DNA of 64,000 nt, taken from assembly GCF_039536245.1 (NCBI RefSeq), contig NZ_BAAAYN010000011.1:217417-281416 (forward strand), read 5' to 3'. Each line of letters opens with the position of its first letter. The stretch's first letter is position 1. The DNA is from Cryptosporangium minutisporangium (GTDB lineage: Bacteria; Actinomycetota; Actinomycetes; Mycobacteriales; Cryptosporangiaceae). Position numbers and translations under genes: made by a program. The notes below the pieces were generated by a model. The model had not been told where the DNA came from and searched no databases. It was given only the letters and a program-made list of their open reading frames with translations. Shown here piece after piece: positions 1 through 64,000 of this stretch.

Positions 1-18
1 CGCGGGGCCGCCCGAGTC

Positions 19-2190
<2,172 letters not shown>

Positions 2191-2194
<4 letters not shown>

Positions 2195-3753
2195 GACGCC
2201 TCTCCGGTCTTCGATGACGATGGGGCGGCGGACGTCGTGGGCAAGACGCCACCGGCGGCGCTCATCAGCTCTTCGCGGGTGAGCGCGCCGCGGCGGAACT
2301 CGCCGACGAACCGGCCCCGCGCCAGGACCAGCAGCCGGTCCGGGATGTGCAGGGCCTCCTCCGCCTCGGAGGTGGTGAACAGCACGGCGAGGCCGCGCTG
2401 GGCCTGCTCGGCCATGAGCGCGAACACGTCGGCCTTCGCGCCGACGTCGACGCCGCGGCTGGGTTCGTCGAGCAGCAGCACCCTCGGGTCGGTGAGCAGC
2501 GCCTTGCCGATGACGACCTTCTGCTGGTTGCCGCCGGACAGCGCGCCGATCGGCGAGCGCGGGCTGCTCGTCTTCACCGTGACGTCGGTGATCGTGCGGG
2601 TGACCGCGGTGTCCTCGCGTTCCCGGGAGAGGAACAGCCGCTTGACGAACGCGAGCAGGCCGGCGAGCGAGAGGTTCTCCCCCACGGTCATCGTCTGGAC
2701 GAGCCCGTCGCGCTGGCGGTCCTCCGGCACGAGCATCACGCCGCGGGCGATCCGATCCCGGATGCTCTGGTGGCCGGTGAGGGGTTCGCCGGCCAGCTCC
2801 ACCGAGCCGGACTGGATCGGGATCCGACCGGCGAGCGCTTCGAGCAGCTCGGTGCGCCCGGCCCCCATCAGCCCGTAGAGCCCGACGATCTCACCGGCCC
2901 TGACCCGCAGCGAGATGCCATCGAGCGCGAGCCGGTCGTTGTTCGCCGGGTCCGGCACGACCAGGTCGGAGACCGTGAGCAGCTCGTCGCCGAGCACCGT
3001 GTCGCGGTCCGGGAAGAGCGACTCGGAGTCCCGGCCGACCATCTGCCGCACGATCCAGCCCAGGTCGACGTCGTCCGCCTCGGCCGTGGCCACCAGCGCG
3101 CCGTCCCGCAGCACGACGACGTCGTCGGCGATCTCCAGCGCCTCGTCGAGGTGGTGGGAGATGTAGACGACCGCGACGCCGTCGGCGGTCAGCTCCCGGA
3201 TCATCCGGAACAGGACCTCGACCTCGGGCTCGGAGAGCGCGGACGTCGGCTCGTCCATGATCAGCACCCGGGCGTCCTGCAGCAGTGCGCGGGCGATCTC
3301 GACCAGCTGCTGCTGCCCCAGCCGCAGCTCACCGACGAGCGTCCGGGGGTCGATCTCCTCCTCCAGGCGGCGCAGGATGCCCGCGGCGAGCGTCCGCTCC
3401 TCCTTGCGGTCGACCGCGCCCGCGGCGGTCACGCGCTCCCGCCCGAGGAACAGGTTGTCCTCGATGGACAGGTTCGCGCAGAGGCTCAGCTCCTGGTGGA
3501 TGATGACGATCCCGGTGTCGGCCGCGGCTCGGGCCGAGGTGAAGACGACCGGTTCGCCGTCGACCGCGATGTGGCCGGTGGTCGGCGTCTCGATGCCGGC
3601 CAGGATCTTCATCAGCGTCGACTTGCCCGCCCCGTTCTCGCCGAACAGTGCGGTCACCCGCCCGGCGCGGGCGGCGAAGTCGACGCCCTTGAGCGCGTGC
3701 GTCCCGCCGAAGACCTTGGTGATCGCCGACCCGGTCAGCACCGGCGCGCTCAC
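2191..3753 (-). CDS. Sugar ABC transporter ATP-binding protein, double ATPase (RbsA-like)
   Basis: This is a 520-residue double ATP-binding subunit of the RbsA/XylG type, driving import through the adjacent permease. The first cassette has Walker A GENGAGKSTLMKIL and the signature LRLGQQQLVEIARAL followed by LIMDEPTSAL. The second has the degenerate P-loop usual in this family (GLMGAGRTELLEAL) and a good signature LSGGNQQKVVIGKAL with LLLDEPSRGVDVG. Translation should start at the GTG at 3753, which overlaps the stop of the DUF2291 gene (GTGA). An open frame continues upstream but runs antisense-free through that other gene in a different frame and is not real coding. The stop overlaps the permease start. 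Confidence 0.93.
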
Positions 3754-4523
3754 GGCGTGACCTCGAACTTCACCGGGGTCAGCGTGACCACTTCCGGGGT
3801 GAGGAAGGTGAAGGCACCGACGACCGAGATCTTCTTGCCGGTAAGGGTCGCCGGCGTGGTGCCGGCCAGAACCTGCGTCCGCACCTCGTTGTTCAGCGCG
3901 GTACCGGCGTCGGCGTACTGGACCTGGTTGAGGAAGTCGCCGAACTTGATCGTCCCGGTCGCGTCCCGCAGCGACGTGCCGGTGATCGCCGGGCCGACCT
4001 GGACCCAGACCTGGGTGCCCGGCGGCAGGCCCTCGACGGTGAGCGAGAGCAGGCTGCCGTTCAGCTCGCCGCCGGTGCCCTCGGCGCTGGCCGGGAAGCT
4101 GTACGGGCTGCTGCCCTCGCGCTTTCCGTACTTCGCGCCGGCGGCGTCCGCGTCGGCCCGGAGCGCGGGAACCAGCTCGGTGAGCGGCACCGCGTTCTCC
4201 TCGATCAGCGGCGCGACCTTGCCGAACGTCTCCTTGCCGTAGGCGGCGGGGTCGAACTGCTGCTCGGCCGCGGCCTTCGTCGCCGGAGCGTCGGCCGAGC
4301 GCCACTCGGTGGCCAGGCCCATCGCGGCGAGCACGGCGACGACCACCGCGGCCTGGACGAGCCGCACCCTGCGGGTCGGCCGGGTGCGGACCGCACGGCC
4401 GCCCGACGCCCGGGTGTGTGCCGAGGCCCGCGGCGGGGGCGCCACGGCGTCCGGGGCGGGTGCCTGCTCCGACGCGGGGGCCGGCGCCTCGGCGTGTGAC
4501 TCGGTCGGCGATGACTGCGTCAC
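3750..4523 (-). CDS. DUF2291 family membrane-anchored protein of sugar ABC operons
   Basis: This 257-residue protein resembles the DUF2291 family, of unknown function and recurrently encoded inside RbsABC-type sugar operons. An Ala/Pro-rich cytoplasmic segment of about 60 residues precedes one membrane helix (LVQAAVVVAVLAAMGLATEW), and the remaining 170 residues should lie outside the membrane. Recognisable stretches are FDPAAYGKETFGKVAPLIEE and FGDFLNQVQYADAGTALN. The start is the GTG at 4523, preceded by GAGGAGG and overlapping the kinase stop as GTGA; its own stop overlaps the ATPase start. An accessory role for the transporter or for receptor handling is inference from gene position alone. 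Confidence 0.82.
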   Translation of the reverse strand: MTQSSPTESHAEAPAPASEQAPAPDAVAPPPRASAHTRASGGRAVRTRPTRRVRLVQAAVVVAVLAAMGLATEWRSADAPATKAAAEQQFDPAAYGKETFGKVAPLIEENAVPLTELVPALRADADAAGAKYGKREGSSPYSFPASAEGTGGELNGSLLSLTVEGLPPGTQVWVQVGPAITGTSLRDATGTIKFGDFLNQVQYADAGTALNNEVRTQVLAGTTPATLTGKKISVVGAFTFLTPEVVTLTPVKFEVTP

Positions 4524-6043
4524 GGAAGCCTCCTCGAGGCGGGTTGCGGGGTGTCGGCCGGGAAGTCGGCCAGCGGCTGGGCACGCGCCCTGGCGAGCGC
4601 CGCGTGCCAGCCGGCCTGCGCGGCCCGACGCTGCTCGGATGAGGTCGTGGGGCGGAACGCGGTGCTGTTCCGCGGACGGGCTGCCAGCTCGTCGACGCTC
4701 CAGAGCCCGGCGCCGACTCCGGCGAGCCGCGCGGCGCCGAGCGCGGACAGGTCGGCTTCGTCCGCCCGGTGGACCGCCCGCCCGGACAGATCGGCTTGGG
4801 CCTGCATGACCGTGGCGCTGCGGGACAGCCCGCCGTCGGCGAGCAGCGTCCCGATCGGGCCGCTGACCGCCTCGACGGCCGCGACGACGTCCTCGACCTG
4901 GAAGGCGACCGACTCGACCGCGGCCCGGGCCAGCGCCGGACGCCCGGTGCCGAGGGTCAGGCCGCTGACGGTGGCCACCGCGTCGGCGTCCCACCAGGGC
5001 GCGCCGAGCCCGCCGAACGCCGGGACGAACGCGACCCCGTCGGACGAGGACCCCGCGGCCGCCAGCAACTCGGTCGTCGACGTCTCGAACAGGTCGGCGA
5101 GCCAGGTGAGCGTCCGCCCCGAGGACCGGATGTTGCCCTCCAGCGCGAGCGTCGGCGCCTGGCCCCCGTGCTGCCAGCCGACCGTCAGGCACAGGCCGTG
5201 CTCCATCTCGGAGTGCCCGTCGACCACGGCCATCACCGAGGATCCGGTGCCGTAGGTGGCTTTCACGACGCCCGGACGCCAGCCGGCGTGGGCGAACAGC
5301 GCGGCGTGCGAGTCGCCGAGCACCGCCCGGACCGGCACACCGTCCGGCAACGGCGCGAGGCCGCACGCGGCCGGGAACGGACCGTCGGAGGGCGTGACCT
5401 CGCCCAGCACGGCGGCCGGCACCCCGAAGAGCTCCAGCAACCGGTCGTCCCAGGCCCCGGTCCGGACGTCGAGCAGCTGGGTGCGCGACGCGTTGCCGAT
5501 CTCGGTCCGGTGTTCCGGCGAGAAGCGGCTGAGCAGCCAGGAGTCGACCGTCCCGAGGCACAACTCCCCCGTCCGGCTGCGCCGCCGGTCCGGGTCGTAC
5601 GTGTCGAGCAGCCACTGCGCCTTGAGCGCGGAGAACATCGGGTCCAGCGGTAAGCCGCTGACGGCGGCGACCAGCGGCCCGGCGCCCTGGGCCAGTAGCT
5701 CGGCGCATCGGTCCGCGGTGCGCCGGTCCTGCCAGCCGAGCAGTGGGCCGACCGGATCGCCGGTCACCCGGTCCCAGAGCACGAGCGACTCGCGCTGGGT
5801 ACTGAGACCCACCGCGACGACGCGCCCGGCGTCCTCGCCCGGAACACAGTTCGCGACCGCGAGGCGCACGCTCTCCCAGACCTCGGCCGGGTCCTGCTCG
5901 ACCCAGCCGGGGCGCGGATGCGCCGTGGCGAGCGGCGCGGACGCCGAGCCGACGACGGCGCCGGAGACATCGACCAGGAGCGCCTTGGTGGCGCTGGTGC
6001 CCTGGTCGATCGCGAGGATCAGGGGATCAGGAGTGGAGGCCAT
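4520..6043 (-). CDS. FGGY-family carbohydrate kinase (candidate D-apulose kinase)
   Basis: This 507-residue cytoplasmic kinase of the FGGY family phosphorylates a sugar or ketose with ATP. The N-terminal ATPase motif is AIDQGTSATKALLVD (residues 11-25). Further on are GWVEQDPAEVWESV, the central TYGTGSSVMAVVDGHSE and the C-terminal ADGGLSRSATVMQAQADL. Length is normal for xylulose/ribulose/glycerol kinases. The ATG at 6043 lies inside the 3' end of the transketolase small-subunit gene (17-bp overlap). In the proposed pathway it would turn D-apulose into D-apulose 4-phosphate, the substrate for the split transketolase. Xylulokinase or another ketose kinase is the main alternative; sequence alone does not decide. 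Confidence 0.9.
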   Translation of the reverse strand: MASTPDPLILAIDQGTSATKALLVDVSGAVVGSASAPLATAHPRPGWVEQDPAEVWESVRLAVANCVPGEDAGRVVAVGLSTQRESLVLWDRVTGDPVGPLLGWQDRRTADRCAELLAQGAGPLVAAVSGLPLDPMFSALKAQWLLDTYDPDRRRSRTGELCLGTVDSWLLSRFSPEHRTEIGNASRTQLLDVRTGAWDDRLLELFGVPAAVLGEVTPSDGPFPAACGLAPLPDGVPVRAVLGDSHAALFAHAGWRPGVVKATYGTGSSVMAVVDGHSEMEHGLCLTVGWQHGGQAPTLALEGNIRSSGRTLTWLADLFETSTTELLAAAGSSSDGVAFVPAFGGLGAPWWDADAVATVSGLTLGTGRPALARAAVESVAFQVEDVVAAVEAVSGPIGTLLADGGLSRSATVMQAQADLSGRAVHRADEADLSALGAARLAGVGAGLWSVDELAARPRNSTAFRPTTSSEQRRAAQAGWHAALARARAQPLADFPADTPQPASRRLP

Positions 6044-6989
6044 GGCCGAGCAGCTCTCTGGCGGCGGCGACGATGCCGTCGGTGGTCAGCCCGAAGTGCT
6101 CGAGCAGGAACTCGGCGCTCCCGGTCGGCGCGAACACGCCGGGGACACCCAGGATGCGCATCCGCACCGGGCTCTCCGCGACGACCAGCGACGCGACCGC
6201 GGCACCGAGCCCGCCGCTGACCGTCGCCTCCTCCGCGGTGACGATGCCGCGGGTCTCCCGGGCGGCGGCGAGCACCACGTCGACGTCGAGCGGGTCGACG
6301 AACGGCATGTTGATCACGCGCACGCCGATGCCCTCGGCGCGCAGCCGCTCGGCGGCGGCCAGCGCCCGGGAGACCAGTGTGCCGACCGCGATCACCGTGA
6401 CGTCGTCGCCGTCGGTGAGCGTGTTGGCGATGCCCGGTCCGAACGGGGCGTCCGGTGGCGTCACGGCGGGGACCTTGAACCGGGGTATGCGGAGGTACGA
6501 CGGGCCGGGGTTGGCCGCGGCCCAGCGCACGGCCGCGCGGGTCTGCTCGGGATCGGCCGGGACGACGACCGGCAGGTCCGCGACCGCCCGCATCCAGGAC
6601 AGGTCCTCGATCGAGTGGTGCGTCGGCCCCAGCTCGCCGTAGGCCATGCCCGGGCTCTGCCCGCAGAGGACGACGTGCGTGTTGCTGTAGGCGGCGTCGG
6701 CCTTGATCTGCTCCAGCGCACGCCCGGTGAGGAACGGTGCCGCGGCCGAGACGAACGGGATCTTGCCGCCGTTGGCCAGACCGGCGCCGACGCCGACCAG
6801 GTCCTGCTCGGCGATGCCGACGTTGATCAGCCGGTGCGGGAAGCGCTCGCGGAAACCGACGAGGTTGCTGGAGCCCACCGAGTCGTTGCAGACCGCGACG
6901 ATGCGCTCGTCGGCCTCGGCGAGCCGGATCAGCTCGTCGGCGAAGGCCTGGCGGCAGTCGTACGTGGTGGCGTCGGTGACGATGCTCAT
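6027..6989 (-). CDS. Transketolase C-terminal subunit (pyrimidine-binding and C-terminal domains)
   Basis: This 320-residue protein is the second half of a split thiamine-diphosphate transketolase. The pyrimidine-binding domain contains INVGIAEQDLVGVGAGLA, where Glu is the cofactor-activating residue. It is followed by GELGPTHHSIEDLSWMRA, and the C-terminal domain contains DVTVIAVGTLVSRALAAAE. It needs the N-terminal subunit encoded immediately upstream to make complete active sites. The ATG at 6989 overlaps the stop of that gene (ATGA), and a longer upstream reading has no support. Split transketolases of this size occur in dedicated sugar operons; one known class acts on D-apulose 4-phosphate, giving xylulose 5-phosphate and dihydroxyacetone. 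That specificity is inferred here from the operon. Confidence 0.92.
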   Translation of the reverse strand: MSIVTDATTYDCRQAFADELIRLAEADERIVAVCNDSVGSSNLVGFRERFPHRLINVGIAEQDLVGVGAGLANGGKIPFVSAAAPFLTGRALEQIKADAAYSNTHVVLCGQSPGMAYGELGPTHHSIEDLSWMRAVADLPVVVPADPEQTRAAVRWAAANPGPSYLRIPRFKVPAVTPPDAPFGPGIANTLTDGDDVTVIAVGTLVSRALAAAERLRAEGIGVRVINMPFVDPLDVDVVLAAARETRGIVTAEEATVSGGLGAAVASLVVAESPVRMRILGVPGVFAPTGSAEFLLEHFGLTTDGIVAAARELLGHGLHS

Positions 6990-7864
6990 CGGAGTTCCTC
7001 CAGGGCCGCGCGGACCTGCTCCGGCGACGGCACCTTGTGATGCCACTCGACCCGGTCCTCCATGAACGAGACGCCCTTGCCCTTGATCGTGTGGGCGACG
7101 ATCGCGACCGGCTTGCCGGTGGTCGACGGCTCCAGCGCCTGCAGCAGCGCGGCGTGGTCGTGCCCGTCGACCTCCCGCAGCTCCCACCCGAAGCTGCGCC
7201 ACTTGTCACCGAACGGCTCGAGCGACTTCGTGTCCTCGGTGCGGGCGCCCTGCTGGAGGCGGTTGCGGTCGACGATCGCGGTGAGGTTGGCCAGCTCGTA
7301 GTGGCTGGCGGTCATCGCCGCCTCCCAGTTGCTGCCCTCCTGCATCTCACCGTCGCCGAGGACGACGACCGTGCGCCAGGACGCGCCGTCGAGCTTCGCG
7401 GCGAGGGCGGCGCCGGTGGCGACCGGGAAGCCGTGCCCGAGCGGGCCGCTGTTCGTCTCCACGCCCGGCACCTTCACCCGGTTGGGGTGGCCGTTGAGCG
7501 CGGAGAGCGGCGCCATGAACGTCGCCAGCTCGCTGCGCGGGAAGAAGCCGCAGTAGGCGAGCGTCGAGTAGAGGGACGCCGCGCAGTGCCCCTTGGACAG
7601 CACGAACCGGTCGCGGTCCTCCCGGAGCGGGCGCGTGGGGTCCAGGTTCAGCACGCCGGCGAAGCAGGTCACCAGGATGTCGGTGACCGAGAAGTCGCCG
7701 CCGATGTGTCCAAGCTTGGCGGTCGCGATCATCTCGACCACACTCCGACGCACGGCGAGCGAGATCTTCTGCAGCTCGGCCACCTTCTCCTGGACCGTCG
7801 CGTCGGCGAGCCGCACACGAAGGTCCCGGTACTCCGCTGCCAGCGGCGGGTCAGCCACTAACAT
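6986..7864 (-). CDS. Transketolase N-terminal subunit (thiamine diphosphate-binding)
   Basis: This 292-residue protein is the diphosphate-binding half of a split transketolase. It shows GHIGGDFSVTDIL, SKGHCAASLYSTLAYCG, GPLGHGFPVATGAALA and the Mg/ThDP motif beginning VVLGDGEMQEGSNWEAA, followed by DRNRLQQG. It is the first gene of the seven-gene minus-strand operon. The annotated ATG at 7864 has no good ribosome-binding site, so the message may be leaderless. Its second codon is TTA, rare in such GC-rich genomes. A GTG at 7858 would bypass that codon and is an equally possible start. A divergent isomerase gene begins 145 bp away. Confidence 0.92.
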   Translation of the reverse strand: MLVADPPLAAEYRDLRVRLADATVQEKVAELQKISLAVRRSVVEMIATAKLGHIGGDFSVTDILVTCFAGVLNLDPTRPLREDRDRFVLSKGHCAASLYSTLAYCGFFPRSELATFMAPLSALNGHPNRVKVPGVETNSGPLGHGFPVATGAALAAKLDGASWRTVVVLGDGEMQEGSNWEAAMTASHYELANLTAIVDRNRLQQGARTEDTKSLEPFGDKWRSFGWELREVDGHDHAALLQALEPSTTGKPVAIVAHTIKGKGVSFMEDRVEWHHKVPSPEQVRAALEELR

Positions 7865-7955
7865 GGTGAATATCTATTCCGGTTCGAATGTGCATACCGA
7901 TAGCCTGAGGCGAGACTCGGCGATTCGTCAAGCATCTCTTCACCACAGGCCACCG

Positions 7956-7984
7956 TTGACAGGAAATCTGCCGGAAACTACGTT
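7956..7984 (+). promoter_or_regulatory. Probable vegetative promoter of the TIM-barrel isomerase gene
   Basis: TTGACA at 7956-7961 and TACGTT at 7979-7984 are separated by exactly 17 bp and fit the actinobacterial housekeeping pattern TTGACA/TAnnnT. A transcript would start near 7991, just before the ATG at 8010. The 145-bp gap between the divergent genes is visibly more AT-rich than its surroundings. Confidence 0.55.
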
Positions 7985-8009
7985 GACCGAAACTCCCATT
8001 CGGCTATGA

Positions 8010-9002
8010 ATGGATATTCAGATGGAGCCGTTATTCGGTGCCGGCATTTGGCACTTCGGGCAGTACGTCGACCGTTACGCCACGGACGGATATGGTCCCC
8101 CGGTCACCACGCTGGAGGCGATCGACCGGGCCGGCCAGGTGGGCTCGCTCTCAGTCGTCGACCTGACGTACCCGTTCAACCCCGTCGACCTGCCGGTCCC
8201 CGACGTCGCGGACGCGTTGAAGCGCAACAATCTGCGCGCGATCGCGATCACGCCGGAGATCTACACCCGGAAGTTCGTGAAGGGGGCGTTCACCAACCCG
8301 GACGCCGCCGTGCGGCGGGAAGCGATCGAGCTGATCTCCGCGGGTGCCGAGGTGGCGCGGGAACTGGGCTGCGACTACGTCAAGCTCTGGCCGGGGCAGG
8401 ACGGGTGGGACTATCCGTTCCAGGCGGACTACGCGGAGCTGTGGAAGCTGTCGCTGGACGGGGTCCGGGAGCTGGCCACGAACTTCCCGGACCTCAAGTT
8501 CGCGATCGAGTACAAGCCGCGCGAGCCGCGGAACCGGATGGTGTTCTCCGGGGTCGCGCGGACGCTGCTCGGCATCGAGGAGATCGGGCTGCCGAACGTC
8601 GGCATCCTGCTCGACTTCGGCCACTCGCTCTACGGCGGGGAGTCACCGGCGGACGCCGCCCGGCTCGCGATCTCCCGCGGCCGACTGTTCGCGATCGACG
8701 TCAACGACAACTTCCGCGGCTGGGACGACGACATGGTCGTCGGGTCGGTGCACCTCACCGAGACGTTCGAGTTCTTCTGGACGCTGCGCGACTGCGGGTG
8801 GGACGGCGTCTGGCAGCTCGACCAGTTCCCGTTCCGCGAGGACCAGGTGGAGGCGGCGCGGGACGGCATCGAGGTGATGCGCGCGATCCACCGTGCGCTG
8901 GACCTGGTCGATCGGGACGCGCTCCGCGCCGCACAGAGCGCCCAGGACGCGCTCGCCGCACAGAAGATCGTCCGCAAGGCGCTCCTCAGCACCCTCCCGT
9001 AG
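8010..9002 (+). CDS. Sugar isomerase/epimerase-like TIM-barrel protein (candidate D-apiose isomerase)
   Basis: This 330-residue protein of the xylose-isomerase-like TIM-barrel family (AP_endonuc_2 fold) probably isomerises or epimerises a sugar using a divalent metal. Candidate metal ligands and catalytic residues lie in [13 protein letters not shown] (about residue 167), [13 protein letters not shown] (about 200), [14 protein letters not shown] and [11 protein letters not shown]. The gene diverges from the kinase/transketolase/ABC operon, which lacks any other isomerase. In the apiose scheme it would convert D-apiose to D-apulose. ATG 8010 has no clear ribosome-binding site; an in-frame ATG at 8022 is also possible, and an out-of-frame ATG lies at 8006. 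Family is secure, substrate is inferred. Confidence 0.85.
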
Positions 9003-9012
9003 TGGGCGGGTG

Positions 9013-9063
9013 GGGCCGTGCACAGTTTTCTCCCCTATCCGGGCGAAGAGTGTGCACGGTCCC
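9013..9063. terminator. Long-loop hairpin between convergent genes
   Basis: Arms 9013-9024 (containing CCGTGCACA) and 9051-9062 (containing TGTGCACGG) are inverted copies with one G-U pair, enclosing a 26-base loop. The hairpin spans the convergent ends of the isomerase and ROK genes, covering the ROK stop codon. It could terminate either transcript, but there is no T-run and the loop is large. Confidence 0.4.
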
Positions 9064-10243
9064 GGGCGATCAGGGCGGTCAGCGCGTACTGGAAAGCGAG
9101 TTCGCTCGCGCCGATCAACGACGCGTCGCGGCCCAGGGCCGGCGTCAGTAGGGCGGCGGCGCCGCGCGCTTCGGCCATCGCCCTCCGCGCCACCTCACGC
9201 TCGATTCGCTCCCGCTCGATCCGGAGGATCTCGGCCAGCGTGTCCCCGACGACGATCGCCTCCGGGTTGAACACGTTGATCAGGATCGCGAGGGTGCGGC
9301 CGAGGCCGGTCGCCACGGTCGCCACCGCACCGGCCGCCGGCTGCCTGCCCGCCTCGGCGTCGGCGAGCACGGCGGCGACCGCGGCAGGGCCGAACGCGTC
9401 GGCTTCGATCCCCGCCTCCGCCAGCAGCGCGTGCTCGCCGATATAGGTCTCGACGCAGCCGTTGCTCCCGCAGTGGCACTCCGGTCCGTCCGGGCTCAGC
9501 ATGATGTGGCCGATCTCGCCGGCGTACCCCCCGGCTCCGTACACCTCGGCGCCGTCCACGATCACTCCGCCGCCGACGCCGACCGAGCCGACGATGTAGA
9601 CGACGTCGCGCAGCTGCCGCGCGGCACCGCGCTGGTGCTCGGCGAGCGCGCCGAGGTTGGCGTTGTTCCCGATCCGCACGTCCAGGCCGTCCCCGAGCCG
9701 CGACCGCAGCTTCGCCCCGAGCGGCACGTTCCGCCAGCGGAGGTTCGGCGCATGGACCACCAGCCCGTCCGCGCGCTGGATCGTGCCGGGAACACTCACC
9801 CCGACGCCGACCAGCGTTGCGCTCGCCGGCATCTGCGCGGCCAGCCGGGCGGCGTCCCGCGCGATCTGGGCGACGACCGCGGCCGGGCTCGGCTCGGCGA
9901 CGACCGTCTCGTGCCGAACGTGGACCCGGCCGCCCAGCCCCACTGCCGCCGAGACGATGCGCTCCACCTCGACCTCGACGGCCAGCACGTACGGCCCGTC
10001 CGACCGGGGCGCCACGACGTGCGACGGGCGCCCGGCCTTCTCGCCGCCACCCGGCACGCGCTCGTCCACCATGCCCCGCCGCACCAGGTCACCGACCAGG
10101 TCACCGATCGTGCTGCGGTTGAGCCCGAGCGACGCGGTGAGCTCCGCCCTGGTCAACGCACCGCGTCGATGGACCTGCTGCAGTACCTGGCTGAGATTGT
10201 GTCGCCGGATCTCGTCCGGACGCACAACCGTGGAGCGGGGCAC
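9035..10243 (-). CDS. ROK-family transcriptional regulator (XylR-like)
   Basis: This 402-residue regulator has an N-terminal winged helix (residues about 10-75, including LTRAELTASLGLNRSTIGDL) and a ROK sugar-kinase-like domain. The ROK zinc signature is present as ECHCGSNGCVETYIGE. The nucleotide-binding region reads VYIVGSVGVGGGVIVDG. Such proteins typically repress pentose or xylose transport and utilisation genes and release DNA on sugar binding. The GTG start at 10243 sits 7 bp after the permease stop, and its GGAGGA ribosome-binding site lies inside the permease gene end. It is therefore probably the last gene of the xylose-type transport operon and would regulate it. Confidence 0.9.
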   Translation of the reverse strand: MPRSTVVRPDEIRRHNLSQVLQQVHRRGALTRAELTASLGLNRSTIGDLVGDLVRRGMVDERVPGGGEKAGRPSHVVAPRSDGPYVLAVEVEVERIVSAAVGLGGRVHVRHETVVAEPSPAAVVAQIARDAARLAAQMPASATLVGVGVSVPGTIQRADGLVVHAPNLRWRNVPLGAKLRSRLGDGLDVRIGNNANLGALAEHQRGAARQLRDVVYIVGSVGVGGGVIVDGAEVYGAGGYAGEIGHIMLSPDGPECHCGSNGCVETYIGEHALLAEAGIEADAFGPAAVAAVLADAEAGRQPAAGAVATVATGLGRTLAILINVFNPEAIVVGDTLAEILRIERERIEREVARRAMAEARGAAALLTPALGRDASLIGASELAFQYALTALIARDRAHSSPG

Positions 10244-10250
10244 CGTGGGG

Positions 10251-11675
10251 TCAGTCCTCCGCAGGACGCCTGCGGGAGAGCGCGTCGGCGCCGGCGGCCA
10301 CCAGCAGCACCAGGCCGGTCACGAGGAAGACGTACGCCGAGCTGATGTTCGGGATCAGGTTCAACCCGTTCGGAATCATCGCGATGACGATCGCGCCGAT
10401 GATCGCGTCACGGATCTTCCCTCGTCCGCCGAACAGTGAGGTGCCGCCGATCACGGCGGCTCCCACAGCGTAGAGGACGTCCGTATTCTTCCCGAAGTCG
10501 GACGGGACGCCACCCAGGTACGACGCGCCGATGATCCCGGCCAGCCCCGCCATGCCCGAGCAGATGATGAAGCAGGACATCCGCACCCGAGCGACGTCGA
10601 TACCGGCCCGGCGGGCGGCCGCCCTGCTACCGCCGACCGCGTAGATGAAGCGCCCGTACTGGGTCCTGGCCAGGATCAGCGTCCAGAAGACGAACACGAC
10701 CGCGACCAGCAGCACCGACCACGGCACGCCCTGGATCTTCGCGAATACCGTGCGCGAGCGGTCCTGGTTGAGCACGAAGACGGCCAGCCCGGTCACCGCG
10801 GTGAGCGCGCCCGCCCGGACCAACACCAGAGCCAGCGGTTCGGCCGACAGCCCGGCCCGGCGCCGGGTGATCGCGCGGCGTGCGGTGGTGCCGAGGTACG
10901 CCACCATCGCGAGCGCCCACACCACCCACGCGAACACCACTGGCATGTAGCCGTTCTCGATGTTGTTGACCAGGTCGTAGTTGCGGGTCGGGATCGCCGC
11001 ACCGGTGCCGATGAACGTCAGCAGCGCGCCCTGCCAGGCGAGGAACAGGGCCAGCGTCACGATGAACGACGGGATGCCGATCCGGGCCACCAGGAACCCG
11101 ATCAGGGTGCCGATCGACGTGCCCACCGCCACCGACAGGAACATCGCCAGCAGCTGGGTCGACCCCAGCTGCGCCACGGCGACGACGATCCCGAGCGCGA
11201 TGATCACGGCCGGGATCCACAGCCGGGACAGCGCGGCCAGCACCACGGTGGCGGCCATGATCAGCATCAGCACGACGAACACGCCGGTACCGAGCGCCAG
11301 CCGGAGGTCGCCGTCCTGGTTGAGCGCCAGCGCCATTCCCGCGGCGCACACCCCACCCGCGGTTCCTGCCGACAGGTCGATCTCCCCGATCAGCAGCACG
11401 AACACCATGCCCATGCCGAGGACCGAGATCTGCGCCGCCTGCTGCAGCAGGTTCGCGAAGTTGCCCTTGCTGAGGAAGACGTCGCTGGTGTTGGCGAAGA
11501 TCACGACGAGGAGGGCCGCGCCGAGCACGGCCGGGAGCGCGCCGCTCTCGCCGCCCCGCACCCGGGCGACGTAGGCGCGGAACGCCTCGAGGAGGGTGCG
11601 GGGGCCGACGTCCGCGGCGAAGGCTTGGGCGTCGGCGTCCGGAAGCTCGCGAAGCGCGGGCGTGGTGTCGGTCAT
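10251..11675 (-). CDS. xylH: Xylose-type ABC transporter permease (XylH-like)
   Basis: This 474-residue permease is of the large XylH type, longer than RbsC proteins and with more hydrophobic helices. Characteristic stretches are VLLIGEIDLSAGTAGGVCA, GTLIGFLVARIGIPSFIVT and AVIGGTSLFGGRGKIRDA. It would form the channel with the single-domain ATPase encoded before it. I place the start at ATG 11675, with GAGG about 8 bases upstream. A GTG at 11687 that overlaps the ATPase stop is the alternative and would add four residues. Xylose is the likely substrate because the binding protein is XylF-like; other pentoses cannot be excluded. Confidence 0.87.
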   Translation of the reverse strand: MTDTTPALRELPDADAQAFAADVGPRTLLEAFRAYVARVRGGESGALPAVLGAALLVVIFANTSDVFLSKGNFANLLQQAAQISVLGMGMVFVLLIGEIDLSAGTAGGVCAAGMALALNQDGDLRLALGTGVFVVLMLIMAATVVLAALSRLWIPAVIIALGIVVAVAQLGSTQLLAMFLSVAVGTSIGTLIGFLVARIGIPSFIVTLALFLAWQGALLTFIGTGAAIPTRNYDLVNNIENGYMPVVFAWVVWALAMVAYLGTTARRAITRRRAGLSAEPLALVLVRAGALTAVTGLAVFVLNQDRSRTVFAKIQGVPWSVLLVAVVFVFWTLILARTQYGRFIYAVGGSRAAARRAGIDVARVRMSCFIICSGMAGLAGIIGASYLGGVPSDFGKNTDVLYAVGAAVIGGTSLFGGRGKIRDAIIGAIVIAMIPNGLNLIPNISSAYVFLVTGLVLLVAAGADALSRRRPAED

Positions 11676-11683
11676 GGGAAGCC

Positions 11684-12466
11684 TCACAGGTTCGCGTCGG
11701 CCGTGGCGCGGGAGAGTCCGAGGTCGCCGGACCGGCCGGTGGTGATCAGCTCGACGACCTGGCCCACCGAGGTGTCCGCCGCTCGCACCTCGGCCGCGAT
11801 CCGGCCCAGGTAGAGCGCGTCGATCCGGTCGGCGACCTCGATGACGTCGTTCATGTTGTGCGAGATCAGGACGACGCCGAGGCCGCGGTCCGCCAGGCGC
11901 CGCACCAGGTCGAGGACCTGTCGCGTCTGCGCGACGCCGAGCGCGGCCGTCGGCTCGTCGAGGATGACGATCCGGGAGTTCCAGAGCACGGCCTTGGCGA
12001 TCGCCACCGTCTGCCGCTGCCCGCCGGAGAGGCTGCTCACCGGCTGGCGCACGGACTTCACCGTGCGGACCGACAGGCTGGCCAGCACCCGCCTGGCCTG
12101 GGCTTCCATCGCGCCCTCGTCGAGCGTCCGGAGGCGGGTCTTGGACTCGCGTCCGAGGAACATGTTCTGGACGATGTCGAGGTTGTCGGCGAGCGCCAGA
12201 TCCTGGTAGACGATCTCGATGCCGAGCGCGGCGGCGTCCCGCGGACTGCTCAGCGTCACCGGGTTGCCCTCGAACCGGAACTCACCGGAGTCGACGTGGT
12301 GGATGCCCGCGATGCACTTGATGATCGTCGACTTGCCAGCCCCGTTGTCGCCGACGAGGGCGGTCACCTCGCCGGCGTGTACCGAGAGGTCGATGTCGTG
12401 CAGGACTTGGACCGGGCCGAAGCTCTTGTTGACCTTGCGTAACTCGAGAATGGGGGTGTCGGCCAC
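11684..12466 (-). CDS. Xylose-type ABC transporter ATP-binding protein, single cassette
   Basis: This 260-residue ATPase carries one complete cassette: Walker A GDNGAGKSTIIKCI, signature LSGGQRQTVAIAKAV, Walker B with VILDEPTAALG and the switch His in VLISHNMNDV. Proteobacterial XylG has two fused cassettes; here only one is encoded, so two copies would be needed per transporter. The GTG at 12466 has a perfect GGAGG 6 bases upstream, so I prefer it over the upstream ATG at 12499. The stop lies directly before the permease start. Confidence 0.9.
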   Translation of the reverse strand: MADTPILELRKVNKSFGPVQVLHDIDLSVHAGEVTALVGDNGAGKSTIIKCIAGIHHVDSGEFRFEGNPVTLSSPRDAAALGIEIVYQDLALADNLDIVQNMFLGRESKTRLRTLDEGAMEAQARRVLASLSVRTVKSVRQPVSSLSGGQRQTVAIAKAVLWNSRIVILDEPTAALGVAQTRQVLDLVRRLADRGLGVVLISHNMNDVIEVADRIDALYLGRIAAEVRAADTSVGQVVELITTGRSGDLGLSRATADANL

Positions 12467-12535
12467 GAGACCTCCTTCGGGCGGGACGACTGGGCGCACC
12501 GGTGGGTGGGTCCTCCACCCACCGGTGCGAGGGGG

Positions 12536-13630
12536 TCAGACGACGCCGGCCTCGGTGCAGAGCGCGGCGTACTTGCCGGTGCACAGCTGGGCCTTGGTGA
12601 CGAAGCCGTCGGCGACGACGTCCTTCACCGTCTCCTTGGTGATCGGCTTCGGGGTGAGCAGCAGCGACGGGACGTCCCGCTTGCCCTGGTCGTCGCGGAC
12701 GGTGCCGGTGGTCTCCGCCTTCTCGTTCTTCAGCAGCGCGACCGCGAGCTTGACGAGCCCCTCGGCCTCTTCCTTGATCGGCTTGTAGACGGTCATGCAC
12801 TGGTCACCGGCGAGGATGTTCTGCAGGCCGCCGACCGAGGCGTCCTGACCGGTGACCGGCACCCGGAGGCCGTTCTTCTTCAACACGGTGATCGCCGAGT
12901 TGCCGAGCGTGTCGTTGGCGGCGAGGACGCCGTCCACTTTGCCGCCCGCGGCGGTGAGCAGCTGCTCGAAGATCGTGACCGCCTTGGCGGCCTCCCAGTC
13001 CGGCACGCTCTGGTCGCCGACCTTCTTCCAGCCCTCCTTGTACTTCGGGTCCAGCACCGAGTCGTAGCCCTGCTTGAACAGCGTCGCGTTGTTGTCCGTC
13101 GGAGAGCCGTTCAGCTCGATGACCGACGGGTTGGTCTTCTTCGCCGCGGTCAGGCAGTCCACCAAGCCTTGGCCCTGGAGCTCGCCGACCTTCACGTTGT
13201 CGAACGAGACGTAGTAGTCGGCGGAGCCGCCGAGCGTCAGCCGGTCGTAGTCGATCGTCTTCACACCGGCGGCCTTGGCCTTGCTCTCGACCTGGGCGCC
13301 GGTCGCGGAGTCGAGGTTGACGATCGCCAGGATCGACACCCCGTCCTGGATCATCCCGTCCGCGATCGAGACGAACTTGCTCTTGTCGCCGAGCGCGTTC
13401 TGGATGTCGGCCTCGACCCCCGCCTCCTCGAACGCCTTGGTCAATAAGGGTTTGTCGAAGCTTTCCCAGCGGGTCGAGGACTGGGTGTCCGGAAGGATCA
13501 CCCCGACCTTGCCCTTGACCGCCGAGTCGGTGTCGGCCGAGTCCGACGACGAGTCGTCGCTGCCGCATGCCGCGAGGACGAGCGCAGTGACGGCACCGAG
13601 GGCGACCATTCCGAGCCCACGCATACGCAT
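12536..13630 (-). CDS. xylF: D-xylose-type ABC substrate-binding lipoprotein (XylF-like)
   Basis: This 364-residue lipoprotein has a signal ending in lipobox LAAC (Cys at about residue 22) followed by an acidic Ser/Asp linker. The mature part is a type I sugar-binding protein with XylF-like stretches: SADYYVSFDNVKVGELQG, NGSPTDNNATLFKQGY, VLAANDTLGNSAI, VPVTGQDASVGGLQNI and CMTVYKPIKEEA. It heads the transport operon that continues with ATPase, permease and ROK regulator. ATG 13630 is preceded by GGGAG; an ATG two codons later is also possible. Xylose isomerase and xylulokinase genes are not in this window next to it. Confidence 0.9.
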   Translation of the reverse strand: MRMRGLGMVALGAVTALVLAACGSDDSSSDSADTDSAVKGKVGVILPDTQSSTRWESFDKPLLTKAFEEAGVEADIQNALGDKSKFVSIADGMIQDGVSILAIVNLDSATGAQVESKAKAAGVKTIDYDRLTLGGSADYYVSFDNVKVGELQGQGLVDCLTAAKKTNPSVIELNGSPTDNNATLFKQGYDSVLDPKYKEGWKKVGDQSVPDWEAAKAVTIFEQLLTAAGGKVDGVLAANDTLGNSAITVLKKNGLRVPVTGQDASVGGLQNILAGDQCMTVYKPIKEEAEGLVKLAVALLKNEKAETTGTVRDDQGKRDVPSLLLTPKPITKETVKDVVADGFVTKAQLCTGKYAALCTEAGVV

Positions 13631-13784
13631 AGCTCTCCCGCCTTCCCCCTAGAAGGGACTGACGCCGGCCACCGACGCCAGACTTTGTTGTGGCCGGGAA
13701 CATATAGGGGCCGGGTGCTGCCCGTGAAGAGGTCGTTACGGATCCGTTACCGCCGCCGACGCGGACGCACGGCCGGCCACAGCG

Positions 13785-15797
13785 TCACGCGCGGGCGGCG
13801 GTCTCTTCCTCCAATAGCCTGTCGGCTAGGGCGTCGATCGCCCGATCGAGACGAGCGCGGTCGGCCGGATCGGTGGTGTCCCAGTCGTCGAGCTGGGTGT
13901 CCAGCCACCGCCGCCACGCCGCCGTGATCTGCGCGAACGCGTCCGCTCCGGCCTCGGTGAGCGCCAGCCCACCGCCCTCTGCGCGCAGGTGCCCGTCCTG
14001 CACCGCCTGCGCGAAGACCGGCGCGATGACGTCGGGCGGAACCCGGTGGGCGAGCGCGACCTCCTCCAGCGTCGGCGGGCTTCCCTGGCGTCCGCGCAAG
14101 TGGACCTGGCCCACCACCCACGCCTGTCCCGGACTGAGCGCGGTCCCCGACCCAGCGAGGACCGACGGCGCCGCGGTGGGGGCGAGGCGCCGGATCAGCT
14201 GCGCCACGGTGCGCTCCAGCTGCCGGTCGGCGTCCGCGGTGTCGGGGGTTCCGAAACCCTCGCCGACGTCGGTCGCCCCGGCCCGCGCGGTGTCCCGCAA
14301 CGGCACCTGCTTGAGGAAGAGCGAGACCAGGAACCCGACGATCGCGATCGGCACCACCCAGGTGAAGACGTGGTTGATCGCCTCGGCGTACGCGGTGACG
14401 AACGGCTCGGCCTGCGCTGCCGGGAGATCGTGCAGCGCCGCCGGGTCGGTGACCACAGCGCTCGACACCCCCGGCGACCCCGCGAACGCACCGGTGAGCT
14501 CGGCGGACAGCTGGTTGGAGTAGAGCGTCCCGAACACCGCGGTACCGACCGCGCTGCCGACCGTCCGGAAGAACGTGACGCCCGCCGTCGCGGTCCCGAG
14601 GTCACCGTAGGCGACGGTGTTCTGCACCGCGATCGTGAGCACCTGCATCGCCAGGCCCAGCCCGGCGCCGAGCACGAACATGTAGAGCGATTCCAGCGCG
14701 ACGCCGGTGTGCTGGTTCATCGTCGACATGAGGAACAGGCCCACCGCCATCACCGCGGTACCGGCGATCGGGAACGCCTTGTACTTGCCGGTTCGGCTGA
14801 TCACCGAGCCGCTGACCATCGACATGATCAGCAGGCCGGCCATCAGCGGCAGCGTGCGGAAGCCGGAGCCGGTCGCCGAGACACCGTCGACGTACTGCAG
14901 GTAGGAGGGCAGGAACGTCATCGCGCCGAGCATCGCGAACCCGACGACGAAGCTGAGCACCGAGCACACCGTGAACACCGGGTTAGCGAAGAGCCGCAGC
15001 GGCAGCATCGGCTCGGCGGCGTTCTTCTCGGCGAAGGCGAACAACACGAGGAACGCGGCCGCGCAGCCGAACATGCCGAGGATCACCGGCGAGGTCCACC
15101 CGTACTCGTCCCCACCCCACTCCAGCGCCAGGATCAGCGAGACGACGCCGAGCGTCACCAGCACGATGCCCAGGTAGTCGATGAGCGGTTTGGTCGCGAT
15201 CGTCACCGAGGGGATCGTCCTGGCCGCCATCACGACCATCACGACCGCCACCGGCAGGTTGACGTAGAAGCACCAGCGCCAGGACAGGTGGTCGGTGAAC
15301 AGCCCGCCGAGCGTCGGGCCCAGCACCGTGGTCAGACCGAACACCGCACCGAGCGCACCCTGGTACCGGCCGCGGTCGCGCAGCGGGATGACGTCGGCGA
15401 TCAGCGCCTGCGCCGTCACCATCAGGCCGCCGCCACCGATGCCCTGGATCGCGCGGCCGATGATGAGCAGCGTCATGTTGTGCGCTACCCCGGCCACCGC
15501 CGACCCGAGCACGAACAGGATCGCGGAGAGCTGGAAGATCACCTTCCGGCCGAACAGGTCACCGAACTTGCCGACCAGCACCGACGCGACGGCCTCGGTG
15601 AGCATGTAGGCGGTGACCACCCAGGCCATGTGCCCGGCCCCACCGAGGTCGGCGACGATCGTGGGCAGCGCCGAGGAGACGATCGTCTGGTCGAGCGCCG
15701 CCAGCAGCATGCCGAGCAGGATCGTGGTGAAGACCAGGTTCATCTGGGTGCGCGACATCGTCGGGGGCCGGCCCGTCGCGACGTCACCCGCGGTCAC
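13785..15797 (-). CDS. DHA2-family multidrug exporter fused to a C-terminal winged-helix (MarR-like) domain
   Basis: This 670-residue protein has about 14 membrane helices in the first 490 residues and belongs to the EmrB/QacA (DHA2) drug:proton antiporters. It shows the motif LDQTIVSSALPTIVADL, motif A GKFGDLFGRKVIFQ and motif C-type GLTTVLGPTLGGLFTDHLSW. The last 150 residues are soluble and unlike the transporter: GQAWVVGQVHLRGRQGSPP, LEEVALAHRVPPDVIAPVF, then a wing-like GHLRAEGGGLALTEAGADAF and a helical tail, a pattern typical of MarR winged helices. It starts at GTG 15797; an ATG at 15758 would also keep all helices. The divergent exporter at 16069 shares its upstream region. Export of a toxic compound is inferred from the family. 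Confidence 0.88.
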   Translation of the reverse strand: MTAGDVATGRPPTMSRTQMNLVFTTILLGMLLAALDQTIVSSALPTIVADLGGAGHMAWVVTAYMLTEAVASVLVGKFGDLFGRKVIFQLSAILFVLGSAVAGVAHNMTLLIIGRAIQGIGGGGLMVTAQALIADVIPLRDRGRYQGALGAVFGLTTVLGPTLGGLFTDHLSWRWCFYVNLPVAVVMVVMAARTIPSVTIATKPLIDYLGIVLVTLGVVSLILALEWGGDEYGWTSPVILGMFGCAAAFLVLFAFAEKNAAEPMLPLRLFANPVFTVCSVLSFVVGFAMLGAMTFLPSYLQYVDGVSATGSGFRTLPLMAGLLIMSMVSGSVISRTGKYKAFPIAGTAVMAVGLFLMSTMNQHTGVALESLYMFVLGAGLGLAMQVLTIAVQNTVAYGDLGTATAGVTFFRTVGSAVGTAVFGTLYSNQLSAELTGAFAGSPGVSSAVVTDPAALHDLPAAQAEPFVTAYAEAINHVFTWVVPIAIVGFLVSLFLKQVPLRDTARAGATDVGEGFGTPDTADADRQLERTVAQLIRRLAPTAAPSVLAGSGTALSPGQAWVVGQVHLRGRQGSPPTLEEVALAHRVPPDVIAPVFAQAVQDGHLRAEGGGLALTEAGADAFAQITAAWRRWLDTQLDDWDTTDPADRARLDRAIDALADRLLEEETAARA

Positions 15798-15918
15798 GCG
15801 ACCGAGACCTGTCTGTTAAGCCGCATAAGTCCCGTATAGCACGTTCCTTGATCACGCGTTTCCCGCCGCACCGAACAGTGATGCGGAGCCTCCGGGTCGG
15901 GCACGTCACACGGTTTAT

Positions 15919-15937
15919 AAGTTGCTGCAAGCAACTT
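15919..15937. promoter_or_regulatory. Palindromic operator between divergent DHA2 exporter genes
   Basis: AAGTTGC, a 5-base spacer and GCAACTT make a perfect inverted repeat at 15919-15937. A further AAGTTGC half-site occurs at 15946-15952. TTGC...GCAA dyads are typical MarR-family targets and some TetR sites look similar. It lies about 120-130 bp from both start codons in a 271-bp divergent gap, which otherwise holds no gene that I can see. The cognate regulator is not evident nearby. Confidence 0.55.
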
Positions 15938-16068
15938 CTGCGATAAAGTTGCATGCGTCAAGGACATAACGCTGGGCCGCTCGACACCGGGGCCCGCGCT
16001 TGGCGGACACGAGCCGCAGGGCCGTCCGCCCGGAGAGGGAGCGCTGCGCTCCAACTGAGGGGACACGC

Positions 16069-17868
16069 ATGACGACCGCTACCGAGGCGAGGCCCGCCGC
16101 CGGAGCATCACCGACCGCGGGGCCGATGTCGCACCGCGAGATCCTCGAGGCCCTGACCGGTCTCCTGCTGGGCATGTTCGTGGCGATCCTGTCGTCGACG
16201 ATCGTCACCAACGCCCTCCCGACGATCCTCACCGACCTGAACGGCGGCGAGTCCGCCTACACCTGGGTGGTCACCAGCACGCTGCTCGCCACCACCGCCA
16301 CCACCCCGATCTGGGGCAAGCTCGCGGATCTGACGAGCAAGAAGACGCTGGTGCAGATCGCGCTGGTCATCTACGTCGCCGGGTCGGCCCTCGCCGGGCT
16401 CTCGCAGAACATCGGCGAGCTGATCGCCGCCCGAACGATCCAGGGCATCGGAGTCGGCGGTCTGACCGCGCTCGCCCAGGTCATCATGGCGGCGATGATC
16501 GCGCCGCGGGAGCGCGGCCGGTACTCGGGCTACCTCGGTGCGGTGTTCGCGGTCGCCACGGTCAGCGGGCCGCTGATCGGCGGCGTCATCGTCGACACGT
16601 CCTGGCTCGGCTGGCGCTGGTGCTTTTACGTCGGTGTTCCGGTCGCGGCGCTCGCGCTGGTCGTCCTGCAGAAGACGCTGCACCTGCCGGTCGTCAAGCG
16701 GAAGGTCAAGATCGACTACCTCGGCGCCACGCTGGTCACGGCGGCGGTCTCGCTGCTGCTGATCTGGGTCTCGCTCGGCGGCAACGAGTTCGCCTGGGCC
16801 TCCTGGCAGACCGCGCTGATGGTGCCCGGCGCCCTCGTCCTCGGGCTGCTGTTCGTCCTGGTCGAGTCGCGGGCGAGTGAGCCGATCATCCCGCTCGCGC
16901 TGTTCCGGAACCGCACGGTCACGCTCGCCACCGTCGCCAGCCTCTTCGTCGGCGTCGCGATGTTCGGCGCGAGCGTGTTCCTCAGCCAGTACTTCCAGAT
17001 CGCCCGGGGCAACTCCCCCACCGCGTCCGGGTTGATGACGCTGCCGATGATCGGCGGGCTGTTCCTCGCGTCCACGCTCTCCGGGAAGATCATCACCGCG
17101 ACCGGGAAGTGGAAGCGGTTCCTGGTGGCCGGCGCGTTCCTGGTCACCGTCGGCTTCGCGCTGATGGGAACGGCCCGGGCCGACACCCCGTACTGGCACC
17201 TGGCGCTCTTCATGGCGCTGATCGGCGTCGGTCTCGGCATGACGATGCAGAACCTGGTGCTGGCCGTGCAGAACACGGTGAAGGTCAGCGAGCTGGGCAC
17301 GTCGAGCTCCACGGTGGCGTTCTTCCGGAGCCTGGGCGGCGCGGTCGGCGTCTCGGCACTCGGTGCGGTGCTCGGCCACAAGGTCACCGACTACCTGGCC
17401 GAGGGCTTCCGGGCGATCGGCGTGACGTCGACCGGCGGGGACAGCGGCAGCCTGCCCGACCTGGACGCGCTGCCGGCCCCGGTCCGGACGGTCGTGATGG
17501 ACGCCTACGGCCACGCGGCCGGCGACGTCTTCCTGGTCGCCGCCCCGTTCGCGCTGCTCGCGTTCGTCGCGGTGCTGTTCATCCGGGAGGTCGCACTGCG
17601 CACCAGCAACGCGGAGCCGGTTCCGGCCCCCACCCCGGCGGCTCCGGCCGCCGCGAGCGAGGTCGAGAACGGGGCGGACCCGGCGCCGGTACGGGCTCCG
17701 ATCGTCGCCGACGAGCCGCGACCCGTGGGCGTCGCCGCCGCTCCGGCTCCGGCGGCGGTGAGCACGCTTCCGCGGCGGACCTCTCGTCGGCCCGGTCGGC
17801 ACGAGGCCGGACGGCACGAGGCGACCCGGCGCGGGGCCCGGCGCAAGGCCGAGCACGACCGCCCGTAG
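16069..17868 (+). CDS. DHA2-family multidrug exporter with long basic C-terminal tail
   Basis: This 599-residue EmrB/QacA-type antiporter has about 14 helices. Motifs include LSSTIVTNALPTILTDL, WGKLADLTSKKTLVQ, GLTALAQVIMAAMIAPRERG and SGPLIGGVIVDTSWLGWRW. After the last helix (about residue 510) comes a Pro/Ala-rich linker and a strongly basic tail rich in Arg and His. The ATG at 16069 has GAGGGGA upstream, so the longer open reading is not needed. It is clearly paralogous to the exporter at 61769-63382, sharing DTSWLGWRW and KIDYLGA. Divergent from the other exporter, it may be controlled by the same operator. Confidence 0.92.
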   Translation: MTTATEARPAAGASPTAGPMSHREILEALTGLLLGMFVAILSSTIVTNALPTILTDLNGGESAYTWVVTSTLLATTATTPIWGKLADLTSKKTLVQIALVIYVAGSALAGLSQNIGELIAARTIQGIGVGGLTALAQVIMAAMIAPRERGRYSGYLGAVFAVATVSGPLIGGVIVDTSWLGWRWCFYVGVPVAALALVVLQKTLHLPVVKRKVKIDYLGATLVTAAVSLLLIWVSLGGNEFAWASWQTALMVPGALVLGLLFVLVESRASEPIIPLALFRNRTVTLATVASLFVGVAMFGASVFLSQYFQIARGNSPTASGLMTLPMIGGLFLASTLSGKIITATGKWKRFLVAGAFLVTVGFALMGTARADTPYWHLALFMALIGVGLGMTMQNLVLAVQNTVKVSELGTSSSTVAFFRSLGGAVGVSALGAVLGHKVTDYLAEGFRAIGVTSTGGDSGSLPDLDALPAPVRTVVMDAYGHAAGDVFLVAAPFALLAFVAVLFIREVALRTSNAEPVPAPTPAAPAAASEVENGADPAPVRAPIVADEPRPVGVAAAPAPAAVSTLPRRTSRRPGRHEAGRHEATRRGARRKAEHDRP

Positions 17869-17935
17869 GAGGGCCGGGCGCCGATACGGCGCCGGACGCT
17901 TCCGGTGCCGTGCCGGGCGTCGAGAGCAAGCAGTG

Positions 17936-17965
17936 AAGGCCGGCCCCGCACGCGGGGTCGGCCTT
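17936..17965 (+). terminator. Strong hairpin after the DHA2 exporter gene
   Basis: A 13-bp stem (17936-17948 with 17953-17965, one G-U pair) encloses the tetraloop CACG, about 70 bp after the exporter stop. There is no T-run, as is common for actinobacterial terminators. Confidence 0.7.
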
Positions 17966-18004
17966 CGCGGTGCGAAACCACCGGACTGTGGATACCCTCC
18001 GGCA

Positions 18005-19174
18005 ATGGCACGCTCGTATGACCTGGTCCTGTTCGGCGCCACCGGCTTCACCGGCGGCCTGACCGCGGAGTACCTCGCCGCCTCCGCGTCCGCGGGCCTC
18101 CGGTGGGCCCTCGCCGGGCGGAACATGACAAAGCTCGCCGCGGTGCGCGACCGGCTCGGTCCGGCCGGGGCGGAACTCGAACTGCTACCGGCGGACGTGA
18201 CGGACGCGGCGTCGCTGCGCGCGGTCGCCGAGTCGACGCGGGTGGTGGCCAGCACCGTCGGCCCCTACGTCCGGTACGGCGAGCCGCTGGTGGCGGCGTG
18301 TGCGGCGGCCGGGACCGACTACACCGACCTCACTGGTGAGCCCCGCTTCGTCGACGAGATGTACCTGCGCCACCACGAGACCGCGCTGCGCACTGGGGCC
18401 CGGCTGGTGCACGCCTGCGGGTTCGACTCCATCCCGGCCGACCTCGGTGCGTACTTCACCGTCGGGCAGTTACCGGAGGGTGTCCCGCTGCAGGTGGAGA
18501 GCTTCCTGCAGGCATCCGGGCGACCGTCGGCCGGGACCGTGCACTCGCTGGTCGAAGCCGTCGGCGACCTGCCTGCGGCCCAACGCGCGTTCCGCGAACG
18601 ACGACGCCGCGAGAGCCGGGGGAACGGCCGTCGGGTGCACCTCACCGGTCCGCTGCCCCGCACGCACCCGGTGAGCGTCTGGACGGTGCCGCTGCCGACA
18701 CTCGACCCGCAGGTCGTCGCGCGCTCGGCGACGGCACTCGACCGCTACGGCCCGGACTTCCGCTACGCGCAGTACCTGGCGCTCCCCTCCCCGGTGCACG
18801 CGGCGGCGGTGGTCGCCGGTACCGGCGCGCTGGTCGCCGCCGCGCAGGTTCCGGCGCTGCGCAAGCGAATCCTGGAGCGCTGGACGTCCGGCGAGGGACC
18901 GACCGAGGAGCAGCGGGAGGCCGGCTGGTTCTCGCTCCGGTTCACCGGCGTCGGCGGCGGGCAGCGGGTGCTCACCGAGGTCCGCGGCGATCGTGACCCG
19001 GGGTACGCGTCCACCGCGGTCATGCTGGCCGAGGCGACGCTCTGCCTGGCGACCGACACGCTGCCGGAGACCGCCGGTCAGGTCACCACCGCGGTGGCGA
19101 TGGGTGACCGGCTGGTGGAGCGGCTGGACGCCGCGGGCATCACGTTCCGCGTCCGTGGGCGGTGGCAGGACTGA
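18005..19174 (+). CDS. Saccharopine dehydrogenase-fold NAD(P)-binding protein (trans-acting enoyl reductase family)
   Basis: This 389-residue protein starts with a Rossmann motif (YDLVLFGATGFTGGLTAEYL) and has the arrangement of the actinobacterial saccharopine-dehydrogenase-like reductases, of which mycobacterial trans-acting enoyl reductase is the known example. Further stretches are VVASTVGPYVRYGEPLVAA, TDLTGEPRFVDEM and CGFDSIPADLGAYFT. The ATG at 18005 directly precedes the Rossmann strand. The reaction is unknown; the relatives reduce lipid or polyketide intermediates. Its 3' end overlaps the convergent sensor kinase gene by 35 bp. Confidence 0.85.
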   Translation: MARSYDLVLFGATGFTGGLTAEYLAASASAGLRWALAGRNMTKLAAVRDRLGPAGAELELLPADVTDAASLRAVAESTRVVASTVGPYVRYGEPLVAACAAAGTDYTDLTGEPRFVDEMYLRHHETALRTGARLVHACGFDSIPADLGAYFTVGQLPEGVPLQVESFLQASGRPSAGTVHSLVEAVGDLPAAQRAFRERRRRESRGNGRRVHLTGPLPRTHPVSVWTVPLPTLDPQVVARSATALDRYGPDFRYAQYLALPSPVHAAAVVAGTGALVAAAQVPALRKRILERWTSGEGPTEEQREAGWFSLRFTGVGGGQRVLTEVRGDRDPGYASTAVMLAEATLCLATDTLPETAGQVTTAVAMGDRLVERLDAAGITFRVRGRWQD

Positions 19175-21236
19175 CGCCGGAGCGCACGGTCGCGGCGGCG
19201 GGCAGGTCCAGCAGGAAGCAGGCGCCGGTGGGCCGGTTCGGCCGGTACGCGAGCCCGATCTGCCCGGCCTCGGCGAGCGTCCGGACGATGTAGAGGCCGA
19301 GCCCGGTGCCGCGCTTCGTCGTCGCGACCCCGGTGTCGGCCCGGCTGAACCGGTCGAAGAGGTGCGGGACGAAGTCCGGGGGCACGCCCTCGCCGTGGTC
19401 GCAGACGACGAGTTCGACCGTGCGGCCGAGCGAGCGGGCGGCGAGGTCGAACGGCGGGGCACCGTACTTGACCGCGTTGCCGAGCAGGTTCGTGACGATC
19501 TGGTGGAGGTGGCCGGGGTCGACCTCCACGAGCAGCCCCTCGGGCACCGAGACCGAGACGTCGAGGGCCTGGTCGGGCGGGAGCGTCAGCACCGCATCGT
19601 GCAGGGCCGCGCGCAGCTCGACGGTGGTGGTCTTCGGCAGGAGCACACCCGCGTCCAGCTGCGCGACCGTGAGGATGTCCTCGACCAGGCGGTTCAGCCG
19701 CTGACCCGCCGCCGCGATCCCGAACAGGTACTGCTGCTTGCGCGCGTCGGGCAGGCGGTCCCAGTCGTCGGTGAGGGTCTCGGCGTACCCGAGGATGCCG
19801 GTGATCGGCTGCCGGACGTCGTGCGAGAGCATCGCCACGAAGTCGGTCATCCGGTCGCGGGCGGCGGTCAGGTTGCCGTTCATCCGTTCCAGCTCGCCGG
19901 CGTGGCGGGCCAGCTGGGCGCGGGCGGCGGCCTCCTCGTCCTCCAGCCGCTTCCGGTCGGTGATGTCGACGACCTGCACCGCGAACCGCACCGGCTGGTT
20001 CCGGAGGTCGCGGAGCAGGGTGACGGTCGTGGCCGCGTGCACCGCGTGGCCGTCGGCGTGCCGGTACCGCTTCTCCAAGGTGAATCCGGGTACTCCCCCG
20101 GACAGCGTCTCGCGCATCGCGGTCTCGGTCGCCGGGAGGTCGTCCGGGTGGGTGACGTCGGCGACGGTGAGCTGCCCGATCGTCTCCCGGGAGAGGCCGA
20201 GCACGGCGCAGAACGCCTCGTTGGCCTGGCGGAACCGGCCGGTGAGGTCGGCGAGCGCCATGCCCACCAGCGAACGGTCGAACACCGTCCGGAAACGTTC
20301 CTCGCTCAGCCGCAGCTCACGGCGGCTGCGTGCGCCCCGGGCGGCGATCACGACCGCCACCAGGCCGACGACCGCCGCGGTGAGCAGACCGGCCCGGCCC
20401 CCGGTCGTCGCGCCGGTGAGCGGCGCGTAGAGCGAGACGTCCGGCACGGTCGCGACCAGCCGCCAGCCGGTACCGCTCACTGGGTAGCTGCTGAACGTCC
20501 AGTGGCCGCCCGCGCTCGGGTAGGAGCCGGAGGCCCGCCCCGACGAGTGGTGGCCCAGCGCCTGGGCTAGCGCCGGCTCGGCTCGGCCCAAACTGTTGTT
20601 CTGGCTGGTCACCGCCCGATTCGAGGCGACAACCCGGCCGACGCCGTCAACGAGGTACACCCGGTTGTCGGGGATCGTGAGCGCCTTCGCGAGGTAGGCC
20701 GAGAGTGGGCTGCGGGCCACCTCGACCGCACCAGAGAACACCCGCCGCCCGTACCGGGTCTCGAACGGCATCGCGAACGCGGTCACCGGGACGCGCTCGC
20801 TGGCCGACGGAACCACGGCGGAGACCGCGGGAACGCCGGTGAGCGTGGCGGTCCGGAGGTGCGCGTACTTCCCGAGGACGTTGGTTCCGACCAGCGCGGG
20901 GTTCGGGGGCTCGACGTGCAGCAGCCGTCCCTGGGCGTCGACGAGCACGGCGGCGGGGTAGCCGAACGTGGCTACCGAGCGCCGGAAGTCGGCGGCGCTG
21001 ACGGTCTTCGCGGACAGGAAGGTCTCGGCCTGGGTGCGCTCCCGCGCCAGCACGTCCTGGACGTAACTGGCGACGAACTGGCTGCCCAGCGACGTCCGCA
21101 TGTCGAACCGCTGCACCAGGTCGTCCCGGCTCGACCGCTGCGCCCAGGACAGCGCCGCCACACCGACCACGCAGAGCACCAGCCACACGGCGGTCGGCAG
21201 CAGGAGATCGCGCGTCCGGGCCCATGCCCCGGACAT
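19140..21236 (-). CDS. Membrane sensor histidine kinase (extracytoplasmic CACHE-like sensor, PAS, HisKA, HATPase)
   Basis: This 698-residue kinase has a membrane helix at about residues 12-35, a large extracytoplasmic sensor of about 250 residues resembling a double CACHE domain, and a second helix (LLTAAVVGLVAVVIAA). A PAS domain follows (ERFRTVFDRSLVGMALADL). The HisKA region carries the phosphorylated His in MLSHDVRQPITGILGYAETL, and the ATPase has HQIVTNLLGNAVKYG, DHGEGVP and GTGLGLYIVRTL. The ATG at 21236 has GAAGGG upstream; a GTG at 21254 would add six residues. No response regulator is encoded nearby, so the partner is elsewhere. Genes for a GAF protein and a small protein precede it on the same strand. 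Confidence 0.92.
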   Translation of the reverse strand: MSGAWARTRDLLLPTAVWLVLCVVGVAALSWAQRSSRDDLVQRFDMRTSLGSQFVASYVQDVLARERTQAETFLSAKTVSAADFRRSVATFGYPAAVLVDAQGRLLHVEPPNPALVGTNVLGKYAHLRTATLTGVPAVSAVVPSASERVPVTAFAMPFETRYGRRVFSGAVEVARSPLSAYLAKALTIPDNRVYLVDGVGRVVASNRAVTSQNNSLGRAEPALAQALGHHSSGRASGSYPSAGGHWTFSSYPVSGTGWRLVATVPDVSLYAPLTGATTGGRAGLLTAAVVGLVAVVIAARGARSRRELRLSEERFRTVFDRSLVGMALADLTGRFRQANEAFCAVLGLSRETIGQLTVADVTHPDDLPATETAMRETLSGGVPGFTLEKRYRHADGHAVHAATTVTLLRDLRNQPVRFAVQVVDITDRKRLEDEEAAARAQLARHAGELERMNGNLTAARDRMTDFVAMLSHDVRQPITGILGYAETLTDDWDRLPDARKQQYLFGIAAAGQRLNRLVEDILTVAQLDAGVLLPKTTTVELRAALHDAVLTLPPDQALDVSVSVPEGLLVEVDPGHLHQIVTNLLGNAVKYGAPPFDLAARSLGRTVELVVCDHGEGVPPDFVPHLFDRFSRADTGVATTKRGTGLGLYIVRTLAEAGQIGLAYRPNRPTGACFLLDLPAAATVRSGVSPATAHGRGT

Positions 21237-21299
21237 CGTTCGACCCTTCACCACTCGAGTTAATCAGTGAAATGCCCGGAAAGCACTTTTAGCGCTCAA

Positions 21300-21812
21300 T
21301 CAGTCCCGGCCGTACCGTTCCAGCGTGGTGACCACCTCGTCGGCCGCCGTCCTCAACACCGCGAGCTCGGACGCGGTGAAGTCGTGAGCCTCGGTGCCGA
21401 GGACGCAGTGGGCGCCGATCACGTGCCCGTCCAGCGTGCGCAGTGGGGTGCCGGCATAACTGCGCAGCCCCATGGCGATCATCGGGTTGTCGTGCTCCTC
21501 CGGGTCGAGGGTCAGGTCCGGGATCACGCAGTCACCGCCGGGGCGTACCGCGCGGACGCAGAGCGACCACTCGATCGGCGCGCCGGGCGCGCCGCCGTAC
21601 TCGTCGAGCCCGTAGCTACCCTTCACCAGCGTGGCAGTGTCGAGCACGAGGTTGGTCAACGCGATCGGCTGGCAGATCTGCTCGGCGGTGTGCGCGGCGA
21701 TCGCGTCCAGCTCCTCGATCAGGTCCGGGTGGGCGAGGTCGTAGGCGGCGAGCGCCCGGAGCCGGTCGAGGGACGCGAACGCGTCGAGGTCGGCGTCGGT
21801 GAGCTGCTTCAC
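21300..21812 (-). CDS. GAF domain protein
   Basis: This 170-residue cytoplasmic protein consists of one GAF domain. It contains EQICQPIALTNLVLD, SLCVRAVRPGGDCVIPDL and LRSYAGTPLRTLDGHVIGAHC, a pattern shared with GAF domains of bacterial signalling proteins. No output domain is attached. It overlaps the upstream small gene by 4 bp (ATGA) and lies 63 bp before the sensor kinase, so the three are probably cotranscribed. A ligand- or redox-sensing role beside the kinase is inference. Confidence 0.8.
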   Translation of the reverse strand: MKQLTDADLDAFASLDRLRALAAYDLAHPDLIEELDAIAAHTAEQICQPIALTNLVLDTATLVKGSYGLDEYGGAPGAPIEWSLCVRAVRPGGDCVIPDLTLDPEEHDNPMIAMGLRSYAGTPLRTLDGHVIGAHCVLGTEAHDFTASELAVLRTAADEVVTTLERYGRD

Positions 21813-22102
21813 GAGGTGGTGCTCCGCTCGAGTTCGTGCGCCTGAGCGAGCCGGTCGTAGCTCACCACCCGGATGGCCAGTGCCTCCCCGCAGAGCGCGG
21901 TGACCGGAGCCGCCGAGCGCATCGCGTCGAGCAGCCGGTCGATCGCGGCCGGATCCGTCTCGGTGCCGTCCAGCCCGGCGGCGACCAGGAGCTCCGCCCA
22001 GATCCCGGCCGCCTGCGAGCCGTAGATGCGGTCCACCGCGCGGCGGGCCTCGGCGACATCGGGGCGGGTCAGACCGGCCACCGTGCTCGCGTTCGTGGTC
22101 AT
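21809..22102 (-). CDS. Small conserved-looking protein of unknown function
   Basis: This 97-residue soluble protein is helical and moderately acidic, with no motif I recognise. Its reality is supported by normal codon bias, an ATG at 22102 and a 4-bp overlap with the GAF protein gene. It is the first gene of the likely three-gene unit with the GAF protein and the sensor kinase, and diverges from the molybdoenzyme gene at 22244. Confidence 0.65.
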   Translation of the reverse strand: MTTNASTVAGLTRPDVAEARRAVDRIYGSQAAGIWAELLVAAGLDGTETDPAAIDRLLDAMRSAAPVTALCGEALAIRVVSYDRLAQAHELERSTTS

Positions 22103-22243
22103 GCGGTGCTGCCTCTCCCCCGTCTGACGCCTTCCTCCCTGTCGACCGCGGACCGGGCGAACTGAGCAGTCATCCGACCGAAGACGTGGCGCACGCGGAG
22201 GAGCAGACTGAGGTCCCCCACCCGCCTACGACAGGAGCTCCGC

Positions 22244-22843
22244 GTGGCGATCTTCTCTCCCGGCTTCCAGGGGCGACGGCGGCCCGCGAACGGCCTGCTC
22301 CCGCCCGGTCAGTACGTCACCGACGGCTTCCCCGTGCTCTCCGCCGGGCCGACGCCCCGGGTGTCGACGGACACCTGGCAGTTCACGATCAGCACCGAGT
22401 CCGGAGAGCGCCACCGCTGGTCCTGGGACGAGTTCCGGGCACTTCCGCGGGCCACCCCGACGGTCGACATCCACTGCGTCACGAAGTGGTCGAAGTTCGG
22501 CACGACCTGGGAAGGCGTGTCGCTCGACACGCTGCTCGACGGCGTGCGGACGTCGGCGTCGCACGTCCTCGTGCACTCGTACGGCGGCTACACGACGAAC
22601 CTTCCGCTGGCCGACCTGCGCAACGGCAAGGCCTGGGTGGCGTTCTCCTACGACGGGAAGCCGCTCACGCCGGAGCACGGCGGGCCGGCCCGGCTGCTCG
22701 TACCGCACCTGTACTTCTGGAAGTCGGCGAAGTGGGTGACCCGGCTCGAGCTGCTCGCGGACGAGAGGAAGGGCTTCTGGGAGCGCGCCGGTTACCACGA
22801 CTACGGCGACCCGTGGCGCGAGCAGCGTTACGACGGCGACTGA
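22244..22843 (+). CDS. YedY/sulfite oxidase-like molybdopterin oxidoreductase, cytoplasmic form
   Basis: This 199-residue protein consists of the molybdopterin-binding core of the sulfite oxidase/MsrP superfamily. The Mo-ligating Cys is expected in VDIHCVTKWSKFGTTWEGV. Other family stretches are SHVLVHSYGGYTTNLPL and GPARLLVPHLYFWKSAKWV. There is no signal peptide, so unlike E. coli MsrP it would act in the cytoplasm. It starts at GTG 22244 with AGGAG 7 bases upstream. Its 3' end overlaps the convergent CtaG gene by 16 bp. Substrate is unknown. Confidence 0.87.
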   Translation: MAIFSPGFQGRRRPANGLLPPGQYVTDGFPVLSAGPTPRVSTDTWQFTISTESGERHRWSWDEFRALPRATPTVDIHCVTKWSKFGTTWEGVSLDTLLDGVRTSASHVLVHSYGGYTTNLPLADLRNGKAWVAFSYDGKPLTPEHGGPARLLVPHLYFWKSAKWVTRLELLADERKGFWERAGYHDYGDPWREQRYDGD

Positions 22844-23610
22844 GCCCGCTCGGGAACCTGCTGCGCCCGCTGCTCGCGGCGGGCGAGCGTCCGGAACCAG
22901 GCGCGGCAGAGCAGCACGATCAGCACGAGGTCGACCGCGTCGCCGCCGTAGTACATGAGCTGGGCGCCGAGCTCCGCGTCCGCCGTCGGCACTCCGGCCG
23001 GTGGGTGCCCGTACAGGTACTTCGCGAGGATGTCGTGCGCGGCGAGGTACCCGACGAGGACCGCGGCCCGGAGCGGGAAGCCGGCCGGCCGGGGATGCGT
23101 GCCGAGGATCGCGGCGGCGAACAGGTAACCGGCGGCCAGCAGGTGGACGTGGAGCAGCGGATGGTTGCCGACCGCTGAGTAGAGCGGCGTCGCGTAGAGC
23201 AGCCAGAGACCGCCCGCGTTGATCACCGCCGCCGTGACCGGGTGGCCGAGCGTCCGCAGCGGGGCCGAGCGCAGCACGCGCACCAGCGTGCGGGCCCGCG
23301 CCACCGGCAGCGCCCGGAGGGCGAGCGACACCGGCGCGGCGAGCGCGAGGAGCAGCGGCGCCACCATGCCGACGAGCAGGTGGGACACCATGTGCGGGAC
23401 GAACCCGTGCTCCGACAGCAGTCCGGTACCGGCGACGCCCAGCCCGAGGGTCGCGAGTCCGGCCGCCCAGCACCCGCTGCGCCGGCCAGGCCAGTGGCCG
23501 TGGCGGCGATTCGCCTCCCCGACCGCCAACCGGTAACAGAGCAGCGGTAGCGCCAGCGCGGAGCCGAGCAGCAGCAGGCCGGTCACCGAGGCCGGATCGT
23601 GGTGCGTCAC
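22828..23610 (-). CDS. Cytochrome c oxidase assembly protein, CtaG family
   Basis: This 260-residue membrane protein has about seven helices and belongs to the caa3-type CtaG family, implicated in cytochrome oxidase assembly and copper handling. Conserved stretches include HGFVPHMVSHLLVGMVAPLL, LWLLYATPLYSAV, HPLLHVHLLAAGYLFAA and DAELGAQLMYYGGDAVDLVL. The GTG at 23610 overlaps the DUF2243 stop as GTGA, and the two are often found together. No oxidase subunit gene is adjacent. Confidence 0.85.
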   Translation of the reverse strand: MTHHDPASVTGLLLLGSALALPLLCYRLAVGEANRRHGHWPGRRSGCWAAGLATLGLGVAGTGLLSEHGFVPHMVSHLLVGMVAPLLLALAAPVSLALRALPVARARTLVRVLRSAPLRTLGHPVTAAVINAGGLWLLYATPLYSAVGNHPLLHVHLLAAGYLFAAAILGTHPRPAGFPLRAAVLVGYLAAHDILAKYLYGHPPAGVPTADAELGAQLMYYGGDAVDLVLIVLLCRAWFRTLARREQRAQQVPERAQSPS

Positions 23611-24041
23611 GTCGTCGAGTGGGTACGGCGGGCCGTTACCAGCAGGAAGGCACCGGCGCCGAGCAGCAGCACCGCGATCACGTTCCACGCCCAGTCGTAC
23701 GGCGCCACGTCGACGTGATACCGGATCTGGTGGAGCTTCAGCAGCTTGTGCTGGACCGTCCCGTCGTAGAGCTGGAACGCTCCGGCGGCGGCGAGCAGAG
23801 CCCCCCACCAGCGCCGCGCGGCGAACACCCGGCGCCGCCGGAGGTCGGCGAGCAGGAACAGCGCGGCAACCGTGGCGAACCAGCTGACCGCGTGGAACAG
23901 GCCGTCGGAGACGAGTCCGGCCGCGGCCGTGGACTTGTCGTAGAAGTGGTGCCAGTGGAGCAGCTGGTGGAACACCGTCTCGTCGACGAACGCGGCGACT
24001 CCCAAGCCGAGCAGCGCTCCCGACAGCACGTTGCGGTCCAA
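23607..24041 (-). CDS. DUF2243 family membrane protein
   Basis: This 144-residue protein has four predicted helices and matches the DUF2243 family, with the typical DETVFHQLLHWHHFYD near the N-terminus and KLHQIRYHVDVAPYDWAWN in the third quarter. The His-rich first motif could bind metal. The start is probably TTG 24041, with GAGAGG upstream. It is translationally coupled to the CtaG-family gene, which suggests a shared role in oxidase assembly or metal supply. Confidence 0.85.
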   Translation of the reverse strand: MDRNVLSGALLGLGVAAFVDETVFHQLLHWHHFYDKSTAAAGLVSDGLFHAVSWFATVAALFLLADLRRRRVFAARRWWGALLAAAGAFQLYDGTVQHKLLKLHQIRYHVDVAPYDWAWNVIAVLLLGAGAFLLVTARRTHSTT

Positions 24042-24226
24042 CGGTCACCCTCTCTTCCGGCGGCGGGCGTGTGGTCCGGTTCCGGTTCCCCCTGCGAACG
24101 TCCGCAAACGGGACACCGCACGGGGCCGCGCCAAGTGGGTCACTTCGGCCACACTCCCCCCAGCGCGGCCGAATTCTCCCGGCATATCTCGTTTCGCCGG
24201 AGACGCGTCAGACTGGGGGTTTTCAC

Positions 24227-25228
24227 ATGGGGCAGGATCTCCGTCGCCGGATGAGCAGACGCCGAGCGCTCACCGTCGGTGCGCTCGGGCTGGCCGGCGC
24301 CGGCACGGCGGGGTTGGCCGGGCTGGCCGGATGCGGTGCCGGTGGACGCGGCGAGACGCGGCTACCCCCGACCGACATCCCGGTGGAGGCGGCGACGCTC
24401 GCGCTGCTGGGCGCCGCGCGGACCTGCCGCCCGTCCCGGCAGCTCGCCCAGGGCCCGTACTGGTTCGACGTCGACCGGCTGCGCAGCGACATCCGGGAGA
24501 GCCGCCAGGGCACGACGCTCCAACTCGCGCTGCGCGTCGTGGACGGTGCCGGCTGCGGAGCCCGGCCGGTGCCGGGTGCGGTCGTGGAGGTGTGGAACTG
24601 CGACGCGACCGGCCGGTACTCGGGGTTCGAGGGCGCGGGCCGCAGCGTCGAAGGGCAGACGCGGCCCGGACGACCGGCACCGCCGACCCGGCCGGCGCCG
24701 CCCGGCCCGCCGCTGGGCTGGCCCAATCCGCTCGGGGTCGAACTGCCGGCCGGTGACCCGACCGCCGATCCGATGGGTTACGCGAACCGGACGTCGGACG
24801 GGTCCTACAGCCGCGGCGACGCCGAGGCGCAGCCGGGCGACGAGAGCACGTACCTGCGTGGCGCCCAGATCGCGGACCGGAGCGGGGTCGTGCGCTTCAC
24901 GACGATCTACCCCGGCTGGTACGTCGGGCGGGCGCCGCATCTGCACGCCAAGGTCTACCGCGACCGGCGGACCGTGCTCAGTACGCAGCTGTTCCTGGAC
25001 GACGCGGTGAGTGACCGGGTCTACGCGGCGGCACCGTACCGGCCCCGCGACGCCCGCAGTACGCGGAACGCGTCCGACGCGTTGTTCGAGCAGTCCACAC
25101 TGTTGACGCTCGCCCGCTACGGCGACGCCTACTTGGGCGCGATCAACCTCGCCGTCGACCTGCTCGACGTCCCGCCGGGCGCGGCCGGGCCGGCCTCGGG
25201 CGGTCAGTACCCTGGGGGGGTACAGTAG
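24227..25228 (+). CDS. Tat-exported intradiol ring-cleavage dioxygenase-like lipoprotein
   Basis: This 333-residue protein has a twin-arginine signal (MSRRRALTVGALGLAG) ending in a lipobox LAGC, so it should be folded inside and anchored outside. The rest is an intradiol-dioxygenase fold. The expected iron ligands lie in EVWNCDATGRYSGFEG (Tyr) and FTTIYPGWYVGRAPHLHAKV (Tyr, His, His). A Pro-rich insertion follows the first ligand. The ATG at 24227 precedes the signal directly. Exported members of this family occur widely in actinomycetes; their substrates are poorly known. The last codons contain the CsoR-like operator of the next gene. Confidence 0.87.
   Translation: MGQDLRRRMSRRRALTVGALGLAGAGTAGLAGLAGCGAGGRGETRLPPTDIPVEAATLALLGAARTCRPSRQLAQGPYWFDVDRLRSDIRESRQGTTLQLALRVVDGAGCGARPVPGAVVEVWNCDATGRYSGFEGAGRSVEGQTRPGRPAPPTRPAPPGPPLGWPNPLGVELPAGDPTADPMGYANRTSDGSYSRGDAEAQPGDESTYLRGAQIADRSGVVRFTTIYPGWYVGRAPHLHAKVYRDRRTVLSTQLFLDDAVSDRVYAAAPYRPRDARSTRNASDALFEQSTLLTLARYGDAYLGAINLAVDLLDVPPGAAGPASGGQYPGGVQ
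25207..25223. promoter_or_regulatory. CsoR-type operator
   Basis: GTACCC, a 5-base spacer and GGGTAC form a perfect inverted repeat at 25207-25223. G/C-tract sites flanked by TAC/GTA are the usual targets of CsoR-family repressors. It lies about 40 bp before the CsoR start and inside the 3' end of the dioxygenase gene, suggesting autoregulation. Confidence 0.65.
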
Positions 25229-25264
25229 GGGGCGATCGAACCGGACGACGAAGGGACGGCGGCC

Positions 25265-25549
25265 GTGGCACACGCCTACATCGCCGACAAGGACGCCTAC
25301 CTCAAGCGACTGCGCCGCATCGAGGGGCAGATCCGCGGATTGCAGCGGATGGTCGATCAGGAGGAGTACTGCATCGACATCCTCACCCAGGTGTCGGCGG
25401 CGACCAAAGCGCTGCAGTCGGTCGCACTGGGCCTGCTCGACGAGCACCTGGCGCACTGCGTGGTGGACGCCGCCCGCAACGGCGGCCCGGAGGCGGACGC
25501 GAAGGTCCGGGAGGCCTCCGACGCGATCGCGCGTCTCGTCCGATCCTGA
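25265..25549 (+). CDS. csoR: CsoR/FrmR-family metal-sensing repressor
   Basis: This 94-residue all-helical repressor begins with the family pattern LKRLRRIEGQIRGLQRMV. It keeps the Cys of EEYCIDILTQVSAATKAL and the HxxxC pair in HLAHCVVDAAR, which together form the Cu(I) site in copper sensors of this family. It therefore probably releases DNA on copper binding. It starts at GTG 25265. No copper ATPase or chaperone gene is adjacent, so its other targets must be elsewhere. A related thiol- or formaldehyde-sensing role is the alternative. Confidence 0.88.
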   Translation: MAHAYIADKDAYLKRLRRIEGQIRGLQRMVDQEEYCIDILTQVSAATKALQSVALGLLDEHLAHCVVDAARNGGPEADAKVREASDAIARLVRS

Positions 25550-25577
25550 CGCCGAGCGCCGCTGCCCGCAGCGCCTT

Positions 25578-25625
25578 GTGGTTGTCGCATCGTGGACCCC
25601 CGGAGAGCGAGGATCCGACAACCAC
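25578..25625. terminator. Hairpin between convergent csoR and marR-type genes
   Basis: GTGGTTGTCG at 25578-25587 is repeated inverted at 25616-25625, extended to 14 bp by a few more matching bases, with a 20-base loop. It sits between the stops of the two convergent genes and could stop both transcripts. Confidence 0.5.
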
Positions 25626-25636
25626 GCCCGTCGCGC

Positions 25637-26155
25637 TCAGTCCTGGCCGGGGCAGTCGCCGTCCGGATCGACGCGCGCCAGCAGCGTGCCGACCAGATCG
25701 CCGAACCGCGCCAGCTCGTCGGGGGTGAGCGGGTCGACGACCAGTGAGCGGACCGTCGCCACGTGCCCGGGCGCGGTCTGCACGACCTTCTCGTAGCCGT
25801 CCTCGGTGAGGATCGCGTTCGTGGCCCGGCCGTCCTCGAGACACGGCTGCCGCCGCACCCAGCCGCGCTGCTCCAAGCGCTTGACCACGTGCGACAGCCG
25901 GGACAGCGACCCGTTGGCCAGCTCGGCCAGCTGACTCATCCGGAGCGTGCGATTCGGCGCCTCGGACAGCTGCGAGAGCACCATGTAGTCGAAGTGGCTC
26001 AGGCCCGCGTCGCGCTGGAGCTGCGCGTCGAGCGCGGCCGGGAGCTTGATCAGAAGCCCCGCGAGCCGCAGCCACGTGCGCTGCTGGTCGGGGTCGAGCC
26101 ACGGCGGCGTCGCGGTGGGGTCGGGCGAGCTGGTCACGGCCCCAGTGTACGTCAT
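25637..26155 (-). CDS. MarR-family transcriptional regulator
   Basis: This 172-residue winged-helix regulator has the MarR core: HFDYMVLSQLSEAPNRTL, then MSQLAELANGSLSRLSHVVK as the helix-turn-helix and RLEQRGWVRRQPCLEDGRA leading into the wing. It diverges from the DODA-type dioxygenase gene, and two TTGA/TCAA dyads lie between them, so it most likely represses that gene and itself. I chose ATG 26155; TTG 26170 would add five residues but lies within a dyad, and a later GTG is also possible. Confidence 0.88.
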   Translation of the reverse strand: MTYTGAVTSSPDPTATPPWLDPDQQRTWLRLAGLLIKLPAALDAQLQRDAGLSHFDYMVLSQLSEAPNRTLRMSQLAELANGSLSRLSHVVKRLEQRGWVRRQPCLEDGRATNAILTEDGYEKVVQTAPGHVATVRSLVVDPLTPDELARFGDLVGTLLARVDPDGDCPGQD

Positions 26156-26158
26156 AAC

Positions 26159-26203
26159 TTGATGCTTCAACTTTACTGCGGTAACTTAGTTGAGAGATCA
26201 ACT
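26159..26203. promoter_or_regulatory. Two operator-like dyads in the marR/dioxygenase divergent region
   Basis: TTGA-N4-TCAA occurs at 26159-26170 and AGTTGA-N4-TCAACT at 26188-26203. Their shared arms and spacing suggest two binding sites for the MarR protein, one next to each start codon. Confidence 0.55.
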
Positions 26204-26225
26204 ACCTGTTGTCGGAGGCCCCGCC

Positions 26226-27071
26226 ATGCACCCGTTCGCGACTCACCTGGAGAACGCCGCAGCGGCCGGGCCGCACCGGCTGTGGACGCCCGAGGACGGC
26301 GCCCTGCCATCGATCTACCTCAGCCACGGCGCACCACCGCTCTTCGAGGACGCCACGTGGATGGACGAGATGTTCACGTGGGCCCGGTCGCTGCCGAAGC
26401 CGAAGGCCATCCTGATCGTCTCGGCGCACTGGGAGCTGGCGCCGCTCTCGGTCAGCAGCACGCAGGCCCACACCACACCGGTCTACGACTTCGGCGGCTT
26501 CGACCCGCGGTACTACCGCATGCGATACGACACCCCGGACGCGAGCGACCTGGCCACCCGGCTGCTCTCGGTACTACCCGACACCGAGACCGTCCACGAG
26601 CACCGCGACCGTGGGCTCGACCACGGGGCCTGGGTTCCGCTCAAGGTCATGTACCCGGACGCGGACGTGCCGGTGCTCCAGATGAGCATCCCGACGCACG
26701 ACCCGGCGCGGCTGATCGCGCTCGGCGAGCGGCTCCGCCCGCTGCGCGAACAGGGGGTCTTGGTGATCGGGTCCGGGTTCATGACGCACGGCCTGCGGTT
26801 CCTCCGCGACTACCGCCTGGACGCCACGGCGCCCGGCTGGTCGGCGGAGTTCGACGCTTGGGCCGCGGACGCGCTCGGCCGCGGCGACGTCGAGGAGCTG
26901 TCGGCGTTCCGGGACCGTGCGCCGGGGATGCCGTACGCGCACCCCACGCCGGAGCACTTCACACCGCTCTTCGTCGCGCTGGGCGCGGCCGACGACCCGG
27001 AGGCGCCGGTGACCACGACCGTCGACGGCTACTTCATGGGCCTGGCCAAACGGTCGTTCCAGGCCGCCTGA
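26226..27071 (+). CDS. DODA/LigB-type extradiol aromatic ring-opening dioxygenase
   Basis: This 281-residue protein belongs to the class III extradiol dioxygenases of the DODA (YgiD) type. The metal and catalytic His residues are expected in YLSHGAPPLFED, LIVSAHWELAPLSV, GLDHGAWVPLKV and GSGFMTHGLRFLRD. It probably opens catecholic rings using non-haem Fe(II) or Zn; the natural substrate is unknown. ATG 26226 has GGAGG 8 bases upstream. Divergent MarR-type regulation suggests induction by aromatics such as quinones. Confidence 0.88.
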   Translation: MHPFATHLENAAAAGPHRLWTPEDGALPSIYLSHGAPPLFEDATWMDEMFTWARSLPKPKAILIVSAHWELAPLSVSSTQAHTTPVYDFGGFDPRYYRMRYDTPDASDLATRLLSVLPDTETVHEHRDRGLDHGAWVPLKVMYPDADVPVLQMSIPTHDPARLIALGERLRPLREQGVLVIGSGFMTHGLRFLRDYRLDATAPGWSAEFDAWAADALGRGDVEELSAFRDRAPGMPYAHPTPEHFTPLFVALGAADDPEAPVTTTVDGYFMGLAKRSFQAA

Positions 27072-27227
27072 GGCTGTTACTCCCGAGACGGATGGGCGGT
27101 TATGTCATCCGACGAACAGTCCGGACGTCGCTTCGCCAATCGTCCCCGGCGGCGCAGAACGGGAACCTGTGCGTACCGGCCGGCAGCACTCCGAGGCCGC
27201 CATCCATACTCCGAAGGAGTACGCACG

Positions 27228-27791
27228 ATGACCCCCCGGACCCTCCGCACTCTGCTCGCCGCCGCTGCCGCCACCGGACTGCTCGCGCTCACCGGGTGCG
27301 GTTCGATCGACGTCTCCACCGACGACGCACCGCCGTCGCCCAGGCCGACGTCCTCCGGTCCGACGACCTCGTCGACACAGCCCACCGGCGAGGCCACGGC
27401 CAGCGCCGCCCCGGCCGCGGACGACGGGCAGGTCCCGAACCCCTGCGAGCTGCTGACTCCGGCCGACGTCAACGCGCTGACGTCCCGGGAGATCACCCAG
27501 ATCGACCGCGACAACGCCGGTTCGGGAGCGACCCGGACCTGCCAGTGGCAGCTGGAGGAGGGCGTGCTCGCGGTGTTCCTCGCGCCCACCACCGCCGATG
27601 ACTTCGCGATCCGCGACCCCGAGGCGGTCGACGTCGACGGGATCGGGGACGAGGCGTACACGTCCTCCGGCCACCTGTTCGTCCGCACCGGCGAGCTGTC
27701 GATCGACGTCTACGCGACGGGCTCGACCGACGACGCCGGCAACCAGACCGTCGCGACCGCCACCGCCGAAAAGATCATCAACCAGCTCTGA
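27228..27791 (+). CDS. DUF3558-like lipoprotein
   Basis: This 187-residue protein has a lipoprotein signal with lipobox LTGC (Cys at about residue 24), a Ser/Thr/Pro-rich linker and a compact domain with two Cys (PNPCELLTPADVNAL and TRTCQWQLEEG). This looks like actinobacterial DUF3558 proteins. ATG 27228 is preceded by GAAGGAG. Function is unknown; it should sit on the outer face of the membrane. Confidence 0.8.
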   Translation: MTPRTLRTLLAAAAATGLLALTGCGSIDVSTDDAPPSPRPTSSGPTTSSTQPTGEATASAAPAADDGQVPNPCELLTPADVNALTSREITQIDRDNAGSGATRTCQWQLEEGVLAVFLAPTTADDFAIRDPEAVDVDGIGDEAYTSSGHLFVRTGELSIDVYATGSTDDAGNQTVATATAEKIINQL

Positions 27792-27801
27792 CGCCCGGAA
27801 C

Positions 27802-27843
27802 GAACGCGGATCGGGCGCGCTACCGGCCGCCCGATCCGCGTTC
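27802..27843. terminator. Bidirectional hairpin terminator
   Basis: A perfect 16-bp stem (27802-27817 with 27828-27843) and a 10-base loop lie between the convergent lipoprotein and LysR genes. Confidence 0.8.
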
Positions 27844-27851
27844 ATTCGCCG

Positions 27852-28811
27852 CTAGCTCCAGAGCGCGACGTGCACCGGGGGGCGGCGTGGGGCCGACGGC
27901 GTCCCTCCCGGCGGCGCGAGCATCGCGGCGGTCGCGCCCGGCGTCGTCACGAACTCCTGCAGCGCCCGCGCCGCCGCACTCGCCCGCCCACGCCCCAGCA
28001 CGGTGGCGTACCAGAGTCCCTGCACCGGTGTTCCGGGGACGGGCACCCGCACGAGCGTCCCCTGCCGGAGGTCGGCGCGGACGACGTGCCCGAGCGCGAG
28101 CATCACCCCGTCACCGGCCCGGGTGGCCGCCACCGCCTCGGTCTCGGTCGGGAACCGCACCAGGTCCGGCCAGGCCGACTGGCGAGCCAGCCAGCGCCCC
28201 TCCTCGGCCAGCTCCTCCAGGCCGACCGGCCCGGTCAGCCACACGTGCCGCAGCGCCGCCGCCAGCGACGGCGTCTCGTCGTGCAGTGGATGGTCCGGCG
28301 CGGCGACCAGGATCCGCTGGTACCGCAGGAACGGCACCGCGTCCAGACCACCGTCCCCACCGGTCCGCGGCCGGGGACCGAGCACGACGTCGGCGGCCCG
28401 TCGGTTGAGCGCGTCGGCGAGCGCCGCACCGTCGGACACCGCCAGGTCCACCGCACAGTCCGGCAGCCGCCGGCTGAACGCGTCGAGCAGCGCGCCCGCG
28501 GCGTGCTCAGCGAAGTCGCTGGTCGCCGCCGTCCGCAGGGACGTCGTCGCGGTGCGGGTCTCGGCCACCTCGCGCCGAGCCTGCTCGGCCAGGCCGACGA
28601 TCTCCTCCGCGTGCGCGGCGAGCCGACGCCCGCCAGGGGTGAACGCGATACCGCCGCCGGACCGGACGAACAGCGGATCACCCAATTCCTGCCGCAGTGC
28701 TGCCACCGCTGCTGAAACGGCCGGTTCGCTGACCCCGAGCTCGGCCGCGGCCGCCCGCAGCGATCCGAGCCGGACGACCAACGCAAAGGTACGCAGCTGG
28801 CTCAGGGTCAT
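27852..28811 (-). CDS. LysR-family regulator divergent from the CO dehydrogenase cluster
   Basis: This 319-residue LysR-type regulator has the N-terminal helix-turn-helix (LRAAAAELGVSEPAVSAAVA, then LRQELGDPLFVRSGGG) and the usual co-inducer domain. The ATG at 28811 has GAGG 8 bases upstream, better placed than the GTG at 28820. Only about 100 bp separate it from coxM, so it very likely controls the cox operon. Effector unknown. Confidence 0.9.
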   Translation of the reverse strand: MTLSQLRTFALVVRLGSLRAAAAELGVSEPAVSAAVAALRQELGDPLFVRSGGGIAFTPGGRRLAAHAEEIVGLAEQARREVAETRTATTSLRTAATSDFAEHAAGALLDAFSRRLPDCAVDLAVSDGAALADALNRRAADVVLGPRPRTGGDGGLDAVPFLRYQRILVAAPDHPLHDETPSLAAALRHVWLTGPVGLEELAEEGRWLARQSAWPDLVRFPTETEAVAATRAGDGVMLALGHVVRADLRQGTLVRVPVPGTPVQGLWYATVLGRGRASAAARALQEFVTTPGATAAMLAPPGGTPSAPRRPPVHVALWS

Positions 28812-28915
28812 CGGCGACACCTCTTAACCATTCGCTTATGACGACCTTGACACTCGTGAACGCCGGTAACAAGGTCGGCCCCGGAAACCCCATCCCCCGA
28901 TGTGGAGGCACCCAG

Positions 28916-29794
28916 GTGCAAGTTCCGGCTCCCTTTGACTACGCCCGGGCCGAGAGCGTCGAGGACGCCCTCTCCTTGTTACAGAGACACGGCCCCGAGT
29001 CGCGGGTGATCGCCGGTGGGCACAGCCTGCTGCCGATGATGAAGCTGCGCCTGGCCAGGCCCGAGTGGCTGATCGACATCAACGACCTGTTCGAGCTGGA
29101 CTACCTGGTCGAGGACGGGGGCACCGTCCGGATCGGAGCACTGACCCGGCACGCCACCCTCCTGGCCTCCGACCTGATCGCGCGGCTCTTCCCGATCGTG
29201 ACCGACGCCGAGAAGGTGATCGCCGATCCGATCGTCCGCAACCGCGGCACGATCGGCGGCTCGCTCTGCCAGGCCGACCCCGCCGAGGACCTCTCCACCG
29301 TCTGCGAGGTGCTCCGCGCCGAGGTCGTGATCCGCGGACTCGACGGCGAACGGGTGCTGACGATGCCCGAGATGCACCGCGGCCCGTACGAGACCGCGGT
29401 CGCCCAGGACGAGCTGCTGACCGAGATCCGCTTCCCGGTGCTCCCCCGGTCGGGCAGCGCGTACGAGAAGGTCGAACGGCGGGTCGGTGACTGGGCGATC
29501 GCCGCCGCCGGAGCGTCGATCACGCTGAGCCCCGAGGGGACGATCACGCACGCCGCGATCGGCCTGACCTCGGTCGGCCTGGACGGTCGTACCGCCACCC
29601 GCGCCGAGGAACGCCTGCTCGGGCAGCGCCCGGCCGACGAGCTGTTCGACGCGGCGGCCGCGATCGCCGCCGAGGACTGCAACCCGGTCGCCGACCAGCG
29701 CGGCCCCGTCGACTACAAGCGGCACCTCGCCGCGGAACTGACCCGGCGGGTGCTCCGCCGGGCCACCGAGCGCGCCGCGGGCGAGGAGGGCTGA
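28916..29794 (+). CDS. coxM: Aerobic CO dehydrogenase medium (FAD) subunit
   Basis: This 292-residue flavoprotein subunit passes electrons from the iron-sulfur subunit to FAD and onward. FAD-binding motifs are VIAGGHSLLPMMKLRLA and GTIGGSLCQADPAEDLS; the CO dehydrogenase C-terminal domain follows (YEKVERRVGDWAIAAAG). The GTG at 28916 has GGAGG 7 bases upstream and gives the normal length; the frame is open upstream to 28838 without need. Order M-S-L is that of known cox operons. A TTGACA at 28847-28852 may belong to its promoter. Confidence 0.93.
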   Translation: MQVPAPFDYARAESVEDALSLLQRHGPESRVIAGGHSLLPMMKLRLARPEWLIDINDLFELDYLVEDGGTVRIGALTRHATLLASDLIARLFPIVTDAEKVIADPIVRNRGTIGGSLCQADPAEDLSTVCEVLRAEVVIRGLDGERVLTMPEMHRGPYETAVAQDELLTEIRFPVLPRSGSAYEKVERRVGDWAIAAAGASITLSPEGTITHAAIGLTSVGLDGRTATRAEERLLGQRPADELFDAAAAIAAEDCNPVADQRGPVDYKRHLAAELTRRVLRRATERAAGEEG

Positions 29795-29795
29795 C

Positions 29796-30269
29796 ATGCA
29801 GATCACACTGACCGTCAACGGCACCGAGGTCACCGCCGAGTGCGAGCCCCGCACGCTGCTGGTGCACTTCGTCCGCGACACCCTCCGGCTGACCGGCACG
29901 CACTGGGGCTGCGACACCAGCAACTGCGGCACCTGCGTCCTGCTGATGGACGGCGAGCCGGTGAAGTCCTGCACGGTGCTCGCCGCGATGGCCGCCGGAC
30001 GGGAGATCCGGACGGTCGAGGGCCTGGCGCAGAACGGCACGCTCGACCCCGTCCAGCAGGGCTTCATGGCCGAGCACGGCCTGCAGTGCGGGTTCTGCAC
30101 CCCCGGCATGATGATGACCGCCCGCGCGCTGCTCGACCGCAACCCCGACCCGGACGAGACCGAGATCCGGAGCGCGATCTCCGGTCAGATCTGCCGCTGC
30201 ACGGGTTACTCGACGATCGTCCGGTCGGTGCAGTGGGCGGCCAAGAACCAGGAAGGCGCGCAGGCATGA
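29796..30269 (+). CDS. coxS: Aerobic CO dehydrogenase small (2 x [2Fe-2S]) subunit
   Basis: This 157-residue subunit holds two [2Fe-2S] clusters. The plant-type ferredoxin Cys set is in GCDTSNCGTCVLLMDG and the following KSC; the second set is in QCGFCTPGMMM and CRCTGYSTIV. It relays electrons from the Mo-Cu site in CoxL to FAD in CoxM. It begins 1 bp after the coxM stop and overlaps coxL by 4 bp (ATGA). Confidence 0.95.
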   Translation: MQITLTVNGTEVTAECEPRTLLVHFVRDTLRLTGTHWGCDTSNCGTCVLLMDGEPVKSCTVLAAMAAGREIRTVEGLAQNGTLDPVQQGFMAEHGLQCGFCTPGMMMTARALLDRNPDPDETEIRSAISGQICRCTGYSTIVRSVQWAAKNQEGAQA

Positions 30270-32662
30270 CGATCCTGGAACAGCCCCGCGAGACCAACCC
30301 CGCCGCCGGGGACGAGAGCCGCCCGATCGGCTTCGGCCGCCTCCAGCGCAAGGAGGACCCCCGGTTCATCCGGGGCAAGGGCCGCTACCTGGACGACATC
30401 GTGCTGCCCGGAATGCTGCACGGCGCGATCCTGCGCTCGCCGGTCGCGCACGCGAAGATCCTCTCGATCGACACCACCGAGGCGCTGGCCCACCCGAAGG
30501 TGCTGGCGGTGATCACCGGCACCGACCTCGAAGGACTCAACCTGGCCTGGGCGCCGACGCTCTCCTACGACGTCCAGGCCGTGCTCGCCACCGACAAGGT
30601 GCGCTTCCAGGGCCAGGAGGTCGCGTTCGTCATCGCCGAGGACCGGTACGCCGCCCGCGACGCGCTCGAGCTGATCGACGTCGACTACGACGTGCTGGAG
30701 CCGGTCGTCGACGTCCGGAAGGCGCTGGACGCCGACGCGCCGGTGATCCGCGACGACCTCGAGAACAAGACGAACAACCACATCTTCGACTGGGAAGCGG
30801 GCGACCAGGACGAGACCGCCGCGGTCTTCGCGAACGCCGACGTCGTCGTCAGCGAAGAGGTCGTCTACCCGCGCGTGCACCCGGCGCCGATGGAGACCTG
30901 CGGCGCGATCGCCGACTACGACCAGATCGACGGCAAGCTGACGCTCTACGAGACCACCCAGGCGCCGCACGCCCACCGGACGCTGTTCGCGCTCGTCGCC
31001 GGGTTGCCCGAGCACAAGATCCGGGTGATCAGCCCGGACATCGGCGGGGGCTTCGGCAACAAGGTCGGCATCTACCCCGGCTACATCCTGGCCGTCGTCG
31101 GCTCGATCGTCACCGGCAAGCCGGTGAAGTGGGTCGAGGACCGGTCGGAGAACCTGATGTCGACCAGCTTCGCCCGGGACTACATCATGCAGGCCGACGT
31201 GGCGGCGACGAAGGACGGCAAGATCCTCGCGGTCCGCACGAACGTCATCGCCGACCACGGCGCGTTCAACGCCAGCGCGAACCCGACCAAGTACCCCGCC
31301 GGGTTCTTCCACATCTTCACCGGCAGCTACGACCTGCAGGCCGCGTACTGCAAGGTCACCGGCGTCTACACGAACAAGGCGCCGGGCGGCGTCGCCTACG
31401 CGTGTTCGTTCCGGGTTACCGAGGCGGTGTACCTGATCGAGCGCATGGTCGACGTGCTCGCCGCGAAGCTGCAGATGGACCCGGCTCAGCTGCGGCGGAA
31501 GAACTTCATCCGGCCCGAGCAGTTCCCCTACGCGAACAAGACCGGGTGGGAGTACGACTCCGGCGACTACGAGAAGACGATGCAGGTCGCGCTGGAGCGG
31601 GCGGGCTACGACGACCTGCGCCGGGAGCAGGCCGAGAAGCGCGAGCGCGGCGAGTTGATGGGCATCGGCATCTCGTTCTTCACCGAGACCGTCGGCGCCG
31701 GCCCTCGCCGCCACATGGACATCCTCGGTCTCGGCATGGCCGACGGCGCCGAGGTGCGGGTGCACCCGACCGGTAAGGCCGTCGTGCGTCTCTCCGTCCA
31801 GACCCAGGGACAGGGCCACGAGACGACGTTCGCGCAGATCGTCGCCGAGGAGATCGGTATCCCGCCGGAGGACATCGAGGTCGTCCACGGCGACACCGAC
31901 AACACCCCGTTCGGGCTGGGCACCTACGGCAGCCGGTCGACGCCGGTCAGCGGCGGTGCGGTCGCGCTCGCCACCCGCAAGGTGCGGGAGAAGGCCAAGC
32001 ACATCGCCGCCGCGATGCTCGAGGTCCGCCCGGAGGACCTGGAGTGGGAGAAGGGCCGCTGGTTCGTCACCGGCGACCCGTCGCAGGGCAAGTCGATCGC
32101 GGAGATCGCGATGGGCGCCCACGGCACCGTCGAGCTGCCCGAAGGCATCGACGGCAACCTCGACGCCGAGGTCACGTACAACCCGCCGAACCTCACGTTC
32201 CCGTACGGCGCCTACATCTGCGTCGTCGACGTGGACCCCGGCACCGGGCACGTGAAGGTGCGCCGCTTCATCGCGGTGGACGACTGCGGAACCCGGATCA
32301 ACCCGATGATCATCGAGGGCCAGGTGCACGGCGGCCTGACCGACGGCGTCGGCATGGCGTTGATGGAGTTCATCGGCTTCGACGAGCAGGGCAACTGCCT
32401 CGGCGGGTCGTTCATGGACTACCTGATCCCGACCGCGATGGAGGTGCCGGACTGGGAGACCGACTTCACGGTCACCCCGTCGCCGCACCACCCGATCGGC
32501 GCCAAGGGCATCGGCGAGTCCGCGACCGTCGGTTCGCCGCCGGCCGTGGTGAACGCCGTGGTCGACGCGCTGGCCCCGTACGGGGTGACCCACCTGGACA
32601 TGCCGTGCACGCCGGACCGGGTGTGGGCGGCGATGCAGGGCCGGGCCACGCCGCCGATCTGA
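30266..32662 (+). CDS. coxL: Aerobic CO dehydrogenase large (Mo-Cu) subunit, form I
   Basis: This 798-residue catalytic subunit oxidises CO to CO2 at a molybdopterin cytosine dinucleotide Mo-S-Cu centre. The form I active-site signature AYACSFR, whose Cys binds Cu, is present in GGVAYACSFRVTEAVY at about residue 380. The catalytic Glu is in GAKGIGESATVGSPP near the C-terminus. N-terminal family stretches are RKEDPRFIRGKGRYLDD and HGAILRSPVAHAKI. The signature separates it from form II (AYRGAGR) and other xanthine-oxidase relatives, so true CO oxidation is likely. Confidence 0.96.
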   Translation: MTILEQPRETNPAAGDESRPIGFGRLQRKEDPRFIRGKGRYLDDIVLPGMLHGAILRSPVAHAKILSIDTTEALAHPKVLAVITGTDLEGLNLAWAPTLSYDVQAVLATDKVRFQGQEVAFVIAEDRYAARDALELIDVDYDVLEPVVDVRKALDADAPVIRDDLENKTNNHIFDWEAGDQDETAAVFANADVVVSEEVVYPRVHPAPMETCGAIADYDQIDGKLTLYETTQAPHAHRTLFALVAGLPEHKIRVISPDIGGGFGNKVGIYPGYILAVVGSIVTGKPVKWVEDRSENLMSTSFARDYIMQADVAATKDGKILAVRTNVIADHGAFNASANPTKYPAGFFHIFTGSYDLQAAYCKVTGVYTNKAPGGVAYACSFRVTEAVYLIERMVDVLAAKLQMDPAQLRRKNFIRPEQFPYANKTGWEYDSGDYEKTMQVALERAGYDDLRREQAEKRERGELMGIGISFFTETVGAGPRRHMDILGLGMADGAEVRVHPTGKAVVRLSVQTQGQGHETTFAQIVAEEIGIPPEDIEVVHGDTDNTPFGLGTYGSRSTPVSGGAVALATRKVREKAKHIAAAMLEVRPEDLEWEKGRWFVTGDPSQGKSIAEIAMGAHGTVELPEGIDGNLDAEVTYNPPNLTFPYGAYICVVDVDPGTGHVKVRRFIAVDDCGTRINPMIIEGQVHGGLTDGVGMALMEFIGFDEQGNCLGGSFMDYLIPTAMEVPDWETDFTVTPSPHHPIGAKGIGESATVGSPPAVVNAVVDALAPYGVTHLDMPCTPDRVWAAMQGRATPPI

Positions 32663-33669
32663 TGCCGTCCATCGCAGAACGTGCGGCCGAGCTCGCTCGC
32701 GCACGGCAACCGTTCGTCCAAGCCACCGTCGTGCGCGCGGGCAAGCCGGCCAGCGCGCACCCCGGGGACACCGCGCTGGTCCGCGCCGACGGAGCCATCG
32801 AGGGCTTCGTCGGCGGGTCCTGCGCCGAGTCGTCGGTCCGGGTGCACGCGCTGGCGGCGCTCGGCACCGGCGACCCGCTGCTGCTGCGGATCGAGCCGGG
32901 CGCTCCGGACACCCGGGTCGAGGACGGTGCCGTGACGGTCGCGAACCCGTGCCTGTCCGGCGGCAGCCTGGAGATCTTCCTGGAGCCGCGTCGCCCGGCG
33001 CCGCGGCTGGTCGTCGTCGGTCGCACGCCGATCGGCGCGGCGCTGGCCGAACTCGGCACGCCGCTGGGGTTCGCCGTGGAGTTCGGAGGCTCGCCCGACG
33101 ATGCGGCGGCGGTGGTCGTCGCGTCGCACGGGCGGGACGAGGAGCCGGCCATGGAGAGCGCCCTCCGGGCCGGCGTCCCGTACGTCGGCCTGGTGGCTTC
33201 GCGCAAGCGCGGTGCGACGGTGATCGCCTCGCTGGAGGTCACCGACGAGCAGCGCGCCCGGGTGCACTCGCCCGCCGGGCTCGACCTCGGCGGTCGGACC
33301 GCGCCCGAGGTCGCGCTCTCGATCCTCGCCGAGATCGTCGCACTCCGGTCGCGGCCCGCCTCTCCCGCCGTCGTGGTTGCTCATCCCGATATCGACGCCG
33401 CCCCGCGAACCACCGCAACCGGCAGTGCCGTGCCCAGCACCGCGGACTCCGGAAGCGCGCCGCCGGTCGTGCCGCCGGGCACGGTCCCGCTCGCGGTGCT
33501 GGAGTCGGAAGCACCAACGGCGATCGATCCTGTTTGTGGGATGACCGTGGCGGTCGTGCCGGGCGCCCTCCGGGCGGCGAGCGCGGACGGCGAGTCCGTG
33601 TACTTCTGTGCCGAGGGCTGCCGGCGGCGGTACGTCGCGAGCGCCGGTGCCCAGGCGGACCGCGGGTGA
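32662..33669 (+). CDS. XdhC/CoxF-like Mo-cofactor maturation protein with C-terminal YHS domain
   Basis: This 335-residue protein starts with an XdhC-type domain: QATVVRAGKPASAHPGD, FVGGSCAESSV, then a Rossmann-like part with LVVVGRTPIGAALAELG and VGLVASRKRGATVIASL. XdhC-family proteins insert or sulfurate the Mo cofactor, and cox clusters encode CoxF and CoxI of this kind. A Pro/Ala linker leads to a C-terminal YHS domain (IDPVCGMTV and YFCAEGCRRRY), a metal-binding module also fused to copper-handling proteins. Start and stop overlap both neighbours by a few bases (TGATG and GTGA). A role in building the Mo-S-Cu centre is inference. Confidence 0.85.
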   Translation: MPSIAERAAELARARQPFVQATVVRAGKPASAHPGDTALVRADGAIEGFVGGSCAESSVRVHALAALGTGDPLLLRIEPGAPDTRVEDGAVTVANPCLSGGSLEIFLEPRRPAPRLVVVGRTPIGAALAELGTPLGFAVEFGGSPDDAAAVVVASHGRDEEPAMESALRAGVPYVGLVASRKRGATVIASLEVTDEQRARVHSPAGLDLGGRTAPEVALSILAEIVALRSRPASPAVVVAHPDIDAAPRTTATGSAVPSTADSGSAPPVVPPGTVPLAVLESEAPTAIDPVCGMTVAVVPGALRAASADGESVYFCAEGCRRRYVASAGAQADRG

Positions 33670-34643
33670 CGGCCGGCGCGGGGTCCGGGCCGCACGCGAG
33701 CGTCCCACCGCACTCCGGGGCCGCGCGGGCCGGCGCCGCCCCGGAGGTCGCGGCCGCGTTCCCCGACATCGACTCGCTGATCGGCGCGCTCGATGCCGCC
33801 GACTACGTGGTCGATCCCGGGCTGGCGACCGCGCTCTTCCTCGCCGTGCGGCTACCGCAGCCGGTGCTGCTCGAGGGCGAGCCGGGCGTCGGCAAGACCG
33901 AGGCGGCGAAGGCGCTGGCCCGCGCGCTGGACACGCCGCTGGTCCGGCTCCAGTGCTACGAGGGCATCGACGCCGCCGAGGCGCTCTACGAGTGGAACTA
34001 CCCCCGGCAGTTGCTGGCGATCCGGATGGCCGAGGCGCGGGACGAGCGGCTCGCCGAGAACGATCTGTTCACCCGCGACTACCTGCTGCGACGTCCGCTG
34101 CTGGCGGCGCTGGAGCACCCGGGGCCCCGCCCTGCGGTGTTACTCATCGACGAACTGGACCGGGCCGACGACGACTTCGAGGCGTTCACGTTCGAGCTCC
34201 TCGCCGAGGCCGCCGTCACGATCCCCGAGCTCGGCACGGTGACCGCCGTCCACCCGCCGATCGTCGTGCTGACCTCCAACCGCACCCGGGACCTGCACGA
34301 CGCGTTGAAACGGCGCTGTCTCTACCACTGGATCGACTACCCCGCTCCGGATCGGGCGGCTGAGATCGTGCGACGCCGCGTGCCGGACAGCGCGCTGCCG
34401 CTCACGCTGGACGCCACCGCGGCGGTCGTCCGGATGCGCGGCCTCGACCTGGAGAAGCCGCCGGGGATCGCGGAGACCGTGGACTGGGTCGCGGCGCTGA
34501 CGCTGCTCGGGGTCCCCCGGCTGGACGCGGTCCCGGCGGAACTGGCCGTCACCACGCTCGGGTCGGTGCTCAAGAGCCGCGAGGACCTCGAGCTGGTCCG
34601 CGCCAAGGGCCTGGGTTGGCTCACCGGGTCGTCCCGTGCCTGA
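33666..34643 (+). CDS. coxD: CoxD-like MoxR-family AAA+ ATPase
   Basis: This 325-residue AAA+ ATPase of the MoxR type is related to CoxD, which is needed for sulfuration and copper insertion at the CO dehydrogenase active site. Walker A is EGEPGVGKTEAAKALA, Walker B is VLLIDELDRADDDFEAF, and sensor residues lie in IVVLTSNRTRDLHDALKRRC. The GTG start overlaps the previous stop (GTGA), and the end overlaps coxE by 8 bp. The Ala/Gly-rich first 30 residues are probably disordered. Confidence 0.93.
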   Translation: MTAGAGSGPHASVPPHSGAARAGAAPEVAAAFPDIDSLIGALDAADYVVDPGLATALFLAVRLPQPVLLEGEPGVGKTEAAKALARALDTPLVRLQCYEGIDAAEALYEWNYPRQLLAIRMAEARDERLAENDLFTRDYLLRRPLLAALEHPGPRPAVLLIDELDRADDDFEAFTFELLAEAAVTIPELGTVTAVHPPIVVLTSNRTRDLHDALKRRCLYHWIDYPAPDRAAEIVRRRVPDSALPLTLDATAAVVRMRGLDLEKPPGIAETVDWVAALTLLGVPRLDAVPAELAVTTLGSVLKSREDLELVRAKGLGWLTGSSRA

Positions 34644-36009
34644 CCGGGACCCCCGGGGCGACCACCGCACGTCCGGTGACCACCGCCCGGGGCAGGTCCG
34701 CACGTCCGGTGACCACCGCCCGGGGCAGGTGCCCGCGGCCGGCGGGACGCGCGTCGTCCCCGGCGGTCTCGCGGTGGAGCCGGCAGCGCTCGCGGTCCGG
34801 TTCGTCGACGCGCTGCACCGCGGCGGCGTCCCGGCGGGCACCGACCGCGCCGCCCGGTTCGCGGCTGCGCTCCGGCTGGTGCCGCCGTCGTCCCGGGACC
34901 GTCTCTACTGGACGGCGCGCACCACGCTGGTGTCCGACGCCACCCAGGTAGCCGCGTTCGACGCGGTGTTCGCCGGTGTCTTCGGCGACGACGCTCCGCC
35001 GGTGGACCTGGCCGACTCGCGCGGCGACCCGAACGCACCGCCGCTGCCCGACACCACGCCGGAGACCCGCCCGGCGCCCCCGGACAACCGTCCCGCGGAG
35101 CCGGCACCGTCCGGGGCAAGTGCGGGCTCGTCGTCCGCCGGGAACGAACCCGGGGAGCCCCGTGCTGTGCCTGCGCTGGCCTCGGCGACCGAGCGGCTCC
35201 AGCACACGGCGTTCGCCGAGCTCACCGCCGACGAGGTGGACGCCGTCCGGCAACTCGTCCGGCGGCTCGTCCTCGCCACGCCGCTCCGCCGGACCCGCCG
35301 CTCCCGGGCGTCCACCAAGAACGGCGAGCGGATCGACGTCCGCCGCACCGTACGGGCCGCCCGGAAGACCGGTGGGGATCCGGTCGCACTCGTGCATCGG
35401 CGCCGTAGGCGCCGCCCGCGGCCGCTCGTGCTGCTCTGTGACGTCTCCGGGTCGATGGAGCCCTACACCAGGGTGTTCCTCGCGCTGCTGCACGGCTGTG
35501 TTTTCGGCGGAAGGCGGGTGGCCGGGGCACGAGCGGAGGCGTTCGTGTTCGCCACCCGGCTGACGCGGCTGACCCGGTCACTCGCCGCTCGCGACCCGGA
35601 TCTCGCGCTGCGGCGCGCCGCCGAGGCCGCGCCCGACTGGGCCGGGGGCACCCGTTTGGCCGAGGCCCTGCGGCGGTTCCTGGACGACCACGGACGCCGT
35701 GGGCTCGCGCGCGGCGCGGTCGTCGTCGTACTCTCCGACGGCTGGGCCCAGGACGAGCCCGCCGACGTCGCCGCGCAGATGGCACGGTTACGCCGGGTCG
35801 CGCACCGGATCGTCTGGGTGAATCCGCGGAAGGCCGCCGCCGGCTACGCACCGAAGGTCGGTGGCATGGCCGCGGCGCTCCCGTACTGCGACGCGTTCGT
35901 GAGCGGGCATAGCCTGGCCGCACTGAACGAGGTTGCCGCCGCGGTCGCCGCATGCGGCCCCCGCTCCCCGAGCCGGCCTGGACCGAACCTCCAGAAGGGA
36001 TATCGCTGA
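34636..36009 (+). CDS. coxE: CoxE-like VWA-domain protein
   Basis: This 457-residue protein has an N-terminal helical part and a C-terminal von Willebrand A-like domain with the metal-ion-dependent adhesion motif DVSGSM in VLLCDVSGSMEPYTRVF. MoxR/VWA pairs such as CoxD/CoxE act together in metal-centre maturation. Its first 35 residues contain an exact tandem duplication of an 11-residue unit. A Pro/Ala/Ser-rich linker lies around residues 130-175. It starts at GTG 34636 inside coxD. Confidence 0.92.
   Translation: MPDRDPRGDHRTSGDHRPGQVRTSGDHRPGQVPAAGGTRVVPGGLAVEPAALAVRFVDALHRGGVPAGTDRAARFAAALRLVPPSSRDRLYWTARTTLVSDATQVAAFDAVFAGVFGDDAPPVDLADSRGDPNAPPLPDTTPETRPAPPDNRPAEPAPSGASAGSSSAGNEPGEPRAVPALASATERLQHTAFAELTADEVDAVRQLVRRLVLATPLRRTRRSRASTKNGERIDVRRTVRAARKTGGDPVALVHRRRRRRPRPLVLLCDVSGSMEPYTRVFLALLHGCVFGGRRVAGARAEAFVFATRLTRLTRSLAARDPDLALRRAAEAAPDWAGGTRLAEALRRFLDDHGRRGLARGAVVVVLSDGWAQDEPADVAAQMARLRRVAHRIVWVNPRKAAAGYAPKVGGMAAALPYCDAFVSGHSLAALNEVAAAVAACGPRSPSRPGPNLQKGYR
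34665..34730 (+). repeat. Perfect 2 x 33-bp tandem duplication in coxE
   Basis: 34665-34697 and 34698-34730 are identical and in frame, adding one extra 11-residue unit (RTSGDHRPGQV-like) to the N-terminus of CoxE. Perfect identity suggests a recent event. Confidence 0.9.
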
Positions 36010-37328
36010 TGCAGCTCGACAGCGCGTTCGACGTGACAGCCCCGATCGACCAGGTCTGGTCGACGTTGATGGACTTCGAGCGGGTCGCGGCATGCCTGCC
36101 CGGTGCGCAGGTCCTCAACACGCTCTCCGAGGACGCCTACCAGGTCGGGATGAAGATCAAGCTCGGTCCGGTGACCATGCAGTACAAGGGCCAGTTAGAG
36201 GTGGTCGAGCGGCACCCGGAAGAGCACCGGGCGACGCTGCGCGGCAAGGCGAAGGAGGCCCGCGGGCAGGGCACCGCGGAGGCGACCGCGCAGCTCGCGC
36301 TGACCTCCGACGGCACCACGACGCACGGCACTGTGACCGCGAACGTGAACCTGTCCGGCCGGGCGGCGGCGATGGGTCAGGGCGTGATCAACACCGTCAC
36401 CGAGCAGATGATGGCGCAGTTCGCGACGAACCTACAGGCCATGCTCGCCGCCGGCGACGCCCCGGCCACGGCTGCCACCGCAGCTTCCAGCACCGCGACG
36501 GCGGGCACCGCCGCGCCCTCCGACACGGCCGCGGGCGCCACCGCGGCGAGGAAGACCACCGCGAAGCCTGCCGCCGCGAAGACGACCGGCGCGAAGGGCA
36601 CGGGCGCGAAGAGCACAGCCGCGAAGTCCACCGCGGCGAAGGCCGGCAAGGCCACCACCTCGGACACCGCGGCGCCGAAGGCCCCGGCTGCGAAGTCCGC
36701 CCGAGCGGACGCCACCCCCTCGGAGGACACGGGGTCCACGGCCGCAGCGTCTCCGGAGGCCCCGAGGGCGGGATCCGGCAGCGATGCCACGCCGAGCGGA
36801 ACGCCCGCGAAGAAGGCCGCGCCGCGGAAGCGCGCCGCCGCGAAGGCGACCGCGCACGGCGACGTTACCTCCGCCAACGGCAGCGTGGTGGAGAGCCCGC
36901 CCGTGGCCGCCGACGGCTCCCCGGCCCCGGCCGCCGCCGCTGCGGACGCACCGGCGGCGGAGATCGCGGGCGATTTCCCCCGGGCCACCCCCGCGGAGCC
37001 GATCGCCGCGGACGGCGGCCCGGCCCCGGCCGGCACCACCCCGACCGACTCGACTGCGGCCGAGCCCGCATCGGGCGCGACCACGCTGAGCCGCCCGGCC
37101 GCGGTCGGCGTGGCGGCGCGCCCGCCGGCGGCCGACCCCGCACCGAGCCGTCCCGCCGCGACGTTCACGCCACCCGCGGCGGACGACAACGCGTTGGACG
37201 CCCTCGCACTCGCGCGGGCGATCGCGGAGGCCCAGCTCCGCGAGCCCAAGAAGGCCTTCGGACTGCTGGCGATCGTTGCTTTCCTCGCCTACCTCCTCGG
37301 CAAGCGCCGCGGTCGCCGAGCGAGCTGA
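36009..37328 (+). CDS. coxG: CoxG: SRPBCC domain, long Ala/Lys/Pro-rich tether, C-terminal membrane anchor
   Basis: This 439-residue protein starts with a CoxG/SRPBCC lipid-binding-like domain of about 150 residues (DSAFDVTAPIDQVWSTLMDF, VAACLPGAQVLN, MKIKLGPVTMQYKGQLEVVE). A low-complexity tether of about 255 residues follows, first with histone H1-like AAK repeats, then Ala/Pro-rich. It ends in one helix, FGLLAIVAFLAYLLGKRRG, with a basic end. CoxG proteins recruit CO dehydrogenase to the membrane and have been linked to quinone as electron acceptor. It is the last cox gene; ATG 36009 overlaps the coxE stop. Confidence 0.92.
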   Translation: MQLDSAFDVTAPIDQVWSTLMDFERVAACLPGAQVLNTLSEDAYQVGMKIKLGPVTMQYKGQLEVVERHPEEHRATLRGKAKEARGQGTAEATAQLALTSDGTTTHGTVTANVNLSGRAAAMGQGVINTVTEQMMAQFATNLQAMLAAGDAPATAATAASSTATAGTAAPSDTAAGATAARKTTAKPAAAKTTGAKGTGAKSTAAKSTAAKAGKATTSDTAAPKAPAAKSARADATPSEDTGSTAAASPEAPRAGSGSDATPSGTPAKKAAPRKRAAAKATAHGDVTSANGSVVESPPVAADGSPAPAAAAADAPAAEIAGDFPRATPAEPIAADGGPAPAGTTPTDSTAAEPASGATTLSRPAAVGVAARPPAADPAPSRPAATFTPPAADDNALDALALARAIAEAQLREPKKAFGLLAIVAFLAYLLGKRRGRRAS

Positions 37329-37334
37329 CCCCGG

Positions 37335-37363
37335 GAGGCCCGGCCGATCGCCGGCCGGGCCTC
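37335..37363 (+). terminator. Terminator of the cox operon
   Basis: A 12-bp GC-rich stem (37335-37346 with 37352-37363) and 5-base loop begin 7 bp after the coxG stop. Confidence 0.85.
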
Positions 37364-37556
37364 TCCGCCCTTCCGGTCCGGACCGGACGACCTCGGTGAA
37401 CGGCGCCGGTGCGTCGTCGAAATTCCACACCGGACCACCCAACGAGGTTCGCGACGCCCCGGCGACGGCCGCGTTTTTGTCGTACCCCTGTTCTAACGTA
37501 GAGGTCAGTGGCCGCTGTTCGGCGGTCGCTGATCCCACGACGGAGGGACGACACTC

Positions 37557-38396
37557 ATGACTCCCCAGGGCACCGTCAACGACCAGGCGACCCCGATCCG
37601 CGTGCTGGCCCGGCGTTCCGGCGAACCCTGGACCGACGAGGAGTACTCCACCGTGGTCGCCGCGCTGGCCGCAGGCTCGAGCGTCGATCAGATCGCCGAA
37701 GAACTCCAACGCACGACGGGCGCCGTCCGGGGCGCGCTGCGCCTGCTGACCCCGCCCGCTCTCGCGCTGCGCGGGGCGGCCGCCGAGAACTGGCTCCGCG
37801 AACAGCTCACCAGCACCCCGGCGTACGACTGGCGGGCGTCCCGGCGGGCCCACAGCAATGGCACGTACTGGACGCCGGCGGCCGACTCGATCCTCATCGA
37901 GGCCTGGCGCCGCAGCACGCCGCTGGGCGAACTGGCGGCCACCGTCGGCGCCACCGAACTGCACACCCATCGCCGCCTGGTCCAGTTACGGCTGTCGCAC
38001 AGCGTCCTCGACACCGTCGACCGGCTGGGCTGCACTCCCGGCGGCGATCTGGAGGCGCGGTACCTGGTCGCCCGCGACGAGTACCGCTCGGCGGTGTGGG
38101 TGCTGACCATCGAAGGGCTGGTCGACCAATACGGCACGGTGTCCGACCACATCAGCGTCCACTCGAGCCGGGGTGCGGCCGCGATGGCGCTGGAGCGGCT
38201 CACCGCGACCCACCGATCCACCGCGGCGGCGCGCCGCTTGTCGCTCCCACCGGCACGGTGGCGCCTGGTCGGACGCGGCCTCGACACCGCTGCCTACGGT
38301 CTCGGCCACCCCGACACCGCCGGCGAGATCCCCGGCGTTCGCGCCCGGCCCGCCGAGGAGGAGGCGAGCCTGGCAGGTGACCGGGCCTCCGTGTGA
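37557..38396 (+). CDS. Putative DNA-binding protein with two Myb/SANT-like helical segments
   Basis: This 279-residue soluble protein was not recognised as a named family. Two segments look like homeodomain-type helix-turn-helices starting with a conserved Trp: PWTDEEYSTVVAALAAG followed by DQIAEELQRTTGAVRGAL, and YWTPAADSILIEAWRR followed by LGELAATVGATELHTHRR. ATG 37557 has GGAGGGA upstream. The 228-bp gap before it contains the cox terminator and no gene. A regulatory role is suggested by the fold only. Confidence 0.7.
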   Translation: MTPQGTVNDQATPIRVLARRSGEPWTDEEYSTVVAALAAGSSVDQIAEELQRTTGAVRGALRLLTPPALALRGAAAENWLREQLTSTPAYDWRASRRAHSNGTYWTPAADSILIEAWRRSTPLGELAATVGATELHTHRRLVQLRLSHSVLDTVDRLGCTPGGDLEARYLVARDEYRSAVWVLTIEGLVDQYGTVSDHISVHSSRGAAAMALERLTATHRSTAAARRLSLPPARWRLVGRGLDTAAYGLGHPDTAGEIPGVRARPAEEEASLAGDRASV

Positions 38397-38621
38397 CGCG
38401 CCTGGTAACCCGGCCACGGCGAAGCGAGCCGCCCCCGGCGACTGTGGGATGAGCCGCTCCGAGGGCGGCGAAACGAACCGTCACCTGCGGCGGCGTGTCT
38501 CGCCTCCGGCCCTCGCGGAGCGACCCGGAGCGTTTCCGGGGCACGGCCGGCTCGGCGGTCGCTACGGTGCCAGCGGTGGAGCCGGGTCCGGCCGGCTCCA
38601 CCGCAACCGGAGGGAGCGGGA

Positions 38622-39560
38622 GTGAGCACGTCACCGCACGACCACGTCGGAATCGACGCGGCCCGGATCGAGGATCTCGGCGGCGGGCTGTACGCGTACG
38701 TGCAGCCCAACGGCAGCTGGTTCATCAACAACACCGGCTTCCTCGTCGGCCGTGACGGCGTGACGCTGGTGGACGCGTGCGCGACCGAACGCCGCACCCG
38801 CGCGTTCCGCGAGTCGGTGACGTCGGTGACCGACCAGCCGATGCGCGTCCTGGTGAACACCCACAGCCACCCCGATCACACCGTGGGGAACGCCCTGTTC
38901 CGGGAGGCGGCGATCGTCGCGCACGAGGCCACCCGGGACGAGGTGCTCCGCGGGCTGCCCCCGGTCCAGGCCGTCTGGGAGCCGTTCGACATGGGCACGC
39001 TCCCGACCGCGGCGCCGTTCCTCACCTACCGCGAGGGGGTGACGCTCTGGGTCGACGACCTCCGCTGCGAAGTGCGGCACGTCGGCACCCCGGCGCACAC
39101 CACGAACGACTCGATCGTGTGGGTGCCGGAGCGATCGGTGCTCTACGCCGGCGATCTGGTGTTCAACGGCGGCACGCCGTTCCTGATGTCCGGCTCGGTG
39201 GCGGGGTCGATCAGCGTGCTGAGCGAGGTCATCGCCCCGCTGGGCGCGACGACGATCGTCCCCGGGCACGGGCCGGTGTGCGGCCCGGAGATCGTCGGCA
39301 CCGTGCTGGAGTACCTCCACTTCGTCCAGGACACCGCCCGGGCGGCGAAGGACGCGGGGCTCTCCCCGCTGGACGCCGCCCGGGAGACCGACCTCGGCCG
39401 GTACGCCGAGTGGACCGACAGCGAGCGCATCGTCGGCAACCTGCACCGCGCCTACGCCGAGCTCGACGGGCTCCCGCTCGGCACGCCGCTCGACATCCCC
39501 CAGGTCCTCGGCGACATGGTGACCTTCAACGGCGGCAAGCCCCTGACCTGCTACGCCTAG
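38622..39560 (+). CDS. Metallo-beta-lactamase-fold hydrolase
   Basis: This 312-residue protein has the MBL metal motif VNTHSHPDHTVGN, a distal His in HVGTPAHTTNDSIVWV, Asp in LYAGDLVFNGGTPF and the last His in TIVPGHGPVCGPEI. It should bind two metal ions and hydrolyse an unknown substrate. It starts at GTG 38622 with GGAGGGAG upstream. The 225 bp before it hold nothing I can identify. Confidence 0.9.
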   Translation: MSTSPHDHVGIDAARIEDLGGGLYAYVQPNGSWFINNTGFLVGRDGVTLVDACATERRTRAFRESVTSVTDQPMRVLVNTHSHPDHTVGNALFREAAIVAHEATRDEVLRGLPPVQAVWEPFDMGTLPTAAPFLTYREGVTLWVDDLRCEVRHVGTPAHTTNDSIVWVPERSVLYAGDLVFNGGTPFLMSGSVAGSISVLSEVIAPLGATTIVPGHGPVCGPEIVGTVLEYLHFVQDTARAAKDAGLSPLDAARETDLGRYAEWTDSERIVGNLHRAYAELDGLPLGTPLDIPQVLGDMVTFNGGKPLTCYA

Positions 39561-39587
39561 CCCGCCAGCGGCGTTACGGACCTGGAG

Positions 39588-39685
39588 CCCGGTGAGGGCG
39601 GCGCTGCCCCTCCGTCGCAGCGAGGGCCGTGACCGTTCTTTGGTCACAACCGAGCGAGACGGCGGGCAGCGTCGTCCTCACCGGG
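39588..39685. repeat. Long imperfect hairpin at the start of the repeat array
   Basis: Arm 39588-39634 pairs with 39642-39685 around the 7-base loop GTTCTTT. The outer ten bases (CCCGGTGAGG against CCTCACCGGG) and the inner GTGACC/GGTCAC pair perfectly, with scattered mismatches and small bulges between. It lies 27 bp after the MBL gene stop and may be a bidirectional terminator. Its right half is the repeated unit of the array. Confidence 0.75.
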
Positions 39686-40053
39686 CCGCCCACAAGGGCC
39701 GTGACCGTGCTTTGGTCACAACCGAGCGAGACGGCGGGCAGCGTCGTCCTCACCGGGCCGCCCACAAGGGCCGTGACCGTGCTTTGGTCACAACCGAGCG
39801 AGACGGCGGGCAGCGTCGTCCTCACCGGGCCGCCCACAAGGGCCGTGACCGTGCTTTGGTCACAACCGAGCGAGACGGCGGGCAGCGTCGTCCTCACCGG
39901 GCCGCCCACAAGGGCCGTGACCGTGCTTTGGTCACAACCGAGCGAGACGGCGGGCAGCGTCGTCCTCACCGGGCCGCCCACAAGGGCCGTGACCGTGCTT
40001 TGGTCACAACCGAGCGAGACGGCGGGCAGCGTCGTCCTCACCGGGCCGCCCAC
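39624..40053. repeat. Six-copy 72-bp tandem repeat
   Basis: Units start at 39624, 39696, 39768, 39840, 39912 and 39984. Apart from one base in the first copy and the last two bases of the sixth, all copies are identical. Each unit contains GTGACC-N7-GGTCAC. The array fills the gap between the convergent MBL and LacI genes. Because 72 is a multiple of three, several frames stay open through it, but none has a start site or sensible protein. There are no spacers, so it is not a CRISPR array. Confidence 0.95.
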
Positions 40054-40059
40054 CGCCCA

Positions 40060-41106
40060 CTAGGCGGAGGCGCGGAGTACTAGGTGGACGGGGAGAACCT
40101 CCCGCACCGGTTCGCCACCACTCAACATCTCCAGCAGCGCCTCGACGAGCCGCCGCCCGAACCCCCCGACCGGCTGGTGCACGGTGGTCAGCGGCGGCTC
40201 GGTCCACGCCGCGACCTCCTCCAGGTCGTCGAAGCCGATCACCGCGACGTCGTCGGGAACCCGCCGACCCGCGCGCCGGAGTACCCCGAGTGCGCCGGCC
40301 GCGGTGAGGTCGCTGGCCGCGAACACCGCGTCCAGGTCGGGCGCACGGTCCAGCAGCTCGGCCATCGCGCGCTCACCGCCCGCGCGGGTGAAGTCGCCGT
40401 GCGCGATCAGCGCCGGGTCCGGCTCGCCGAGCGACTCCCGGTACCCCTCCAGCACGCCGCGATAGCCGTCCAGACGTTCGACGGCCGCACGTTGGTCGAG
40501 GGACCCGGTGATCGTCGCGATCCGGCGGCGTCCCAGGCCGACGAGGTGCTCGACCGCACGTCGCGCGCCGTCGCGCTGGTCAACGTCGATCGATCCGGCG
40601 GTTCCGAGGTCGTCGACCCAGGGATGCCCGCCGAACATCACCGGGACGGGGAGGTCGCGCAGCGCCGTCAAGAGCGGATCGGTGCGGTGCACGGACAGCA
40701 CGATCGCTCCGTCGACGTGTCCGCCGGCGAGGTACCGCGCGATCCGGTCGTGATCGTCGTCGCCCCCCGTCAGCAGTAGCACGGCCTGACGCCCGGCGTC
40801 GCCGAGCTCTCGGCTGGTGGCGAGGATCAACCGGGAGAGCCACGGGTCGGTCATCACCAGGTTCGACGGCTCACCGACCACCAGCGCCACCGCGTCGGTC
40901 CGGCGGGTCACCAGGCTGCGGGCGACCGGGTTCGGCACGTATCCGAGCGTGCGGATCGCGTCCTCGACTCGCGCCCTGACCTCCGGGCCCACCTTCGAAG
41001 ACTGGTTCACCACCCGGGACACCGTCGCTCGCGACACCCCCGCGAGCTCGGCCACCGCGTCCAGCGTCGGCCGCGGACCCCAGCCGGAGCGCACCCCGTT
41101 CGCCAC
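40060..41106 (-). CDS. LacI-family transcriptional regulator
   Basis: This 348-residue regulator has the LacI helix-turn-helix and hinge (TLDAVAELAGVSRATVSRV, then VEDAIRTLGYVPNPVARSL) and a sugar-binding-protein-like effector domain ending with IGFDDLEEVAAWTEPPLTTV. It starts at GTG 41106. A LacI-type palindrome lies between it and the divergent LPMO gene, so it probably controls itself and that gene in response to an oligosaccharide. Confidence 0.92.
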   Translation of the reverse strand: MANGVRSGWGPRPTLDAVAELAGVSRATVSRVVNQSSKVGPEVRARVEDAIRTLGYVPNPVARSLVTRRTDAVALVVGEPSNLVMTDPWLSRLILATSRELGDAGRQAVLLLTGGDDDHDRIARYLAGGHVDGAIVLSVHRTDPLLTALRDLPVPVMFGGHPWVDDLGTAGSIDVDQRDGARRAVEHLVGLGRRRIATITGSLDQRAAVERLDGYRGVLEGYRESLGEPDPALIAHGDFTRAGGERAMAELLDRAPDLDAVFAASDLTAAGALGVLRRAGRRVPDDVAVIGFDDLEEVAAWTEPPLTTVHQPVGGFGRRLVEALLEMLSGGEPVREVLPVHLVLRASA

Positions 41107-41234
41107 CCGTCACCCCCGATCTCCGACGCCCACCGGAACGCCCTGACCACAGCGGCCGAGGATCCGAGGTGCGCCCAACCGTCTCTTTGCGACAGATCCG
41201 GGACTACAGCCGCCCAGCACCGCACCGAGGCTCA

Positions 41235-41250
41235 GAGAGAGCGCTTTCTC
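41235..41250. promoter_or_regulatory. LacI-family operator
   Basis: GAGAGAGCGCTTTCTC is a 16-bp palindrome with one mismatch and the central GCGC usual for LacI-family operators. It lies 129 bp upstream of the LacI start. The rest of the 318-bp divergent gap (41107-41424) holds no gene that I can see. Confidence 0.7.
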
Positions 41251-41424
41251 AATGTCGACGACACAGTACCGCGCACGTGGGAGGTCGCTGTCAATACCAC
41301 GGGTTATGGGGCTCCGCCGGGAGCCGGCCGCGGACTCGGTGAACCCCTCGTAGCCCCGGCGCGTACCCAGAGTAGGCGACCGCCTGTTCCGGTGGTGGCT
41401 GCCTTGGTGGAGGAGGGTTCACCG

Positions 41425-42360
41425 GTGAACAAGCTCCGGATGGCCGCCGTCGGCGCGCTCCTCGGGGTGCTGATCGCGCTGTCCCTGCCGGCCGGCGCGG
41501 CCTCGGCACACGGCGCACTCACCGCTCCGGTCTCCCGGGCCGCTGCGTGCGGCACCGAGGGCGGGAAGGCCGCTCGGTCGGCGGCGTGCCGGGCCGCGAT
41601 CGCGGCCAGCGAGCCGGGCGCCGCAGCGGCCTGGGACAACCTGCGGGTGGCCGGCGTGAACGGCCGGGACCGCGCGAGGATCCCGAACGGCAAGCTCTGC
41701 AGCGGCGGCCTGGCCCAGTACGCCGGGCTCGACCTGCCCCGCGTCGACTGGCCGGCGACGCAGGTGACGCCGGGCGCCGCGTTCACGTTCAGGTACCGCA
41801 CGACGATCCCGCACGCCGGGACGTTCCGGCTCTACGTCACCAAGCCCGGATACCAGCCGGGGAAGCGGCTGCGCTGGGCCGACCTGGAGTCCGCGCCGTT
41901 CCTCTCGGTCACCGACCCGCGCCGCACCGGCAACGCCTACGTGCTGCCCGGGCGGCTGCCCGCCGGACGTGCCGGGCGCCACGTCATCTACACGATCTGG
42001 CAGAACTCCAGCACGGCGGACACCTACTACTCCTGCTCGGACGTCGTCTTCCAGCCGTCGATCGGCACGGAGAAGACCACCGAGGCCCGTCCGAGCGAGC
42101 AAGCGTCGAGCCCCACCGCGGTAGCGGCCGACGGCGGGAGCGCCGGCGACGGCGACGAACCGACCGCGGCCGCCGGCGGCGTGCCGGACGCCGCCGAGGA
42201 ACTCGAACCGTCGCCGGTCGCCGCGCAGGAGCCGGCGGCGGAGGCGGGCGGGTCCCGATGGCCGCTGATCGCCGGTATCGCGGCGACGCTCGGAGTCATC
42301 GGGACGATCGGCCTGCTCGCGCTGTACTACCGCCCGCGCCCCCGCCACCGCCGTGGGTGA
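41425..42360 (+). CDS. Membrane-anchored AA10 lytic polysaccharide monooxygenase
   Basis: This 311-residue protein has a Sec signal ending ASA, giving a mature N-terminal His (HGALTAPVSRAAAC), the first half of the LPMO copper His-brace. The second His is probably in FRYRTTIPHAGTFRLYV. Cys and aromatic stretches such as HVIYTIWQNSSTADTYYSCS fit chitin/cellulose-active AA10 enzymes. Instead of a carbohydrate-binding module there is a 75-residue Ala/Glu/Pro-rich linker and a C-terminal helix (WPLIAGIAATLGVIGTIGLL) with an Arg-rich end, so it stays on the membrane. GTG 41425 has GGAGGAGG upstream. Confidence 0.9.
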   Translation: MNKLRMAAVGALLGVLIALSLPAGAASAHGALTAPVSRAAACGTEGGKAARSAACRAAIAASEPGAAAAWDNLRVAGVNGRDRARIPNGKLCSGGLAQYAGLDLPRVDWPATQVTPGAAFTFRYRTTIPHAGTFRLYVTKPGYQPGKRLRWADLESAPFLSVTDPRRTGNAYVLPGRLPAGRAGRHVIYTIWQNSSTADTYYSCSDVVFQPSIGTEKTTEARPSEQASSPTAVAADGGSAGDGDEPTAAAGGVPDAAEELEPSPVAAQEPAAEAGGSRWPLIAGIAATLGVIGTIGLLALYYRPRPRHRRG

Positions 42361-42375
42361 CGCCGTTCGCCCTGG

Positions 42376-43380
42376 TCAGCCGATCGGAGGCACCGTCTCG
42401 CCAGGCGGTACCGGGCCGGGCGGTGTTCCGTCGCCGAACGGCCGGCCACCGAGTTCCTCCCGGCCGTGCGGCGTCAGCCACAGCCGCAAGTCCGGGCCGA
42501 TCGGCACGATCCCGGTCGGGTTGATGTTCCGGTGGACCTGGTAGTAGTGCCGGGCGATGTGGTCGAAGTCGACCGTGTCACCGAAGCCCGGCGTCTGGAA
42601 CAGGTCGCGGGCGTACGCCCAGAGCGCCGGGTACTCGGTGAGTTTGCGGCGGTTGCACTTGAAGTGGCCGTGGTACACCGCGTCGAACCGGACCAGCGTC
42701 ACCCAGAGCCGGATGTCCGCCTCGGTGATCGTGTCGCCGACCAGGTACCGGCGGGCCGCTAGCCGCTCCTCCAGTGCGTCGAGGCGGTCGAACAGCCGGT
42801 TGGCGACCCGCTCGTAGGACCGCTGGCGGGTGGCGAAGCCAGCCATGTAGACGCCGTTGTTGACGTCCCGGAACACCGCGTCGTTGACCTCGTCGATCTG
42901 GTCCCGCAGCGGCTCGGGGTAGAGGTCGGGCGCGCCCGGTCGGTGCAGCGGGGCCCACTCCATCTCCAGGTTCAGCGTGATCTGCGGATAGTCGTTCGTG
43001 ACCAGCTTGCCGCTGGGCACGTCGACGATCACCGGAACGCTGATACCGCCGTCGTACTCCGGCTCCCGCGCGAAATACGCCTCGCCGAGGAACTCGATGC
43101 CGAGCACCGGGTCCCGCCCGTCCGGATCCAGCGTGAACCGCCAGCTCCGCTCGTCCTGACCGTGCTTGCCTTGTATGGGATCGGCGATCGCCATCGAGAG
43201 CGCCGACTCGAGCCCGAGCAGCCGCCGGACGATGACCGCGCGACTCGCCCACGGGCAGGCCCGGCTGATGACCAGGCGGTACCGCCCGGGCTCGAGCGGC
43301 CAATCGGGAGATCCGACCCGGTCGGTGAAATGGTTCGGCGCGCGCTCGAACTCCTTCTCCTGCGTTCCGGTGGTGCTCAT
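42376..43380 (-). CDS. Glutathionyl-hydroquinone reductase-like protein (Xi-class GST, ECM4/YqjG family)
   Basis: This 334-residue thioredoxin-fold protein carries the family active site Cys in SRACPWASRAVIVRRL and an all-helical C-terminal GST domain with GDTITEADIRLWVTLVRFD. Relatives reduce glutathionylated hydroquinones; actinomycetes use mycothiol, so the thiol partner may differ. ATG 43380 has GGAG upstream. The Pro/Gly-rich tail is unusual. It is 15 bp from the convergent LPMO gene. Confidence 0.9.
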   Translation of the reverse strand: MSTTGTQEKEFERAPNHFTDRVGSPDWPLEPGRYRLVISRACPWASRAVIVRRLLGLESALSMAIADPIQGKHGQDERSWRFTLDPDGRDPVLGIEFLGEAYFAREPEYDGGISVPVIVDVPSGKLVTNDYPQITLNLEMEWAPLHRPGAPDLYPEPLRDQIDEVNDAVFRDVNNGVYMAGFATRQRSYERVANRLFDRLDALEERLAARRYLVGDTITEADIRLWVTLVRFDAVYHGHFKCNRRKLTEYPALWAYARDLFQTPGFGDTVDFDHIARHYYQVHRNINPTGIVPIGPDLRLWLTPHGREELGGRPFGDGTPPGPVPPGETVPPIG

Positions 43381-43532
43381 GAGGGCTCCGTTCCTCGTCG
43401 CTCTGCCGCGACCGTAGGCCGCCGTCGGTGCGCCTCGCATCCGCTACGTCTCGCCTAAAACGGAAATACACACTTATATTGGACGTGAGTGCCGGCCCGG
43501 ACCGGTTCAGTACCGAGAGCGCAGGTGACAGC

Positions 43533-44198
43533 GTGTCCGAGACTTCACCCGACTACCAGTTCGCGCACCACACCCTGGACCGGTTCGTCTACGGAGATCT
43601 CCGCGCGGCCGCGATCGTCAACGTCGGCCGGTACTTCAACACCGACCTGTACACCGGCGCCCGGTTCGAGCGCCTCGACGGCGGCGGCGACCGTCCCGAG
43701 GTCGCGCATCAGTTCACCGCGGCCGACCTCACTGCGGTGCGCTGCCTCGGGACCGACATCAAGCCGGTGTCCGCGATCGCGATCCTGGAGACGCACGCCA
43801 ACCGCCTGTCCGCGCTGCTGCGACGGATCCCGCACACCCCGCTCCACGAGGCCCCGAAATCGGAGATCGACGCGGCCTCCGCCGCCGGGACGCTCGCGAG
43901 CATGCTGCTCAGCGACGACTTCCCGCACCTGGGCCGGATGACCGCCACCAAGCTGCTGGCCCGGAAGCGGCCGCACCTGCTGCCCTGCTACGACATCGTG
44001 GTGGCGCGCGTGCTGGGTAAGCCGCGGGAGATCACCCACTGCCTGCACACGTGGTTCCACCAGGACCCCGAGCGGGCGAAGTCGCTGGCTTCGATCCGGG
44101 ACGAGATCGGCGGCGTCTCCGACATCAGCCTGCTGCGCATCCTCGACGCCGCGGTCTGGATGCACGGCTACGAGGACACGGTGGAGGCCGCCAGTTAG
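43533..44198 (+). CDS. DUF6308-like protein of unknown function
   Basis: This protein of about 221 residues resembles actinobacterial DUF6308 proteins. It is soluble and helical, with HHTLDRFVYGDLRAAAIVN, MTATKLLARKRPHLLPCYDI and HCLHTWFHQDPERAKSL, a layout vaguely like DNA-glycosylase helices. GTG 43533 has AGGTGA upstream. A TATATT at 43475-43480 just before an in-frame GTG at 43485 suggests a leaderless, 16-residue-longer form instead. Its last bases overlap the convergent acyl-CoA dehydrogenase stop. Confidence 0.7.
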   Translation: MSETSPDYQFAHHTLDRFVYGDLRAAAIVNVGRYFNTDLYTGARFERLDGGGDRPEVAHQFTAADLTAVRCLGTDIKPVSAIAILETHANRLSALLRRIPHTPLHEAPKSEIDAASAAGTLASMLLSDDFPHLGRMTATKLLARKRPHLLPCYDIVVARVLGKPREITHCLHTWFHQDPERAKSLASIRDEIGGVSDISLLRILDAAVWMHGYEDTVEAAS

Positions 44199-45958
44199 AA
44201 CCAGGCGGGGTCGGTGTCGAGGGTGGTGCGGTCCAGGGACGCCAGGAGGCCGAACTGAGGGGCGGTCTTGGGGAGCTCGTAGCGGAAGAAGTACCGAGCG
44301 GCCTGGCGCTTGCCGTCGTAGAACGCGCCCTCCTGCCCGTCCGCGGCGAGGAACTGCTCGAGCCACATCCACGCCACCACGGTGTGCCCGACCGCCTCGA
44401 GGTAGATCGACGCGTTGGCCAGTGCGACCTCGGGGTCACCGGTCCCCCACAGCGTGGCCGTCACCGTCCCGATCCGCTCGGCGACCGCCGCGAGCGCAGT
44501 GCCCAGCGCTGCCGCCTCACCACCGGCCGCGACGGCGCGCGCCACGGTCTCCCCCAGCGTCGCGCCGAGCAGTCCCAGGCCGGCGCCGCCCTGCATGACG
44601 ACCTTCCGGCCGAGCAGGTCGAGGCCCTGGATGCCGTGCGTTCCCTCGTGGATCGGGTTCAGGCGGTTGTCCCGGTAGTGCTGCTCGACGTCGTACTCCC
44701 GGGTGTAGCCGTACCCGCCGTGCACCTGGATCGCCAGGTTGTTGGCCTCCAGACACCACTGGGACGGCCAGCTCTTCGCGATCGGCGTCAAGACGTCGAG
44801 CAGCAGGTGGGCCCGCTCCCGGTCAGCGGTCTCCGGAGCCGTCCGCTCCTCGTCCAGCAGCCGGGCGCAGTAGAGGTTGAGCGCGAGCGCGCCCTCCACG
44901 TAGGACTTCTGCGCCAGCAGCATCCGCCGGACGTCCGGGTGCTCGATGATCGGCACCTGCGGGGCCTGCGGGTCCTTCGCCGCGACCGGACGACCCTGCG
45001 GACGGCTGCGCGCGTAGTCGAGGGCCTTGAGGTACCCCGTGTACCCGAGCGCGGTCGCGCCGCCTCCGACGCCGATCCGCGCCTCGTTCATCATGTGGAA
45101 CATGTAGGTCAGGCCGCGGTGCTGCTCCCCGACCAGGTACCCCACGGCCCCGGCGCCCTGCTCACCGAAGTTGAGCATCGTGTTGGTGGTGCCCCGGTAG
45201 CCCATCTTGTGGTTCAGACCGGCCAGGACGACGTCGTTCCGCGCGCCGTCCGGGAGGAACTTCGGCACGACGAACAGCGAGATGCCTTTGACGCCTGCCG
45301 GCCCGCCGGGGATCTTCGCCAGCACCAGGTGGACGATGTTCTCGCCCAGTTCGTGGTCGCCGGCGGAGATCCACATCTTGTTGCCGAACAGCCGGTAGGT
45401 GCCGTCGTCCTGGGGCTCGGCGCGGGTCACGATGTCGGCCAGCGAGGAGCCGGCCTGCGGCTCGGAGAGGCACATCGTCCCGTGGAAGCGGCCGGAGAGC
45501 ATCGGGCGGACGTATCGGTCCACCAGCTCCGGGCTGCCGTACGTGAGCAGCAGGTTCGCGTTGCCGAGCGTCAGGAACGGGTAGGCCGAGGTGCCGACGT
45601 TCGCCGCCTGGAACCAGGCGAAGCACGCCCGCGCGACGACGCCCGGCAGCTGCCCGCCGCCGACGTCGCCCGGGAGCGCCGCGCCCAGCAGCCCGGTCTC
45701 TGCGAAGACGTCGAGCGCCTGCTTGACCTCGGGGATCATCGTCACGCGCTCGCCGTCGAACTGCGGCTCCTCGGCGTCGGCGCGCTTGTTGTGGGTCGCG
45801 AAGTGCTCGGTCGCGACCTCCTGCGCCAGGTCCAGCGCGGCGTCGAACGTGTCCCGCGAGTGGTCGGCGTAGTACGCCCGCTTGGTCAGCGCTTCGACGT
45901 CCAGCCACTCGTAGAGCAGGAAGTCCAGGTCACGCCTCGACAGCAGCAGCGACGCCAT
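44195..45958 (-). CDS. Acyl-CoA dehydrogenase, large 600-residue type (DmdC/FadE5-like)
   Basis: This 587-residue flavoenzyme is longer than ordinary acyl-CoA dehydrogenases because of an extra N-terminal helical part and a C-terminal extension. FAD and substrate motifs include MCLSEPQAGSSLADI and GNKMWISAGDHELGEN; the catalytic-base region reads NPIHEGTHGIQGLDLLGRKV. It would introduce a 2,3-double bond into an acyl-CoA. The 3-methylmercaptopropionyl-CoA enzyme DmdC and mycobacterial FadE5 have this size, but the substrate cannot be read from sequence. It lies 11 bp after DUF2203. Confidence 0.9.
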   Translation of the reverse strand: MASLLLSRRDLDFLLYEWLDVEALTKRAYYADHSRDTFDAALDLAQEVATEHFATHNKRADAEEPQFDGERVTMIPEVKQALDVFAETGLLGAALPGDVGGGQLPGVVARACFAWFQAANVGTSAYPFLTLGNANLLLTYGSPELVDRYVRPMLSGRFHGTMCLSEPQAGSSLADIVTRAEPQDDGTYRLFGNKMWISAGDHELGENIVHLVLAKIPGGPAGVKGISLFVVPKFLPDGARNDVVLAGLNHKMGYRGTTNTMLNFGEQGAGAVGYLVGEQHRGLTYMFHMMNEARIGVGGGATALGYTGYLKALDYARSRPQGRPVAAKDPQAPQVPIIEHPDVRRMLLAQKSYVEGALALNLYCARLLDEERTAPETADRERAHLLLDVLTPIAKSWPSQWCLEANNLAIQVHGGYGYTREYDVEQHYRDNRLNPIHEGTHGIQGLDLLGRKVVMQGGAGLGLLGATLGETVARAVAAGGEAAALGTALAAVAERIGTVTATLWGTGDPEVALANASIYLEAVGHTVVAWMWLEQFLAADGQEGAFYDGKRQAARYFFRYELPKTAPQFGLLASLDRTTLDTDPAWF

Positions 45959-45969
45959 CGGCGATCTCC

Positions 45970-46341
45970 TTAGTCGTCGGGAGGTAGGGGCCTCCGGCCC
46001 GCGAATCCGAGATCCGTGCGGTGGTACCAGGCGAGACTGCGGTCGCCCTCGAGCCAGCAGAGCAGTACCGGCACGCCGTCGAGGTCGGCCGGGAAGTCGA
46101 TCAACAGCGGCGCGAGGCTCTTCAGCTCCGCACCGGTCTCTTGCACCGTCGTCATCAGCTCGTCGAGCCGGGCCTGCGCCGCCTTGAACTCCGGGAGCCC
46201 GCCGAGGTCGGTGGGCGGCCCGTTCAGCTGGACGGCGGCCGCCAGCTCAGCGGCGTCCGCCCGGAGCGTGACGATCTCGTCGAGCACCGGCAGCAACCGG
46301 TCCAGCTCCTCGCGCGCTTCGGCAGGCGTGAACAGACTCAT
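45970..46341 (-). CDS. DUF2203 family protein
   Basis: This 123-residue soluble protein has a helical N-terminal half (TPAEAREELDRLLPVLDEIV) and the typical DUF2203 C-terminus (VLLCWLEGDRSLAWYHRTDL, then GFAGRRPL). Function is unknown. It is followed 11 bp later by the large acyl-CoA dehydrogenase and separated from the smaller one by a strong hairpin. Confidence 0.88.
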   Translation of the reverse strand: MSLFTPAEAREELDRLLPVLDEIVTLRADAAELAAAVQLNGPPTDLGGLPEFKAAQARLDELMTTVQETGAELKSLAPLLIDFPADLDGVPVLLCWLEGDRSLAWYHRTDLGFAGRRPLPPDD

Positions 46342-46353
46342 GCACGGAGCCTA

Positions 46354-46380
46354 GGCCCAGGCGCCTCAGGCGCCTGGGCC
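46354..46380. terminator. Perfect hairpin after the 385-residue acyl-CoA dehydrogenase gene
   Basis: A 12-bp perfect stem (46354-46365 with 46369-46380) with a 3-base loop lies 6 bp after the stop of the minus-strand gene at 46387 and 13 bp before the DUF2203 start. Confidence 0.8.
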
Positions 46381-46386
46381 GTGCCC

Positions 46387-47544
<1,158 letters not shown>

Positions 47545-47688
47545 GGCGCGTCGTCCTCTCAGGTAACCCGCTGGACGTTCGTTAAGTTACTTCCGGGTAC
47601 TAGGCGCTGTCCAGCGGAACGAAGGCACTGGAAAAGCCCGAGTGAGCGAACAAGCGTTAGGCTGACCGTCCGCAATCAGGAGGTAACC

Positions 47689-48321
47689 CTGCCCACCACC
47701 CCGCTCCGGCCACCCGGCCACGAAGCGCTGCTCGCCGCCGCCCGAGTGGAGTTCGCCGAGCGCGGTTACGGCAGCGCATCGATCCGCGACATCGCGCAGC
47801 GCGCCGCGGTCAGCCTGTCGGCGCTGTACCACTACTACGGCGGCAAGCAGGAGCTGCTCTACGCGTTGCTCGACGAGGGCATGGAGGTTTACGACCAGGC
47901 CTGCCTCGACGCGTTGGCGCGCGTCGGCGACGATCCAGCCGAGCGGCTGGAGGCTCTGGTCGAGGCGCTGATCCGGTTCCGCAGCGGGCCACGCGGGAGT
48001 AGCCAGCTGGAGCTCACCGAGGGCCGGAGCCTCAACGCCGAGCAGCACGCGGCACTGCGCACGCGGCAGGCGGAGGCCACCGGCCGATTCCGGGAGGTCA
48101 TCGCCGACGGCGTCGCACAGGGGCTGTTCCGCACGCCGCAGCCCGACGACGCGCGCCGCACGATCATCGCGGCCTGCAATGCCGTCGCCCAGTGGTACCG
48201 CCCCGACGGCCCAGTGCCGCTGACCGAGCTTATCGACCGGTACGTGGGCATCGCGCTCACGGTCGTCGAGTACCGCCCGCGCCGCTACCGCCGACCGGGC
48301 CCCCACAGCACCACCGCTTGA
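47689..48321 (+). CDS. TetR-family regulator with apparent CTG start
   Basis: This protein of about 210 residues has the TetR helix-turn-helix (LLAAARVEFAERGYGSASIR, then DIAQRAAVSLSALYHYYGGK) and a ligand domain of the usual length. No ATG, GTG or TTG lies in frame in front of the domain without intervening problems. CTG 47689 has AGGAGG 5 bases upstream and is the best candidate start. It diverges from the 385-residue acyl-CoA dehydrogenase gene and likely responds to acyl-CoAs. Confidence 0.85.
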   Translation: MPTTPLRPPGHEALLAAARVEFAERGYGSASIRDIAQRAAVSLSALYHYYGGKQELLYALLDEGMEVYDQACLDALARVGDDPAERLEALVEALIRFRSGPRGSSQLELTEGRSLNAEQHAALRTRQAEATGRFREVIADGVAQGLFRTPQPDDARRTIIAACNAVAQWYRPDGPVPLTELIDRYVGIALTVVEYRPRRYRRPGPHSTTA

Positions 48322-48360
48322 CGCAGAGCTGCACTCCAGGGTCGCCCCTCGGGTGGCGCG

Positions 48361-49047
48361 TCAGTCGGCGCTGCCGGGCGCGGCGGCGGGCGGACGGGCG
48401 CCGACCAGGCGGGAGTAGCGGAGTTCGAGGCCGTCGAGCAGCGCTTCCAGACCTGCCTCGAACGCGCCGTCGTCGATCGCGCGCTGGTGGTCGGCGAGCA
48501 GGTGCGCCTCGGAGAGGTGCGGGTACCGACCCGCGTACACCCGAGCGTCGTCCGGGAAACCGCGCGCGAACGAGCCCAGAGCCGAGCCGGTGACGAAGTA
48601 CCGCATCAGCGCCCCGATCCGGGTGGCCTGACCGCGCGGCCACCCGGCGTCGACCAGCCCGCCGAACACGGCGTCGGCGAGCCGGAGCGCGTTCGGGCGG
48701 TGCCCAGGCCCCTGCGCCAGCACCGGGACCATGTTCGGGTGGGCGGCCAGCGCTGCCCGGTACGAGTGGGCCCACGCGTGCAGCGCGGCCCGCCAGCCGA
48801 CCCCGCCGCCGGGCGCGGCCAGCGTCGCGAACATCGAGATGTCCACCTCGCCGACCACGGTGTCGACGATCGCGTCGAGCAACTCTTCCTTGGTGGCCAG
48901 GTGGTTGTAGAGCGACGGTCCGCTGACCCCCAGTTCGCCGGCCAGCCGTCGCGTGGAGAGCGCGTCCAGGCCTTCCGCGTCCACCAGTAGGAGCGCAGCG
49001 GCGACGATGCGCTCGCGGCTCAGCAGCGGTCGGCGGGGGCGCGCCAT
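48361..49047 (-). CDS. TetR-family regulator
   Basis: This 228-residue regulator has the helix-turn-helix LDALSTRRLAGELGVSGPSL followed by YNHLATKEELLDAI, of the TetR subgroup with a TetR_C-like effector domain. ATG 49047 has GAGGAG upstream. It is divergent from the acyl-CoA ligase gene; an AACT-flanked dyad TAGC-N3-GCTA at 49182-49192 just before that gene may be its operator. Confidence 0.9.
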   Translation of the reverse strand: MARPRRPLLSRERIVAAALLLVDAEGLDALSTRRLAGELGVSGPSLYNHLATKEELLDAIVDTVVGEVDISMFATLAAPGGGVGWRAALHAWAHSYRAALAAHPNMVPVLAQGPGHRPNALRLADAVFGGLVDAGWPRGQATRIGALMRYFVTGSALGSFARGFPDDARVYAGRYPHLSEAHLLADHQRAIDDGAFEAGLEALLDGLELRYSRLVGARPPAAAPGSAD

Positions 49048-49203
49048 AGGCAACTCCTCTGCGCCGGTGGATCTGCCGACCGACATCAGCCGAAGCAGGA
49101 TCGGGCCATGGCCCCGCGAAGCGGGAGCCATGGACCCCATCTTTGCAGGGCAGTTCGGCGGGAAAACGTCCGACGAGAAACTAGCGCTGCTAACTTCCGA
49201 TTC

Positions 49204-50736
49204 ATGACGACCCTCTCGCTGGCCAGCATCCTGGCCGAATCGGCACGCCGCCGTCCCGATCACCTCGCGCTGATCGAGGGCGAGCAGCGAATCTCCTTCG
49301 CGCAGATGTGGCAGCAGGTGCGCACGCAGGCCGCCGCGCTGGTGGAGGCCGGGGTCCGCCCCGGTGACCGGGTCGCACTGATGGCGCCGAACACCGCCGA
49401 GTTCCCCCGGGCTTACTACGCGATCCTCGCCGCGGGCGGCGTCGTGGTCCCGGTGCACCTGCTCCTCTCGGCCGAGGAGGTCGAGCACGTCCTGCGCGAC
49501 TCCGGGGCGACGCTGCTGCTCTGCCACGTCGCGGTGGCGCAGGTCGGGCTGGCCGCCGGGGCCGCGGTCGGCGTCCGGACGCTCACCCTCGGGCCAGCGG
49601 TGCCGCAGCTGGACGGCGTCCCCCGCTTCGAAGACCTCGACGCCGAGCCGTTACCGCTGCACCTCAGCCGGCAGGCGGACGACCCAGCGGTCATCTTCTA
49701 CACGAGCGGAACCACCGGCCGCCCGAAGGGCGCCGTGCTCACCCACCTGAACATGGTGCTCAACGCGACCGTCAACGCGTTCGATGCGAACGACGCCCGG
49801 CCGGACGACATCGCGCTGGGCGCGCTGCCGCTCTTCCACTCGTTCGGGCAGACGGTCAGCCTGAACACGATGTGGCGGGTCGGCGCGACGGTCGTGCTGC
49901 TCCCCCGCTTCGACGCCGCGGACGCGATCGCGCTGATGCGGCGGGAGAACGTCAACACGTTCCACGGCGTGCCGACGATGTACGTCCGGCTGGTGGAGGT
50001 GGCGCGCGACCTGCCCGAGCTGCCCCAGCTCAAGATCGCGGTCTCCGGTGGCGCGTCGCTGCCGGTCCCGGTGCTGGAAGCGTTCGAGAAGACGTTCGGC
50101 ACGCCGGTCTACGAGGGTTACGGGCTGTCCGAGACGTCGCCGACCGCGTCGGTGAACCAGCCGCACTTCGGCACCAAGGCCGGCTCGGTCGGGCACTCGC
50201 TCTGGGGCATCGACGTGGAGATCGCCCGGGCCGAGATCGACGAACGCATCGAGCTGCTGCCCACCGGCGAGCTCGGCGAGATCGTGATCCGCGGGCACAA
50301 CGTGTTCAGCGGGTACCTCGGCAACCCGGAGGCGACCGCGGCGGCGCTCGTCGACGGCTGGTTCCGCACCGGCGACCTCGGCACCAAGGACGCCGAGGGC
50401 TTCATCACGATCGTCGACCGCAAGAAGGACCTGATCATCCGCGGCGGGTTCAACGTGTACCCGCGGGAGGTCGAGGAGGTGCTGCTCCGGTACCCCGGGC
50501 TGTCCGAGGCCGCGGTGATCGGGGTGCCCGACCCGGTGCACGGCGAGGAGATCTGCGCGGTAGTGGTCGCCGACCCGGCGACCGAGACGCCGCTCGACAC
50601 CCACGCTCTGGTCGAGTTCGCGAAGGAGCACCTCGGACGGCACAAGTACCCGCGCCGCGTCGAGGTGGTCGACCAGCTGCCGCTGGGCCCGAGCCTGAAG
50701 GTGCTCAAGCGGGAGTTGCGCCAGCAGTACCGTTGA
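49204..50736 (+). CDS. Acyl-CoA synthetase (AMP-forming ligase)
   Basis: This 510-residue enzyme activates a carboxylic acid with ATP and CoA. Motifs are FYTSGTTGRPKGAVLTHLN (P-loop), YEGYGLSETSPTASVN, GWFRTGDLG and DRKKDLIIRGGFNVYPREVE, with a C-terminal Lys in PSLKVLKREL. Chain length or aromatic preference is not visible. The start lacks a clear ribosome-binding site. It forms a unit with the SDR gene 5 bp downstream. Confidence 0.93.
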   Translation: MTTLSLASILAESARRRPDHLALIEGEQRISFAQMWQQVRTQAAALVEAGVRPGDRVALMAPNTAEFPRAYYAILAAGGVVVPVHLLLSAEEVEHVLRDSGATLLLCHVAVAQVGLAAGAAVGVRTLTLGPAVPQLDGVPRFEDLDAEPLPLHLSRQADDPAVIFYTSGTTGRPKGAVLTHLNMVLNATVNAFDANDARPDDIALGALPLFHSFGQTVSLNTMWRVGATVVLLPRFDAADAIALMRRENVNTFHGVPTMYVRLVEVARDLPELPQLKIAVSGGASLPVPVLEAFEKTFGTPVYEGYGLSETSPTASVNQPHFGTKAGSVGHSLWGIDVEIARAEIDERIELLPTGELGEIVIRGHNVFSGYLGNPEATAAALVDGWFRTGDLGTKDAEGFITIVDRKKDLIIRGGFNVYPREVEEVLLRYPGLSEAAVIGVPDPVHGEEICAVVVADPATETPLDTHALVEFAKEHLGRHKYPRRVEVVDQLPLGPSLKVLKRELRQQYR

Positions 50737-50741
50737 GAGGC

Positions 50742-51491
50742 ATGACGGACTCCTTTGTGGTGACCGGCGCCGGGCAGGGCCTGGGCCGGGCGATCGTCGA
50801 ACGGCTCCTGGACGACGGCGGCGCGGTAGCCGCCGTCGACCGGGACGCCGTCGCGCTGCAGTGGACCGCCGAGCACCCGCGCGCGGTCGCGGTGCCTGCC
50901 GACGCGTCGGACGAGCTCGCCATGGAGCGGGCCGCCGACGTCGCGGCCGAGCTCGGGACGCTGACCGGCTGGGTCAACAACGCGGCGGTGTTCCGCGACC
51001 TGTCGCTGCACGCGGCGTCCACCGAGGACGTGTCGGCGGCGATCCGACGCAACGTCGACCTGGTCGTCGTCGGCTCGACGGTCGCGGTGCGCCGGTTCCG
51101 GCTCGGCGGAGCCGGCGGCTCGATCGTGAACATCTCGTCCTGGCAGGCGCGGCTCGCCGTCCCCGGTTCGCTGCCCTACGTCACCGCGAAGTCCGCGATC
51201 GAGGGCCTGACCAGGGCGGTCGCGGTGGAGTACGGCCCGGAGGGCATTCGGGCGAACGTGGTGGCGCCGGGGTCGGTCGACACCGCGCGCTACCGGGAGT
51301 ACGTCGCCGCCCACCCGGAGGTCGAGGCCGAGATGGCCCGGCTGCACCCGCTCGGCCGGGTGGCGCGGGCCTCGGAGGTGGCCGCCGCGGTCGCGTTCCT
51401 GCTCGGTCCGGACGCCGGCTTCGTCAGCGGGGTCGTGCTGCCGGTCGACGGTGGACGCACCGCGCTCGGCCACGACCCGGAGGGGTCATGA
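50742..51491 (+). CDS. Short-chain dehydrogenase/reductase
   Basis: This 249-residue classical SDR has the cofactor motif VVTGAGQGLGRAIVERLL, the NNAA motif in GWVNNAAVF, and catalytic Ser (VNISSWQ) with YVTAK. An Asp after the second strand (VAAVDRD) favours NAD. It follows the acyl-CoA ligase and may oxidise a beta-hydroxyacyl intermediate; its end overlaps the convergent kinase gene by 6 bp. Confidence 0.92.
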   Translation: MTDSFVVTGAGQGLGRAIVERLLDDGGAVAAVDRDAVALQWTAEHPRAVAVPADASDELAMERAADVAAELGTLTGWVNNAAVFRDLSLHAASTEDVSAAIRRNVDLVVVGSTVAVRRFRLGGAGGSIVNISSWQARLAVPGSLPYVTAKSAIEGLTRAVAVEYGPEGIRANVVAPGSVDTARYREYVAAHPEVEAEMARLHPLGRVARASEVAAAVAFLLGPDAGFVSGVVLPVDGGRTALGHDPEGS

Positions 51492-52181
51492 CTTCTGCGG
51501 CGGATTCTCCACCACGTTGCGGGGCCGGTTCTCCGGACCGCGGGTGATCGGCAGGCCCAGTTCGGTCCGGATCTGCCGCTGGACCATGATCTTGTCCGGC
51601 CGCGCGTCGATCGAGACGACGAACTCCTTGCGGCGGAACAGCTCGAGCACGGGATTCGTCTTGGTGTGGTAGTCGCGCAGCCGGGCCTCCAACGCGTGCT
51701 CGGCGTCGTCCTCGCGAGTGGCCAGTTCGCCCCCGCAGACGTCGCACCGGCCCTCCACCTGAGGTCGGTGGGCGATCAGGTTGTAGTCCATCCCGCAGCG
51801 GGTGCAAAGCCGTCGGTTGAGCACCCGGCGGCGCACCTCGTCGTCGGGCAGCTCCAGGTGGATCACGCCGTCGATGTCGTAGCTCTCCAGGAAGAACTCC
51901 GCCTGCGGCCGGTTACGCGGGAACCCGTCGATGATGAAGCCGAAGTTCCAGTCGTGCTGCTCCAGCCGGTTCCGGACCAGCGAACCCACCAGGTCGTCGT
52001 TGACCAGCTCACCGGTGGCTACGGTCCGGCGTACCTGGGCCCCGATCTTGGTGTGGTGCTGAACGTGCCACCGGAGCATGTCGCCGACGCTGACCTGGAC
52101 CAGGTCGAAATCGTTGGCGAGCATCGTCGCCTGGGTGCCTTTCCCGCTGCCCTGGACTCCCATGATCACGTACTTGCGCAT
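51486..52181 (-). CDS. Adenylate kinase-like nucleoside monophosphate kinase with zinc-finger lid
   Basis: This 231-residue kinase has the P-loop VIMGVQGSGKGTQATMLA, the NMP-binding motif FIIDGFPRNRPQAEFF and a zinc-type lid with CTRCGMDYN and CDVCGGELATREDD. The usual adk lies in the ribosomal protein operon of actinobacteria, so this is likely a paralogue. Gly-Val-Gln in the P-loop replaces the common Gly-Pro-Pro/Ala. Role unknown. Confidence 0.88.
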   Translation of the reverse strand: MRKYVIMGVQGSGKGTQATMLANDFDLVQVSVGDMLRWHVQHHTKIGAQVRRTVATGELVNDDLVGSLVRNRLEQHDWNFGFIIDGFPRNRPQAEFFLESYDIDGVIHLELPDDEVRRRVLNRRLCTRCGMDYNLIAHRPQVEGRCDVCGGELATREDDAEHALEARLRDYHTKTNPVLELFRRKEFVVSIDARPDKIMVQRQIRTELGLPITRGPENRPRNVVENPPQKS

Positions 52182-52193
52182 GGTCGGACCTTC

Positions 52194-53087
52194 TCACCCC
52201 GGCGGGAGGACCGCCAGCGTGCGCGCCGCTCGCTCGGGCTGCGCGACGACGTCGCGCACGTGAGTGAGGAAGTCGGCCAGCGCGGGGTGGGCCGGGCCGT
52301 CGGCCCACGCCACGTAGACCGTGATCGGTTCGACCCCGCGTAGCGGCCGGTAGACGACGCCCGGGTACGGGTGCGTGTGCCGGGTTCCGGCCGCGGTCAC
52401 GCCAACCGCTCCTCCGGACGCGATGACGTTGAGCCAGTCGTCGACGTTGCCCACCTCGACCACCGCCGTCGGACGCCGGTCGGCCGGCCACAGGTCGAGG
52501 CTCGTCGTGCCGATCGGGGGGCAGAGTGCGATGGTCTGGTCGCTCAGGTCGCCGAGCTCCAGAACGCCCGCGCCGGCCAGCGGGTGCACGTCGGGCAGCG
52601 CGGCCAGCCGTGGCTCGCGGTAGAGCGGATACCCACGCACGCCGGCGTCCTCCGGCCGCGACCGCAGCAGGGCGACGTCGACCAGCCCGCGTTCGAGCCC
52701 GGCGGTCAGCGTGTCCACCCGATGAACCTCGACCGGGACGTCCGGATGGGCGTCGCGCCACGCGCGCAGCAGCGGCGTCGTGTGGCTACCGAGCGCCGCC
52801 CAGGCGTACCCCAAGCGCAGCGGACGCGACCCGACCGCCTCCGCCAGCGCGTCGTCGACCGCCGCGAGGATCACCCGCGCCCGGTCGTAGAGCGCCTGCC
52901 CGCGGGGCGTCGGCTCCAGGTGACGGGTCGAGCGGTCGACGAGCGTCGCGCCGACGCGGTTCTCCAACTGGCGCAGCGTCCGGGAGAGCGCGGGCTGGGC
53001 GATCCCCAGCCGGGCCGCGCCGGCGGTGACGGTGCCCGCCTCGACGATCGCGACCAGCGCACGCAGGTGACGCAGTTCTACGTCCAT
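52194..53087 (-). CDS. LysR-family regulator
   Basis: This 297-residue regulator has the N-terminal helix-turn-helix LVAIVEAGTVTAGAARLGIA followed by QPALSRTLRQLENRVGATL, and a typical periplasmic-binding-like domain. It lies 70 bp from the divergent EamA exporter gene, a very common pair, and presumably controls it. ATG 53087 begins just before the conserved MDVELRHLRAL. Confidence 0.92.
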   Translation of the reverse strand: MDVELRHLRALVAIVEAGTVTAGAARLGIAQPALSRTLRQLENRVGATLVDRSTRHLEPTPRGQALYDRARVILAAVDDALAEAVGSRPLRLGYAWAALGSHTTPLLRAWRDAHPDVPVEVHRVDTLTAGLERGLVDVALLRSRPEDAGVRGYPLYREPRLAALPDVHPLAGAGVLELGDLSDQTIALCPPIGTTSLDLWPADRRPTAVVEVGNVDDWLNVIASGGAVGVTAAGTRHTHPYPGVVYRPLRGVEPITVYVAWADGPAHPALADFLTHVRDVVAQPERAARTLAVLPPG

Positions 53088-53157
53088 GCCGGCCGAGCAT
53101 AAGTGCTGCCGAAAAGGTATTTCCGGACCGAGGTCCCGTGCTGGCAGCGTCGGCGGC

Positions 53158-54480
53158 ATGACACGACGGACGACGGGCGAAGGGGTCGGGCTGGTGCTCG
53201 CGGCCGTGTGCTCGCTGCAGTTCGGGGCCGCGCTGGCCGCGACCCTGTTCGGAGCGCTGGGGCCGCTGGGGACGGTCGCCGCCCGGCTGGTCGGGGCCGC
53301 CGCGGCGCTCGGGATCGCGGCGGGGGTCGCGCGGGCGGTGGCGCGCGGAAAGGCATCCGCGGCGGGGCGCGGTGGGAGCGCCTCGGCGGCGGGCGGGGCC
53401 CGGGACGGCGGGCGCGCGTCCGGTCTGGGCCGATGGCGGACGCCCGTGACGTTCGGGCTGCTGACCGCCGCGATGAACACGTGTGTGTACCTGGCGCTGG
53501 ACCGGCTCCCGCTGGGTGCGGTGATCACGATCGAGTTCCTCGGTCCGCTGGGGTTGTCGCTGGCGTTGTCCCGGCGGTGGCGGGACGCCGGATGGGCGGC
53601 CTGCGCGCTCGCCGGCGTGGTCCTGCTGGGTGGTGGCCTCGGCGACCCGGACGCCGTCGGGATCCTCCTCGCGCTGGTGGCCGCGGCGTGCTGGGCCGGG
53701 TACATCGTGCTCAACCGACGGCTCGGGGACGCCGACGGCGGAGGGCTGTCCGGGCTGGCCCTCTCCGCGGTGGTGGCGGCGATCGCGGTCGGGCCGATCG
53801 GAGTCGCTACCGGGTTCGAGCCGACGGCGTTCGCGCTCGGGTGCGTGGTCGGGGTGCTGTCGTCCGCGCTGCCCTACGCGCTGGACCTGCTCGCGCTGCG
53901 TCGTCTCCCGCCGCGCGTGTTCGGCGTGCTGATGAGCCTGGGACCGGCCGTGGCGGCGCTGGCCGGGTGGCTGGTGCTGGGGCAGGCGCTGACGCTTCCG
54001 CAAGTGCTCGCGATCGGCTTGGTGGTGCTCGCCGGCGTCGGCGTCACCGCCGAGCCGCGGCCGGGACGTGCGGCGTCCGGGATGCCCGCGTCGACGGGCC
54101 GCCCGGCGCCGCGGCCCGTGTCGTCGGGCGGGCGACCAGCGGGGGTGGGCGCAGCCACCGGGGCGGCCGGAGCGTCAGGCGTCGGGGAGGTCGTGGAGCA
54201 GGGCGATGTTCGCCGCCTCGTCCGGATCCGGCTCCGGCTCGGAGAGGAACGCCGTCACGCACTCGACCGCGACGTCCGGCGCCAACCGTTTGAGGCTCAG
54301 CGCGACGACGTTGGCGTCGTTCCAGAGTCGCGCCCCACGGGCCGTCCACGCGTCCGCCACGGTGGCGGCCCGCGCCCCGGGAACCTTGTTCGCGGCGATC
54401 GCGGTTCCGGTGCCGGTCCAGCACATGAGGACGCCGTAGTCCGCGTGCCCGGCGACGACCGCCTCGGCGACCCGGCGTGA
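53158..54480 (+). CDS. EamA/RhtA-like inner-membrane exporter with long C-terminal overlap
   Basis: This drug/metabolite transporter has about ten helices in the first 300 residues, with AAMNTCVYLALDRLPLGAVI, EFLGPLGLSLALSRRW and LGPAVAALAGWLVLGQAL typical of RhtA-type amino-acid exporters. The frame then continues 135 codons through Ala/Gly/Arg-rich sequence and 306 bp antisense to the RpiB-like gene before a stop. That tail has no visible domain; a lost stop codon or frameshift is possible, but the frame is intact as given. Confidence 0.8.
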   Translation: MTRRTTGEGVGLVLAAVCSLQFGAALAATLFGALGPLGTVAARLVGAAAALGIAAGVARAVARGKASAAGRGGSASAAGGARDGGRASGLGRWRTPVTFGLLTAAMNTCVYLALDRLPLGAVITIEFLGPLGLSLALSRRWRDAGWAACALAGVVLLGGGLGDPDAVGILLALVAAACWAGYIVLNRRLGDADGGGLSGLALSAVVAAIAVGPIGVATGFEPTAFALGCVVGVLSSALPYALDLLALRRLPPRVFGVLMSLGPAVAALAGWLVLGQALTLPQVLAIGLVVLAGVGVTAEPRPGRAASGMPASTGRPAPRPVSSGGRPAGVGAATGAAGASGVGEVVEQGDVRRLVRIRLRLGEERRHALDRDVRRQPFEAQRDDVGVVPESRPTGRPRVRHGGGPRPGNLVRGDRGSGAGPAHEDAVVRVPGDDRLGDPA

Positions 54481-54591
54481 CATCACCGGCCACGAGTCCT
54501 CGATCGTGACGAGTTCGTGGTCCTTCGCCAGGAAGTCCCGGACGGCGTCTACGCACTCGTTGGTGTCGTCCGCCGCGAACGCGATCCGCAT
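54175..54591 (-). CDS. RpiB/LacAB-family sugar-phosphate isomerase-like protein
   Basis: This 138-residue protein resembles ribose-5-phosphate isomerase B: VLMCWTGTGTAIAANKVPGA corresponds to the CGTG...AANK active-site loop with its Cys, and DANVVALSLKRL to the C-terminal region. The N-terminal AADDTNECVD lacks the His found in E. coli RpiB at that place, so the substrate may differ. It overlaps the tail of the convergent EamA frame by 306 bp. Confidence 0.82.
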   Translation of the reverse strand: MRIAFAADDTNECVDAVRDFLAKDHELVTIEDSWPVMSRRVAEAVVAGHADYGVLMCWTGTGTAIAANKVPGARAATVADAWTARGARLWNDANVVALSLKRLAPDVAVECVTAFLSEPEPDPDEAANIALLHDLPDA

Positions 54592-55077
54592 GATCTGAGA
54601 CTAGTTCGGGCCAGTCGTCGACGCCGCCGCCGATCACGGATTTCCGGGAAGCCCAGCGCTGGCCCGCGGACGCAGCCCCACCAGCTGCGCCACGTTCGCA
54701 CCACCGAACGCCACCCACGGATCGCCGTGACCCGCGCGAGCCGCCTTTCGGGAAGTCCGCCGCGCTGCTCCGCCTCCGCGCTGCGCGGCGTGGGTGCCGT
54801 AGGCGTGGCGGGGCCCCCGATGCGTGCCTCCGGCAACAGCCCTCCCCCGCGTGGCACGCTGGGGCACCGCCCCGACGGCTGTTCAGCACGGCAGTGGGAC
54901 CCGTAGGCAGGTCGTCCAGCAGGAAGAGTGTGGGTGCATTCGCCTGACCCCGGCCGCCCCTGCCAGCCGCGAGCCGGCAGAACCGCAGTCACCTCGGCGG
55001 CGACCCGGCAGGGCGCGTGTGAACGTCCTCCCAGGCGAAGGTGAGCGCGGCGGGGGGCGGACTTCCCGGAAATCTGC
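54592..55077. other. 486-bp gap without a convincing gene; possible small inverted-repeat element
   Basis: Open frames here lack family features and start sites. GATTTCCGGGAAG near 54639-54651 recurs inverted as CTTCCCGGAAATC near 55062-55074, and a related TTTCGGGAAGTCCGCC lies near 54746-54761. This may be a decayed short mobile element or coincidental repeats. Confidence 0.4.
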
Positions 55078-56094
55078 TCAGCCCAGGTCGTCCAGCGCCT
55101 TCTGGGCGCCACGGTGCAGCTTCACCGGCTCGGTGCTCCGTGCGGACTCGAGCGTGATGTCCTCGGCGGCCTTGTTCGCCGCCACCAACGCGGGCAGCTT
55201 GTCGAACAGTGCCTTCGTGAGCACGCACGCCAGGTTCGCGTCGAGCGTCTCCTCGACCAGCAGCAGGTTCGGCACCGCGATCGTCGGCACCGCAGCGGGC
55301 GTCCGGTACGTGGCGGCCGGGATCGACGCCTGCTCGTACTCCGGGCTGATCTTCCGCATCGCCGGCAGCAGCGGGGTGATGTCCACGAACGTGACCCGGT
55401 CCCGCGCGGTCGTGAACAGGTCGGTGACGCCGGGCGTCGGGAGCCCACCTGACCACACCATCGCGTCGATCGTCCCGCTCTTCATCGCGTCGACGGTCTT
55501 GGCGAGGTCCAGCCGCTGCGCCCGGACGTCCTTCGCCGGGTCGAGGCCCGCGGACTCCAGCAGCCGGTTGGCGATCACCTCGGTGCCGGATTTCGGCGAG
55601 CCGGTCGAGACTCGCTTCCCTCGGAGGTCCTCGACCCGGGAGATGCCGGTGCCGGTTCGGGCGATGACCTGGGTGTAGTTGGTGTGGATGCGGGCCAGCG
55701 CGCGGATCGGCTGGGGTCCGCTGTCGAAGGCGCCCTCGCCGGCGACCGCATCGGCGGCGCTGTCGGCGAGCGAGAACGCGACCTGGTAGTCACCGCGGAC
55801 CAGCTGCTGGATGTTCTGCACCGACGCTCCGGTCTCCGCGGCGGTGGCCTTCACCCGGCCCCCGGTCGCGGACGCGATCTGCGCGGCGTACGCGTTGCCG
55901 AGCGCGAAGTACACGCCGGTCGCGTTCCCGGTGGCGATGCTGATCCGGGTGTCCTTCTCGACCTCACACGTCACCGGGGCGTCCGCGTCGTCGGTCGTCG
56001 CCTCGTCCCGCCGCCCGCCGCAACCGGCCAAACTCGCCGCGCCGACGCTGAGCGCCACCGCGCTCCCGACCAGCCGAATCCATCGTCGCTTCAT
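55078..56094 (-). CDS. TAXI-family TRAP transporter substrate-binding lipoprotein
   Basis: This 338-residue lipoprotein (lipobox LAGC) belongs to the TAXI family of TRAP solute receptors, with ISIATGNATGVYFALGNAYA, ETGASVQNIQQLVRGDYQVA and LRGKRVSTGSPKSGTEVIA. It would hand its solute to the fused permease encoded just upstream. ATG 56094 overlaps the permease stop as ATGA. Substrate unknown; glutamate or related acids are known for a few relatives. Confidence 0.93.
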   Translation of the reverse strand: MKRRWIRLVGSAVALSVGAASLAGCGGRRDEATTDDADAPVTCEVEKDTRISIATGNATGVYFALGNAYAAQIASATGGRVKATAAETGASVQNIQQLVRGDYQVAFSLADSAADAVAGEGAFDSGPQPIRALARIHTNYTQVIARTGTGISRVEDLRGKRVSTGSPKSGTEVIANRLLESAGLDPAKDVRAQRLDLAKTVDAMKSGTIDAMVWSGGLPTPGVTDLFTTARDRVTFVDITPLLPAMRKISPEYEQASIPAATYRTPAAVPTIAVPNLLLVEETLDANLACVLTKALFDKLPALVAANKAAEDITLESARSTEPVKLHRGAQKALDDLG

Positions 56095-58316
56095 GCCACG
56101 CCTCCTGGTCTGCGCCCGTCGTCCGACCCGTCGTCCCCCGACTCTGCCGACGCCGCCCCGGACGACGCCGCACTCTGCGCCGCCCCGCTGGACCCGCCAG
56201 GCGCGGGAGCCGCCGCACGCTCCACGGCGTCCCCCGACCTCACGGCCGACGCCTCCGCCGCCACCGCGTCACCCGCCACCGCGTCCCCCGCCGGCACCTC
56301 GCCCCCCGCCGCAGCGCCCGTGCCCACGGACGCGCGCGGAACAGCGTCCGCCGAACTGGGAGCAGAAGCACGACGGCGGGTCACCAGCGCCGCAGCCACC
56401 GCCGCGGCGAGCAGTACCGAGCCGACTGCGACCGGCACCGGTCGCAGGTAGAGCAGCAGCAGCGCGGCGAGCCCGGCGAGCCCTCGGCCGACCCGGCCCA
56501 CCGGGCCGACGCCCAGCACCCACCCGCCGGTCGCCGCCGCCAGCGCGGTGACACCGAGCGCCGCGACCGCGGTCGCGACCACGACCGAGAGCGTGCCGCC
56601 CAGGCCGAGCAGCCCCTCGCCCGCGTCGGTCAGCACGAACGCGAGCGGCACCAGGAACGCCGGCAGCGCGTACTTCAGCGCCTGCCACATCGTTGGGATG
56701 GCCGACCCGCCGGTCACCGCGCTGGCGCCCACCGCAGCCAGCGCGGTCGGCGGCGTCACCTCGGAGAGCACCGAGTAGTAGAAGACGAACATCGCCGCGG
56801 CCGCGGCCGGGACGCCCAGCTCCAGCAGCGCCGGTCCGATCACGACCCAGCCGATGATGAACGATGCGGTGACCGGCACCGCCAGCCCCAACAGTGCCAG
56901 CGCGACCGCCGCCAGCACGGCGGTGAGCGCGAGCGTCGCGACGGGGTCGTCCACGATCGACCGTGCCCCGTCCACCAGGAGGGACGCGGTCTGCGCCGCG
57001 AGACCGGTCTTCGTCATCGTCGCGGTGATGATCCCGGCGGCGGCGCAGACCACGGTCACCGTGAGCACGCCCCGGCCGCCCTCGGCGAAGGCGGCGGACA
57101 GCCGCCGCGGCGTCAGGGCCGCCGACCGGTCGAGGAAGGACAGGCCGAACGCCACGGCGGTCGCGATCAGCACCGCCTCGGTCACCGGCCGGCCCAGGAA
57201 CAGCAACAGCAGGATGACGAAGAGCGACGCGAAGTGATACCCGAACCGGGCCAGCAGGCGCCACGGCGATCGGGCGGCCAGCTCCACCGCGCGGACGCCG
57301 AACCGGCGGGCGTCGATCTCGACCGCGAGCAGGATCCCCAGGTAGTAGAGGAGGGTCGGCACCGTGGCCCAACCCAGCACCGCCAGGTACGAGACGTCGA
57401 GGTACTCGGCGATGATGAACGCGGCCGCGCCGAGCGTCGGCGGGGAGAGGATCGCGCCGACCCCGGCCGCCGCGAGCATGCCGCCGGCGTGCTCCGCCGG
57501 ATAGCCGGCCCGCCGCAGGATCGGCCAGGTGACCGCGCCGACGCTCACCGCGGTCGCGGTGCCGCTCCCGGAGACCGTGCCGAGCAGGAACCCCGCCGCC
57601 ACCGCGGTACGCCCGGCCGCACTGCGCGAACGGCGGAACGCGGCCACCGACAGGTCGACGAAGAACCGCCCCGCGCCGGAGTGGCTGAGCACCGCCCCGT
57701 ACAGCGTGAACAGCACGATGTAGGTGGCGGCGACGTCCAGCGGGGTGCCGTAGAAGCCGCTGCCGGAGTTGTAGAGCGCGTCGATGATCTGGTCGGCGTC
57801 GAGCCCCGCGTGGGCGATCGACCACGACTGCGGCAGGTATCCCCCGTAGTAGCAGTACCCCAGCGCCAGCAGGCAGACGGCGGGCAACACCCATCCGGTC
57901 GTCCGCCGGCAGGCTTCGAGCAGCAGCACGAGCAGGACGCTGCCGGCAGCGACGTCGAGCGGATCGAGCAGGCCCTGGCGGTCGAGGAACGCGTCGTAGC
58001 CGACCAGGACCGGGTAGGCCCCGACGACGAGCGCGGTCGCGGCCAGTACCCAGTCCGGAACGGACGGACGGTCCCCGGTGGCTCGGGCACGGCTGCGGTA
58101 CGAGAGGAACACCAGCGGCAGCACGGCCGCGAGGAAGAGGATCAAGTAGAACTGGCCACCCTGCGGGAGCGGCCGGAGCGCCTGGTAGACCGCGAACAGC
58201 GTGACGGCAGCACTGGCGGCCGACACCGCGAGGCCGAGCCGTCCAGCCAGACGCCGCGCCGGTTGCTCCTCGTCGCGCACGACGAGCTCCGGCGCCGCGG
58301 TCGGAGGGGCGGCCAT
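56091..58316 (-). CDS. TRAP transporter fused permease (small plus large membrane subunits)
   Basis: This 741-residue protein fuses the 4-helix and 12-helix TRAP subunits, the form that partners TAXI receptors. Core stretches are GSGSGTATAVSVGAVTWPIL, GGMLAAAGVGAILSPPTLGA and LSEVTPPTALAAVGASAVTG. The last 95 residues form an acidic, Ala/Ser-rich tail probably in the cytoplasm, unusual for the family. ATG 58316 begins just after an AGGG-like site. Confidence 0.92.
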   Translation of the reverse strand: MAAPPTAAPELVVRDEEQPARRLAGRLGLAVSAASAAVTLFAVYQALRPLPQGGQFYLILFLAAVLPLVFLSYRSRARATGDRPSVPDWVLAATALVVGAYPVLVGYDAFLDRQGLLDPLDVAAGSVLLVLLLEACRRTTGWVLPAVCLLALGYCYYGGYLPQSWSIAHAGLDADQIIDALYNSGSGFYGTPLDVAATYIVLFTLYGAVLSHSGAGRFFVDLSVAAFRRSRSAAGRTAVAAGFLLGTVSGSGTATAVSVGAVTWPILRRAGYPAEHAGGMLAAAGVGAILSPPTLGAAAFIIAEYLDVSYLAVLGWATVPTLLYYLGILLAVEIDARRFGVRAVELAARSPWRLLARFGYHFASLFVILLLLFLGRPVTEAVLIATAVAFGLSFLDRSAALTPRRLSAAFAEGGRGVLTVTVVCAAAGIITATMTKTGLAAQTASLLVDGARSIVDDPVATLALTAVLAAVALALLGLAVPVTASFIIGWVVIGPALLELGVPAAAAAMFVFYYSVLSEVTPPTALAAVGASAVTGGSAIPTMWQALKYALPAFLVPLAFVLTDAGEGLLGLGGTLSVVVATAVAALGVTALAAATGGWVLGVGPVGRVGRGLAGLAALLLLYLRPVPVAVGSVLLAAAVAAALVTRRRASAPSSADAVPRASVGTGAAAGGEVPAGDAVAGDAVAAEASAVRSGDAVERAAAPAPGGSSGAAQSAASSGAASAESGDDGSDDGRRPGGVA

Positions 58317-58383
58317 GCCGGGACCCTACCAACTACGGACATCTACGCGGATGTCTTGTTTCGACGGTAGTTGCTCGGAAAAG

Positions 58384-58418
58384 CGCTACCCCGCCGACCG
58401 GTCGACGGCGGGGTAGCG
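58384..58418 (-). terminator. Terminator after the RND exporter gene
   Basis: A 13-bp perfect stem (58384-58396 with 58406-58418) with a 9-base loop lies 7 bp beyond the RND stop. Confidence 0.85.
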
Positions 58419-58424
58419 GCGCCC

Positions 58425-61400
58425 TCAGGAGTGCGCGGGCTCCGGCTCCCGCGCGGCGGCGGCCTCCGCCTTCCGACGACGCTTCTCGGCCTTCCGGTCC
58501 TTACGGCCTTCGACGAGCGTGTAGAGGGCCGGCACCAGCACCAGCGTCAGCAGCGTCGAGCTGATCAGACCACCGATGACGACGACCGCCAGCGGCTGCG
58601 AGATGAAGCCGCCCTCGCCGGTGAGGCCGAGGGCCATCGGGATCAGGGCGAAGATCGTCGCGGCAGCGGTCATCAGGATCGGGCGCAGACGGTGCCGCCC
58701 ACCCTCGACGACCGCCTCGACGACCGGCATGCCGTCGCGCCGGTACTGGTTGACCAGGTCCATCAGGACGATCGCGTTGGTGACCACGATGCCGACCAGC
58801 ATCAGCATGCCGATCAGCGCCGGGACGCCCAGCGCGGTGTCGCTGACCAGCAGCAGGAGCAGCGCACCGGTCGCCGCGAACGGGATCGACACCAGCAGGA
58901 TCAGCGGCTGGATCAGGCTGCGGAACGTCGCCACCATGACGATGAAGACGATCGCGATCGCCGCCAGCACTGCGAGCCCGAGCTGCTGGAACGCTTCGGC
59001 CTGGTCCTCCGACGCGCCGCCGAGCGTGTAACTCGCGCCCGCCGGGAGGTCCAGCGCGTCCAGCTTCTTCTGCAGGTCCGCGGTGATCGTCCCGAGGTTG
59101 TCGCCGCTCGGCGTCCCGCTGACCGTCGCGCTGCGGGCGCCGTCGATCCGGGTGATCTCGACCGGCCCCGGCTCGGTCCGGACGTCCGCGACCGTGCTCA
59201 GCCGGACGGCCCCCGCTGCGGTCGGGATCTGGATCGCCCGTACCGCCTCGACGGTGGCCGGCGGCGCCGCGGCGAGCACCGTGATCGGCTGCTCGACGCC
59301 CTCGATCACGACCTGACCCGCCGGCGTGCCGCGGAACGCCGCCGCGACGATCTGGCCGAGCGTGCCCTCGGTGAGCCCGTACCGCGCCGCGACCTGGTCC
59401 TTGAGCGACACGTCGACCCGCGGCGTGCTCTCCGCGAGGTCGCTGCTGACGTCGTCCAGCCCGTCGACGGACTCCATCGCCTTCGTGACGGCCTCGGTGG
59501 CCGTCCGCAGCGCCGCCTCGTCCGCCGCCTGGACGACGACCTGCTGCTCGCTGCCGCCGACGCCGGACTGTGCGCTGCCGACCTCGATCTCACCGGCGTC
59601 GGACAGCGCGTTCAGCTTCTCCTCGATCTCCTCCTGGACCTCTGCGGTGTCCTCGTCCTCGTTCACGGTGAGCTGGTAGCTCGCCTGGTTACCCGAGCCG
59701 CCGACCCCCGGGAACGCACCGCCGCCGATCGTCACCTGGTAGGACTCCAGGTCGCCGTCGGCGCGGAAGTCCGCGAGCACCGCCTCGACCTTCTTCGCAG
59801 CGGCGTCGGTGGTGGTCAGGCCGGTGCCCACCGGCATCGTCTGGGTGAGGCTGAGCGTGTTCTGCCCCGACTGGTCGAGGAAGTTCGTCTTGAGGAACGG
59901 CACCATGCCGAGCGTCGCGATCAGCACGACGATCGCGATCGCGATCGTCGTCCAGCGACGTCGGACCGCGAAGCCGATGACCGGCACGTAGATCCGCTGC
60001 AGCAGCCCGCGGCGTTCCTTCTCCTCGGCCGCTGCGCGGACCGCCTCAGCGTCCGACGTGTTGGCCGGCTGCCGCAGGAACCAGTAGGCGAGCACGGGGA
60101 CGATCGTCAGCGCGACGACGAGCGAGGCCAGCAGCGCGACGGTCACGGTGATCGCGAACGGCCGGAACAGTTCGCCGACCAAGCCGCCGACGAGCGCGAT
60201 CGGCAGGAACACCGCGACCGTGGTCAGCGTCGACGCGGTGACCGCGCCGGCCACCTCGCGGACGCCGTTGAAGATCGCGGTGACCTTCTCCTCGCCGTAG
60301 CCCAGGTGCCGTTTGATGTTCTCCAGGACCACGATCGAGTCGTCGACGACCCGGCCGATCGCGATCGTCAGCGCGCCCAACGTCAGGACGTTGAGCGAGA
60401 GGCCGTCGGCCCACATCACGATCAGCGCGATCAGCACCGAGAGCGGGATCGAGACCGCGGTCACCAGCGTCGACCGAACCGACAGCAGGAACACCAGGAT
60501 GACGATGACGGCCATCACCAGGCCGAGGCCGCCCTCGGTCGCCAGGCTGCTGATCGACTTCTCGATGAACGGCGCCTGGTCGAAGACGATCGTCAGCTCG
60601 GCGCCGTCACCGAGCGCCTCGGTCCAGTCGTCGAGCTGGTCGCTGATCGCGTGCGAGATGTCGACGGCGTTGCCGTCCGGCGTCATCGTCACGCTGATGC
60701 CGAGGCTCTCCTTGCCGTTCGTCCGGGTCAGCGACGTCGCGGGGGTCTCGACCGACTCGACGGACGCGATGTCACCCAGCTTGACCGATGCGGCCGGCGT
60801 CGTCCCGGAGCCCGCGTCGGTCCCGGTGCCCGAGCCCGAGGTAGGCGTGAGATAGAGATTCTCGAGGTCGTCCAGCGACGAGTAGGCGCCGCCGACCTGA
60901 ACCGTCAGTGCCTGGGTGCCCGAAGCGACCGATCCGGCCGGGACCGCGGTGCCACCGCCGCTGATCGCGGCGCTGATCGCCTGCGGCGTCAGCCCGGCGG
61001 CGGCCAGCTTCGTCAGGTCGGGGCGGATCACGACGGTCTTGTCCGGTGCGCCGGTCAACGACGCCTCACGGACGCCGTCGATGCCGTTGAGCTCCGGCAG
61101 CACGGTCTTCTGCAGCTTCTGCGCCAACGCTGCGGTGTCGCCGCCGGACGCCGAGAGCACAACCGCGGGCAGCAGGTCGTCGGTGCCCCCGGAGAGGATC
61201 GACGGATCGACGTCGGCCGGCAGCTGGGCCCGGTCGAGCGCCTGCTGGAGCTTGTTGACGGTCGCCCCGATATCGGTGCCGTACTCCAGCTCCACCTGGA
61301 CGGTGGCGAAGCCCTCCAGCGAGTTCGACGTGGTCCCGGTGACTCCCGCGACGCCGCGTACGGCGTCCTCGATCGGCTCGGTGACCTGGCTCTCGACGAC

Positions 61401-61574
61401 GTCCGGGGAGGCACCGCTGTACTGCGCGGTGATGAACGCCGCGGGGATCTCCAAGGAGGGCAGCAGCTGCTGCTTGAGCGCCGGGATCGCGATCAGCCCG
61501 AACGCGGTGACCGCGATCGTGATCAACGCGATGAGAGCCCGGTTGGCGAGGCTGAACCTGGCCAGGAAGGACAT
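58425..61574 (-). CDS. RND-family exporter (AcrB/HAE1-like)
   Basis: This 1049-residue RND pump has twelve expected helices and two large outside loops. Motifs: FSLANRALIALITIAVTAFG at the start, GTTSNSLEGFATVQVELEYG, GRVVDDSIVVLENIKRHLGY in the helix 4 region and MLVGIVVTNAIVLMDLVNQY in the helix 10-11 region. ATG 61574 has GGAGAAG upstream. No periplasmic adaptor or outer-membrane gene is adjacent, as expected for an actinobacterium. Adjacent exporter and TetR genes suggest drug or lipid export. Confidence 0.93.
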   Translation of the reverse strand: MSFLARFSLANRALIALITIAVTAFGLIAIPALKQQLLPSLEIPAAFITAQYSGASPDVVESQVTEPIEDAVRGVAGVTGTTSNSLEGFATVQVELEYGTDIGATVNKLQQALDRAQLPADVDPSILSGGTDDLLPAVVLSASGGDTAALAQKLQKTVLPELNGIDGVREASLTGAPDKTVVIRPDLTKLAAAGLTPQAISAAISGGGTAVPAGSVASGTQALTVQVGGAYSSLDDLENLYLTPTSGSGTGTDAGSGTTPAASVKLGDIASVESVETPATSLTRTNGKESLGISVTMTPDGNAVDISHAISDQLDDWTEALGDGAELTIVFDQAPFIEKSISSLATEGGLGLVMAVIVILVFLLSVRSTLVTAVSIPLSVLIALIVMWADGLSLNVLTLGALTIAIGRVVDDSIVVLENIKRHLGYGEEKVTAIFNGVREVAGAVTASTLTTVAVFLPIALVGGLVGELFRPFAITVTVALLASLVVALTIVPVLAYWFLRQPANTSDAEAVRAAAEEKERRGLLQRIYVPVIGFAVRRRWTTIAIAIVVLIATLGMVPFLKTNFLDQSGQNTLSLTQTMPVGTGLTTTDAAAKKVEAVLADFRADGDLESYQVTIGGGAFPGVGGSGNQASYQLTVNEDEDTAEVQEEIEEKLNALSDAGEIEVGSAQSGVGGSEQQVVVQAADEAALRTATEAVTKAMESVDGLDDVSSDLAESTPRVDVSLKDQVAARYGLTEGTLGQIVAAAFRGTPAGQVVIEGVEQPITVLAAAPPATVEAVRAIQIPTAAGAVRLSTVADVRTEPGPVEITRIDGARSATVSGTPSGDNLGTITADLQKKLDALDLPAGASYTLGGASEDQAEAFQQLGLAVLAAIAIVFIVMVATFRSLIQPLILLVSIPFAATGALLLLLVSDTALGVPALIGMLMLVGIVVTNAIVLMDLVNQYRRDGMPVVEAVVEGGRHRLRPILMTAAATIFALIPMALGLTGEGGFISQPLAVVVIGGLISSTLLTLVLVPALYTLVEGRKDRKAEKRRRKAEAAAAREPEPAHS

Positions 61575-61699
61575 GGCGGTGCTTCTCCGATCGGCACACG
61601 ACAAATGGGATCCCGGACGCGCCGGGCCTTGCTCCGGCGGTCGGAGTCTGCTTCCGCCCTGCAATGGACGTCAGCAGGCCCCGGCCGGTAGTCAGCCAC

Positions 61700-61717
61700 A
61701 GCCCGCGGAGGCGGGCT
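61700..61717 (-). terminator. Small hairpin after the DHA2 exporter gene
   Basis: AGCCCGC, loop GGAG, GCGGGCT at 61700-61717, about 50 bp past the stop of the minus-strand exporter. Confidence 0.45.
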
Positions 61718-61768
61718 ACGCGGCGTGGCCGGAGCGCCCGGCCTGTGGCTCGGACGCTCCGGACCGGG

Positions 61769-63382
61769 TCAGTGCCCGGCGCCGACGCCGGCCTGTTCCC
61801 GTGCGAGGCGCTCGTCGCCGCTGAGCGTCGCCAGCGGCTTCTCCTTGACGAACACTACGGCGAGTAGCGCCAACGCCGCGATCGGCGCGCCGACGAGGAA
61901 GATGTCGGCGGTCGCCTCCCCGTAGACGTCCTGGATCACGGTCAACACCGCGGGCGGCAGCGTCGTGAGGTCCGGGACCTCGGCGGCCCCGTCGCCGCCG
62001 GACGCCGCCGGGCCGAGCTTCTCGGCCGACAGCGTGCTCACGCGGTTGGCGAGCACCGCCCCGAGCGCGCTGACGCCGATCGCACCCCCGAGGCTGCGGA
62101 AGAACGTCAGGACCGACGTGGTGGCCCCGAGGTCGCGGGCCGGAACGTCGTTCTGCGCGGCCAGGACGAGGTTCTGCATCAGGAGACCGACACCGACGCC
62201 GAGCACGAACATGTAGACCGAGAGCAGCAGCACGCTGGTGTCCGCCCCGATCGTGCCGAGCAGGCCCATGCCGGCCACCATCACGACGCCGCCGATCAGC
62301 AGGTAGATCTTCCACTTGCCGTACTTCGTGATCAGGCCGCCCGCGATCGTCGACGACCCGAGCAGACCGAAGATCAGCGGCAGGCTCATCAGGCCCGCGA
62401 CGGTCGGCGACTTACCGAGCGAGATCTGGAAGTACTGGGAGAGGAACACGGTCCCGCCGAACATCGCTACGCCGACCAGCGCGCTCGCGACCGTGGTGAG
62501 CGTGACCGTCCGGTTGCGGAACACGCCGAGCGGAATGATCGGCTCGGGCACCCGGGACTCGACCAGCACGAACAGGGCGAGCAGTACGAGCGCCAGCGCG
62601 ACCAGCCCGGCGGTCCACGCGGAGGCCCACGCGAACTTGTCACCGGCCAGCGTCGACCAGACCAGCAGCGTCGAGACGCCGGCGGTGATCAGGAACGCGC
62701 CGAGGTAGTCGATCTTCACGTCTTTCTTGACCACCGGCAGGTCGAGCGTCCGCTGCAGCAGCACGATGGCGATCGCGGCGAAGGGCACCCCGATCAGGAA
62801 GCACCAGCGCCAGCCCAGCCAGGACGTGTCGACCAGGAGACCGCCGATCAGCGGTCCGGCGATCGTGCCGACGCCGAACACCGCGCCGAAGATCCCGGAG
62901 TAGCGGCCCAGCTCCCGCGGCGGGATCATCGCGGCCATCACGATCAAGGCGAGCGCGGTGACGCCACCGGCGCCGATGCCCTGGATCACCCGGCTGAAGA
63001 TCAGCACCTCGACGTTGGGCGTCAGGCCCGCGACCAGCGAGCCGACCACGAACATCACCAGCGACAGCTGCATGAGCAGCTTCTTGCTGTAGAGGTCGGC
63101 GAGCTTGCCCCAGAGCGGCACGGTGGCGGTCATCGCCAGCAGCTCGGTGGTGACGATCCAGGTGTAGACGGACTGACTGCCGTCCAGGTCGGCGATGATC
63201 CGCGGGAGCGCGTTCGAGACGACCGTCGACGCGAGGATCGAGACGAACAGGCCCATCATCAGGCCGGACAGGGCCTGCAGGATCCCGCGCCGGGACATGC
63301 GTTCGGTTCCGGCGGCTAACTCCGGGGCGTCCGGCGGTGGGGTGACGGGGTCAGCGTGCCCTTGCGGGCTGGTGGTGGTCAC
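61769..63382 (-). CDS. DHA2-family multidrug exporter
   Basis: This 537-residue EmrB/QacA-type antiporter has about 14 helices: LASTVVSNALPRIIADLDG, WGKLADLYSKKLLMQ, GVTALALIVMAAMIPPREL and AGPLIGGLLVDTSWLGWRW. It is paralogous to the exporter at 16069-17868 but lacks the long basic tail. It starts at GTG 63382. A TetR gene follows upstream on the same strand and likely represses it. Confidence 0.93.
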   Translation of the reverse strand: MTTTSPQGHADPVTPPPDAPELAAGTERMSRRGILQALSGLMMGLFVSILASTVVSNALPRIIADLDGSQSVYTWIVTTELLAMTATVPLWGKLADLYSKKLLMQLSLVMFVVGSLVAGLTPNVEVLIFSRVIQGIGAGGVTALALIVMAAMIPPRELGRYSGIFGAVFGVGTIAGPLIGGLLVDTSWLGWRWCFLIGVPFAAIAIVLLQRTLDLPVVKKDVKIDYLGAFLITAGVSTLLVWSTLAGDKFAWASAWTAGLVALALVLLALFVLVESRVPEPIIPLGVFRNRTVTLTTVASALVGVAMFGGTVFLSQYFQISLGKSPTVAGLMSLPLIFGLLGSSTIAGGLITKYGKWKIYLLIGGVVMVAGMGLLGTIGADTSVLLLSVYMFVLGVGVGLLMQNLVLAAQNDVPARDLGATTSVLTFFRSLGGAIGVSALGAVLANRVSTLSAEKLGPAASGGDGAAEVPDLTTLPPAVLTVIQDVYGEATADIFLVGAPIAALALLAVVFVKEKPLATLSGDERLAREQAGVGAGH

Positions 63383-63456
63383 GCGTTTCTCTCTCGTCCG
63401 GTGGGTGGCTCGCGGCCACGTCGGGCTCTGGTGGGGCGGGAAGTGGGCCGGGCCGG

Positions 63457-64000
63457 TCAGCGCCCGGCCGCGAGGTCGTCAGCGGACGCCGCGCCGCCGG
63501 CCGGTGCCGGGGCGAGGCCGGCGGCGAGGGCCTGGAAGGCCTCGTCGACGAGCGCGGTGAGGGGACGGTCGCCAGCTCCGGAAGCCCAACGCATCATCGC
63601 GACCCGGAGTGCGCCGCCCGCCGTCGCGGCGATCAGCAGCGGGGTCCCGTCGACGGCCGGGTCGACGCCGAGCCGACCGGCGATCGCCTCGGCGAGCGCG
63701 AGTTCGGCGGCCGCGCCGCCCTCGACCAGCCGCGCCAGCATCGGCGGGTTCTGGCTGCAGACGGTCATCCGGAGCCGCAGGCGCTCCGCATCGGTCTCGA
63801 GCAGCGCCGCCTCGTCGCGGTACGCCGACCAGACCGCGGCCCAGACCGCCAGCTCGGGCGGCGCCGCCACGACGGAGTCCCGGATCCGGTCGCCGCCCTC
63901 CAGCATCGACCCGAAGACGGCGTCGTCCTTGGTCGCGAAGTAGTTGAAGAACGTGCGGGCCGAGACGTCGGCCTCGGCACTGATCTCCTCGACCGTGACG
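63457..64000 (-). CDS. TetR-family regulator, 5' part beyond the window
   Basis: The visible 181 codons include the end of a TetR helix-turn-helix (VTVEEISAEADVSARTFFNY, FATKDDAVF) and a complete ligand domain ending before 63457. The start lies past position 64000. It precedes the DHA2 exporter on the same strand by 74 bp and probably controls it and perhaps the RND pump. Confidence 0.9.
   Translation of the reverse strand, partial: VTVEEISAEADVSARTFFNYFATKDDAVFGSMLEGGDRIRDSVVAAPPELAVWAAVWSAYRDEAALLETDAERLRLRMTVCSQNPPMLARLVEGGAAAELALAEAIAGRLGVDPAVDGTPLLIAATAGGALRVAMMRWASGAGDRPLTALVDEAFQALAAGLAPAPAGGAASADDLAAGR

Follow-up and report, generated by a model that had tools for sequence, protein, structure and literature searches.

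GTAG/CGTC REPs are high-copy palindromes of 20-40 nt with unpaired tails that are plausibly RNA elements; they lie mostly 3' of genes, between convergent or unidirectional neighbours, the CGTC group has no known transposase, and the string 'actinobacter' does not occur in the available part of the text that describes them (PMC3733652). Excerpts of a study of E. coli REPs report that those within 15 nt of a stop codon stall ribosomes and that 446/4,072 predicted REPs lie that close (PMC12306157). Small mobile repeats of the MITE-like kind include RU-1 (127 bp) and RU-3 (103 bp), as given in extracts of the relevant reports (PMC2759123, PMC2229807), and the accessible portion of an account of bidirectional intrinsic terminators describes rho-independent hairpins with a poly-U tract and compensatory evolution (PMC5381666).

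The window analysed here is a 64,000-nt stretch of the Cryptosporangium minutisporangium genome that contains a tandem array of 72-bp units. It is reasonably probable that this array is a copy of a dispersed REP/MITE-like hairpin whose right arm was amplified by slippage, the hairpin being a putative 3'-end terminator or insulator that has spread between the 3' ends of genes. A search of the open-access literature returned no report of the hairpin family or of such arm arrays.

Like the GTAG/CGTC REPs, as far as the available text describes them (PMC3733652), the element is present in high copy (at least 74 in its own genome) and sits 3' of genes, the 3' ends of 130/152 right neighbours facing it, but it measures about 115 nt rather than 20-40, carries no GTAG/CGTC tag and abuts stop codons nearly base-exactly. 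Unlike the RAYT/REPIN system, it is accompanied by no Y1 tyrosine transposase match in any of five genomes. As with the stop-proximal REPs of E. coli in the excerpted study (PMC12306157), the hairpin directly follows the stop codon of a gene, and it does so in 94/152 copies (within -8 to +5 nt) as against 446/4,072 within 15 nt; by analogy, ribosome stalling is a possible further role. Size, intergenic position and dispersal are shared with RU-1 and RU-3 as extracted (PMC2759123, PMC2229807), and terminal inverted repeats, here the arms of the element, are shared with MITEs, but no target-site duplication or parent IS was recognised. The bidirectional terminators of the accessible account (PMC5381666) likewise have a hairpin common to convergent genes and a covarying stem, and intrinsic terminators in general a stable GC-rich stem-loop at the gene 3' end; the copies described here differ in forming one family and in having no U-tract directly after the stem. 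Judged on these likenesses, the element would resemble REPs and bidirectional terminators in its working and MITEs in its size, while lacking the size, tag and transposase of REPs and the U-tract of terminators.

The array and its parent hairpin

The first-pass annotation of the window proposed that a near-identical 72-bp array had grown from one arm of a long hairpin, and this origin is borne out. TRF places the array at 39623-40053 (period 72, 6.0 copies, 99% matches), and letter-by-letter comparison shows that units 2-5 are identical, that unit 1 differs from them by one base (T instead of G) and that unit 6 deviates solely at its last, junction base; near identity of this order fits the recent expansion that had been suggested. 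The left flank is an inverted match, as claimed: 39587-39609 is 91% complementary to 39664-39686 and to the same segment in every later unit. On the + strand, 39580-39700 forms one hairpin with a predicted energy of -88.8 kcal/mol (dinucleotide shuffles -55.7 +/- 4.1, z -8.2), a value reached by 0/200 shuffles, and the minus strand folds at -83.8 kcal/mol (z -6.7). The parent hairpin of the window copy spans 39580-39696. The dyad GTGACC-N7-GGTCAC, correctly described as kept in every unit, is the apical stem-loop of this hairpin, and each 72-bp unit starts high on the left side of the stem, crosses the tip and finishes at the right end. A protein-binding array had also been put forward with the dyad as its sole argument; no finding favours it, the dyad being the hairpin tip, and the candidate was rejected.

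In the predicted fold of the stretch as a whole, the single left arm is taken up by unit 1, leaving the remaining five units to form only local stem-loops. Both ends of the element survive, with the canonical right end CCGCCCACTAG lying on the TAG stop of the LacI-type gene, which means that growth was internal. The array stands as annotated, and the limits given for the feature, 39588-40053, are corrected to about 39580 to 40063 (Table 1). The array would have arisen by replication slippage on the hairpin and itself looks like a local copying accident, units 2-6 being surplus arms that are probably neutral and variable in number. 'Terminator turned minisatellite', one of the original suggestions, comes close to this reading but did not foresee a dispersed family at gene ends.

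Table 1. Coordinates of the element, its parts and its neighbours in the window, and positions of single N characters in the draft genome
Feature	Position	Strand	Basis
Whole element including internal expansion; left end ACCTGGAGCCCG at 39580, right end CCGCCCACTAG to 40063	39580..40063	+	family alignment A1 (46 copies), sequence
Left arm of hairpin, single copy	39580..39622	+	fold, inverted repeats
Unit 1: apical stem-loop and right arm of parent hairpin	39623..39694	+	TRF, fold, sequence
Apical stem-loop GTGACC-N7-GGTCAC, recurring in each unit	39629..39647	+	sequence, fold
Units 2-6: right half repeated in tandem, no left-arm partners; 2-5 identical	39695..40053	+	TRF, sequence
Canonical right end CCGCCCACTAG; includes the TAG stop of the minus-strand gene (CTA at 40060-40062)	40053..40063	+	sequence, ORFs, family rule
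Left neighbour, metallo-beta-lactamase superfamily (PF00753); stop 19 nt from element	38622..39560	+	ORFs, domain match
Right neighbour, LacI-type regulator (PF00356, PF13377), convergent; stop within right end of element	40060..41106	-	ORFs, domain match
Single N positions, G000 draft	L028:2777, L031:2473, L109:142, L117:1796, L129:1029, L179:1669		

That the array encodes a repeated peptide, 72 being a multiple of 3, is extremely improbable. Open frames of 144-163 codons run on both strands, but repeats of length 3n stay open by construction, and the log-odds per codon lie between -0.09 and -0.83 across the six frames, whereas the two neighbouring genes score +0.35 and +0.21; a coding role was rejected on these scores. 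Elsewhere in the window, a perfect 33-bp duplication lies within open reading frames at 34665-34730.

Arm amplification and the assembly

The full 466-base array matches once in its own genome (G000, a 9.23-Mb draft in 152 contigs) and the hairpin recurs at many places. The annotation would have been refuted by a unit that is a common dispersed repeat without array structure, and half of this condition applies: the parent hairpin is a common dispersed repeat, but the 72-bp array was found only at the window locus (genome search, and TRF over the loci of the 152 copies described below). Related growth of an arm is present at three other G000 copies. At L128 the left arm forms a 63-bp unit in five identical copies with diverged edge copies, and an apparent second complete element is nested inside the repeats; a 34-bp right tip occurs about four times at L179, where an N-joined duplication is also present, and L112 has two right tips. 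TRF filters differed between the two scans of the copy loci, and very short tip duplications may have been missed. Mycobacterial MIRU minisatellites are actinobacterial intergenic repeats that become tandem arrays, a description that also suits the window array. Arm arrays would illustrate how a minisatellite may be seeded in nature by a long hairpin.

The draft also contains duplications of 80-110 bp joined by a single N (97-100% by TRF) at or near L028, L031, L117, L129 and L179. A longer one, of 144 bp, is found at L109 some 1.2 kb away from the copy there. All are probably overlapping, unmerged contig ends. They mark assembly trouble, often at hairpins, in view of which the 72-bp array is taken as likely to exist as true sequence and its copy number of six as not proven. 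An assembler or gap filler multiplying one element on a GC-rich hairpin is an unlikely source of the array. The N-joined duplications at or near other copies, the identity of units 2-5 and the occurrence of all four arm amplifications in one draft genome point that way; the window, however, contains no N, unit 1 is one base off units 2-6, and some repeated arms at L128, L179 and L112 carry substitutions, unlike plain software copying.

A hairpin family of one genus and its sister

The parent hairpin belongs to a dispersed family of imperfect palindromes of ~115 nt, with two arms of ~45 nt and conserved ends, ACCTGGAGCCCG on the left and CGGGCCGCCCAC on the right. At least 152 copies from four species of one genus were examined (at least 74 in G000, 45 in G002, 21 in G003 and 12 in G001); these are the better-scoring copies, a lower bound rather than a census, each genome search having scored at most 150 candidates. 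The raw model match counts (130, 110, 48, 35 and 9) cannot be read as copy numbers, many copies being counted on both strands. Alignment A1, from which the covariance model R1 was built, holds 46 copies and omits L042 and L043 by hand and the short or broken L059, L064, L070 and L031. L042, L059, L064, L070 and L031 are outside A1 yet counted among the 152 copies, and L043 and L044, which have no model match, are not among them. Most copies (140/152) are 114-122 nt long and the others 57-66 (4), 97-104 (3) or 171-177 nt (5); the four shortest (L059, L064, L070 and L164) keep both ends and have lost the apex. The longer variants, with a core of 171-177 nt, are L095, L172, L178, L181 and L183. 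At L140 (G002), elements of opposite orientation at 1381-1508 (minus) and 1540-1666 (plus) lie about 31 bp apart. A second small repeat, the hairpin GCGCC-GCCA-GGCGC, was found by regular expression at most about 60 nt to the left of the element in 41/152 copies (e.g. L048, L053 and L054).

At E <= 1e-6, R1 matched 5/61 genomes of the order, all from one family (the four of the genus and G004, of a sister genus), and none of the 56 others. A DNA search of the 61 genomes gave matches at E <= 0.001 in nine, the four of the genus and five more, each of the five with one short match (E 4e-4 to 9e-4) unsupported by the covariance model. Plasmids, phages and viral contigs contained no match to the element; two ends-only matches in viral contigs were dropped since they do not fold as the element does. 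A scan of named genomes with a genus-specific pattern, in a set that may omit records close to the window's genome, gave three matches in unrelated MAGs, taken as chance, and cmsearch on these MAGs gave less than 13 bits elsewhere in one (L078) and nothing in the other two.

The copies in A1 form one helix of 32 pairs in which 96.5% of cells are standard pairs, with changes on both sides in 18 pairs. The covariation score is 0.414, against 0.141 for shuffles and at most 0.113 for slid controls. Near the base, three neighbouring pairs (columns 25-27 with 121-123) are highly variable but remain paired in 134/138 cells. Of 143 genus copies, a set that excludes those of the 152 that are shorter than 90 nt, longer than 125 nt or N-containing, 138 fold better as the + strand than as the minus strand. 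G004 has nine distinct copies, 114 nt long except for one of 66 nt. All keep the left end ACCTGGAGCCCG, with T replacing A in one of them, and have a right end of the same type; their interior is unlike the one seen in the first genus, and for 9/9 the + strand again gives the better fold. Between the two genera, therefore, the ends, length, self-complementarity and strand have been kept and the arm sequence has been rewritten.

Template-switch correction is known for bacterial quasi-palindromes and could perfect them by mutation, giving apparent covariation with no selection for the fold. Such an origin is quite unlikely here: G-U pairs persist rather than being corrected (pair 31/117 in 42/46 A1 copies), and the sister genus favours the same strand despite its different interior. 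The stem cells of A1 include 134 G-T and 20 A-C. The structured RNA that had been suggested for the array is possible, given the strand preference, but Rfam returned no match in the window at 38000-42000 (E <= 1), nor in six element loci at E <= 0.1. An overlap with MIR8788 elsewhere was sub-threshold (24.9 bits against a cut-off of 124) and was taken as chance.

Within A1 the element begins with ACCTGGA- and ends with -CCGCCCAC, the right-end consensus, which is followed by a stop or by varied sequence and has no U-tract directly after the stem; the left flank is weakly T-rich. Integron attC sites carry GTTRRRY and RYYYAAC boxes at their two ends, and this box pair is absent from the element ends (A1, by eye).

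Placement at gene ends

Neighbouring genes were called by a simple codon-score script, with the element set on the + strand. In 130/152 copies the gene to the right lies on the opposite strand, in 21 it shares the strand of the element, and in one no right gene was seen; the opposite-strand cases comprise 80 convergent pairs, 49 in which both neighbours are on the minus strand and one without a left gene seen. The stop of the right gene falls within -33 to +6 nt of the element end in 114/152 copies and within -8 to +5 nt in 94/152, with -4 the commonest distance (38 copies). TAG makes up 60/114 of the abutting stops (-33 to +6) against 63/342 for other genes of the same loci (Fisher p 1e-11), and reading-frame positions are uneven (68, 23 and 23). 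The left end has no such rule: a + strand stop is at most 8 nt away in 7 of the 99 copies with a + strand left gene, and the left gene is on the minus strand in 51/152. By eye, 8/9 listed places in G004 end at or a few bases from an opposing stop, and no opposing gene was called at L226.

Sixteen copies have their opposing stop elsewhere; six of these end in CACAAA and several lie before a terminator-like hairpin. At L046 (G002), the right end of the element meets, after a T-run, the 3' end of Ms_IGR-5 (RF02471, an actinobacterial sRNA gene; L046:2508-2717, minus, 77.5 bits). Abutment both to stops and to this 3' end suggests a rule of placement where transcription units end, in most cases at a stop codon; a single locus supplies the non-coding case. 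No Rfam gene other than Ms_IGR-5 was found in 14 loci, nine of them with opposing-stop-elsewhere copies, and no tRNA in 16 loci. Ms_IGR-5 is also present in G000, at L095:7426-7639 (plus), where an inverted, longer element begins some 30-45 nt beyond it.

Turnover between species

Positions are common to species at L035/L061/L074, L041/L052/L065 and L039/L056, and the interiors differ between species at L035/L061/L074 and L039/L056. Elsewhere, presence varies. At site A, G002 has the element, G001 and G003 a plain hairpin and G000 another long insert; at site B, G002 has the element, G000 an inverted, longer one, G001 a right-end remnant of ~25 nt and G003 nothing; at site C, only G000 has it. 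Where G003 carries an element at L145 (e1), each of G000, G001 and G002 has a different simple hairpin, and in the place of the G000 element at L174 (e1) G001 and G002 likewise have different simple hairpins. The second element of L174 (e2) has no evident substitute hairpin and a 16-base match to its right end in G002; for the second of L145 (e2), no alignment between species was obtained. In G001, G002 and G003 the window locus lacks the element: G002 has other hairpins and a short tandem array of its own, and G001 and G003 have other sequence, partly apparently coding by eye, with no match to the left gene in G001.

A substitute hairpin is thus present in at least one relative at 4/7 element-less sites (A, L145 e1, L174 e1 and the window), and by eye there is none at site B in G003, site C or L174 e2. 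No clear target-site duplication was seen, the element-less sites being too diverged to show one. Beside site C, the sequence AAACGTGAGA-N-GTCTCAAATAGCGG is conserved in four species (L095 reverse complement ~6270, L046 ~5310-5350, L096 and L097) and is perhaps a regulatory site.

Replication, spread and putative role

The G003 genome is one contig that starts at dnaA, followed by dnaN, a RecF/SMC-like gene, gyrB and gyrA. Its strong copies (>= 69 bits, n=21) are minus in 10/11 cases in the first half and plus in 10/10 in the second, so that 20/21 share one orientation to replication (p 0.019 against a null of 0.75, p 2e-5 against 0.5), with no copy of this strength in the interval from 2.57 to 6.44 Mb. 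Gene direction agrees with fork movement in 51/75 cases at element loci and 52/78 at control loci; among convergent pairs, where this gene bias plays no part, 11/12 strong copies keep to the shared orientation. No polarity is evident among nine weaker separate matches (28-60 bits), of which four agree with it and five do not, strand being less certain in weak palindromes; two of them lie inside 2.57-6.44 Mb, and they may be decayed copies or chance palindromes. Neighbouring copies are coherent in orientation in G000 (25/35, p 0.008), G001 (5/5, p 0.03) and G003 (17/20, p 0.0008), and not significantly so in G002 (19/29, p 0.13). The bias in G003 makes a link between the spread or retention of the element and fork direction testable.

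The element is probably a 3'-end hairpin, a putative terminator or antisense insulator. Transcription of the + strand would most likely be stopped before it enters the abutted gene, and the transcript of that gene may itself also be ended by the element. The favoured (+) strand is read towards the abutting gene, which for the strong copies in G003 is head-on to the fork, which is consistent with an insulator that shields the end of a leading-strand gene from antisense or head-on transcription. The exchange with ordinary hairpins is in keeping with a terminator, though not one of the canonical intrinsic type. Against this reading stand the missing U-tract at the right end, the antisense orientation of the best-folding strand relative to the abutting gene, and the 51/152 copies with a minus-strand left gene, in which no adjoining + strand gene feeds transcripts into the element. 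If the reading holds, the element fixes at gene ends almost to the base and swaps with ordinary terminator hairpins, which would make terminators mobile, exchangeable parts in these bacteria.

Spread between 3' ends may have occurred by transposition, by recombination between hairpins or by both. Movement by a Y1 tyrosine transposase, as for REPs/REPINs of the RAYT type or MITEs derived from IS200/IS605, appears very unlikely. The tagged palindrome with unpaired 5' and 3' tails, the high copy number, the position at 3' ends and the replication orientation of the strong G003 copies would all suit it, but PF01797 has no match in G000-G004 at E <= 0.01 (0/5, the control being positive in 6/14 genomes), the copies are mostly 114-122 rather than 20-40 nt, and the stem end in A1 lacks a GTAG or CGTC tag. 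More doubtful still is a SINE-like element inserted at 3' ends as a DNA copy of its + strand RNA, with a fixed 3' end of its own and stops or terminator tails as target. The right end fixed at stops or T-runs, the preferred fold of the + strand RNA and the right-end-only remnant at site B in G001 agree with RNA templating, whereas the four shortest copies have lost the apex and not the 5' end, both ends being kept.

A bolder form of the terminator/insulator reading is itself unlikely: the element would represent a class of 3'-end-seeking hairpins that keep only their ends and a length of ~115 nt between genera while their arms are rewritten, settle almost base-exactly at stops (preferably TAG) or terminator tails, are oriented to the fork, serve as replaceable insulators against head-on antisense transcription and are moved by an enzyme or as RNA, with arm arrays as a by-product. 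Near the origin of G003, L156 carries two further tandem arrays, at 11513-11852 (27 bp x 12.7) and 14777-15022 (18 bp x 13.6).
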